DNA from: Treponema sp.
GTDB lineage: Bacteria > Spirochaetota > Spirochaetia > Treponematales > Breznakiellaceae
Direction of reading: 5' to 3'
Length of the DNA: 45,130 nucleotides
Assembly: GCA_009787795.1 (NCBI GenBank)
Contig: WQSP01000002.1
Span: 1-45,130, forward strand
Made by a program: the position numbers and the translations under genes. Of the stretch, positions 1 through 45,130 are shown piece by piece. The notes beneath the pieces were generated by a model that worked only from the letters and a program-made list of their open reading frames with translations, ran no database searches and had not been told where the DNA came from. Positions within the stretch are counted from its first letter, which is position 1; every line of letters begins with the position of its first letter.

Positions 1-638
1 ATTTTTCCCGCTCTTGCCATTGCGGTAAGGTCGCGCGAAAACGTATCTAAAATAGGCGTTAACACAGGATATGTTGCAGGCTTAATCCGCGGCTGACGTT
101 CGGTTTCTACTGTTGTCTTTTGGTTGTATCTTTCTCTGTGAACATAAAACGGCTGATACCTTTCTGTTGCCGAAACAAAATCTTCGTTTCTGGAAGCAGG
201 CTGATTGAAAGTTGTTTGAATTATAACCCTCATCATGTCGGTGTCAACCGCGCGCTGATTCAAATAGACCTGCACGCTTGAATCCTGTTCGCGCATTGCG
301 GCAAAAAGAATATGCTCTGTGCCAAGATAATCGCTGCCCATCGCTCTTGCTTCTTCTGTTGCGACATCCAACATGTTTTTTGTCCGTCTGGACGGAGGCA
401 CTTCGCCTTTTATTATAAGACCCGGGATTCTCGGAATGGAACTTTCAAGGATATGGCGAAACTCGGGGATGTCGATTCTTAAAAAAATCAATGCTTTGCA
501 GGCGGTTCCTCCGCCTTCTTTTAACATTGCAATTATTATATGTTCAGGCAAAAGCTGATCGGAGTTAAAACGTTTTGCCTCTTCCTGTGCGTGTGTAGAT
601 AAAAGTCTTTGTACCCTGTTTGTAAGTCCCTTAAACAA
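1..638 (-). CDS. clpC: ClpC/ClpA-type AAA+ chaperone, N-terminal part (Clp repeat domain); runs off the left edge
   Basis: Manual minus-strand translation from TTG at 638: (M)FKGLTNRVQRLLSTHAQEEAKRFNSDQLLPEHIIIAMLKEGGGTACKAL...GSDYLGTEHILFAAMRE, a typical Clp_N repeat; GAGGTG Shine-Dalgarno upstream. Absent from the ORF track because it is truncated. Confidence 0.88.
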   Translation of the reverse strand, partial: MFKGLTNRVQRLLSTHAQEEAKRFNSDQLLPEHIIIAMLKEGGGTACKALIFLRIDIPEFRHILESSIPRIPGLIIKGEVPPSRRTKNMLDVATEEARAMGSDYLGTEHILFAAMREQDSSVQVYLNQRAVDTDMMRVIIQTTFNQPASRNEDFVSATERYQPFYVHRERYNQKTTVETERQPRIKPATYPVLTPILDTFSRDLTAMARAGK

Positions 639-680
639 AATTGCACCTCGTATTAATTATAATTTAATTTTGCATTTTTC

Positions 681-1199
681 TCAACGAATGGAGCTCAAAT
701 TAATCCTGTCGCCTTCCCTTATCCCTGTTTTTAAAAACCACCCTTGAGGCACTTCCAATGCATAGCGTACAGAACGGCTGGATGCAATTGAACTTAAATC
801 GTTGGGATGCATATCCTTTATGTCGATAATCCTTCCGTCGCTTGAAATAAACGCGATGGAAAGCGGGATAAGCGTGTTCTTCATCCAAAACGACAAAATT
901 TCGTCTTTTTCAAAAACGAAAAACATACCCTGCCCTTCGGGAAGATTTTGTCTGTGCATTAAACCTTTCGCTCTTTCTTCAGGCGTGCGCGCAATCTCAG
1001 TCTTTACCGTTGCAAGCACAACCCCGTCTCTTTCGATTGGAAATTCATGTATATCCAGCTTCTGCGAATTACAAGAAACCAAGAAAAAAATTAAGATTAT
1101 TAACCACAAACCACACGAACTTATACTTCGATTTCCTTTTCGCTCTCCGTGAAAATCCGTGAAAATCCGTGGACTATATCTTTTATCTCTAGAATTCAT
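681..1199 (-). CDS. DUF192 family lipoprotein
   Basis: Translation contains IARTPEERAKGLMHRQNLPEGQGMFFVFEKDEILSFWMKNTLIPLSIAFI (DUF192 signature) after a lipobox-like LIILIFFLVSC. The 5' end overlaps repeat sequence, so the start is uncertain. Confidence 0.85.
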   Translation of the reverse strand: MNSRDKRYSPRIFTDFHGERKGNRSISSCGLWLIILIFFLVSCNSQKLDIHEFPIERDGVVLATVKTEIARTPEERAKGLMHRQNLPEGQGMFFVFEKDEILSFWMKNTLIPLSIAFISSDGRIIDIKDMHPNDLSSIASSRSVRYALEVPQGWFLKTGIREGDRINLSSIR

Positions 1200-1749
1200 T
1201 TACAAATTCCTGGCGCATGCGGACCTGACCCGATTCTATTAAACCGGATTCTTCCAGAATATCGTTAAAGACTACCCTGTCTATATATTTGACCGTAAGC
1301 GGACGTTCTATAGCAATACGGGTTTCTTCAGTTTCCCAGACTGCGATACGGGGATCAAGATAATTCGGCTCTCCGTACTGTTCCACAAACCGCATAAAAA
1401 TCGAGTAATGATCGATAATCGCGGTATTCATGGTAAACGACATGATAAAAACATTGCCGTCCCTTAATTGAAAAAAAGCGCGGCTTATAAACGATACGCC
1501 TGTTGTCTCTACAAGGCTTTGCTCTCTTGCAGGCAGAAAGGATACGTCCCTGTCGCCTCTAAAGAGAAACAGCGAATCCTGTATCAATTTTTCCTTTAAA
1601 TCGTCAAGACTCATTCCAAGAGTAAGTTCCCTAAACTGCCTTGGCAGAGACGTTTCTTCTTCATTTGAAGAAGCTGCAGGCGCTTCCTGCGCCCACAAAT
1701 TAACATGAAGAAATATTATTAATATTACCGCAAACCATTTTTTTACCAT
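1189..1749 (-). CDS. Secreted/periplasmic protein of unknown function
   Basis: 186-aa ORF with signal peptide MVKKWFAVILIIFLHVNLWAQ; no family recognised. Confidence 0.75.
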   Translation of the reverse strand: MVKKWFAVILIIFLHVNLWAQEAPAASSNEEETSLPRQFRELTLGMSLDDLKEKLIQDSLFLFRGDRDVSFLPAREQSLVETTGVSFISRAFFQLRDGNVFIMSFTMNTAIIDHYSIFMRFVEQYGEPNYLDPRIAVWETEETRIAIERPLTVKYIDRVVFNDILEESGLIESGQVRMRQEFVNEF

Positions 1750-1787
1750 ATTAGTATATTATCGGAGGATCGCTGTTTTAATAAAGA

Positions 1788-1940
1788 TAAGAGGGTCCAC
1801 GAATTTACACGGATTTTCACGAAGCAAAATTCCATTGTCCACGAATTTACACGGATTTTCACGAAAAACCTTAGTACTAATCCGTGGCAATCCGTGCTAA
1901 TCCGTGGACCATCCTCTTAATTTTAATCCGTGGACCATAT
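1788..1940. repeat. Composite intergenic element of two direct copies of GTCCACGAATTTACACGGATTTTCACGAA followed by inverted AATCCGTGGACC copies
   Basis: Exact copies at about 1795-1823 and 1838-1866; inverted units at about 1876-1912 and 1925-1940; ends taagagggtccacg / cgtggaccatcctctta are near-inverted. Confidence 0.85.
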
Positions 1941-1948
1941 ATATAGAG

Positions 1949-3181
1949 TTAGGCTATCGGTTTGTTTTCCAGGCGGACCTTTTCCAAGTGCTGCATTTTG
2001 CGGTAGTAGGCGATTTGTTTGGGTATTTCCTTGACGTCTTTGATGAAGAGCTTTTCGTTCATTATCTGGAAGGCGTGGTTTTCCATCAGTTTTTTGCCGT
2101 AAATCGAGGCATCTCCCTGAGAAAGACCAACCATGTTGATAAGCTCCTTAAGGCCGAAATCGAATGAATAATTGGTGGAAGACATTATGTCAACCTTTTT
2201 TTTGTCCAACTGGATTTGAAGCATGTCGTACATTCTGCCCAAAGGCTCGCTTATTTGGGTGTTGATTATTTGCCTGTAAATAAGCCAAATGCGCTCGGAC
2301 AAAAGGGTCGTAAGACGCGAGATAAGCTGAGGTTGAGTTGAAATCATTTTTTGAAAGTTTTCCTTGTTAACTGCCATAAGCTGACAGTCTTCGTAGGCGA
2401 CGGCTCCTGCGGCTCTTGGTTTTGATTCCAAAAGGGCCATTTCGCCGAAAATATCGCCCGTTTTCAATACGGCAAGCAGAATCTCGTTGTTCTCTGTCAC
2501 TTTGATGATTTTTACGGAACCCTTTTGAATGACAAAAAGCTCGTCGCCCGGTTCGCCTTCGCAAAAAACAATCTGGCCTTTGGTATATGTGCGGTTGTTT
2601 TCGCCGGGCGGAAACGACTTTTGAACGTTCTTAACGTAGGGAGCGATTTTTTTTAAACGTTCAATGGCAGTTTGCGTATTTTCGTCTTTTGGACAGCATT
2701 TAACAAATTTCTGATATGCGTAAAAAGCCTGATCAAACTGATTTTGTTTTGCATAATACTCGGCGACTTCGAATATGTGGCTTGCATCTTCTGCGGCGTT
2801 GTTTTTCAGGGTAAGCCGCGTAAGAGCTTCGTCAAGGTATCGCATTCTCTTTGAGAATTGCAGTATGATCTTCAAGGCTACAGGGGCGTTATTTTGAATC
2901 AGTTGGCTGAACTGTTCTTTTTGGACAGAAATGAGAGTAACGTCGGTAAGAGCCCTTGCGGTCTCGATATGACTGTTGCCGGACATGGTGGAAACAACGC
3001 CGAAAAAATCGCCGGGGCCCAATGTATCGCCCTGCTCTTCGGCGACAATTTGAACTTCCTTGGAAAGCCTTACCTTTCCTGTGCGAATAATGAAAAACTT
3101 GTCTGCATTCCTTTTGCCTTCGACAATTATATACGAATTTTCGGCAAAATTAACGAATGACAGTTGAAGCGGCGCGGCCAT
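1949..3181 (-). CDS. Cyclic-nucleotide-binding (Crp-type) protein with two cNMP-like domains and a helical linker
   Basis: Two domains: ...YIIVEGKRNADKFFIIRTGKVRL..GPGDFFGVVSTMSG and ..GQIVFCEGEPGDELFVIQKGSVKIIK..LKTGDIFGEMALLESKPRAAGAVA. Likely start is Met at 3181 behind GAGGGG; the ORF track start is 3193. Confidence 0.85.
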   Translation of the reverse strand: MAAPLQLSFVNFAENSYIIVEGKRNADKFFIIRTGKVRLSKEVQIVAEEQGDTLGPGDFFGVVSTMSGNSHIETARALTDVTLISVQKEQFSQLIQNNAPVALKIILQFSKRMRYLDEALTRLTLKNNAAEDASHIFEVAEYYAKQNQFDQAFYAYQKFVKCCPKDENTQTAIERLKKIAPYVKNVQKSFPPGENNRTYTKGQIVFCEGEPGDELFVIQKGSVKIIKVTENNEILLAVLKTGDIFGEMALLESKPRAAGAVAYEDCQLMAVNKENFQKMISTQPQLISRLTTLLSERIWLIYRQIINTQISEPLGRMYDMLQIQLDKKKVDIMSSTNYSFDFGLKELINMVGLSQGDASIYGKKLMENHAFQIMNEKLFIKDVKEIPKQIAYYRKMQHLEKVRLENKPIA

Positions 3182-3341
3182 GTCCCCCCTCATCTCCCGG
3201 TCTCAGTATAGGAATTATATCGACATCTTGTCAACAGCCCTTAAACCGCGCAGTTATCCCTGCCTTTCGCGGCGCAAACCGGGATTTTTGAATTAATGAT
3301 TTTATTTGCTTGCTTTTTTGCCCGTTTCAAGCCGATAATAA

Positions 3342-3794
3342 ATGAAAGCCATGAACAAACGTATTAATTTTGAAGATACAATTTTTATTCTCAATGTAAG
3401 GATCCGCATGATTCGGGACCTTATGCAGCTTGATACGGATGCCGAGGTTTTCTACAAACAAACAGCAGGCGACATCGAATTCATAAGTTCCTGCCTTGAT
3501 ATGCTCTCCGACAAATTTGTCGCAAATCTCAAATTCCTTGACCGCGAAACCGAAGCCGACAATATCCTGGATGCCGAATGGCAGTTCGGTCAGCTTTTAA
3601 ACGAAGTTACCAACAACTCAAGTCCTTTTTCGCCGAGCCTTTTTCCCGAACTTCCCATTATTGTCGCAAAACTGAGAACAGACAGTCAGAAACGCAAGAA
3701 ACTGATTGAGGATTCATACGTTCCCTCGGAACAAGCCTCCAACGAACCTGTAGTAAGCCATGCCGAGTTAAACGGTCTTTTGGGAAGCGCCTGA
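3342..3794 (+). CDS. Conserved-looking hypothetical protein
   Basis: 150-aa ORF just upstream of rsmD; Met at 3351 is an alternative start. Confidence 0.65.
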   Translation: MKAMNKRINFEDTIFILNVRIRMIRDLMQLDTDAEVFYKQTAGDIEFISSCLDMLSDKFVANLKFLDRETEADNILDAEWQFGQLLNEVTNNSSPFSPSLFPELPIIVAKLRTDSQKRKKLIEDSYVPSEQASNEPVVSHAELNGLLGSA

Positions 3795-3799
3795 AATTA

Positions 3800-4339
3800 G
3801 TGAGAATAACAGGCGGCGTACTTGGCGGAAGAAAGGTTAATGTCCCCAAAGGCACAGAAGAAATAAGACCCAGTATGGACAGAATGCGCGAATCCGTGTT
3901 TGCGTCTTTGGGAGAAATTGCGAGCCTTTCGTTTCTTGACATTTTTTCGGGCTCCGGAATTATAGCCCTTGAAGCGGCTTCACGGGGAGCTTCAATTGTC
4001 GAAGCCGTTGAGCAGGACAGGCAAAAAAGCAAAGTCCTTCTGGAAAATGTTTCCATGTCTCCCGTCAGGATAAACTGCCGTTTTTTGCCTGCGGAGCTTT
4101 ATGTCAAAAGGGCAAAATCGCCGTTTGACATAATTTTCCTTGACCCGCCGTTTCCGTATCAGTTCAAATGGGAATTAACAGAAAATATTTCAATGTCAAA
4201 TCTTGTCAAAAACGGAACGAGGATTCTGATTCACAGACCAAGACCGGAATTTTTAAAAACGGATATTGCGAATCTTGAAAGAACGGATTCAAGAGAATAC
4301 GGAAGATCGGTAGTTGATTTTTTCTTGTTTTTTAAGTAA
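3800..4339 (+). CDS. rsmD: 16S rRNA (guanine(966)-N(2))-methyltransferase RsmD
   Basis: MRITGGVLGGRKVNVP...RPSMDRMRESVFASL...FLDIFSGSGIIALEAASRGA...DIIFLDPPFPYQ (DPPF/Y methylase motif); GTG start. Confidence 0.92.
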   Translation: MRITGGVLGGRKVNVPKGTEEIRPSMDRMRESVFASLGEIASLSFLDIFSGSGIIALEAASRGASIVEAVEQDRQKSKVLLENVSMSPVRINCRFLPAELYVKRAKSPFDIIFLDPPFPYQFKWELTENISMSNLVKNGTRILIHRPRPEFLKTDIANLERTDSREYGRSVVDFFLFFK

Positions 4340-4371
4340 AATATGCCTATAATACAATAATAAAGAAAAAA

Positions 4372-4728
4372 ATGGATTTTATGGATAAAAAAATACTGGA
4401 AAAGTTCGATGACAAAAACGCATTTATAAAAGTTACATCATCTGCCCCCGGAGTGGAGGGGTCCTCGAAAGCGGCATTAAACCGGAAAGGCAATCAAAAG
4501 TTCAACGAAGGCGACATCGAGGCTGCAAGAAGAATCTTCATGACAACAAATTATTCGGACGGCCTTTCAAGAGTCGGCGACAATTACAGTTCAAAGGCAA
4601 GACCTCTTGAGGCTCTTCGCATGTTCTGGATGGCGCATGACAGAAAAAAAGCCGATCCTTTGATTGAAAGGGTTGCCTGGCTTTTACAGGACATAATGAA
4701 TGAAAAACAGGAAGTAAAAAATGAATGA
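4372..4728 (+). CDS. Hypothetical protein upstream of and coupled to a TPR protein
   Basis: 118-aa ORF overlapping the next start by 8 nt; upstream TATAAT at 4348-4353. Confidence 0.65.
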   Translation: MDFMDKKILEKFDDKNAFIKVTSSAPGVEGSSKAALNRKGNQKFNEGDIEAARRIFMTTNYSDGLSRVGDNYSSKARPLEALRMFWMAHDRKKADPLIERVAWLLQDIMNEKQEVKNE

Positions 4729-5830
4729 AACCCAATTTGCGGAAGATGCCAACCGATCGCCCGAATCAGGACGAATAACCGATATTTCCAAAAACGGATA
4801 TCAGCTTTTAAAGGAAAACAAGGTAAGCGATGCCATTGACTGCTTTACAAAAATACTCCTTATGGACGAGAACAACAATTATGCCCTTGTCGGCATGGGA
4901 GACGCAACCCGAAAATCGGGCTCAACGCGTGATGCGATAAAATATTACCAAAGATGCCTTGTTCATCACCCGGGAAACAATTACGCGCTTTTCGGTCTTG
5001 CCGACTGCTACAAGGTGCTTAACCAATATCAAAAAGCGATTGAAATTTGGGAGCAGTACCTTCTTCATGACGACAAAAACATTACGGTTCTTACAAGAAT
5101 TGCGGACGCATACAGAAAAGTGCGCGATTTTGCAAATTCAAAAAATACCTATCTGAAAGTTTTGGAAATGGAAAGCTCGAATCCGTATGCGATTATCGGT
5201 CTTGGACATTTGCATTATGATTTCAAGGAATACAAGGACGCGCTTTGTTACTGGGAAAAAATGATGACTGCCGGCATGGATGATGTCGACATACGCGTTC
5301 TTACCTCGATTGGAAACTGTCACAGAAAATTAAAAACTTTTCAGGAAGGCATTCCGTTTTTTGAAACCGCGTTAAAAAGGGAACCTCATAATTTTTACGC
5401 GCTTTTTGGACTTGCCGACTGCTATAGGGGCTTGAATCAGATTGAAAACTCTCTTAAATATTGGAATCGAATTCTTGACAACGACCCCAGAAACAAAATG
5501 ATACTTACGCGCACAGGGGATGCCTACCGCAATTTGGGCGATTATGAAAATTCAAAATTGTTTTACGAAAAAGCGCTTAACATCGAGTTTGACACTTATG
5601 CCGTTATGGGTCTTGCGTTAATTTCAAAAGCCCAAGGAAAATACGAAGAGGCGGTGATTTCATTTAACAGATTGATTCAGCAGGACAATAAAAATTATCG
5701 TCTTTATGTCGAACTTGGCGAATGTTACATTAAAATGAACGACAGGAGAAAGGCAAGGGAAACGCTCGAAAATTTTCAAAAACTCGGCATAAAAAACCAA
5801 AAGGTTTGTGAAATGCTGGAAAGCCTTTAA
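4721..5830 (+). CDS. Tetratricopeptide repeat protein
   Basis: Repeated TPR units, e.g. YALVGMGDATRKSGSTRDAIKYYQRCLVHHPGNNYALFGLADCYKVLNQYQKAIEIWEQYL. Confidence 0.88.
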   Translation: MNETQFAEDANRSPESGRITDISKNGYQLLKENKVSDAIDCFTKILLMDENNNYALVGMGDATRKSGSTRDAIKYYQRCLVHHPGNNYALFGLADCYKVLNQYQKAIEIWEQYLLHDDKNITVLTRIADAYRKVRDFANSKNTYLKVLEMESSNPYAIIGLGHLHYDFKEYKDALCYWEKMMTAGMDDVDIRVLTSIGNCHRKLKTFQEGIPFFETALKREPHNFYALFGLADCYRGLNQIENSLKYWNRILDNDPRNKMILTRTGDAYRNLGDYENSKLFYEKALNIEFDTYAVMGLALISKAQGKYEEAVISFNRLIQQDNKNYRLYVELGECYIKMNDRRKARETLENFQKLGIKNQKVCEMLESL

Positions 5831-6872
5831 CGTGACAAAAAATGCCGGGTTGGTGCCTCTTGCGGGAAAAAACATCAAGGAACTTGAAGAACTTCTCTCT
5901 CCCCTGCCCCGTTTCAGAAGCGCCCAAATATACGAATGGATTTTAAAAGGCGTTTTTTCCTTTGAAGAAATGACAAACATCCCTTCCGATTTAAAAAACG
6001 AATTGCCGCAAAAATTCCGTTTTTTTGACACGACGGTAAAAAGCTGTGAAGAAGACGGCAAAACAAAAAAAATTGCAGTTGAATTGAAAGACAATTCCAA
6101 AATCGAAGCCGTTTTGCTGGAAGACGGAAACGATCGCAAAACTGCATGCCTTTCCACACAGGTTGGATGTCCTGCAGGATGCGTATTTTGCAAAACAGGC
6201 TCTCTTGGGTTCAAACGAAATTTGGAATACCATGAAATTACGGAGCAATTTTTTCATTTGAAAAATTTAACAAATGAAGATGGCATCGGCAACATCGTAA
6301 TTATGGGAATGGGAGAGCCTTTATTAAACTATGACAATTTAAAAACTGCAATTGAAACATTTACAGACAAAAAGGGAATGAATTTTTCCAAAAGGCGCAT
6401 AACAGTATCCACCTGCGGCATAGTTGACGGCCTGAATAAAATCGCGCAAAACGGGCCTTATGTGCGATTGGCGCTTTCTCTTGCAACGGCGGATGAAGAT
6501 TTAAGAAACAAATTAATGCCCGTAACAAAAGCAAACCCTTTGGATAAAATAAAAGAAGCGCTTTTAATTTACCAAAAAAAATCCGGAAGCAGAATCACGC
6601 TTGAACTTCCATTGCTTGGCGGCATTAACACACGCGAAAAAGACGCACAAACGATCGCCAACTTTTCCAAAGGTTTGGACACTGTTATTAATTTAATACC
6701 ATGGAATCCTGTAGAAGGCCTTGGGTTCGAAGGAAAACAGATTTTGGAACCTTCCAAACCCGAGATCGAAAATTTTAAAAACATGCTTGAAAGAAAAAAG
6801 TTAAACGTAACATTGCGTCTTCATAAGGGGAAGAAAATAAACGGAGCATGCGGTCAATTGGGAAGCATCTAA
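5808..6872 (+). CDS. rlmN: 23S rRNA (adenine(2503)-C(2))-methyltransferase RlmN (radical SAM)
   Basis: CLSTQVGCPAGCVFCKTGSLGFKRNL (CxxxCxxC), GNIVIMGMGEPLLNYDN, ...RLHKGKKINGACGQLG. The start may be downstream of 5808 (GTG at 5832). Confidence 0.93.
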   Translation: MKCWKAFNVTKNAGLVPLAGKNIKELEELLSPLPRFRSAQIYEWILKGVFSFEEMTNIPSDLKNELPQKFRFFDTTVKSCEEDGKTKKIAVELKDNSKIEAVLLEDGNDRKTACLSTQVGCPAGCVFCKTGSLGFKRNLEYHEITEQFFHLKNLTNEDGIGNIVIMGMGEPLLNYDNLKTAIETFTDKKGMNFSKRRITVSTCGIVDGLNKIAQNGPYVRLALSLATADEDLRNKLMPVTKANPLDKIKEALLIYQKKSGSRITLELPLLGGINTREKDAQTIANFSKGLDTVINLIPWNPVEGLGFEGKQILEPSKPEIENFKNMLERKKLNVTLRLHKGKKINGACGQLGSI

Positions 6873-6895
6873 AAATTTATTTTATTACTTAATTT

Positions 6896-7834
6896 TTAAA
6901 GCCCTGCGATTTCTTCCAAAGAAAGCCCGGTGATTTCGCTGACGAAGTCCGGTGTATAACCTTTGGCGATTAGATTTCTGGCAATGGTTCTAGCGCCATT
7001 CTTCTCGCCGATTTTCTCACCTCTCTTTTCGCCTATTTTCTCACCCCTTCTTTCGCCTCTCTTTTCACCTTTTTCTTCGGCTTTGCGTATCGCGCAGGCT
7101 CTGTCCATTGCGAATAACTTTTTTCTGAACCAATAGTCTATATCGTCTCCGGTCATTGTTGCGAGATTGAATGCTTTTTCATCTGCCGTTTTTATCGCCG
7201 TATCCATCCTGACTACCTCCTCACGAAGTTCTCTTGGGCTGTTCTTGTCGAACCATGCAAGCCACCTGTTTAACGGATCGTTTAAATCCAAATGCTTTTT
7301 CTGCTTCCTGTACTTTACCATGTTTATGTAGTGTATTTCCAGCGCATTCGACAGTATTATATCATGCTCCGTATCTTCACGTAAATGAAAACAACTGTGA
7401 AAATGCCTGGTATTCGGGTAATTGTAATTAACTATGTTTATTCCTATCAAATCGGGCAGTTCAATGTAATCCTCTCCTGCTTTAAGGCTTCTTGAGTATT
7501 CACGGGTCAGATAAAAGAGGCTTCGCCTGTTCATGTTATGTTCGTCATCAATCTGCACCTCGATATTAACCATGGCTCCGGTTGGCAACATGGCTCTTAC
7601 GTCCAGAGTACAGGACTTTCCGTCCATAATTTCCGCCATGTAGGTAGTGTTTTCCAGGATTTCTACAGAAGTGAACATTTCATTCCCTGTTCTTCCCAGA
7701 ACCGCATTGATAAAACCCAGAAGTTGGATTTCATCTCCCTTTTCCCCAAAAATTTTGAAGAAAAGATAATTGTTTAGAGGGTCGTACAAAAACGATCCAG
7801 GTTCAATTAAATTTTTCATACCCTTATATGGCAT
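6896..7834 (-). CDS. Rpn family recombination-promoting nuclease / PD-(D/E)XK putative transposase
   Basis: YDPLNNYLFFKIFGEKGDEIQLLGFINAVL...LDVRAMLPTGAMVNIEVQI...RRSLFYLTREYSRSLKAGEDY, C-terminal GEKxGE repeats. ORF track start 7924 lies in repeat DNA; Met at 7834 or 7819 is more plausible. Confidence 0.88.
   Translation of the reverse strand: MPYKGMKNLIEPGSFLYDPLNNYLFFKIFGEKGDEIQLLGFINAVLGRTGNEMFTSVEILENTTYMAEIMDGKSCTLDVRAMLPTGAMVNIEVQIDDEHNMNRRSLFYLTREYSRSLKAGEDYIELPDLIGINIVNYNYPNTRHFHSCFHLREDTEHDIILSNALEIHYINMVKYRKQKKHLDLNDPLNRWLAWFDKNSPRELREEVVRMDTAIKTADEKAFNLATMTGDDIDYWFRKKLFAMDRACAIRKAEEKGEKRGERRGEKIGEKRGEKIGEKNGARTIARNLIAKGYTPDFVSEITGLSLEEIAGL
7004..7079 (-). repeat. In-frame 12-bp degenerate tandem repeat encoding GE(K/R)(R/I/N) units
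   Basis: Translation EKGEKRGERRGEKIGEKRGEKIGEKNGA; plus strand ttctcgccgattttctcacctctcttttcgcctattttctcacccc... Confidence 0.8.
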
Positions 7835-7895
7835 GAGAGTGCCGTTTTGCTTTAGTGAAAACGAATAAATTTTGAAAAAAATGAGAAATATTTTC

Positions 7896-8157
7896 TTTGT
7901 CCACGAATTTCCACAGATTTTCACGAAGAGGGAAGAAGACCTTTATCACAAACCACACCAACAAGCTCGCAAGCTCGCTTACCCGAACATAGTCCGCAGT
8001 CTCTTTCTTAAACCTTTCCTCTTTCCTTGGCGTTCTTTGCGATCTTGGCTTTTAAATTGCTGCGGGAGCAGCTTGGCGAGAGGTCTTTTGCTTTTAATCC
8101 GTGTAAATCCGTGGACCCTCTTGGACCCTCTTCCTTGGCTTTTCAATTGCTGCGGAT
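7896..8157. repeat. Second composite repeat-rich intergenic region, same family as 1788-1940
   Basis: gtccacgaatttccacagattttcacgaagaggg at 7898-7931, inverted aatccgtgtaaatccgtggaccctcttggaccctcttcc at about 8096-8133, and a near-identical pair TTGGCTTTT(A/C)AATTGCTGCGG at about 8046 and 8134. Confidence 0.8.
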
Positions 8158-8862
8158 TTATCGTAACAGATATGTAAGACCCGCCTGAAAAATGCCAATA
8201 AAAAATCCGATAATTCCGCCGAAGATTTCCACCCACTTTAATTGATTTGACAAAACATCCAAGATGATGCGCTCCACGCGAAGCATGTCCAATGAATCGA
8301 TCCTGTCGGAGACAAGCGTTTTTACATCGATGGAAGAAAGAATGTTCTCTACCTGATTGTCTACAGCTCCCATCAGTTTTTTTCTTATGTCTTCCTGTTT
8401 TAAAAGATTTTCGAGATTGCAGACAAGATCGTCGATAATTTGCGGCATTTTGTCTTCCAGCGTTTGATCGTACTGCCCTGCGGATAATACAAGTCTTTGT
8501 ACCGTGTTCAACTTGAACATGGCGTTTCTTAAAAACATCCTGCCTTTGGATTCCAGTTCCAATCTTATGTCTTCCCTTCGCAGAAATGCACAAACAATGT
8601 GCGCAAAATTTTCCAAATCGACATTCTCAAGCCGCTTTCTTAAAACCTCGGCTGTTAAAAGTTCGCGTTCCACCATTTCGCCGATATTTACTGCAAGCTT
8701 TTTACGCTGACGCGGAAGAATGCCGGGAGTAAAAGGAAGTCTTATTCCAAGTAAACGAATTTCTTTTAATGGCCTAAAAAGCATTTTAATCGCAAGAACA
8801 TTGGTAAGATAACCTATCAAAAAACCTGCAATCGGAGGAACGACAAACAGCAAAACATTCAC
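8158..8862 (-). CDS. DUF445 family membrane protein
   Basis: FVVPPIAGFLIGYLTNVLAIKMLFRPLKEIRLLGIRLPFTPGILPRQRKKLAVNIGEMVERELLT (DUF445 hallmark); GTG start overlaps upstream TGA (GTGA). Confidence 0.9.
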   Translation of the reverse strand: MNVLLFVVPPIAGFLIGYLTNVLAIKMLFRPLKEIRLLGIRLPFTPGILPRQRKKLAVNIGEMVERELLTAEVLRKRLENVDLENFAHIVCAFLRREDIRLELESKGRMFLRNAMFKLNTVQRLVLSAGQYDQTLEDKMPQIIDDLVCNLENLLKQEDIRKKLMGAVDNQVENILSSIDVKTLVSDRIDSLDMLRVERIILDVLSNQLKWVEIFGGIIGFFIGIFQAGLTYLLR

Positions 8863-9251
8863 TTGTTCAGCTCCGAAGCGGTTCTTGCCTGACTTTCGTT
8901 ATTGTAAATTTCCATGACATCTTCCCTAAGCCAACCCTGCTGCTCTCCATCCGTCAAAACCCAGGAGATGAATCCTTCTTGGGTTCTTATCACCTGTCTC
9001 CTTATTATTTTAACCAATGTGCCGCGCCTGAGGTAGCCGAGAGAATCGCTGTTTTCCGCAGGGTCTGCGTTTACATGGGTAAAAGAAGCGGTAATCACAC
9101 CAAAGCCGATGTAATCCCTTGTAAGGGGCGAAGTTAAAGGCGGAACGACCGGGACATCTTCCTTGTTTCCGGTACAGGATGAAAATGCGGCTATCGATAA
9201 AATTGCGAAAATGACAGATAATTGACTTAAAGACCTTCTTTGCGCTATCAT
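8859..9251 (-). CDS. Lipoprotein with SH3-like domain
   Basis: Met at 9251 gives MIAQRRSLSQLSVIFAILSIAAFSSCTGN lipobox, then ...LGYLRRGTLVKIIRRQVIRTQEGFISWVLTDGEQQGWLREDVMEIY (SH3-like). Confidence 0.72.
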   Translation of the reverse strand: MIAQRRSLSQLSVIFAILSIAAFSSCTGNKEDVPVVPPLTSPLTRDYIGFGVITASFTHVNADPAENSDSLGYLRRGTLVKIIRRQVIRTQEGFISWVLTDGEQQGWLREDVMEIYNNESQARTASELNK

Positions 9252-9258
9252 GATTCCA

Positions 9259-10230
9259 ATGCCAAATATACCTTTTTTGCCTGTTTTAGTCATCATTATA
9301 TCCACATTATCGGCAATCAAACCGGTTTACTGTCATTCTCAGACGAACGATTACAACAATTTTTCATTGGGAACTTTCTTTGGAGCCGTTTACGGTCACA
9401 GTGAGGAATTGGTCTATCCTACAAACACTCCTGCAGAACTTTACAGCGAACTGTTGTATGACATGAAACCCGTTTTGTATGCGGGGATTCAGGTTGAGTA
9501 CGGCAGAACCAACCTGATGAGAAACCCGGGGGTTTTTGCCTCTCTTGTCTTTAAGGCGGGCATTCCGGGAGACAGCGGTATCATGGAGGATCGCGATTGG
9601 CTGTCAACCGCAAGCACCGATCTTACCAATTATTCAAGGCACACAAATATGACCAGAAGTTTTTATTGGCTCGATCTTCATGTCGGAGCCGTAATTCCGT
9701 TTCAATTTTTTTATATAAAACCTTTTTTAAGCGGTTCATGGATGCACTTTGCCTTTACGGCAAGAGACGGATACAAGCAATATGCCAATGAATCGGGCGG
9801 CGTTTACTCTCCCATAGAAGACGCTCCAATAGAACCGATGTTTGGCGATGTAATCCGTTATCAGCAGGACTGGCTTGTGCCTGCCGCGGGAATTTCTGCA
9901 GGCACCGATATTTTGGCGCCGTTTTATATCGATCTGTCATTTCAAATAAGTCCTTTGGCGTATTGTTCGGCAATTGACGAACATTTGAAAATAAACAAGA
10001 CATTTTTGGATTTTTCAAGCTTTGGTTTTTTCATCGAACCGAAAATCAATTTGTTGTTTTGTCTTGACAGGTTCGATTTGTCCCTTGAAGCGTCTTACCG
10101 CAGCATTGGAAGAACAAGAGGAGAATCGTTTTCCAGATACGGCAATTCCGGCGCGTATGCCAGAAACGGCGAAGCGGGCGCCGCCCTTTCATTGTTAAGC
10201 GCGCGATTTCTTGTAAGGATTTGGTTTTAG
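9259..10230 (+). CDS. Omptin-family outer-membrane protease (beta-barrel)
   Basis: GIMEDRDWLS...YSRH, FAFTARDGYKQY, IRYQQDWLVPAAG and SAIDEHLKI parallel OmpT MVDQDWM, SRH, YSFTARGGSY, IGYKQRFKMPYIG and NDEHY; C-terminal Phe. ATG at 9259 preferred over 9250. Confidence 0.82.
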   Translation: MPNIPFLPVLVIIISTLSAIKPVYCHSQTNDYNNFSLGTFFGAVYGHSEELVYPTNTPAELYSELLYDMKPVLYAGIQVEYGRTNLMRNPGVFASLVFKAGIPGDSGIMEDRDWLSTASTDLTNYSRHTNMTRSFYWLDLHVGAVIPFQFFYIKPFLSGSWMHFAFTARDGYKQYANESGGVYSPIEDAPIEPMFGDVIRYQQDWLVPAAGISAGTDILAPFYIDLSFQISPLAYCSAIDEHLKINKTFLDFSSFGFFIEPKINLLFCLDRFDLSLEASYRSIGRTRGESFSRYGNSGAYARNGEAGAALSLLSARFLVRIWF

Positions 10231-10267
10231 GCAAGGTTGACAAAACGCAAAAAAAGAAGGACTTTGA

Positions 10268-11491
10268 ATGAATATGAAAGTTTTATTTAAGATGCCGGCA
10301 TTAATCGCTGTTTTGCTTCTCTTCAACTCGTGTTTTAACTCCTGTTTGAGCGACGAGAATGCGTCCATAGAAAGGGAAGATCGCTTTACGCTTGAAATAG
10401 GTCCAATGGAAAATCAGATTGGGCTTTACAGGCTGGACGGCAGCTTGGGCGTAAAGCGCATCGGTTTTACCATGCGCGACGGCATTTTTTACATAGCGGA
10501 CGGATTCAGCGGAAAAATTGTGCGTTACAATTCGTACGGCAATGTGATTTTCATGATTTACAACGAAGAAACAAACCCCGAGCCTGTCACCTTAAGAACA
10601 AACATTTCCGAAGACGAACATGCGATGCGCTGGGCGTATTCATACCCTCTTGAAGAACCGGGCTGGATAACGGTTGACTCGCGAAGGCATATCTTTGCAG
10701 AAGACAGGCTTCCCCAGCAGCACAGAATTTATGATCCCGAAACAAGATCGCTTCTTGACGGTATAATCCTTCACTTTGATCAGGACGGACGCTTTATCAA
10801 TTATCTTGGAAGGGAAGGAATAGGCGGAAGTCCTTTTCCAAGAATCATCGGGCTTTCCACATCCGCAAGAGACGAAATTGTAGTCATATGCAGAATTGCG
10901 GACGGCTGGGAAGTATACTGGTTCAACTCAAACGGAAGCCTTCTTTACCTTATAAAAATTTCCATTAATGAAATTCCGATGCTTCGCGATTGGCCCGAAG
11001 CGCTTGCATTTATAGACAGCATTACGCCTTCTGTCGATTCCAGAAATCTTTTTATTAAGGTAAATTACAGCCGCGATAAAATAGATCAATCGACTCATAC
11101 CAGAACAGGAATCGAACCTGTCGCCTCCGTTATATGGACGCTAAACGCGGAAAACGGCACATATACGGGTTCTGTGGAAATACCTCTCCACGAAGTAACC
11201 GAAAACGGCCGCCCAACAGGCTCAAGCGTATTTTATTCCGTCCTTGGAGCTGCGCGTAACGGAAAACTGATACTGTATTCCCCTGTTGACACAGGCGGCT
11301 ACTCTCTTCTGTACGTTGACACAAATTCGCGCGAACAGCGGAGAGGTTTTATAAACTTTTCCAATGAAGAATTGAGATTCAACGATTTTTATCTTTCTGC
11401 GGAAGGAATCCTTTCCGCAATGCTTGCAGACAACACTCATGTAAAACTCGTTTGGTGGCGTACGGACAGATTCATAGGAGAGGGATTGTAA
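10268..11491 (+). CDS. Lipoprotein with NHL/6-bladed-propeller-like sequence
   Basis: MKVLFKMPALIAVLLLFNSCFNSC signal; repeated IGFTMRDGIFYIADGFSGKIVRYNSYGNVIF-type segments; SD agaagga. Confidence 0.72.
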   Translation: MNMKVLFKMPALIAVLLLFNSCFNSCLSDENASIEREDRFTLEIGPMENQIGLYRLDGSLGVKRIGFTMRDGIFYIADGFSGKIVRYNSYGNVIFMIYNEETNPEPVTLRTNISEDEHAMRWAYSYPLEEPGWITVDSRRHIFAEDRLPQQHRIYDPETRSLLDGIILHFDQDGRFINYLGREGIGGSPFPRIIGLSTSARDEIVVICRIADGWEVYWFNSNGSLLYLIKISINEIPMLRDWPEALAFIDSITPSVDSRNLFIKVNYSRDKIDQSTHTRTGIEPVASVIWTLNAENGTYTGSVEIPLHEVTENGRPTGSSVFYSVLGAARNGKLILYSPVDTGGYSLLYVDTNSREQRRGFINFSNEELRFNDFYLSAEGILSAMLADNTHVKLVWWRTDRFIGEGL

Positions 11492-12094
11492 ATGAGCGAC
11501 GATTCCACGGAAGAGGCAAAACGGCCTAACGCGAATTACAATCTGAGCAGGGATCGGGATACGGCAGGACAGGAAGGGCTGACCTTTTATTACAACAGGG
11601 AACATCGTCTTGCAAAAGCTCCAAAGGAAGTACAGGACCTTTACAGGGAAACCAAACATTCCAAGTTCGGTCTTTTGGGCGCTCTTGTCGCCGACAAACC
11701 GAGAAGAGCCCTTTTTGCTGTCATTGTTTTGCTTTGCGTTGTTATCATTCTGTTGTCAAGAATAGGATTTTTTGACATTTCCCATATTCTTGACGACAAT
11801 AAAATCGAAATTGCAAGAGCCGCCCATTTTGAGGATACAACCATCATTATCCTGAAGAAAACCGCAAGAAACGAATCGGCGTTTACAGGAGCCGTCGATA
11901 TCGTTGTTACAATTCCCCTTCCCGCCCGGGAAGAATACGATTTTTCGCAAAATCACTTTTCCCATCGCGTTTATTTCACAAGGGAAAAGGAAGAAGTGTA
12001 CCGTTTTGCAGTGCCTTTAAACGAACCGGAACTTCTGATGGTGCTTCAAAATGACAGGGATTCGCGAGTTGAAATAAAATTCAAACCCGAATAA
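11492..12094 (+). CDS. Predicted single-pass membrane protein, unknown function
   Basis: ATG directly follows upstream TAA; one TM segment (RRALFAVIVLLCVVIILLSRIGFF). Confidence 0.7.
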   Translation: MSDDSTEEAKRPNANYNLSRDRDTAGQEGLTFYYNREHRLAKAPKEVQDLYRETKHSKFGLLGALVADKPRRALFAVIVLLCVVIILLSRIGFFDISHILDDNKIEIARAAHFEDTTIIILKKTARNESAFTGAVDIVVTIPLPAREEYDFSQNHFSHRVYFTREKEEVYRFAVPLNEPELLMVLQNDRDSRVEIKFKPE

Positions 12095-12102
12095 AACTCC
12101 CC

Positions 12103-12131
12103 TTGACAAAATGCAAATTTTTGGTTATTAA
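12103..12131 (+). promoter_or_regulatory. Sigma70-type promoter TTGACA-N17-TATTAA with +1 predicted at the start codon
   Basis: TTGACA at 12103-12108, TATTAA at 12126-12131, ATG at 12138. Confidence 0.7.
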
Positions 12132-12137
12132 TTATAT

Positions 12138-12539
12138 ATGCCGCAGTTGTATTTTTTGTCCATTCTGTGCAATGGATTAGCCGGTTATATACTCTTTTCC
12201 GACAATGACAGAGACGGCGAAAATTCACAATTTTCCATTAGAAGCCCAACTTTTCTCCTTGTTCTGGGAATTATTGGCGCCGTTACAGGGGTGTTAAAGC
12301 TTCTTTCCCCGTCGATTGGAGAAGGAATTCCCATTCTGAGCGATTTGATACCTGCCGCATTCGGTTTGGTTGCGGGTCTTATGTTGATTTTTGGCATTTA
12401 CAGGCAGGACGTGTCCTCAAAAGCCGGCGAGCTTGACCGTCTTGGTGTCAGTCTTCTCGCTTTCAGAAAACCGATTGGCATTGCCCTGATGGTTTGCGCC
12501 CTTATACATTTCCTCTTTCCGGAAGCCCTTTTCCTTTAA
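12138..12539 (+). CDS. Small integral membrane protein
   Basis: 133 aa with several hydrophobic segments (LYFLSILCNGLAGYILF, FLLVLGIIGAVTGVLKLL, LIPAAFGLVAGLMLIFGIY, IGIALMVCALIHFLF). Confidence 0.7.
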   Translation: MPQLYFLSILCNGLAGYILFSDNDRDGENSQFSIRSPTFLLVLGIIGAVTGVLKLLSPSIGEGIPILSDLIPAAFGLVAGLMLIFGIYRQDVSSKAGELDRLGVSLLAFRKPIGIALMVCALIHFLFPEALFL

Positions 12540-12558
12540 CCGGAATTAAGGAGGAAAG

Positions 12559-13269
12559 ATGAAAAGAAGCATTCTTGCAGCTGTTCTTTTTCTTTCCTTC
12601 GCAGTATGTTTCCCAAGGCAACCGCAAAGAATCGATTTGGAATTTCCGACTCTGGCGTCACTTGAATATCTAAAACTCAATAACGATGAATATTTGACAT
12701 ACGGAATACCTTTGGGCATAAAAGCCGTCATATTCAATGAAAATTCCCTTAACGGAATGGAAATAGGCTTTAATTTTTATTTTAATTTGGGAATGGGCAT
12801 AAATAACGGAAATCATACTAGAGAAATATCCGTTTTTGAATACAACAATTCATTGACATCTTTTGATTTTTATATCGGAGCATTGTTCAATCTGTACAGA
12901 GAACACAGACTCAGCGTTCCTTTTTCCATTGGTTTGAGGGTGAATTTTGTTTTTAACGATTATATTTACGATGTTCCGATTTCTTACAGACCGCCATACG
13001 GTTTTATAACAATCAGCCAAAATACCGAAGTTGATTATTCCGCAATTGTTTATGGAATAGGATTCAATATCGGGATGCAAGCTTATTTTAACAGACGCGA
13101 ATCCGTCTATATTTTTTTAAAGTTATACGGAGCAATAGATTTTTTGGTTTCGTATTTTAAAATTTCGAAAATTCCCGGGCATGATGAAGGCTATGCGGAC
13201 AGAAACACCCAATTTGCTTTTGGCTTTATGGCAAATCCGCAGATTGGAATCGGGTTTAGGGTTCAATAA
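12559..13269 (+). CDS. Secreted beta-barrel-like protein (paralog A)
   Basis: Signal peptide; alternating aromatic/hydrophobic strands; ends GIGFRVQ; SD aaggaggaaag. Confidence 0.7.
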   Translation: MKRSILAAVLFLSFAVCFPRQPQRIDLEFPTLASLEYLKLNNDEYLTYGIPLGIKAVIFNENSLNGMEIGFNFYFNLGMGINNGNHTREISVFEYNNSLTSFDFYIGALFNLYREHRLSVPFSIGLRVNFVFNDYIYDVPISYRPPYGFITISQNTEVDYSAIVYGIGFNIGMQAYFNRRESVYIFLKLYGAIDFLVSYFKISKIPGHDEGYADRNTQFAFGFMANPQIGIGFRVQ

Positions 13270-13290
13270 AACAAAAGGAGAACAAAAAAA

Positions 13291-13989
13291 ATGAATGAAA
13301 GAAAATGTTTTTTTACGATTTTATTTTTACTTGTTTTCGTCTTTTGTTTTGGAGAATCGGAAATCGAGACTGCAACGGAAGCACAGTCTCATTCGGACGA
13401 GCAAAGACAAGAAACCGAATTCGGTTTTGAGATCTCATCCGGCAGTTCGTTTTATGCTTCAAGGATAAATGACGAATATTCTTCATATTACGGCATTCCG
13501 CTTCAATTGCATGCAAATCGTTTTGATAAAAGCAAAATCGTTTACGAGTTATGCGTGGGTATTATTTTGATTACCGACGCTGCAAGCGTCTCTCCTGAGG
13601 GCGGTTTGCTTCTTAAATCCGGTTCGGATGTCCTGATTCTGGGATTGGATGCCTATGCCGGTTTTGGCTCTTATGTTTTTTTCAATGACAAATGGAAAAT
13701 ACCCTTTACCGCAGGCATTCATTTCAGGATGAATGCGATTGGATTCGGATCGGGGAACAATTTTATCGAATATTACGATTATAATTTCGGTGTTGGCTTT
13801 TGCCTGACTTTGCAGTATCATTTTAATTGCAATATTTATTTTTTTATGAAAGTACAGGGAACGTTTGATTTTATAAGCCATTATGAGGAAATTATGACAG
13901 TTAACGGCATTGAATACGGCTCAAGAGGAACCGAGTTCGGCGCTTCTTGGGGTTTAAGCCCACTTTTGGGTATCGGTTTTAAAATATGA
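13291..13989 (+). CDS. Secreted beta-barrel-like protein (paralog B)
   Basis: Same layout as the upstream ORF (N-D-E-Y...YGIPL, ...YDYNFGVGFCLTLQYHFN, ...LLGIGFKI). Confidence 0.7.
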   Translation: MNERKCFFTILFLLVFVFCFGESEIETATEAQSHSDEQRQETEFGFEISSGSSFYASRINDEYSSYYGIPLQLHANRFDKSKIVYELCVGIILITDAASVSPEGGLLLKSGSDVLILGLDAYAGFGSYVFFNDKWKIPFTAGIHFRMNAIGFGSGNNFIEYYDYNFGVGFCLTLQYHFNCNIYFFMKVQGTFDFISHYEEIMTVNGIEYGSRGTEFGASWGLSPLLGIGFKI

Positions 13990-14897
13990 AGAAAGTTGTC
14001 TTTTTACCGCTAATTTTCATCTCATGTTTTTTTCTTGGCGGCTGCGCAGGTTCTGCGGCTTCTGCGGAAGAATACTTCGCTATAGGCATGGCTTACTTTG
14101 AGCTTGGAAAATACGAGGAAGCGGAAAAATGGCTTACAAGGGCAAGACAGTCAAACAGGACAATGGTTGCTTCCACATACAACCTTGGTCGTCTTGCGTT
14201 CGAAATGGGAAGATATGAGGATGCCGCAAGACATTTTGAAAGCATTTTAAGAAGGGACAGGGAAAATGTTCTTGCCCTTAAAGCCGCAGCATATTCAAGA
14301 ATAATGACAGGCGACATGGAAAATGCGGAAAGGCATTATGCGAAACTTTTGGAACTTGTCCCGGAAAGCGCGGACTCGGGCTACAATCACGCGCTTGTGT
14401 TATTCGCAATGGAAAGATACGCAGACGCGGAAACTGTCCTTGAAAGATACCCTGTTGCCCTTCTTGAAAACAACGACAACCTTTTGCTTTATGCGAGAGT
14501 CAGGGCGGCATTGAACAAAGTTGAAGCCATCGATCATTTTGCGGCATGGCTGGAAACGAATTCAAATCCAAAAGTGCGCTACGAATTCGGGCAATCCCTG
14601 GAAAAACACAATTTTTACGCAAGAGCGCTTGGCGAATACAGAAAAGCGTATGCCGATTCCACTGCCGCTTCCGTCGACCCGAAAAGAAGCGACGTGCGTT
14701 TTGCAATTGCAAGAGTTCTCCTGATTGCCGACGGCTCTTCGGGCGAAGGAATCACGGAGCTGCAGGGAGCGATTACGGAAGGTTTTAACAACATTGCATC
14801 TGTCGAAGGATTGGTTTCCAGAGTGTCAGGCTCCAACAGGGAAACAATAAGAAACATCATTAACAGTTTGCGGCAGGCATCAGAAACTAATCCTTAA
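13986..14897 (+). CDS. TPR-repeat lipoprotein
   Basis: MKKVVFLPLIFISCFFLGGCAGS lipobox; TPR motifs (EEYFAIGMAYFELGKYEEAEKWLTRARQ); ATGA overlap with previous gene. Confidence 0.82.
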   Translation: MKKVVFLPLIFISCFFLGGCAGSAASAEEYFAIGMAYFELGKYEEAEKWLTRARQSNRTMVASTYNLGRLAFEMGRYEDAARHFESILRRDRENVLALKAAAYSRIMTGDMENAERHYAKLLELVPESADSGYNHALVLFAMERYADAETVLERYPVALLENNDNLLLYARVRAALNKVEAIDHFAAWLETNSNPKVRYEFGQSLEKHNFYARALGEYRKAYADSTAASVDPKRSDVRFAIARVLLIADGSSGEGITELQGAITEGFNNIASVEGLVSRVSGSNRETIRNIINSLRQASETNP

Positions 14898-17800
14898 CGA
14901 TGTACCAAGCTGTATGTCAAAAACAATTAAATCCGTATATTGATTCTCGTTGTATCTCAACTTGATAAATGTCGTAAAATTCATCCTTCCCAAAATTCTG
15001 ATTGTTTCTTCATGTCCAAGTATAATGCTCCATCTTAAATCGTCTTGTGTTTTGTCAAAAATAATTTCCAGTGTTTCTTTTCTTAGCTGTTCGTAACTTG
15101 AATTGAAAAAAAGCGTAAACCCGTTCCAATTTTGATTTTCATCGATTAGCGAAGAAACCCAGTTGTAAAAAACGCTTAAAAGGCTTTTTTTGGTTGGCGC
15201 TTCCCATCCTGCGACAAAACTTTCAAGCCAATAACCGTCTGTGCGTATTGTAAAAGTGTTTGCAAATCCAAGAACGCCTCCCGTAAATCCCCTGAAACCT
15301 GCATTTAACGAAGATTGCACCCTCCAAACAGGCGTTGCGTCTTTTGGAATTATTACCGCAGCTTCGATGCCGTGCGAAAACTCGTCTGTTTGGTAAAATG
15401 CAAAAATCGGCGTATTTCCCATAGCGCCGAACATGTTAATCGAAGAAAAGCCAAGGCTTCCTGCAATGTTCAAATTGTCCGCTCTTGTATCCAATTTTTG
15501 CTCCAAAATTCTTTCGATGCGAAAATTGATTCGTGAAGGAACAAAAAACGAAGCCAAATTGTACATTGAAGGAAGATTGATCCTTACGCTAAAATGATCG
15601 TTAAAAGACGTATATTGGGAAATATTTGCAGACGGCGAATTCATTATCGCCTCGTCCATTGCGGTTTCAAGGTCGGGAGAAAAAAGCGAATAAAAGGGAA
15701 ACACTTTCCAAAGAGCAAACGAATCTGTGACCAATTCAAAAAACTTGTCCGCATCATCCGTTACATCGTATCCCGAAAAAAAGACGTTCTTTTTAAAAAA
15801 GCGTCCCGCCCTGAAATTTACGCCGGTTCTTTCAAAAACAACCGGAACATCAAGAAACAGCGAATATTCGGATAACGTAAGATTGTTGGCGCCGGTAAAA
15901 TTTGTCATGCCCTGAAACGCAAGAACGGCTCCCACCGGTTTTGTCCTTTGCGTTATTACAACCTGCGATATTGTCCTTCTTGCATCGGTGCCTGTTCCCG
16001 AATCCGGAACAAGCGGCGCAAAAGTTCTTAGCCACAGTTCGCCGTAATTTTCATTTTCCTCAATTCTGTTTTGTTTTGTCCATAAAGCCTCGCCCGAAAC
16101 CAAAAATGAGGGGATATGTTCGTTTTTGGGAATGAAGCCCGTACTGGCATTCCATCTTTGTCTGAGTCTTCCAAGTTCATAAAGAGCGTCTGCGTCAAAT
16201 TTCGCATGAAAATCGGAAGCAAAACCGATATTAAAAGAGTGACGCGCCTCTTCTGTTCCGGGCGATGCAAAAAACGTCTCTCTCGCATAAAACGCTCCCA
16301 TTGTTTTTGATATTTCATGATCCGCGTTCCACAAAAAAGCGTCGTCTGCCGCAGTAAAACCAAGATTGCCCGAAACATTTATGCCAATCAGGGTAACTTG
16401 CGCGCCTGTTCTGGAAATCGCGCTGCCTGAAAATTGCGCGCCGCTTTGCGCATTCGCTTCCGATTCAAATGCGGAACTTATCGAAAAATTTTCCAAAACG
16501 GAAATGTTTCCCAAAGAAAGGATAACGCCCGGTTTTGAATAATTGACAAAAGCTCCCGCATTTGCCCTGTAAAGCATAACAGGGTCTTCCAAAATAATTT
16601 CATCGATAAAAACGGAACCCGCATCCAGAGACTGCGCCTGATTCAGGGGATCTATAAAAATTGCAATGTAGCTTGTCCTTCTTTCGTTGTCGGGGTTTGC
16701 CCTTACTCTTCTGTAAACGGGAGGAGCAATGTCTTCGTTAAATCCGTCCACAAAAACGGATGCATTTTCTCCCTGATACCTGACGGTTACTTTTTTCCAC
16801 ATGTTCGGATTGTTATGCGTAAACGCCCTGATTGGAATTTTGGCTTCCAACTGCGGATTGGACAACGAAGCGTCTCCTGTCAGCACAATGAAACTAAGGA
16901 TTGCGTTTTCGTTTGACGTGTTTGGCACTCTTGCAAAAAAAGACAGTTCCCTGTAATCGCCAAGAGGCACTTCCCGAATCCTTCCGTCGACACCCGCGCT
17001 TGCTCCCGGAGGCATATTCTGCCAGCGGATTTCCAAAACTCTCTGCGTGTTTTCAAACGGGTGCAGTCTGTTTACAATCGACGGATATGCGGATTCCAAA
17101 TTGTTTGCTCCAATCTCTCTTGTTTCAGAAGCTGTAACAAGATTTGTAACTGGATTTATTTCATTGTTTTCTTTTGCAACAGCCCTGAAGATCGAACTTC
17201 TTACAACAGGAGGAGCAAGAATTACGCGCATAAAAATGCTGCCTGTGCCGTTGTAAACTGCGGCTATTCTCAGGTATTTTGCATCTGCAAGTCTTCTTCT
17301 TTCTTCGTCGTTAATTTTAAACCGCGCAACAGTGTAATCGCCCGAAGCAAAATAAAACGCATTTGCATCTGTTTCATTCGGAAGAAGGGATTTTTCCCAT
17401 ATAAGGTTACTGTTTTCCGATATTTCAAAATCGCCCGTTCCAAGAGAGCCTATTTGCACAATGATCCTGAAATTGCCGGGAGGAAGGGCGTCATACAATC
17501 TGAAAGGAATTTCAATTTCCGAAGCCCGCGATAAAATTTCCGCATTCAATCCCAAAGGAACCTGATAACCGCTCCATTCGCCGTCACTTAACGAAATCTC
17601 CGCCGTTAACGCTTGAGCGTTTCCAAGCTGCGAATCCCTGACAGGGTAAGGCCTGTTTATCCCCGAAACAACAGGAGCGTTCCATTCTATCGTCATTAAA
17701 TTGCTGCCAAGCACATTGTTGTTAAAATAATTGCGGTAAACCAAATCAACGCGGTTTGCGGCATTCAGGCGCATTCCGTCCGCCAAATTAAAAGGATGCG

Positions 17801-19625
17801 ATATGAAAGAGGTTTCATGCGGCAAAGGAAGCGTTGTTTCGTATCCTTCCATTCCCGCAGCGCGGTAGAGACCTGTTGTATCCGCTTCAACTGCCGAGAA
17901 TCCCGCGCTTAAATGAGCATTGAAATTTTCAAATTTCCATGCGGCTTTTGCGCCAAGACCTACGGTTCCCGCGCTTCTTGAATCTTCCTGCGAAAACGAA
18001 TCGTCTGTCAGGTTCCATCTGACACCGAGCGCAGCTTGCGCGGTAAAATATTCCGCGCTGTTTTGATAAACCGCGCCAAGACCTGCCGCAATGCTTCCAA
18101 AACGCAATCCGTCGGTTTTTTTAAGATACGTTATGCGAATAGTTTCATTTTGACCTGCGGGGCTTTGGATTGACACTTCGCCCGACGACAAATTGTAATT
18201 GAAATTCGAATCCTGAATACCGCTTCGCCAAACCTGTATGGAACCGGGGATTGCATCGGTACCGATAAAATATCCGCTTGCGGAATTGAAATTTGCAAAC
18301 CTTAGCGCAATGTCTCCCGAAAATACGGATCCCGAAGGAACATAGATTTCAAACGCTTCGCCAGCCAACGGCCATCTGCTTTGCGGATCCCGTCTTGAAG
18401 CGCCGTTTCCAATCTTTGCAAGTTCAAATAACGCCCTGCCCCTTGTCTGCGTTAACGAAAGAACGTTATCCGCAAACAGGGAAGCGTCAATCTCCACAAG
18501 TTCAAAACCTTCGATTTCCCTGCCTGTAGAAAGTCTTATAAGGGACGCCCTTTCTGTCGAGCTGGAAGGCGCGTCATAAACATTACGCCGTTCAAACGGA
18601 GAAAAAGTTCCCGGTTGAAAAATTATCAAAACAGAATTGCCCGCGATTGTAAAATCCCAAGGGTTCTGCGAATCCGTTTCATAACACTGCGGATAATCCG
18701 CCAAATCGACATTCACATTTCCCGAATCAAACCAATCCTGAACATCGCGCAAAAACCCCGAGCCAGAATAGCTTCCCAAACCGATTTTATTCCCCGCATA
18801 GTGAACAGCAATCATTCCCGAAGGTCTTATGCTCATTTCCAAAAGACCATGCTCCCTTGAAAACGCGTATTCGCCTGAAGGCGCAATTCTCCATCGTCTT
18901 CCGTTTGATTCGGTTATTTCACCCCTTTCATCCTCGATATAAACCGTAATATCCGATTCGATGTTGGTGTCAGGCAAAACAAACGAAATGCCGTGAATTG
19001 CACCGGCAGGCGAAATGTCGGTGTATGTTCTTTCCCTGCTTCCCGTAAAAACACGCTCCTCCCTGGAAGCCGCATCGTATCTTAGCAACGCGTGAATGTT
19101 CAGTTTGTCCAAACCGAAGCGTCCGTAAAAACCGAATGAAGCAGGCGAATCTCCGCCAAGGTCCATGTACGGAAATGACGGAAAATCAAGCCCCGTGTTT
19201 CCGATTCCGGCATACTGAACGAACTCTCCCGGTTTTCCCCGGTATCCCGCCCTGTATGCATTTTGACTTGAATCGTCAAGGAAACTTGCCTCTACAAACC
19301 ATCTGTCGTTTATCCAAAGAGCCATTGTCAAATCGACTTCCTGTTTGAAAAGAAGGGGCGTGTCAGGCGATATGAAGCCCGTACCGACAGGAGATGCAAA
19401 AAACCCGAGGTTTCCCAAAAGCTCACCTTTCCACGAACCTGTCAAAAAAAGAACAACGTCGGAATCTCCAAGCGAATACCTCATGAATTCCCTTGGGTCT
19501 TCGTTTAGTATGCGACGGCGCAAATCGTTCATGTCGAGTTCGTGCGCAGGCTCGTCATCTGCAAAAATCGCATGATTGCAAATTACAATGAGGATGACTA
19601 TTAGAGCCTTACGCAGAACATGCAT
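14880..19625 (-). CDS. Very large secreted outer-membrane-type protein, C-terminal beta-barrel character
   Basis: From Met at 19625: MHVLRKALIVILIVICNHAIFADDEP signal peptide; jelly-roll-like modules (VFIDEIILEDPVMLY), long beta-rich C-terminus ending LGTSLRISF. ORF track start 19724 extends into the divergent gene. Confidence 0.75.
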   Translation of the reverse strand: MHVLRKALIVILIVICNHAIFADDEPAHELDMNDLRRRILNEDPREFMRYSLGDSDVVLFLTGSWKGELLGNLGFFASPVGTGFISPDTPLLFKQEVDLTMALWINDRWFVEASFLDDSSQNAYRAGYRGKPGEFVQYAGIGNTGLDFPSFPYMDLGGDSPASFGFYGRFGLDKLNIHALLRYDAASREERVFTGSRERTYTDISPAGAIHGISFVLPDTNIESDITVYIEDERGEITESNGRRWRIAPSGEYAFSREHGLLEMSIRPSGMIAVHYAGNKIGLGSYSGSGFLRDVQDWFDSGNVNVDLADYPQCYETDSQNPWDFTIAGNSVLIIFQPGTFSPFERRNVYDAPSSSTERASLIRLSTGREIEGFELVEIDASLFADNVLSLTQTRGRALFELAKIGNGASRRDPQSRWPLAGEAFEIYVPSGSVFSGDIALRFANFNSASGYFIGTDAIPGSIQVWRSGIQDSNFNYNLSSGEVSIQSPAGQNETIRITYLKKTDGLRFGSIAAGLGAVYQNSAEYFTAQAALGVRWNLTDDSFSQEDSRSAGTVGLGAKAAWKFENFNAHLSAGFSAVEADTTGLYRAAGMEGYETTLPLPHETSFISHPFNLADGMRLNAANRVDLVYRNYFNNNVLGSNLMTIEWNAPVVSGINRPYPVRDSQLGNAQALTAEISLSDGEWSGYQVPLGLNAEILSRASEIEIPFRLYDALPPGNFRIIVQIGSLGTGDFEISENSNLIWEKSLLPNETDANAFYFASGDYTVARFKINDEERRRLADAKYLRIAAVYNGTGSIFMRVILAPPVVRSSIFRAVAKENNEINPVTNLVTASETREIGANNLESAYPSIVNRLHPFENTQRVLEIRWQNMPPGASAGVDGRIREVPLGDYRELSFFARVPNTSNENAILSFIVLTGDASLSNPQLEAKIPIRAFTHNNPNMWKKVTVRYQGENASVFVDGFNEDIAPPVYRRVRANPDNERRTSYIAIFIDPLNQAQSLDAGSVFIDEIILEDPVMLYRANAGAFVNYSKPGVILSLGNISVLENFSISSAFESEANAQSGAQFSGSAISRTGAQVTLIGINVSGNLGFTAADDAFLWNADHEISKTMGAFYARETFFASPGTEEARHSFNIGFASDFHAKFDADALYELGRLRQRWNASTGFIPKNEHIPSFLVSGEALWTKQNRIEENENYGELWLRTFAPLVPDSGTGTDARRTISQVVITQRTKPVGAVLAFQGMTNFTGANNLTLSEYSLFLDVPVVFERTGVNFRAGRFFKKNVFFSGYDVTDDADKFFELVTDSFALWKVFPFYSLFSPDLETAMDEAIMNSPSANISQYTSFNDHFSVRINLPSMYNLASFFVPSRINFRIERILEQKLDTRADNLNIAGSLGFSSINMFGAMGNTPIFAFYQTDEFSHGIEAAVIIPKDATPVWRVQSSLNAGFRGFTGGVLGFANTFTIRTDGYWLESFVAGWEAPTKKSLLSVFYNWVSSLIDENQNWNGFTLFFNSSYEQLRKETLEIIFDKTQDDLRWSIILGHEETIRILGRMNFTTFIKLRYNENQYTDLIVFDIQLGTSLRISF

Positions 19626-19632
19626 CTTATGA

Positions 19633-19640
19633 TATAATAG
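19633..19640. promoter_or_regulatory. Overlapping divergent -10 elements (plus TATAAT 19633-19638; minus TATTAT 19639-19634)
   Basis: gatataatag in a short divergent region; minus strand also has TTGAAA at 19663-19658 with an 18-bp spacer. Confidence 0.55.
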
Positions 19641-19650
19641 CTTTAATTTC

Positions 19651-19938
19651 ATGGTTGTTTCAATGATACAGATAATATTCGAGGTTCCCGATTCCGTAAA
19701 CATAAAGGAAAAAAGACGCGTCATAAAGTCGATAATCGAAAAAATGAAACGGCGTTTCCAATTGAGCGCAGCCGAGGTTGATCTTCAGGATTCTCTTGCT
19801 TTCTGCCAAATAGGAGGGGCTCTTGTTTCAAACTCGCGCACATTCGGAGAGTCGGTTCTTCAAAAGGCGTTTGCCATGATAGAAAACGAAACATCTGTCC
19901 GCATTCAGGACATGAAAATACATTCGGAGGAATTTTAA
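19651..19938 (+). CDS. DUF503 family protein (YlxP-like)
   Basis: IIFEVPDSVNIKEKRRVIKSIIEKMKRRFQLSAAEVDLQDSLAFCQIGGALVSN matches the DUF503 pattern; alternative Met at 19663. Confidence 0.85.
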   Translation: MVVSMIQIIFEVPDSVNIKEKRRVIKSIIEKMKRRFQLSAAEVDLQDSLAFCQIGGALVSNSRTFGESVLQKAFAMIENETSVRIQDMKIHSEEF

Positions 19939-20579
19939 TGAAGATTCGGTTGGTTCTTTTGCCTGCAATTGCAATATTGCTTAATTCATGCCTTGGCGTT
20001 TCTTTGTCCATTCATCTTAACAGGGACGGCTCCGGAAGACTTGCAATGGAATACCGCATTTCGCGCACGCTTATGGAAATGGGACAGTTGGACGGCAATG
20101 AAGCGCAGGCAATTATTCCCGCAATGCGCGGCGAAATGGAAAGCCTGGCAGGCGGAGTTCCGGGCGCAAGGCTTGCGTCTTTTTCAAGCAGGGAAACCGC
20201 GCAGGATATTATCATCAGCGCAAACATCGAATTTGCAAATACGGATGCTCTTGCCGCCTTATTGACAACAAGCTCGGGCGAAAACATATCGATTTCCAAT
20301 AACGGCCAGTCGGGAAATATAATTATGACTGTTACAAACGAAAGTGAAGACTATGACGCAGACATGATGAAACTGATGAGAAGCGCTTTTGACGGTTACA
20401 ATTTTACAATCAGTTTGGATTCTTATGCGCCTTCTTCAGTTTCTGTTTCAAACAGGGAAGGAGCTTCGGTTTCTCCTTCGTCTGCGTCAATATCTCAGGG
20501 AAGAAGATCAGCATTTACAATGAGCATGCTGGAACTTTTGGAGCAGTCAAACGGCATAAGGTTGAATTTCAGCTGGTAG
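19938..20579 (+). CDS. Lipoprotein of unknown function
   Basis: MKIRLVLLPAIAILLNSCLGVSLSIHLNRDGSGRLAMEYRIS; lipobox LLNSC. Confidence 0.72.
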   Translation: MKIRLVLLPAIAILLNSCLGVSLSIHLNRDGSGRLAMEYRISRTLMEMGQLDGNEAQAIIPAMRGEMESLAGGVPGARLASFSSRETAQDIIISANIEFANTDALAALLTTSSGENISISNNGQSGNIIMTVTNESEDYDADMMKLMRSAFDGYNFTISLDSYAPSSVSVSNREGASVSPSSASISQGRRSAFTMSMLELLEQSNGIRLNFSW

Positions 20580-21237
20580 CGCCCAGCACTTCCCTGAATT
20601 CCAGAATCTTCCATCCCCTTTTTACAGCTTCTTTAAAAAGAATGCGATCGGGGTTTACCGCGACAGGATTGCCGCAATATTCCAAAAGCGGAATATCCGT
20701 GTACGAATCGGAATAAAAACTTGCATCTTTTGCCTTTACATTGTTTTTTTCCATCCATTCACAGGCGCCAATTTTCTTTTTATTTCCAAAAAAACTGAAA
20801 CCGTCCGTTTTCCCGGATGTTTTTCCGTCAATATATTCCATTTTTGTCGCAAGAGAACCTGTAATGTTAAAATGATTTTCCAACGGTTTTATGATAAAAT
20901 CAAAAGAGGATGTCGCAAATATGACCTTCTCGTTTTTTTTGATTGCTTCGTTGATAAGGGTTTCCATTCCCTTATAAATGTTTCTTTTAATGTATTTGTC
21001 AAAACAAATACCGGAAATTTCTTCCAGATCGCTTTTATCGATTCCCTTAAGCCTTAAAACGGCATTTTCTATAAAATCCATATCAGGGGTTGCCATTTTG
21101 TATTTTGCCAAATCGACAAGAAGATGGCTAACTTGCGAAAATTTTATTATTTTCCTTTTAAGGGCTACCTTGATAAAATATTCCGCTGTCGTTTTTCTTA
21201 CTATTGTTTTGTCCACGTCGAATAAATGTGTTTTCAT
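20569..21237 (-). CDS. HAD superfamily (IB/SerB-like) phosphatase
   Basis: HLFDVDKTIVRKTTAEYF (DxDxT), ...VIFATSSFDFIIKPL..., ...ASFYSDSYTDIPLLEYCGNPVAVNPD. Confidence 0.88.
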   Translation of the reverse strand: MKTHLFDVDKTIVRKTTAEYFIKVALKRKIIKFSQVSHLLVDLAKYKMATPDMDFIENAVLRLKGIDKSDLEEISGICFDKYIKRNIYKGMETLINEAIKKNEKVIFATSSFDFIIKPLENHFNITGSLATKMEYIDGKTSGKTDGFSFFGNKKKIGACEWMEKNNVKAKDASFYSDSYTDIPLLEYCGNPVAVNPDRILFKEAVKRGWKILEFREVLGATS

Positions 21238-21920
21238 ATAAATTCCAAATATTTATTTTCTTTTTTTGCCTGATCGGCATAAATGCCCCGCATGTCTTCA
21301 GGCAGTAAAACCGCAAGCTGTCCCATCACTTCACCCAAAATCATTTCGCGCTCTTCCTTGTTCGGCATTCCCCCGAATTTTATCCTGAAAGGACGGCCTG
21401 CCCTGAAATGAAATGGAGTGCGTTTGAATCTTTTTATGTTTTTCCAGACATTCTCCCCTCCGTGATGCGCAACGGGAAGAATCGGCACATTTGCTTCCAT
21501 TGCAAGCAGGACAATTCCCGCTTTTCCCCTGCCCAAGACGCCGTTTTTGCTTCGTGTGCCTTCCGGAGCCACGCACATGTGGTAGCCGTCATTTATCATT
21601 CCGCAAACATGTTTGAACGATTCGGTAAAAGCGCCTTTTCTGTCAATGGGAACCGCTTTGTACGTATTGAACAAAAAAGCGAACAGCGGATTTTTCCACG
21701 TTTCGGATTTTACAAGCCCTGAAACATGCAAAGGATAGCTGTGCGAAACCAAAATCGGCACTTCCAAAAAATTAATATGATTAAAAATCACGATAAGCGG
21801 TTTGTTTGCAGAAAGGGCTTTTACAAATTCACCGCAGTCAATTTTACAGATGGCGTTTAAAATTCCCTTTAAGAAAAAATTGACTGCCGCTTTCCTGAAA
21901 CCCATATCAAAAACCTGCAA
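21234..21920 (-). CDS. plsC: 1-acylglycerol-3-phosphate acyltransferase (PlsC family)
   Basis: VIFNHINFLEVPIL (motif I, Glu variant), VPIDRKGAF, CVAPEGTRSKNG (motif III). Confidence 0.85.
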   Translation of the reverse strand: MQVFDMGFRKAAVNFFLKGILNAICKIDCGEFVKALSANKPLIVIFNHINFLEVPILVSHSYPLHVSGLVKSETWKNPLFAFLFNTYKAVPIDRKGAFTESFKHVCGMINDGYHMCVAPEGTRSKNGVLGRGKAGIVLLAMEANVPILPVAHHGGENVWKNIKRFKRTPFHFRAGRPFRIKFGGMPNKEEREMILGEVMGQLAVLLPEDMRGIYADQAKKENKYLEFI

Positions 21921-22851
21921 ACCTTAATGCGCCCGGAATGCATTCAATTTCGAGTTCCTTGCCTTCGAAACATACCGTTTCTCCGTCGCAGTGAACCGCC
22001 ATTGAACCTTCCAGCGCCCTTAATTTGAATTTCAAGCCTCTTGACATAAATACGCCATCGCATTGGCTTTGGGTTCCTTTTGTATAATGAGAAAATATTT
22101 TTAACAAATACGATCTTTTTGCGGGATGTTTCACATAACAAATGTCCAAAAGACCGTCGTCCAGAATCGCATTCGGTCCCATATAGAAACTTCCTCCCAT
22201 TCGCCTTCCGTTTACAACGGAAACAAGAATTGCATGAAGGGTTTCTTCCCGATTGTCATATTTGATTTGAATCAGTGGAGACATTTCAAAACGCGCAAGC
22301 ATTTTAAGGGCTCCTATCATGTATGAAAAACCGCTTTTTATTTTCATTTTGGCGGCTTCAAATCCAACTTTTGTATCAAAACCGATTCCAACGCCGTTGA
22401 TAAAATATCTGCCGTCCGGGAAAAATCCTCCTTTCACAATACCTGCGTCAAGCGGACGGATATTGCCGTTTAGTATTATTTTTATGGCATCGTCGATATT
22501 CAAGGGAAGATTTGGCGTTGAGGAAAAATCGTTTCCCCTGCCTATCGGGAGCAATCCAAAAACAGGCGGCTTTGAAAATTTTTCCTTCCTGGAAAGAAGA
22601 CCGTTTACAACTTCGTTGCATGTTCCGTCTCCGCCCGCCGCAACTACAATGTCGTTTTCATCAATCGAAAGATTGCGAATCAATTCTATCGCATGACCGG
22701 GCGATTGCGTTTGTATTATTTGATATTTGCGTCCGCTTTCTTTTAGAATTTTATCAATTTTTGGGCACTGCTTTTTTGCTTTTCCCTTACCCGCAGTGGG
22801 ATTTAAGATAACCCAAATATTCCCCTGTTCCATTGGAACATTGTAACACAT
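21907..22851 (-). CDS. Diacylglycerol kinase / lipid kinase family protein (YegS/DgkB-like)
   Basis: WVILNPTAGKGKAKK...VAAGGDGTCNEVVNGLL...FGLLPIGRGNDFS...HCDGE. Start may be Met at 22833. Confidence 0.9.
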   Translation of the reverse strand: MCYNVPMEQGNIWVILNPTAGKGKAKKQCPKIDKILKESGRKYQIIQTQSPGHAIELIRNLSIDENDIVVAAGGDGTCNEVVNGLLSRKEKFSKPPVFGLLPIGRGNDFSSTPNLPLNIDDAIKIILNGNIRPLDAGIVKGGFFPDGRYFINGVGIGFDTKVGFEAAKMKIKSGFSYMIGALKMLARFEMSPLIQIKYDNREETLHAILVSVVNGRRMGGSFYMGPNAILDDGLLDICYVKHPAKRSYLLKIFSHYTKGTQSQCDGVFMSRGLKFKLRALEGSMAVHCDGETVCFEGKELEIECIPGALRFAGF

Positions 22852-22873
22852 TTATCGGAAAAAGTGGATTTTT

Positions 22874-24868
22874 TTAAGGGAAAATCTTTCTGTTTTTATT
22901 ATCCGGGATGCCCGTTTTTCTAAAAAAATACGTGTTTATCTGATCCCGCCATTCCTTTGCGTTAATTAACTGCATTTCAAAACGCGAAAGCACGGATTCA
23001 TACACTTCTTTTTGGAGCGAATCCTTAAGGCTTTTCCAGTCTTCCGCCATTTTAAAGGTTTCATCGTATCCTTCAAAATGAGTGTCGTAAATGTTTTGCA
23101 AAAGCGTATTTCCGTTTTTCATTTTAAAATCGTAGCGCAATCTGTGAAAGAACAATATCAGGTTCTCGGGGCATCTTGATGCGTCCCTAAAAATTGCCGC
23201 GTTTTCATTTGAATACTGCTCTGTATACCCTGTTCCCGAAGGCGTGCGATCTATGCCGATTGCATTTGCATCCGCCCTGTGATACGTTCCCCATCTTGAA
23301 AACTCGTAACCCTCGATATTCGGTCCGTAATGGGAATTGGGAGTTACCATAAAGCAAACGCCGAAGGGCGCATTGTATTTTTCGTATGCGGGATATGAAT
23401 TTAAAAGTATGTCTTCGATTTTTTTTGCGGTCTCCCCTTCTCCGAATGAAAGAGCGCACCATTCTTGCGCAATTTCCTTTGCGCTTAATTGCGGGTTCCA
23501 TGTCAATCTTCCGTAGCCGTAAAGATTTGCCTGCGCCAAAGTATGCCCTGTCCAATTGTTGTCAAGACCGACATTTACAACAGAGGCAAACCCTTCGATG
23601 TTTGACAATCCTTCCTTGTATTTTCCGATTAAATCCATAATGCGGAATTTTCTTTCCGTATTTTCATTGTTGACAATGTCAAACCTTGCAATATCCTGCC
23701 AAACATGCGGAAGGAAACACAAATCTATCTGATGCCCCGTATATTCCTGCGTTATCTGCAATTCCATTACATGACGCGTTTTTAAAAGAGCGCCGAAAAG
23801 AGGCGTTACAGGTTCCCTTACCTGAAAATCGTAAGGCCCGAATTTAATCTGAAGAATAACGTTTTCCAAAAATGCGCCGTCCAACGGCATAAAGTGATCG
23901 TATGCCGCCCTTGCGCGATCGAAACTATGATCACGCCAATCCTGCTGACAGTTGTAAACAAAGCAGCGCCAGACAATTTCGCCGCCAAAGGGTTTAACTG
24001 CTTTTGCAAGCATATTTGCCCCGTCTGCATGAGTTCTTTCATACTGAAACGGACCCGGTTCGCCTTCGGAATCTGCTTTTACAAGGAAACCTGCCAAGTC
24101 GGGGATATATTTATAAATAATCGAAGCTCTTTCTTTCCACCATGCAAAGACTCTTTCGTCCAGCGGATCTGCCGTTTCAAGCTTTCCTAGCGACCACGGC
24201 GCACCAAAATTAATGCTTATAAAAAGTCTAATGCCGTATCTTCTGAAAATTGCCGCCAATTTTGCGGCTTCCCTTAAATATTTTTCTGTAATCAACAATT
24301 TTGCGTTTGCCCTGACATTTACATTGTTAATGGAAAGCCTGTTGATTCCCGTGCTTGCCAAAAGACGCGCGTAATCTTCGATACGCTTGTTGTCAAAATC
24401 AAAATTGCCATCTTTGTAAAAAAGAGAGCCGCCTGCGTATCCGCGCTCTATTGTGCCGTCAAAATTGTCCCAGTGATTTATCATTCTTAGGGGAGACGCG
24501 GGCGTTTCGTTTATCTGAAGCCCGTGTGTTATTTTTCCCTGCGCAAGCAGAAAAAGAAAACGAAACACGCCGTATAAAAGACCGTTGTCGTCTGCCGCGC
24601 AAATTAAAATCTGGTTTTCCGTTATGCTTATGGAAAAGCTTTCCGGTTTTAAATACGAATCAAATTCAAGAAAGACACCCGAATTTTTCAAGTCCGCCTT
24701 TTTTTGCACTTTTGGAACAAATCCCAAAAGACGATTAATTCCGCTTGAAAGTTCCCTTACGGCAGTTGCGCACACTTCGCCGCCTTTTTGTGCATATATG
24801 ACTTCGGGAACCTTGATTTTCGCAGTTACTTTTCTTTCCTGCAGCCAGCAGTCGTATTCTTTTAACAT
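22874..24868 (-). CDS. aguA: Alpha-glucuronidase, GH67
   Basis: MLKEYDCWLQ..., GLLYGVFRFLFLLAQGK, NHWDNFDGTIERGYAGGSLF, ARLLASTGINRLSINNVN, ADSEGEPGPFQY, VWRCFVYN; length 664 aa. Confidence 0.92.
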   Translation of the reverse strand: MLKEYDCWLQERKVTAKIKVPEVIYAQKGGEVCATAVRELSSGINRLLGFVPKVQKKADLKNSGVFLEFDSYLKPESFSISITENQILICAADDNGLLYGVFRFLFLLAQGKITHGLQINETPASPLRMINHWDNFDGTIERGYAGGSLFYKDGNFDFDNKRIEDYARLLASTGINRLSINNVNVRANAKLLITEKYLREAAKLAAIFRRYGIRLFISINFGAPWSLGKLETADPLDERVFAWWKERASIIYKYIPDLAGFLVKADSEGEPGPFQYERTHADGANMLAKAVKPFGGEIVWRCFVYNCQQDWRDHSFDRARAAYDHFMPLDGAFLENVILQIKFGPYDFQVREPVTPLFGALLKTRHVMELQITQEYTGHQIDLCFLPHVWQDIARFDIVNNENTERKFRIMDLIGKYKEGLSNIEGFASVVNVGLDNNWTGHTLAQANLYGYGRLTWNPQLSAKEIAQEWCALSFGEGETAKKIEDILLNSYPAYEKYNAPFGVCFMVTPNSHYGPNIEGYEFSRWGTYHRADANAIGIDRTPSGTGYTEQYSNENAAIFRDASRCPENLILFFHRLRYDFKMKNGNTLLQNIYDTHFEGYDETFKMAEDWKSLKDSLQKEVYESVLSRFEMQLINAKEWRDQINTYFFRKTGIPDNKNRKIFP

Positions 24869-24877
24869 AATTAAAAC

Positions 24878-25942
24878 CTAACCTTTCTTTTTAATCGCTT
24901 CCCACAAACCCTGCAAGTAACTGAGTCCTATTGCCCTGTCATAAAGACCGTAACCGGGAACAGAAACCTCTCCCCATATTTGCCTTCCGTGATCCGGGCG
25001 CAAAGGACCGTCAAAACCGATGTCGTATAACGCTTTCATTATTTCGTACATGTCCAAAGAGCCGTCGCTTGACAAATGCGCGGATTCTTCAAAATCGCCC
25101 GGTGCATTGTGTTTAACGTTTCTTACATGCGCAAAGGAAATGCGTCCTTTTAAATTTCTTATAATGTCAGGGATATCGTTGTCGGGGTTTGTTCCAAGGC
25201 TTCCCGAGCATAATGTAACGCCGTTATACGGACTGTCGACAAGTTTTACAAGCCTTAACAAATCTTTTTTGTTTTTCATGATTCTTGGAAGACCAAAAAC
25301 TGACCATCCGGGATCATCAGGGTGCATGCCCATTTTTATTCCGTATTTTTCGCATGCGGGAATTACCGCCTTTAAAAAATATTCCAGATTTTTAAAAAGG
25401 GATTCTTCGTCAATATCATGATACATTTTAAAAAGTTCTTTTATGCGCGCCATTCGCTCAGGTTCCCATCCGGGAAGAAGGCATCCACCGGCTTTTTCCT
25501 GCATTACTTCAAACATATTGTCGGGGTTTATTTTTTCTATAAGTTTGTGATCATAAGACATGACAGTAGCGCCGTCGGGACGCATTTTTGCAAGGTCGGA
25601 TCTTGTCCAGTCGAAAACCGCCATAAAATTATAGCAGACAAGATTGATTCCCGCTTCATGAATTATTTTTAATGTATCGATATATCTTTCGATATGCATG
25701 TCGCGTTCGCTTGAACCTGTCTTGATTGAATCGTGGACATTTACGCTTTCAATTCCCGCAATGCTCAAACCTTCGTCTTCCACGATTTTTTTAAGCACAA
25801 AAACCTCTTCTTTTTTCCATTCTTCGCCCGGCTGTTTTCCGTACAAAGTTGTAATTACCCCGTTAATGCCGGGTACCTGACGTATTTTATCGAGAGTAAC
25901 AGGATCGTAGCCGGGTCCAAACCAGCGCATTGTCATTTTCAT
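24878..25942 (-). CDS. uxuA: Mannonate dehydratase UxuA
   Basis: MTMRWFGPGYDPVTLDKIRQVPGINGVITTLY..., CYNFMAVFDWTRSDL, KMGMHPDDPGWSVFGLPRI, LCSGSLGTNPDND, RPDHGRQIWGE. Confidence 0.95.
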   Translation of the reverse strand: MKMTMRWFGPGYDPVTLDKIRQVPGINGVITTLYGKQPGEEWKKEEVFVLKKIVEDEGLSIAGIESVNVHDSIKTGSSERDMHIERYIDTLKIIHEAGINLVCYNFMAVFDWTRSDLAKMRPDGATVMSYDHKLIEKINPDNMFEVMQEKAGGCLLPGWEPERMARIKELFKMYHDIDEESLFKNLEYFLKAVIPACEKYGIKMGMHPDDPGWSVFGLPRIMKNKKDLLRLVKLVDSPYNGVTLCSGSLGTNPDNDIPDIIRNLKGRISFAHVRNVKHNAPGDFEESAHLSSDGSLDMYEIMKALYDIGFDGPLRPDHGRQIWGEVSVPGYGLYDRAIGLSYLQGLWEAIKKKG

Positions 25943-28269
25943 TTTTTACTCGCTTTAAAGCTTAAAAAGCTTTCTTTTAAATTTTCGCTGTACGCGCGAA
26001 GAATGATTTCTTTTCCGGACTGCCCCGCCCTGATTAAAACAAGCGCTTTTCCGCATGATGTGACAACTTTAGAATTTGCAAACCCGAGATTTTGATTCAA
26101 ATCCGAAGAACACGCGCCAAGAATTTTTGCGTCCCCTTCCAATGCAAACTCGACCAACACTTCTTCGTTTGGGCATAATTCCCCGTTCTTGTCGGTTATG
26201 TTAATCTCTACATGAGCGACTGCGCCATTTTCAATTTCTTTTTTATCGGGAATCAATTTTATTTTTTGCGCCTCTTTTAATGAAGTTTTTAGTTCATAAG
26301 AGCATACTTCCTTGTTATTGTTTATTCCTTTTATTTCGATTTTTCCGTAAACATATTCAATCGGAAATTCGATAATTCCGTTTGCAAACTCACTTTTTTT
26401 TCTTCTGCCCATTTTTTTGTCGTTAATGAAAAGCTGCGCTTCTTCGCAATTTGTAAAAACCGCCAATTTAACGTTTTGCCTTTCAAAATACGAATGATTC
26501 AAATGCGAAGAAAGTTTCGGGAAAGACCAGCGTCCCCTTGAATAATCGGGTTTAATATGCTGGTCGTAAAAAGCCATGTAGATCATTGGCTCTTCTGTCC
26601 AAATGCTCTTTCTGAAATATGCATTCGGCTTTAAAAAACCGCAGATGTCTATTATGGAGCCTGACCATCCTTTTGCAGGCCAGGGACATTCGCCAAGGTA
26701 ATCGATTCCCGCCCAGATAAACTGCCCTATTACATTGTCGTTTTCCAAAACAAACTGCCACGGATTTTTTTCGCTGACATCTTCAAAGTTTGTGCCGACG
26801 CTTGAATAAAACTCGTAACATTCGGTGCCGACAATCGGTTTTTCTATTCCCTTTGTATAATGTTCGTATAACGGTTCGTGGTAATTAAACCCGAGAACAT
26901 CCACATCTTTTGCCATTTTTTTTGTGAGCTTTACAAGTTCCCCGGGAGCTGCTCCCACAAGGGTTCTGGGATTTGCATGAGGAGCAAGCGCGCACGTTAC
27001 GGGACGATCGTCAAGGGAGCGCACAATATCGCAAAGCGTTTTTTGAATCGCAATCATGCTGTCCTGCCCCTGATTTTCAACTTCGTTTCCCACGCTCCAC
27101 ATGAACACGCACGGATGATTTATATCGCGCAAAATAAAATCGGTCAAATCGCGCTTGGCGTCTTCGTCAAAATGATCCTTATAATAGCCGCTTTTCCATT
27201 TGTCAAAACATTCGTCTATAACGTAAAAACCCATTTCGTCGCAAAGATCCAAAAACTCTTGTGCGGGCGGATTGTGACTTGTCCTTATCGCATTGCACCC
27301 GATGCTTTTTAATATGTTCAAACGCCGCCGCCATACATCATCGTAATATGCGCTGCCTGCGATTCCCGCATCATGATGAAGACACACGCCTTTTAATTTT
27401 ACCTTTTCGCCGTTAACTGTCATGCCCTTGTTGTAATTAATTTCTATTGTGCGAATGCCGAAAGTAACTTGTACAGGAACCGAAGATTCATTGTCACCCA
27501 AAATTTCCAAAACGGCGCGGTACAAATTCGGATTTTCTGCCGACCACAATGCAGGATTGTCAATTTTTAAACTTTGATTTATTTTAATTTCGTTTTTACC
27601 GTTAAAATTGACTGGCACTTTTTCTTCTGCAACTAACTTATTGTCATGAGTCAATATTTTTAAATTCAATTCGTGTAAATTCGTGTTAATCCGTGGACTA
27701 TATGAATTAATGTCCGCAGTTATTTTTACATCGGCTTGTTTTTTGTCTTTTGACAATTGGGTCTTTACTTTTACGCCCCAAGTTTTAACATGAACAGGCG
27801 GAAGGACTTTAAGTTCGACATTGCGGTAGAGACCGCTTCCCGAATACCAGCGATCGGGTTCTTCGCAGCCATTGTCAAGACGAACGGCGACAAGGTTTTT
27901 CCCTTCTTTTGCAAAGCCTGTAATATCAACTTCGAAGCTGACATATCCGTTTGCGCGTTTAGCCGCTTCCTTTCCGTTTATAAAGATTGTGCTGTTCCTG
28001 TATGCGCCGCCAAAATAAATGAAAATCGTCTTTTCGTTAATATTTGGAAGCAAAAACTCTTTTCTGTACCAGCAAACGCCTTTCCAGTCAAAGAAACCCT
28101 GCATGTTTTGGGGTGTCCAGCCGCCTGTCTCTCCCTTAAAAAAAGGCCTTGAAATGACCCAATCATGGGGAAGATCGACGTTTTCCCATGTTCTGTCGTT
28201 AAAACCTTCACTTTGGGCGTTTTTTTCGTCTCCAAGAATAAATTTCCAATTATGGTTAAAACTGTTCAT
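25939..28269 (-). CDS. Beta-galactosidase-like glycoside hydrolase, GH2
   Basis: DRTWENVDLPHDWVI, GSGLYRNVELKVL, KLKGVCLHHDAGIAGSAYYDDVWRRRLNILKSIGCNAIRTSHNPP, VFMWSVGNEVENQG; 776 aa, no obvious signal peptide. Confidence 0.92.
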   Translation of the reverse strand: MNSFNHNWKFILGDEKNAQSEGFNDRTWENVDLPHDWVISRPFFKGETGGWTPQNMQGFFDWKGVCWYRKEFLLPNINEKTIFIYFGGAYRNSTIFINGKEAAKRANGYVSFEVDITGFAKEGKNLVAVRLDNGCEEPDRWYSGSGLYRNVELKVLPPVHVKTWGVKVKTQLSKDKKQADVKITADINSYSPRINTNLHELNLKILTHDNKLVAEEKVPVNFNGKNEIKINQSLKIDNPALWSAENPNLYRAVLEILGDNESSVPVQVTFGIRTIEINYNKGMTVNGEKVKLKGVCLHHDAGIAGSAYYDDVWRRRLNILKSIGCNAIRTSHNPPAQEFLDLCDEMGFYVIDECFDKWKSGYYKDHFDEDAKRDLTDFILRDINHPCVFMWSVGNEVENQGQDSMIAIQKTLCDIVRSLDDRPVTCALAPHANPRTLVGAAPGELVKLTKKMAKDVDVLGFNYHEPLYEHYTKGIEKPIVGTECYEFYSSVGTNFEDVSEKNPWQFVLENDNVIGQFIWAGIDYLGECPWPAKGWSGSIIDICGFLKPNAYFRKSIWTEEPMIYMAFYDQHIKPDYSRGRWSFPKLSSHLNHSYFERQNVKLAVFTNCEEAQLFINDKKMGRRKKSEFANGIIEFPIEYVYGKIEIKGINNNKEVCSYELKTSLKEAQKIKLIPDKKEIENGAVAHVEINITDKNGELCPNEEVLVEFALEGDAKILGACSSDLNQNLGFANSKVVTSCGKALVLIRAGQSGKEIILRAYSENLKESFLSFKASKK
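27669..27703 (-). repeat. Copy of the dispersed repeat read in-frame inside the GH2 CDS
   Basis: + strand attcgtgtaaattcgtgttaatccgtggactatat; minus translation YSPRINTNLHEL. Confidence 0.75.
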
Positions 28270-28276
28270 TGCATGG

Positions 28277-28326
28277 ATTATATCATATATAAAATAGTTG
28301 ATAAATACGCCATACGATGGTATTAT
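28277..28326. promoter_or_regulatory. Divergent promoter region between GH2 (-) and GH10 (+)
   Basis: Plus: TTGATA 28298-28303, 17-bp spacer, TATTAT 28321-28326, then SD agaggtaa and ATG 28345. Minus: TATAAT at 28282-28277, 7 nt before ATG at 28269. Confidence 0.65.
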
Positions 28327-28344
28327 GAAACAAGAGGTAACTGT

Positions 28345-29502
28345 ATGAAAATTAAATTGTTGTCTGTTTTAATTCTGGCATTTGTTCTTTTTGGCTGCGA
28401 ATCAAGCGGCTCATCGGGTACGCAAAGGGCATCTGCGGGAAATCAGGCGCCAAATCACTTTAATACTCCGTTAAAAACCGTTTATCAGGATTATTTTCCA
28501 ATAGGCAATATCGTCAATAACAATTATTTAAGAGGCGATTTTTTTGAAATCCTAAAAACGCATTTTAGTGTCGTCACAAGCGAAAACAACATGAAGCCCG
28601 ATCATTTGGGCCCGCGCGAAAGGGGCGGCAATTACAATTTTGCTCCTGCGGACAATCAAATCAGGATAATGGCGGAAAACGGCATTCGCATGCACGGTCA
28701 CACTCTTATCTGGCACAGTCAGACTCACAGATGGATGACAGAAGGAACTCCCGAACAAGTCAGGGAAAATTTGGTCAATCATATCAATACGGTAATGGCT
28801 CACTTTAAGGGAAGAGTTACATCATGGGATGTTGTAAACGAAGCCGTAAGGGAAAGGGTCAACCCGGGCGAAAATTACGAGCTTTGGAGAAATCATTTAA
28901 GACAGGAAAGCGGCTGGTTCAAAGCGCTCGGTGCCGATTATATCGATCTTGCATTCAGAACGGCAAGAGCCGCAGACCCGGCCGTCACGCTTTATTACAA
29001 CGATTATAATCTGGACAATTCAAGAAAAGCCCAGGTAGTCGCCAACATGGTCAGAGAAATTAACGCAAGATACAGATCGGAAGGCAATACAAGAAACCTT
29101 ATCGAAGGTGTCGGAATGCAGGCGCATTACGGACTTACAACAAGCGTTCCCAATGTGCGCGCCAGCATAGAAAGATTCATCGCTTTGGGAATCGAAGTTT
29201 CCATAAGCGAACTTGACGTTGAGGTAAGAAGCGTTGGAAGCGGATCATTCGGCATCGGTCATTCCAGACGTTTAAGCGATATGGAACAAAGACAGCAGGC
29301 AATCAAATATGCGGAACTCTTTTCGCTTTTCAAACAATACAAGGATCATATTGCGCGCGTAACGTTATGGGGCATCGATGACGAACACAGTTGGAAATCG
29401 CTTGGCAATCCCTGCCTTTGGGACGCAAGATTGCAGCCAAAACAGGCGTTCTTCGCAGTCGCAAACCCGACCGAAGCATTGGGTATCGATGAGAATCATT
29501 AA
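28345..29502 (+). CDS. Endo-1,4-beta-xylanase, GH10, lipoprotein
   Basis: MKIKLLSVLILAFVLFGCESS lipobox; SENNMKPDHLGP, GHTLIWHSQTHRW, TSWDVVNEAVRE, LYYNDYN, GVGMQAHY, VSISELDVEV, VTLWGIDDEHSW. Confidence 0.94.
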   Translation: MKIKLLSVLILAFVLFGCESSGSSGTQRASAGNQAPNHFNTPLKTVYQDYFPIGNIVNNNYLRGDFFEILKTHFSVVTSENNMKPDHLGPRERGGNYNFAPADNQIRIMAENGIRMHGHTLIWHSQTHRWMTEGTPEQVRENLVNHINTVMAHFKGRVTSWDVVNEAVRERVNPGENYELWRNHLRQESGWFKALGADYIDLAFRTARAADPAVTLYYNDYNLDNSRKAQVVANMVREINARYRSEGNTRNLIEGVGMQAHYGLTTSVPNVRASIERFIALGIEVSISELDVEVRSVGSGSFGIGHSRRLSDMEQRQQAIKYAELFSLFKQYKDHIARVTLWGIDDEHSWKSLGNPCLWDARLQPKQAFFAVANPTEALGIDENH

Positions 29503-31060
29503 TATAGCTGCATTTATAACCGTATTATTGACATTATGCGCATGCAGTTCGAGCGGCAGCATAAACAAATTGTCTGATACCAATACCGATAACGAAATCG
29601 AAGAAACGTTAAACATAAACTTTAACGAAATGCGGCAGGAAATTGACGGTTTCGGCGGCTCGAACGCGTGGACAAGACTTCCCGACAATCCGCAGGTTGC
29701 AGCCAATGTTGTAAGGCTTTTGTATTCAAGAACCGAAGGAATGGGCTTTACGATTTTGCGTAACAGAATTCCTTTTCGCGAACGCCTTCCCGGGGATAAC
29801 AGCCCCGGTCTCAATGACGGGTTCATGGTAAGAAAAAGCGATCATACTTATTCGTATACGGAAAATCCAAACGGAACAAAAACATTCGATTTAAACTGGA
29901 ACAGCTGGGATTTGTCCGCAACCAGAAATCTTATTAGAATGATAAAAAATCTTGGAAGGGACGGCCCCGAGGAACTTGTATTAATGAGCACGCCGTGGAC
30001 GCCGCCAAGCAATCGCGTAACGCAATGGAAAGAAGATGTAACGGGTTTAAGGGGCAATCTTAATTATGCAATGGACTGGTCAAAGCCCGATGTCTGGGGA
30101 CGGTTAAAAAGGGAACACTACAACGACTATGCGGACCTTCTTGCGGATTATGCCGCCAATTTTCAATCGCAAATGGGACATCCGCTCTCGATTCTTTCCG
30201 TTCAAAACGAACCAAACTGGAAAGTAGATTATGAATCCGCATACTGGAGCGGAACCGATTTAAGGGATTTTATCAAGGTAATTGCAAATCGTTTCCCCAT
30301 GAAAAACGTTGCAGTGGGCGAAAGCGGTCTTGGCATAATGATGCCCGAGTTTGAAAATTTTAACATTAATTTCAACGAAATGATTCTTCCGTCATTGGAT
30401 GATCCTGTTTCGCGCAGGGTTATCACTCACATCGGTCTTCATCAATACAATGGAGCCAGCGATCCTTCCATGAGAGCCGGCGCAATTGAATTCCCCGGCA
30501 TCATTGAATCGGGCAAACGTTTCTGGCAAACCGAAGTGTCGGGATCGGGCGCGCATCTTCCGCGCGGAACAGGAATTGACAACGCCCTTTATTACGCAAG
30601 AATGATCCATTGGGATATGACTTTGTCGCAGACAAACGCATTTCTTTTTTGGTGGCTTTGGACAAACAATTCAAGCAATACTACAGGCAGTTTGATAATT
30701 GCAGACGGAAACAGGGTAACCGCCCATCACAGGCTTTACGCGATGGGGCAATTTTCCCGATTCGTCCGCCCGGGATGGCGCAGAATCGAATGCGACGCAT
30801 CTTCCTTGTGGGGCGTATTTTTAAGCGCCTACAGAAATCCAAAAACAAAAGAAATTGCAATCGTAATAATAAATGACAGATATGCAGAATCGACGATTTC
30901 CTTGAATTTGCCGGGCGGCGAATTCGACAGGCTTGATGTCTGGCGCACATCGGAAAGCGAAAAACTTGAACCGCTTGGAAGACAGAGAACAACAGGCGGG
31001 AAAACGGACATTTTGCTTATGCCGAAGACGATGATTACATTGTACGGAAGGGTAAAGTAA
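29489..31060 (+). CDS. GH30 family glycoside hydrolase (glucuronoxylanase/xylosidase-like), lipoprotein
   Basis: MRIINIAAFITVLLTLCACSSSGS lipobox; IDGFGGSNAW, STPWTPP, LSVQNEPNWKVDY (acid/base Glu), FWQTEVSGSG (nucleophile Glu). Start overlaps upstream GH10 stop by 14 nt. Confidence 0.85.
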   Translation: MRIINIAAFITVLLTLCACSSSGSINKLSDTNTDNEIEETLNINFNEMRQEIDGFGGSNAWTRLPDNPQVAANVVRLLYSRTEGMGFTILRNRIPFRERLPGDNSPGLNDGFMVRKSDHTYSYTENPNGTKTFDLNWNSWDLSATRNLIRMIKNLGRDGPEELVLMSTPWTPPSNRVTQWKEDVTGLRGNLNYAMDWSKPDVWGRLKREHYNDYADLLADYAANFQSQMGHPLSILSVQNEPNWKVDYESAYWSGTDLRDFIKVIANRFPMKNVAVGESGLGIMMPEFENFNINFNEMILPSLDDPVSRRVITHIGLHQYNGASDPSMRAGAIEFPGIIESGKRFWQTEVSGSGAHLPRGTGIDNALYYARMIHWDMTLSQTNAFLFWWLWTNNSSNTTGSLIIADGNRVTAHHRLYAMGQFSRFVRPGWRRIECDASSLWGVFLSAYRNPKTKEIAIVIINDRYAESTISLNLPGGEFDRLDVWRTSESEKLEPLGRQRTTGGKTDILLMPKTMITLYGRVK

Positions 31061-31076
31061 AAAAGACTTTTACTTT
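31054..31076. terminator. Perfect 9-bp inverted repeat AAAGTAAAA-AAGAC-TTTTACTTT between convergent genes
   Basis: Self-complementary arms with T/A tracts on both strands; sits between GH30 and GH10 and includes both stop codons. Confidence 0.45.
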
Positions 31077-32092
31077 TTATCCCGCTTCTGTCCTTCTTCG
31101 ATTAATGAACCTACAACCGGTTTTTCCTTTTTGTTTTCGTCGAAAAGGAGCGGCCAGTTTTTTCGTTTCGGCACAGGGAAATCGTCAAGCCATGTATAAC
31201 AGTCCGCGATGCCCCATGTTGTAATGTTCTTTACCGCAGAAGAGGTGGAAGCCGCGCGAAAAAGATTCTTATATGTTTCTGCCTGTTTTACAATTCTTTC
31301 TTCGGGTCTTGATTTGAAAAATTGCGATGATTCCCTTTTTTCGTCCCATTCATAAATGGAAATGTCAACTTCCGTAAATTCTATTTCCAGCCCCAACTTT
31401 GAATATTTTTCTATCGCGTTAACGATAATTTCTTCTTTCGGAAAATTGTAATACCAATGCGCCTGAATGCCCACTCCGTTAATCGGAACGCCCTTGTCAA
31501 GAAGCCTTGAAAGAAATTCCAATGAAACGTCCATTTTTTTCCCCGATTCGTTGTTGTAATCGTTGTAAAAAAGTTTTGCTTTTGGACAAATCTCCCTCAT
31601 TCTTTTAAAGGCAAATTCGTAAACATCATTGCCGCAAATTTTATACCAATCGCTTAATCTAAAACCGTTTTCATCGCCCTTGTCAACATCGATAACTTCG
31701 TTTAGCACGTCCCACGAATACACCACATCGCCATATCGGTTTGCAACTTCTGCCATGTGGTCTTCCAGTCTTTTGTACAGTTTGTTTTTTGAAACAGTTT
31801 CGCCGTTGTCCAAAAAAAGCCACGAAGGATTCTGATTGTGCCAAAGCATGACATGACCGCGCATCGGCATATTGTTTTTTCTTGCGTAATTAGCTACCAG
31901 ATCACTGTCATCCCATTTATACATGTTTTCTTCGGGATGAACAGGACCGAATTTCATTCCGTTTTCCACTGTCAAAGTCGAAAAATGCTTTTTTATAAGC
32001 GCATCATATTCCGGGTCGTTCATCATTTTGCCGCATACAGCAGCCCCTACATGGAATGAATGTTTCCACGCGTCTTTTAAACCAATGCTCAT
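31070..32092 (-). CDS. Endo-1,4-beta-xylanase, GH10, without signal peptide (predicted cytoplasmic)
   Basis: TVENGMKFGPVHPEE, RGHVMLWHNQNPSWL, VYSWDVLNEVID, LFYNDYNNE, GVGIQAHWYY, EIEFTEVDISIYEWDE, TTWGIADCYTWLDD. Confidence 0.94.
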   Translation of the reverse strand: MSIGLKDAWKHSFHVGAAVCGKMMNDPEYDALIKKHFSTLTVENGMKFGPVHPEENMYKWDDSDLVANYARKNNMPMRGHVMLWHNQNPSWLFLDNGETVSKNKLYKRLEDHMAEVANRYGDVVYSWDVLNEVIDVDKGDENGFRLSDWYKICGNDVYEFAFKRMREICPKAKLFYNDYNNESGKKMDVSLEFLSRLLDKGVPINGVGIQAHWYYNFPKEEIIVNAIEKYSKLGLEIEFTEVDISIYEWDEKRESSQFFKSRPEERIVKQAETYKNLFRAASTSSAVKNITTWGIADCYTWLDDFPVPKRKNWPLLFDENKKEKPVVGSLIEEGQKRDKK

Positions 32093-32178
32093 GTTCCTAT
32101 TATTAGAATAATTTTACAGTATGAATATAGGTAAATTGTACTATAGTATATATAAGAAAAACATTGTATCATGTTTTA

Positions 32179-32853
32179 ATGGGTAGAACCGGGTATACGA
32201 GGGTTTTAATCGTAGACAATCAGCCGCTTTACAGCGAAGGACTGTCTTCCGTTTTGGAGAAAGCGGGAAAATTCAGCGTTATAGGCATTGAAAGCGAAAT
32301 GGAAAACGCGTTGAGATTGGCGGAAAAGGAAAAGCCTCATCTTGTAATAATGGAAATTTTTCCCGGAAGGGAAAACGGACTTGACCTTATATCCAAATTG
32401 AAATCGGCAAGTCCCGAAATATCGATTCTTGTAATATCGGCAAACGAGGAACGCTTTTATTCCGAGAGGGTTTTGCGTCTTGGAGCGCGGGGATATGTCA
32501 TGAAAACGGCATCCGCCGAGCTTGTTATGGACGCAATTTCCACCGTTTTGGGCGGAAAAGTTTTTTTAAGCGAAAACGAGAGGGAAAGAATTTTTCAGGC
32601 ACTGACGGACGAAAGCGCGCGGGGGGCAAAAGATTGGCCGATATCGATTCAAAAACTTTCCAACCGCGAACTTGAAGTGTTCTCCCTGATTGGAAAGGGA
32701 TTCAGCACAATCGAAATTGCCACGCGTCTTAACCTTAGCACAAAAACAATCGATACCCACAAGGAACATATCAAGCTGAAACTGCATTGCATGACTTCCC
32801 ATGAACTTCGCCAGCAGGCAATTGAATGGTCCAATCATTCTTTGCCGGTCTAG
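32179..32853 (+). CDS. NarL/LuxR-type response regulator with degenerate receiver (Asp to Glu)
   Basis: VLIVDNQPLYSEGL...PHLVIMEIFPGRENGLDLI...GYVMKTAS plus HTH LSNRELEVFSLIGKGFSTIEIATRLNLSTKTIDTHKEHIKLKL. ORF track start 32164 is a TTG. Confidence 0.88.
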   Translation: MGRTGYTRVLIVDNQPLYSEGLSSVLEKAGKFSVIGIESEMENALRLAEKEKPHLVIMEIFPGRENGLDLISKLKSASPEISILVISANEERFYSERVLRLGARGYVMKTASAELVMDAISTVLGGKVFLSENERERIFQALTDESARGAKDWPISIQKLSNRELEVFSLIGKGFSTIEIATRLNLSTKTIDTHKEHIKLKLHCMTSHELRQQAIEWSNHSLPV

Positions 32854-32907
32854 CCCTTTTTGTTTTTTTTGCTTCTTTTATTTGCACATTAATGCTATTA
32901 TTGTATT

Positions 32908-34524
32908 ATGACAATCAAATATCGCAATCCGATTTTAAGCGGTTTTTACCCCGATCCTTCCATTGTAAGGGTAAACTGCGATTATTATCTTGTGACATCG
33001 ACTTTTGCCTATTTCCCCGGCATACCCGTTTTTCACAGCAGGGATCTGCTTAATTGGAGCCAGATTGGAAATGCGATTGATCGTCCCGGTCAGCTTTGTT
33101 TTGACGAAAACCAAATTTCTCAAGGGTTGTTCGCTCCGACAATTCGGTACAATGAAGGAACATTTTACATCCTTTGCACTTTGGTAAAAAACGGCGGCAA
33201 TTTCATAATTACCGCAGATGATCCCAAAGGCCCCTGGTCCGATCCGATTTGGCTTGAAGGCGCAGACGGCATTGATCCTTCCATTTTTTTTGATACAGAC
33301 GGAAAGGCGTGGTATCATGGAACTCATCCCGCTCCCGAAGGCGAAGCGTATCCCGGCAATTACGAAATTTATATCCGCGAAATCGATTTGAAACTTTTAA
33401 AGGAACGAAAGAATCCTCTGTCAGGTGATAATATCGGCATCTGGAGAGGCGCTCTTCGCAACGTAATTTGGCCTGAAGGGCCCCACATTTACAAAATAGA
33501 CAACGAGTATTTTCTTTTGCATGCCGAGGGTGGAACGGGTTTGGATCATGCCGTTTGCATCGCGAAAGCAAAAGACATTAAAGGCCCGTGGGAAGGAAAA
33601 AAAAGCAATCCTGTTGCAACTCACAGGCATCTTGGGAAAAGGGTGGGCATTATCAATGTTGGACACGCGGATTTGGTTGATGATGCAAACGGAAACTGGT
33701 ATATGGTTCTTTTGGCATCGCGTCAAATTGAAGGTGTCTGCCCTCTTGGACGCGAAACTTTTTTGATACCCGTTTTTTGGGAAGACGGCTGGCCGTTTAT
33801 AGGCACAGAATCCGGAATGATCGAAGAAGAAATCGAATTGGAAACAAACAGCGAAGAAAACAGGTCAAGAAGCGAAAACAAAAACGAATGTCTTACGGAA
33901 AAAGTCTGCGATCATTTCAAGGGGGTTATTCCCCTTAATTGGCTTACGCTTCGTCTTCCTTCAAACGAAAAAGATTTTGCCTTTTGCGTAAATGCAAGAT
34001 CCGACGCGCTTCGTCTTTTTGCAAAAAAAGCTACAATGAGAAGCATGGAACACCCTGCATTTGCAGGAAGAAGAATACGTCACATCAATTGGGAATTCAG
34101 CGCAGAAATCGAATTCATTCCAAAAAAAGAAAATGAATGCGCAGGAATTGTTATCCTTCAAAGCGAGGATTTCCAGTACAGACTTGAAATATTTTTATCG
34201 GAAAAGGGATATATGAGTTTGCGTCTGATTAAGGCGGCAGGCAAAAACACCGACGAGGAAACTGTCGCCGTTTGCGAACTTCATGCCGTGCAAAAATTCA
34301 TTATTTTAAAGGCAAACTGCATTGATATGGAACTTTCGTTTTTTTACGAGACGGACAACAAGCACATGATAAAAGTCTCGGGCGGACAGGACGCGCGCAT
34401 TTTAAGCACCGAATATGCGGGCGGATTCGTCGGTTCTCTTGCGGGGGTTTTCGCATCCGGAAACGGAACGGATACACAAAATTATGCGGATGTCCTATGG
34501 GCGGAATACAAGGAACTTGAATGA
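32908..34524 (+). CDS. GH43 beta-xylosidase / alpha-L-arabinofuranosidase
   Basis: YRNPILSGFYPDPSIVRVNCDYYLVTSTFAYFPGIPVFHSRDLLNWSQIGNA, DGIDPSIFFD, WPEGPHIYKIDNEYFLLHAEGGT; no signal peptide. Confidence 0.94.
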   Translation: MTIKYRNPILSGFYPDPSIVRVNCDYYLVTSTFAYFPGIPVFHSRDLLNWSQIGNAIDRPGQLCFDENQISQGLFAPTIRYNEGTFYILCTLVKNGGNFIITADDPKGPWSDPIWLEGADGIDPSIFFDTDGKAWYHGTHPAPEGEAYPGNYEIYIREIDLKLLKERKNPLSGDNIGIWRGALRNVIWPEGPHIYKIDNEYFLLHAEGGTGLDHAVCIAKAKDIKGPWEGKKSNPVATHRHLGKRVGIINVGHADLVDDANGNWYMVLLASRQIEGVCPLGRETFLIPVFWEDGWPFIGTESGMIEEEIELETNSEENRSRSENKNECLTEKVCDHFKGVIPLNWLTLRLPSNEKDFAFCVNARSDALRLFAKKATMRSMEHPAFAGRRIRHINWEFSAEIEFIPKKENECAGIVILQSEDFQYRLEIFLSEKGYMSLRLIKAAGKNTDEETVAVCELHAVQKFIILKANCIDMELSFFYETDNKHMIKVSGGQDARILSTEYAGGFVGSLAGVFASGNGTDTQNYADVLWAEYKELE

Positions 34525-36380
34525 GTGGAATTGTTTTATCTCCGCTAATTGGCGACGGAATGATAATTCAGAGAGGATCCGCGTTTCCGATATGGTCGCA
34601 TAACGAACTTTCCGTTTCGTTTTTGGGAAAAACATACAAATCGCAAAAAAAAGACGGAAAATGTCTCATAACGCTTGATCCTGTCGTTTCCGGTTACGGC
34701 CCTTTTGACATGGAAATTTCTTCCAAAGACGCTTCTGTTACAATAAAAGACATTTACGCGGGAGACGTGTGGTTATGCTCCGGGCAGAGCAACATGGAAA
34801 TGCAAATGCAGCGCCTGAAAGACGATTTTGGCGAAGAGTGGAAAACGGATACCTGCAATTTGACAATCAGGCAGTTTAAGGTTTCGCAGGAATGGGATTT
34901 TTCGTACATGCGCGACGAATTGGGCGACGGAAAATGGCTTGTTCTTTCCAAAGAAACGCTTCATGATTTTTCCGCTGTAGCGTACTTTTTTGCAAAAAAC
35001 CTTTATCTGAAATACGGCGTTCCAATCGGACTTATTGCAACCGCATGGGGCGGCACTCCTGTAGAATCATGGATGAGCGAAGACGCGCTTTTAAAACATC
35101 CAAAAAAAATCGCCGAAGGAAAAAAGCATGCAAACGCCGGTTACAGAAACGAATTAACAAAAAGCAATTCGGCAGAAATCGGGGAATGGTATGCAAACCT
35201 TTCGCGCGAAGATTCAGGTCTTGCAAAAGACTGGAAAAGTCCCGACACCGATTTGTCTTTGTGGGACGAAATGACTCTCCCGGGCGATTTTTCCCAATTC
35301 GGGCTAACCGGTTTTTGCGGATCGATATGGCTTTGCAGGGATTTTGAAGCTTCCGCCGAATTTGCATCAAAGGAAATAAAAATATGGCTTGGAACAATTG
35401 TTGATGCCGACACAGTATACATAAACGGAAAAGAAACGGGGAATACAACATACCGCTACCCTCCCCGCAAATACATTCCTTCCGGTTTGATAAAGACAGG
35501 AAAAAACCGCATTGCAATCAGAGTTACGTGCAACACAGGCGAAGGCGGAGTTACATGCGACAAGCCTTTCCGCATTTTTACGGACAACGAATCCATAGAA
35601 CTTTCGGGAACATGGAAATACAAAATAGGCGCAAAGACAAAACCGCACCCGGAAGAAATTTTCTTTCAGCGTAAACCTATGGGAAACTTTAACGCCATGA
35701 TTGCTCCCGTTTTGAAATTCCCGTTGAAAGGCGTTATCTGGTATCAGGGCGAATCGAACGAATCCAATGCAAACGAATATGAAGAACTTTTCAGGCTTAT
35801 GATCGAAGACTGGCGAAACAAATATCTTGAAGATCGCATTCTTCCGTTTTTGTTTGTTCAACTGCCGGTATTCTGCCGTGAATCCGACAATGACGAAAAC
35901 GCCCGTTGGGCAATTTTGCGCCAGGCGCAGGAAGCCTGTCTTTCCATTCCATGCACGGGGATGGCGGCAGCATTGGAACTTGGCGAATGGAATGACATTC
36001 ACCCGATAAACAAAAAAGACGTTGGGTATCGTTTGTTTTTGGCAGCCGAAAAAATTCTTTTTGGCGTGACGAATACTTCGCCTGGACCCATGCTGAAAAA
36101 GGAATCGGGTGTCAAAGGTGAGAGGCCTGGCAAAATTTGTCTTTACTTTGACAACTGCGGCGACGGGTTAACGGCAAAAGAATGTTTTGTATCCGTTATC
36201 GCAGACGAAGGACAGATTCGTTTGCCGGCAAAAATCGAAGCGAAGGATTGCATAAGTATTGATGTGTCATCCGTAAAAAATCCCAAAAAAATACTTTATG
36301 CATGGGCCGACAACCCGCGCGACAGGCAGCTTTTTAACAGCGAATCTCTTCCTATGCTTCCGTTTAAAATTGTACTTTAA
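34521..36380 (+). CDS. Sialate O-acetylesterase-like / SASA-family carbohydrate (acetylxylan) esterase
   Basis: GDVWLCSGQSNMEMQMQRL (GQSNM), GLIATAWGGTPVESWMSEDAL, GVIWYQGESNESNANEY, EWNDIHPINKKDVG; ATGA overlap with GH43. Confidence 0.9.
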   Translation: MSGIVLSPLIGDGMIIQRGSAFPIWSHNELSVSFLGKTYKSQKKDGKCLITLDPVVSGYGPFDMEISSKDASVTIKDIYAGDVWLCSGQSNMEMQMQRLKDDFGEEWKTDTCNLTIRQFKVSQEWDFSYMRDELGDGKWLVLSKETLHDFSAVAYFFAKNLYLKYGVPIGLIATAWGGTPVESWMSEDALLKHPKKIAEGKKHANAGYRNELTKSNSAEIGEWYANLSREDSGLAKDWKSPDTDLSLWDEMTLPGDFSQFGLTGFCGSIWLCRDFEASAEFASKEIKIWLGTIVDADTVYINGKETGNTTYRYPPRKYIPSGLIKTGKNRIAIRVTCNTGEGGVTCDKPFRIFTDNESIELSGTWKYKIGAKTKPHPEEIFFQRKPMGNFNAMIAPVLKFPLKGVIWYQGESNESNANEYEELFRLMIEDWRNKYLEDRILPFLFVQLPVFCRESDNDENARWAILRQAQEACLSIPCTGMAAALELGEWNDIHPINKKDVGYRLFLAAEKILFGVTNTSPGPMLKKESGVKGERPGKICLYFDNCGDGLTAKECFVSVIADEGQIRLPAKIEAKDCISIDVSSVKNPKKILYAWADNPRDRQLFNSESLPMLPFKIVL

Positions 36381-36390
36381 GGAGACTGTA

Positions 36391-37116
36391 ATGTTTGTTC
36401 CCTATAAAACCAAAGACGACATAATCAAATGGATAAAAGACTATTTTGCAGCTAACGGTCCCGATTGCAATGCTGTTGTCGGCATCTCGGGCGGCAAGGA
36501 CAGCTCCGTTACGGCGGCTCTTTGCGCGACGGCTTTAGGCGCAGAAAAAGTTTACGGCGTTTTGATGCCGCAAGGCGATCAGCATGACATAGGCTATTCG
36601 CGCGATCTTGTTTCCCATCTAGGCATTAAAAACTTTACCGTCAACATTAAAAACACGGTTGATTCGCTGATAAAAGAAATTGAACAAAGCGGCGTATCCT
36701 TAAACAAACAGGCTGTCATCAACATTCCCGCAAGGGTCAGAATGACAACGCTTTATGCCGTATCGGCAGCCGTTAACGGGCGAGTGGCAAACACATGCAA
36801 CCTTAGCGAAGATCATGTCGGCTACTCCACCAAATTCGGCGACAGCGCGGGCGATTTTAGCCCCCTCTCCCGTTTGACGGCAAGCGAAGTGAAAATATTG
36901 GGAATGGAGCTTTCACTCCCCTCCAAATTTACGGAAAAAGTTCCGGAGGACGGTCTTTCCGGCTTAAGCGACGAAGAAAATCTGGGGTTTACCTATAATG
37001 TACTGGACAAATACATCCGCGAAGGGGTCTGCGAAGACATTTCCGTAAAGGAAAAAATCGACAGGCTCCATAAGATCAATATGCACAAAATATTATTGAT
37101 GCCCTGTTTCGGATAA
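36391..37116 (+). CDS. nadE: NAD(+) synthase, ammonia-dependent type
   Basis: VVGISGGKDSSVTAALCATALG (SGGxDS), ..TCNLSEDHVGYSTKFGDSAGDFSPLSRLTASEV. ATG at 36391 behind AAGGAG. Confidence 0.92.
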   Translation: MFVPYKTKDDIIKWIKDYFAANGPDCNAVVGISGGKDSSVTAALCATALGAEKVYGVLMPQGDQHDIGYSRDLVSHLGIKNFTVNIKNTVDSLIKEIEQSGVSLNKQAVINIPARVRMTTLYAVSAAVNGRVANTCNLSEDHVGYSTKFGDSAGDFSPLSRLTASEVKILGMELSLPSKFTEKVPEDGLSGLSDEENLGFTYNVLDKYIREGVCEDISVKEKIDRLHKINMHKILLMPCFG

Positions 37117-37132
37117 AACCCAAAAAAGGCTA

Positions 37133-37161
37133 TTGACATTTTTTTTTGATTTTTATATATT
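37133..37161 (+). promoter_or_regulatory. Near-consensus sigma70-type promoter for tRNA-Glu
   Basis: TTGACA 37133-37138, 17-bp spacer, TATATT 37156-37161; tRNA begins at 37177. Confidence 0.8.
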
Positions 37162-37176
37162 AACCGTATATCGCAG

Positions 37177-37248
37177 GTCTCCATCGTCTAGCGGTTAGGA
37201 CACCGGGTTTTCATCCCGGCAACCGGGGTTCGATTCCCCGTGGAGATG
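37177..37248 (+). tRNA. tRNA-Glu (anticodon TTC)
   Basis: GTCTCCA...CACCGGGTTTTCATCCCGG...CCGGGGTTCGATTCCCCGTGGAGAT folds as a cloverleaf; CCA not encoded. Confidence 0.95.
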
Positions 37249-37268
37249 TTAAAAAAAAAACTGTAAGA

Positions 37269-37287
37269 CGATTCCCCGTGGAGATGT
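37269..37287 (+). repeat. Exact 19-bp direct duplication of the tRNA-Glu 3' end
   Basis: cgattccccgtggagatgt at 37231-37249 and again at 37269-37287. Confidence 0.95.
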
Positions 37288-37298
37288 ATCTTGGATTC

Positions 37299-37601
37299 CT
37301 ATCTGTTGCCAAAAAAATCTTTGCGTTTTTCTTCGATTTTTTCCAATTTTTCCCGCTGTTCTTCGTTAAAATCGGCAAATCTGATTTGCTCTTTTAAATC
37401 GGTGCCCAATTCGCTGAGCATTCCTATGTTTTTATAAGCTTCCAAATCGCCTGTGTCCGTTTTTTTGTATTCGGCAATCATATCGTCAACATATTTTTCA
37501 TAAGCTATAAGAATCCTGTCTTCGGGCGAAACGGACGGACTGCAGCAAATAAATGCCATTACTGTCAAACATGAAAATATTAAAAAAATGCTTTTGTTCA
37601 T
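37299..37601 (-). CDS. Small lipoprotein of unknown function
   Basis: MNKSIFLIFSCLTVMAFICCSPSVSPEDR; SD ggaggg upstream. Confidence 0.75.
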   Translation of the reverse strand: MNKSIFLIFSCLTVMAFICCSPSVSPEDRILIAYEKYVDDMIAEYKKTDTGDLEAYKNIGMLSELGTDLKEQIRFADFNEEQREKLEKIEEKRKDFFGNR

Positions 37602-37647
37602 TTTTACCCTCCATCCGCATTATAAAACAATAATAATTCATTGTAAA

Positions 37648-37680
37648 CAAAAAAAGCAGCCCTTCATAAGAAAGGCTGCC
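37648..37680 (-). terminator. Rho-independent terminator
   Basis: Minus strand GGCAGCCTTTCTTATGAAGGGCTGCTTTTTTTG: GCAGCC/GGCTGC stem followed by T7, downstream of the 37704-44366 gene. Confidence 0.82.
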
Positions 37681-37703
37681 TTTAATGAATCGATATGCGC
37701 GTA

Positions 37704-40700
37704 TTAATACATATCCGCTCTCAGCATTGCGCCTTCGTAATTTGTATCGGTCAAATAACCGACAATCATGGTTTTCGTCAAGCTGTTATGGAAACCGGCT
37801 GTAGCAGTCCCTGAAGGTGTGCCGCTTGTCGGTACGCCGCTAGAAATAATCTGACCCGATGCAGGCGTATTTATAGCAGGAACGGTCATTACTTCCCATG
37901 CGCCTGTAAGTCTGTCGTTTTCATCCGAACCTGCTTTTAACGATGAGAAATCTTTTCGCCACGCTACTCTTATTGAATTTTTGGTTTCATCAAACGATGC
38001 GTGGAAATAAGAAATGTATGGAACATACCTTGTCTCTGTACCATGTGTTTCCTGACGAACATTAAGCATAATCCTTGTTCCTGCGGAAAGATATGTATCC
38101 ACCTTTACATATTCGGCCGCTGTAAATCTTGTAGCATTGGAAGCCGGTATCGATTGCCCTGACGGTACGGGTATTCTGCAATAGAAAAGTCCGCCGTTTA
38201 ACGAATCATAGTATGCAAGATGTATTGTGTTTTCCGCGTCTACCACCATATCAACATGCGATCCTGCAAGAGCATGCACTACTCTTGCTCTTGATTGCCA
38301 GTCGGCTGTAGTCGGTGTTTGAGGAACATTGGTATACGATGACGGTAAATCTCCGTAAGACATGACAAGGTTCTGGTTTGTTCTGTCGTACCATGCAATA
38401 ACGGGGCGTCCTGCATTTGAAGCTGACATAGCAGAACCTGTTGTATTCAAGAAACCTACGGCGGTAAACTGACTGCCTTGATGCGTTTGGCTGTTATTGG
38501 CAATTACATGGTTTGCACCGGTTGTATTAGTTGTACCAAATGTAGCAGTTGTTGTAGCGCCTGTTGTTAACCCGACACGAAGTCTAAGAGCGTTTGTGGC
38601 AGGAGTTAATGAGTCATAGTAACTTAAGAGTATTCGTACAGGATTGTTTGTCCCTGTAGTACCTGTAGTTTGTGTTGCAATTCTTGGTATTTGGAAACGA
38701 TCGCCGCCTGCCGCATCCAGAGTAGCAACAGCAGTACGCGCCCATGTGCCATTTCCTGTGTTTCCCGGGTTTCTGTGACCAAACCTGTATCCCGTTGAAC
38801 CTGCGGTCTGATCCGCAGCTACAGTATAAATCCACCCGTTTGAATCATACGCGACTGTAGTATGGCGCCACCTGTTTTGCGCGCTGAATACCCAGTTTGC
38901 AGTACCGTTAGCATCGGCAGTGGAGGCTGTCCATGCTCCCGTTCCGTTTTTTGTAGCCCATAACTCTCCTTGCGAAGTTGTGCTTCCACCGAAAGCCATA
39001 TACCAGTTGGAAGCAGGATCCATGCGCATAACAGGGTTAAGGAACGGGAATTCGGCTGAGGCTGTAGCTGTAGTACTGCCCATGAAAGGTCCAACCCGCC
39101 ATACATACAAGTTTCTGTCGTCTGTGAGGTTGTTATTGTTAAGATTGTTCGGTTCCTTGTTGTAATGCGCTGATGTATTGTTGCTGTTGTTAATCGCTTC
39201 GTACCATACAGGCGTTCCCGCTCCATTGCTTACGCGAACCCTCAATGCGCCGGAACTAAGAGTACCAATATTCGCGTTTATATTTGTTTTGGATCTTGCA
39301 GGAAGTCCTGTTGTTCCGCCGCCTGCCTCAAGAGTAAGACTGTTATTGGCAACAGTTCCGCCTATGTGAACGGTTGTTCTGTCGCCTTCATGGAAATTAA
39401 AACCCTTAATTTCTATAACTTCATTTTCCCTTACAGGATACCAGCCTGTGGCGGACCTGTTAAATGCCGACGGATTTGCCCTGAATGCATTGCTTAACAC
39501 AGTCTTTATTTCCGAAATATACGGAACAATATCGAAATTTGAAGTTACATTGGGGGATTTGCCAAGTTCCGATGCAAGACCGGCTGCATCATAAACAGTA
39601 AAGGTAATGGTTACATTGCTCGCCACTAGATTTGAATGCAAAGAGCTGTCCCATGCAAAATTCCAGTTTAATACATTGCCGTATTCGCCCGTGCTGCTGG
39701 TATCCGTAACTTCAAATCCCCACGGATTGGTTCCGTTTTTCATGTTTGCCATTGTGTAGCCTGTGGTTCCGTTGGCTGTACTTCCCGGCACCAATTGATT
39801 ATCATGCCATGTAGCAATATCAAAAGGATTGTTACTGTTATAACCCGGAATCGTTGCGGTAATCCTTCGGATACTGTTATTGTCCATTGCCTTACCCTTA
39901 AAGATGACCATTCCGCTTATATCCGCTCTTGCAGTGCCTGCTGCATGCTTTCGATATTGCACATAACCCATTCTCTTCCCGCTTGTATCCGTTACGACAT
40001 TCTGGTTGTATCCTGCCGCAGTTTCAGGAAGATCTCTTGCAACCCTGTCCAAATAATTTCTGAATGTGGGGAAAGGATTGGAAACGGTTTCATCCGCCAA
40101 ATCATAAAGCTGTCCTATAGGCAAAACCTCAAGCCGCGGGTTTAACGAATCGCCGTTTGTAATGCCAATGTTTATAAGTGCAACATGGGAAAGCTGATCC
40201 GCTCTGTGCGCATCGGTATCCGCGAAAGTTCCTACAGTATTGTCATATACATGAATAAGATAATATCTTGCCGCAGTTCCGTCCCTGTCCCATTCAATTT
40301 TTCCCGTATTGTCGTCAATACGAACATTGAGGGAATCTTCGGGGAAACCTGTTGTAAAATTAATCGCGTTGGTTACTGCATTACCGGTAAAATTTCCGGT
40401 TGCAAGAGTACTGCCTGTGCCGTCCGAATATTGCCAGGCTGAAGCTCCGCCTGTCAGTGAAACTGTTTTTGTAGCCATGAAAGTAACGCCTGCATATCCT
40501 GCGGCGTTTGCATGAGCTTCGGGAGCGCCATAATTAAACCACTCAAATGCTCCGGGAACATTAATTGTATATACCTTTCCTGCCTGTAAAGCGGTAGCAG
40601 CATTTCGCGTTGCATAATATACCCTGAAACGTTTTAGGCCATTTCCTTTCTCCGCATTTATGTCAAGGCGGAATCTTTGGTTAATTACCCTGAAATACGG

Positions 40701-43700
40701 CTGGTTTTCCCTGTATCCTATCGGGTCGGGACTGGTTACAGCCGGGAATAACATCAACTCATCGCTTCCGACGCTGCCGTTGCTGTCATTGTCCGTGCCA
40801 AGAGAAACAGTTTTAATTAAAGGCCGGTTATTGGCAACATAAATATTCGTCTGATAATGCGTTGCGTTCATTGCATGATCAAAAATCACATAATGCAGTA
40901 TGTATTTCCCGTCGGGGAGTTTTGTCGAATCGTATATAACAGACCAGTTTTTGACCGATCCTCCCGAAAATCCTGTGCCGCTTCCCGCAACATCCAAAGA
41001 ATTTTCGTCAATTACAATACCGTTGTTGTTTGAAAGCCATATACGTCTTCCCTTGTCGTCAAAATTAACTGTCTCAAGACCAATCGGGAAACGAATCAAA
41101 TGAGCAGGTGTTGTACCTTCTAAAGTAACAGTGCTTTGAGTTTCGGCTGTCGGCACTGTTCCTGTACGGTCTCTTCTTACATGGAATGCGGATTGCCTGA
41201 AGTCCACTCCGTCTGTTGCCAAAGCCCCATTGTTAAGGTACACAAACCGCCCCATACCGTTATTCGATGCGTTTGTCGGTTGACCTGCCGCTGCCGTATT
41301 GTCATCTCTTGCAAAGAATACAACCACTCTTTCAACATTTTGTACCCTTGTTTTGCCCACAGCGGAATCCCATGCCCTTCCCATTATTTCAAAATTGCCG
41401 TTTGCGGTCAAATAGCCTTCGTAAACCGCCATTGGATAGAAATTGTCAGCCTGCAATTGGATGACATAGTTTCCCTTAAACTTCCCGTCCGAATTGTCTG
41501 TACAGTCAACTCCTATCTGCAAAATATTTGGCGTTCCTGTCGGCAAATATGAATTCTGACCCGCATTAACATCATTTGTGTCAACAGGGATGTAAAGCGT
41601 ATATTCGTTGTTTTGCGTTTGGCCGGCAGGCGAATTGCGCACAATCCATGGAAGATTAAAATCAACCGGATTTGTCCGCTGAATGTACTCTGTCCATGCT
41701 CCGTTCATGTTAACCCTTATGCTTGTCAGATCCGAACTTGTTGTAAGCTTGGTAATTATAACAATATTTTTTGCCACCTTGTTTTCGCCAAAAGCGTATG
41801 CCTCGGTCATTAATGCCTTGTTTTGAGCATCCGCAGCAAGGTATTCATCCCATGTTCCCTTAATAATTGTCGGATCGCCTATGCGCGGAACATCAGGGCT
41901 GAACCAAAGGGTTATTTTTTCCGAGTAACCCGGAATCGGTTTCATGTTATGCGTGTCCGAAATGTACGAGTCTCTTGCGCGAATTTCAACTTCAACTTCC
42001 TGCAACACGCCGCTTGCAAACGTATTGTCGGGATTTTTTGGGGTTAACGGTTCATTGCTTTCCGTATTGAGATTCAAGAACCAGCTGACCGTAGAACCTC
42101 TGGTTCCGACACTTCCTCTTGGTTCGTTTATTGCCACAAAACCGCCATTTGCATCCGAATCGGGACCTCCAATATACCAGCCTTCTTTTGTTCTGTTATC
42201 CGATCCTTTAATCATTCTTACGCGCATTTCCATGGTGTGTATGTATTCATTGTCGTTGGCAAGACCTGTTACACGAACCTGTCCGCCTACAACCGCTCCG
42301 TTTGCAGGAGTATTGATAATTGTTTCCGGCATGTCCGCGTTTGGATCCAAAATCAAATTGGATTTTACAACCCTGACATTGCCCGCCATATCAACAATCT
42401 TAAACCAAATCGGTAAATTCCAAAGTTCCCTGCCCCTGTTATTCACAGTCACATAATAATTGGCAACAGTGCCGGCAACCGCATTTTCGGGAATGCTTCC
42501 GGGAAGACCTACGCAAAAATCGTAAATGTCATCGAACACCCATGTCCATGCAGGCAAAATTCCAATTATGTTCGGATCCTTCATCCATGATGAACGAATG
42601 GGAAGACCCGAAGGAAGAAGGTCAATTCCGTTTCCGGGATGATTCGTTATGGGCAAATGAATCGCACAATTCGGCAAACAGGATGAAATGCAATCATTAT
42701 CGCCCAAGCCTGTATTTATCCATCCTGTGAAATTCTCATTTTCTGCATCGGTTCCAAGTGTTGCAATTCTTGCTGTTTCTGTATGTCCAAGAACGTAGTA
42801 CATGCTGTGTACAATTTGATTGTCGAGCGTGGAACCCCTGATTGTCACAGTACTTGTTACAGTAGGTCCCGTATTCGGGGTTGTTTCATGTTTCATTCCC
42901 TGAGGCTGTATAAAATTTATATACGGCGGAGTTGAGTCAAACACAACAGGCTGTCTTGTTTCTGCAGTTTGTTCATCGCCGCCTTCCACTTTTATAAGCC
43001 AGTATTTTGTTCCCGAAAAATTGCCGCTTTGAATATCACTTTTAACTTTTTCCGGAGTCATTGTTATTCTGTATCCGTTTCCAGCCAAAGGTTCTCCATT
43101 TGACAGATTGGTGGCAGTCTCAATTGTAATATCGGACGAGCCTCCAAATACACCTGCAAGATCTTCCAGTCTAATAAGACTGGTATTGTCTATATCCGAG
43201 AATCTGGCGGATATGCCTTGTAACGTCATGCCCGGAATCGGCATTTCAACGGTTATTATTCCCGCAAATTCCTTGTTTGGATTATGGTAAGAAGGAGTTT
43301 CCCTTATCCTGACAATGGGATTTGTAGCTGCCGTAATCCCGATTGTCATGAATTTTATCGGGTTTTCTGCGGGAGTATAATTTGGATTTTCCACACGATT
43401 CGGATAATAATTGTAATTCGGATTTGCAAAAGAATCCTTTGTAATGATCATAACATTATAAGAACCGGGTTTTAACGAATCAAGCATCGCATGCGATTCG
43501 GATTTTAATGTTCCGTCATTGTGCAATTCAACCAAAGGCCAGCGGAACTGCATTGCGGTAATGTTATCCAATGGATTCATATTCAAAGGTCTGTACATGG
43601 AATCGACAACAGTATGCCATTTTCCCCATTTTTCATCCAAATGATCCCCTTCCAATTCGGAAGGCAATCCTGTATTGGGATTAATTTTGACAGGCAGTTT

Positions 43701-44366
43701 TGTAACGGAATCGATATTAGGCTCTCCGTAAAAATCATTGCCTTCGGCGGGCCATATCATTACTTTGGGATACCCTATCGCAATTCCTTTTGCGTCAAAT
43801 GCCGTACCCATCAAGTCCGTACCCACATAAATTTTATTTTCAGCCAAATCCTGCGTAAGGTTATGACTGTCAAACTGCTCTCCCCTTAATCTTGGAATGC
43901 TTAATTCAATCTGAGGAGGCGTGTTTTTTACAAAGTAAATCATGTCGGTTGTGGTTGTTGTATTTCCGCCCCTGTCTATTGCTGTTACCGTTGCCCTGAA
44001 TTCGCCGTCGCGCATATTCAACGCCACTGTATCGATATTCACTTCATAAAGTCCGTCGGCGTTTTTAACAGCCGGAACTCTTGCCGTTTGAGGATTGCCG
44101 TCAAGATCGGTAAAGCTGATATCCATAAAAACTTCATCGATGCCAAACGGCTGTTCGATATCAAGAATGATGGTGTTTGAATTTCCGAACAAAAATGCGC
44201 CGGGCGCGGCGGCACCTTCATCTTCCGGCATGCCGATAATCGGTCTGTCCGTATTTACTCTCATGCCCAAACCGACATCGCAGGCAGCCAACATAAGAAC
44301 CGCCATTACGGCAAAAATCGGCGCTCCCGCAAAGAGGATAACCCTATTTTTCGTCAATTTAAACAT
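37704..44366 (-). CDS. Giant (about 2,220 aa) surface lipoprotein with repeated Ig-like, IPT/TIG-like and propeller-like segments
   Basis: MFKLTKNRVILFAGAPIFAVMAVLMLAACDVG lipobox behind ggagg; PETIINTPANGAVVGGQVRVTGLANDNEYI (Ig-like), YPVRENEVIEIKGFNFHEGDRTTVHIGG (IPT/TIG-like), C-terminal segments such as MRMDPASNWYMAFGGSTTSQGELWATKNG. Confidence 0.85.
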   Translation of the reverse strand: MFKLTKNRVILFAGAPIFAVMAVLMLAACDVGLGMRVNTDRPIIGMPEDEGAAAPGAFLFGNSNTIILDIEQPFGIDEVFMDISFTDLDGNPQTARVPAVKNADGLYEVNIDTVALNMRDGEFRATVTAIDRGGNTTTTTDMIYFVKNTPPQIELSIPRLRGEQFDSHNLTQDLAENKIYVGTDLMGTAFDAKGIAIGYPKVMIWPAEGNDFYGEPNIDSVTKLPVKINPNTGLPSELEGDHLDEKWGKWHTVVDSMYRPLNMNPLDNITAMQFRWPLVELHNDGTLKSESHAMLDSLKPGSYNVMIITKDSFANPNYNYYPNRVENPNYTPAENPIKFMTIGITAATNPIVRIRETPSYHNPNKEFAGIITVEMPIPGMTLQGISARFSDIDNTSLIRLEDLAGVFGGSSDITIETATNLSNGEPLAGNGYRITMTPEKVKSDIQSGNFSGTKYWLIKVEGGDEQTAETRQPVVFDSTPPYINFIQPQGMKHETTPNTGPTVTSTVTIRGSTLDNQIVHSMYYVLGHTETARIATLGTDAENENFTGWINTGLGDNDCISSCLPNCAIHLPITNHPGNGIDLLPSGLPIRSSWMKDPNIIGILPAWTWVFDDIYDFCVGLPGSIPENAVAGTVANYYVTVNNRGRELWNLPIWFKIVDMAGNVRVVKSNLILDPNADMPETIINTPANGAVVGGQVRVTGLANDNEYIHTMEMRVRMIKGSDNRTKEGWYIGGPDSDANGGFVAINEPRGSVGTRGSTVSWFLNLNTESNEPLTPKNPDNTFASGVLQEVEVEIRARDSYISDTHNMKPIPGYSEKITLWFSPDVPRIGDPTIIKGTWDEYLAADAQNKALMTEAYAFGENKVAKNIVIITKLTTSSDLTSIRVNMNGAWTEYIQRTNPVDFNLPWIVRNSPAGQTQNNEYTLYIPVDTNDVNAGQNSYLPTGTPNILQIGVDCTDNSDGKFKGNYVIQLQADNFYPMAVYEGYLTANGNFEIMGRAWDSAVGKTRVQNVERVVVFFARDDNTAAAGQPTNASNNGMGRFVYLNNGALATDGVDFRQSAFHVRRDRTGTVPTAETQSTVTLEGTTPAHLIRFPIGLETVNFDDKGRRIWLSNNNGIVIDENSLDVAGSGTGFSGGSVKNWSVIYDSTKLPDGKYILHYVIFDHAMNATHYQTNIYVANNRPLIKTVSLGTDNDSNGSVGSDELMLFPAVTSPDPIGYRENQPYFRVINQRFRLDINAEKGNGLKRFRVYYATRNAATALQAGKVYTINVPGAFEWFNYGAPEAHANAAGYAGVTFMATKTVSLTGGASAWQYSDGTGSTLATGNFTGNAVTNAINFTTGFPEDSLNVRIDDNTGKIEWDRDGTAARYYLIHVYDNTVGTFADTDAHRADQLSHVALINIGITNGDSLNPRLEVLPIGQLYDLADETVSNPFPTFRNYLDRVARDLPETAAGYNQNVVTDTSGKRMGYVQYRKHAAGTARADISGMVIFKGKAMDNNSIRRITATIPGYNSNNPFDIATWHDNQLVPGSTANGTTGYTMANMKNGTNPWGFEVTDTSSTGEYGNVLNWNFAWDSSLHSNLVASNVTITFTVYDAAGLASELGKSPNVTSNFDIVPYISEIKTVLSNAFRANPSAFNRSATGWYPVRENEVIEIKGFNFHEGDRTTVHIGGTVANNSLTLEAGGGTTGLPARSKTNINANIGTLSSGALRVRVSNGAGTPVWYEAINNSNNTSAHYNKEPNNLNNNNLTDDRNLYVWRVGPFMGSTTATASAEFPFLNPVMRMDPASNWYMAFGGSTTSQGELWATKNGTGAWTASTADANGTANWVFSAQNRWRHTTVAYDSNGWIYTVAADQTAGSTGYRFGHRNPGNTGNGTWARTAVATLDAAGGDRFQIPRIATQTTGTTGTNNPVRILLSYYDSLTPATNALRLRVGLTTGATTTATFGTTNTTGANHVIANNSQTHQGSQFTAVGFLNTTGSAMSASNAGRPVIAWYDRTNQNLVMSYGDLPSSYTNVPQTPTTADWQSRARVVHALAGSHVDMVVDAENTIHLAYYDSLNGGLFYCRIPVPSGQSIPASNATRFTAAEYVKVDTYLSAGTRIMLNVRQETHGTETRYVPYISYFHASFDETKNSIRVAWRKDFSSLKAGSDENDRLTGAWEVMTVPAINTPASGQIISSGVPTSGTPSGTATAGFHNSLTKTMIVGYLTDTNYEGAMLRADMY

Positions 44367-44578
44367 ACAAACCTCCATATATTCCCATGAATATCGCCAG
44401 AAATTTCAAAATATGCAAATTTGGACACACTTTTCCAAAATATGCATAACTAATACCTTCAATATAATATATTTCGGCTGCAATTGCCAATTTTTGAAAA
44501 TAAAAATGCATGATTTCGAGAAAAATGCAAAATTTGACTTGCTTTTTAATTTAAAATTTATTACTTGCGGATTAGGCA

Positions 44579-44613
44579 GTTATGGTAGCAACTTTATTAA
44601 TTGCTACCATAAC
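44579..44613. terminator. Perfect 13-bp hairpin (GTTATGGTAGCAA-N9-TTGCTACCATAAC) downstream of the partial minus-strand gene
   Basis: Exact inverted repeat; lacks a canonical T-tract, so the terminator assignment is tentative. Confidence 0.5.
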
Positions 44614-44623
44614 CCATAACTAA

Positions 44624-45130
44624 CTACGGTGTAAATGTGACAGCAGGCGTATCCCTTACATTTATCTGGTTTGTCCAATTTGTGATACCGCCTGGAGAGT
44701 GGTTATCGCCGCCTGTTAGACGCAACCAGCGGTGCCTGCCGGGATATAAGGTGTAAATGTCCTTACTTGCTGTCCAGCCGCCGCGCTGATATCTCCATAC
44801 ACGGGGACCATATTGCATGGCATCATTAACATTTGCGGTAGAAGGCGTTCCTGTGTTTGTAGCATTAAAATTAGAGCCAAGTACGACATCATGCCATGTT
44901 CTTACGTTTATTTCCCATGTAATCCATCTCCAAATAGAAGCATCAGCGGCAGCCTCTCCTCCATGAGGAGAGTCTCCGCTAATTCTCTGCATTGCTCTTA
45001 TGCCGGCTCTAGTTCCGTTGGCGCGAAGTGTTTCATAATTGTCAGTCCATGTAAGAGGGAACCCGGGAACAGAAGAAGAGCTTAAAGCGTCCCCTCCCCT
45101 AATCCATAATGTTTCGCCGACTTCGGGTCT
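44624..45130 (-). CDS. C-terminal part of a larger surface-type protein; runs off the right edge
   Basis: Open in frame through to base 45130 (RPEVGETLWIRGGDALSSSSVPGFPLTWTDNYETLRANGTRAGIRAMQRISG...TPAVTFTP*). Confidence 0.75.
   Translation of the reverse strand, partial: RPEVGETLWIRGGDALSSSSVPGFPLTWTDNYETLRANGTRAGIRAMQRISGDSPHGGEAAADASIWRWITWEINVRTWHDVVLGSNFNATNTGTPSTANVNDAMQYGPRVWRYQRGGWTASKDIYTLYPGRHRWLRLTGGDNHSPGGITNWTNQINVRDTPAVTFTP

Follow-up and report, generated by a model that had tools for sequence, protein, structure and literature searches.

Introduction

Repeats lying in frame within genes were first highlighted as a peculiarity of Rickettsia, and REPs inside genes were reported later. 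The Rickettsia palindromic elements are palindromic sequences of ~150 bp that occur in frame within unrelated conserved genes (PMC10969869). REPs of the GTAG and CGTC types are located mostly between genes, near gene ends, and are rare between divergent genes; some of them provide stop codons, and some lie wholly within genes, DNA repair genes included (PMC3733652). Cyanobacteria carry small dispersed repeats (Elhai et al., 2008, as cited in PMC2884548), and the Nostoc heptamer consists of GGGGA(C/T)T repeats (PMC4692102). No description of dispersed repeats occupying loops of conserved proteins throughout a genus was found in the literature searched.

The window, a 45,130-nucleotide stretch of Treponema sp. 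DNA, contains a mostly intergenic repeat, here called family A, that a sequence-only reading had noticed in frame within a GH2 beta-galactosidase gene. That reading had likened the repeat to the Rickettsia palindromic elements while regarding its sequence as unrelated to theirs, and both judgments are borne out. Like those elements, family A is present in frame within unrelated conserved genes (GH2, PcrA, PrmC, Dxr, a radical-SAM protein and others) and is apparently compatible with protein function (PMC10969869). The general idea of in-frame repeats is stronger than had been supposed. Family A is 29 bp long, as against ~150 bp (~100-150 bp for a palindrome of that class), is not palindromic (folding z = +0.19 for the GH2 copy), and is translated in several reading frames rather than as one conserved peptide. 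With the cyanobacterial dispersed repeats and heptamers it shares very short dispersed units, some of them in tandem (PMC2884548, PMC4692102); these short, dispersed and tandem features are of the SDR/STRR type, and the movement of family A is presumed. A word from sister species, GGGGA(A/G)T, belongs to the same class as the heptamer of Nostoc, whereas the family A word differs (PMC4692102). Repeat DNA scattered through the genome appears to be a source of the variable loops in conserved proteins.

Family A is multiplied in one genome

The window comes from a 1.83-Mb draft genome that is 71% complete (G000; other G numbers denote related genomes). A conservation profile of 91 aligned G000 copies defines a 29-bp core, TYCGTGNNAATYCGTGNNAATYCGTGGAC, in which three 10-bp units of the form AATYCGTGNN are followed by the fixed end GGAC (GTGGAC). 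Allowing up to one mismatch, the whole genome contains 69 copies as compared to 0 in the reversed control; with up to two mismatches, 81 copies and 0 control matches were found in 1,432,258 bases. Sister species hold 0-3 copies of the 29-bp core versus ~80 in G000. Strings of the repeat sequence matched nothing in the literature searched.

Called genes make up 91% of the sequence, yet 63 of the 81 copies are intergenic, with seven across gene ends, five N-terminal and six internal to genes. Gaps between divergent gene pairs are depleted in intergenic copies (5/46 vs 83/297 gaps; Fisher p = 0.011). Single copies account for 47 of the 64 clusters, and opposite-strand neighbors within clusters are nearly all in the -+ arrangement (GTCCACG...CGTGGAC), with one +-. 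Inverted pairs display strong hairpin folding (z = -7.3 and -10.1). A viral origin was dropped, there being 0 viral contigs.

Table 1. Positions of the GH2 gene and of family A copies in the window.
Feature	Position	Strand	Remarks
GH2 beta-galactosidase-type gene	25939..28269	-	776 aa, intact; Pfam PF02837, PF00703, PF02836, PF16355, PF18565
Family A repeat core (in GH2)	27670..27698	+	Exact match to genome-wide consensus
Family A repeat, 5' end of DUF192 ORF (681-1199, -)	1145..1174	+	Probably leader or over-extended ORF
Family A cluster, intergenic	1795..1933	two copies on -, two on +	GTCCACG...CGTGGAC arrangement
Family A repeat	7899..7927	-	~66 bp upstream of PDDEXK_2 (Rpn-like) gene 6896-7834 (-), start ~7834
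Family A repeat, two units, intergenic	8087..8114	+	

Similar sequence also adjoins a family A copy at two other places in G000 (L019, L030). A link between the repeat and the PDDEXK_2 nuclease was considered and set aside: the repeat lies within 600 bp at two of five homologous places, as against 9% of genes generally, which is too few to judge. The window additionally contains a 1614-aa ORF (14880-19724, minus strand) with no Pfam match at E 1e-5.

A single repeat arm lies in a variable loop of an intact GH2 enzyme

GH2 orthologs from the same genus, at 54-70% identity, align end to end, demonstrating that the GH2 gene is real, intact and not chimeric; a chimeric assembly was considered and rejected, as these orthologs match GH2 on either side of the repeat. 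The repeat itself, originally placed at 27669-27703, is genuine but had been drawn slightly too long on its right side, its core TTCGTGTAAATTCGTGTTAATCCGTGGAC being the 29 bp at 27670-27698. The 28-mer that had been singled out has a single match in the window, at precisely 27669-27696, where dinucleotide shuffles give an expectation of 0. The GH2 copy is a single arm without an inverted partner. As originally described, it lies in frame within a full-length conserved gene and is read as ..ADINSYSPRINTNLHELNLKIL.., the core giving SPRINTNLHE at residues 191-200 (S191 partly) within the PF00703 beta-sandwich domain (160-273). When aligned to solved GH2 structures, the repeat falls on a short turn that links strands in the second domain. 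A single-sequence AlphaFold model was useless as a fold (mean pLDDT 31.7); this same weak model predicts strands at 179-189 and 200-206, which bracket the repeat (pLDDT ~40-50).

The expectation of a 10-15-aa insertion specific to this lineage was not supported for GH2. In 13 orthologs, the stretch between the fixed flanking strands ranges from 22 to 30 aa; at 26 aa, the G000 stretch is one residue longer than that of the closest ortholog (25 aa; 70% identity) and exceeds the commonest length (23 aa) by three. Neither the SPRINTNLHE peptide nor the repeat DNA word is present in any of the 13 orthologs compared; the same peptide in homologs without the DNA repeat, the finding named beforehand as contrary to the insertion idea, was thus encountered in none of them. 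Because the loop of the closest ortholog, at 70% identity, is just 1 aa shorter, GH2 offers no clean empty-site comparison. On these alignments, the repeat occupies, or has taken the place of, a loop of variable length instead of merely extending it. The gene is part of a glucuronoxylan-degradation cluster (window 22874-32092) that encodes GH67, UxuA, GH2, two GH10 xylanases and a GH30-like enzyme.

In-frame copies occur in at least 13 conserved proteins

G000 was searched for arrays of three related words within called genes, away from gene ends. Eighteen internal arrays were found, as compared to one in the reversed sequence; two of the 18 are in N-terminal signal regions. The other 16 are distributed over 12 proteins, and Dxr, with a more decayed copy, is a thirteenth, giving at least 13 conserved proteins (by Pfam/NCBIfam) in all. 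The array hosts are GH2, PcrA helicase, PrmC (two arrays), a B12-binding radical-SAM protein (three), UvrC, MtaB, GltX, PurL (two), a DEAD-box helicase, an MsbA-type transporter, a Gfo/Idh oxidoreductase and a transglutaminase-like protein. Many of the arrays fall in linkers. The UvrC array (342-349) is located between one domain that ends at 329 and another that starts at 403, that of PurL (971-980) just ahead of the GATase domain (987), that of the MsbA-type transporter (53-61) ahead of the ABC domain (82), and that of the DEAD-box helicase (431-438) in the tail.

In-gene copies use both strands and several frames, encoding for example STNLHGFSQIN, VHEFSRNEHEK, SRIRENPCKSVD and NPCESVRIRG, and therefore no single peptide is conserved. 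For the same reason, the proteome search for SPRI(N/F)T(N/D)-type inserts that had been proposed would recover just part of the set.

Sister species lack the repeat or carry other words in the same loops

Matches of the radical-SAM protein to many congeners stop at query residue 252 and restart at 284-290, with 2-7 aa between them in several congeners. Only 6 bases (2 aa) separate the matches in G009 as against 33 aa in G000, and 6 bases in G030 as against 32 aa. In PcrA, G008 has 3 bases (1 aa) between query residues 472 and 500, replacing 473-499. Both proteins are ~26-32 aa longer in G000, at the repeats, than in repeat-free sister species, and on these comparisons they are the clearest insertion-like cases.

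Two loops, those of PrmC and Dxr, were chosen because G000 carries a repeat there. The PrmC loop ahead of the LDLCTG strand contains CCACAGAGTACACAGAGTATCACAGAG in G008, AACGCAGAGGCACAGAGACACAAAG in G027 and G061, CCACGAACCACCACGAACCACCAC in G012, GGGAATAGGGAATGGGGAATGGGGAGT in G030 and GGGAGTAGGGAGTGGGGAGTGGGGAGT in G009. The G030 word (C11:37220-37246) falls within prmC (C11:36897-37793), CACAAAG words of G016 (C24:12474-12504) lie between two parts of the prmC match, and GGGAGTG words of G026 (C97:5922-5955) lie within the prmC match. The Dxr loop of G035 holds a whole inverted pair, TTAACCACGAACCAACACC...GTTCGTGTAGTTCGTGTGGTTCGTGGTTAA, whose word is present in eight copies in that genome, one of them at C46:5260-5284 within dxr (C46:4624-5775). 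Some of the words found in the PrmC and Dxr loops are dispersed elsewhere in the genomes that carry them. The abundant words differ by species: counting overlapping matches in one array separately, there are 347 CACARAG pairs in G019 and 146 in G008, and 113 GGGART matches in G009, while family A is found mainly in G000. In G037, a genome of the same order, the reversed GGGART control gives 81 matches, and this genome seems to hold another heptamer repeat family.

A blind test for tandem periodicity placed its top window in the loop for 5 of 29 PrmC proteins (2.3 expected), 5 of 29 Dxr proteins (1.6 expected) and 1 of 13 GH2 proteins (0.4 expected). As the loops were chosen beforehand and the periodicity excess is modest, the case for a genus-wide pattern of repeat words in shared loops is suggestive and falls short of proof. 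A broader proposal, that throughout the genus each species keeps remaking the hypervariable loops and linkers of its housekeeping proteins out of the dispersed words then multiplying in its genome, is one that we hold tentatively, at somewhat less than even odds. In this genus, many sister species are available in which shared loops of essential proteins hold repeat words that differ from species to species, and this set allows direct tests of how repeat DNA enters proteins, of the rate of loop turnover and of the neutrality of the added peptides. If true, loop rebuilding from dispersed words would be a general route from non-coding repeat DNA to protein sequence.

Origin of the in-gene repeats

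We favor, with a probability of about 0.7, the reading that family A is a small dispersed and probably non-autonomous repeat that is spread by some agent, filtered by selection and kept where it is harmless. The element comprises two to six 10-bp AATYCGTGNN units ending in GTGGAC, often joined head to head as inverted pairs that would form hairpins, and has multiplied in one species (G000). Its copies may land, or be copied, widely, with most persisting just between genes. The few in-gene survivors would be those that leave the reading frame open and place their 10-30 encoded residues where a surface loop or interdomain linker can accept them, the peptide probably being tolerated rather than useful. 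On this reading, the single arm in GH2 now makes up the turn that joins two strands in the second beta-sandwich domain, where loop length was already variable among species. A search of G000, at 71% completeness, found no transposase or other mobilizing agent for family A.

The main rival holds that the words are made on the spot, as unstable loops undergo replication slippage and template switching, and that similarities between sites reflect a shared mutational bias with no mobile element involved. The quasi-tandem 10-bp units, their variable number and the hairpin-forming inverted pairs are consistent with such a process, as is the failure to find target-site duplications among 12 pair arrangements, where the mean match was 1.25 against 1.54 expected by chance. 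A ..CGTG/..TGTG form ending in GTGG is common to several word types, and the family A word is also present in Bacteroidales, Chloroflexi, Acidobacteria, Calditrichia and another Treponema, pointing to wide transfer or repeated origin. However, a 29-bp core with fixed ends has ~80 copies in one species against 0-3 in its sisters, and slippage leaves a shared, defined end (GTGGAC) at unrelated sites unexplained. We consider local slippage unlikely, although it deserves serious weight.

A quite improbable alternative is that the in-gene copies were selected for a function, such as new binding loops or regulatory RNA hairpins. In its favor, the reading frame remains open and particular loops are hit again and again in different species, but the peptides that different words encode at a given site are unrelated and loop length is free to vary, which fits tolerance better than a specific function.

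Very improbable, in our estimation, is a REP- or REPIN-type element moved by a tyrosine (Y1) transposase. Family A resembles REPs in its shortness, intergenic bias, inverted pairs, avoidance of divergent gaps, provision of some stop codons and copies inside genes, here including PcrA and UvrC (PMC3733652). REPs are 20-40 bp palindromes with a GTAG or CGTC end, whereas family A consists of 10-bp tandem words that are not individually palindromic, its arm is not self-complementary, and its ends are GTCC/GGAC (PMC3733652). The combination of inverted pairs with single copies and the amplification within one genome are like REPINs (PMC3116915), but in family A singles outnumber pairs, contrary to the mostly inverted doublets of REPINs, and Y1_Tnp (RAYT, PF01797) has 0 matches in this repeat-richest genome, which is 71% complete. 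As for MITEs, terminal inverted repeats are present in the inverted pairs and are missing from single arms such as the GH2 copy, and the 12 pair arrangements contain no excess of target-site duplications.

That the GH2 match is a coincidence of loop evolution, in a loop hypervariable in both sequence and length, is refuted by the agreement at 29 of 29 consensus positions, with 0 such matches expected.

Copies at gene starts and ends

Family A also touches gene boundaries. The DUF192 ORF had been offered as a second case with the same peptide frame. The peptide YSPRIFTDFHG is indeed present, at residues 8-18, but it makes a weak example: it precedes the lipoprotein signal LWLIILIFFLVSC and the DUF192 domain (66-167), and may therefore belong to an untranslated leader. 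Copies at the 5' ends of other ORFs are placed likewise, and these, together with the DUF192 copy, were left out of the coding cases. Adjoining the family A copy, in the DUF192 signal-peptide region, is a second repeat word of the GTTCGTG type, TTAACCACAAACCACACGAAC (window 1100-1120).

A few family A copies provide the stop codon of the preceding gene (..STD*). Five G000 genes, hydF-like and rluB-like genes among them, end in ..STD* or ..STN* through a repeat-derived stop (contigs C1, C5, C24, C33 and C37). A GH3-like gene (G000:C7:20372-22117) and a metal-binding lipoprotein-like gene (C27:13622-14584) each carry in-frame inverted repeat pairs at the N-terminal end, in the neighborhood of the signal peptide.
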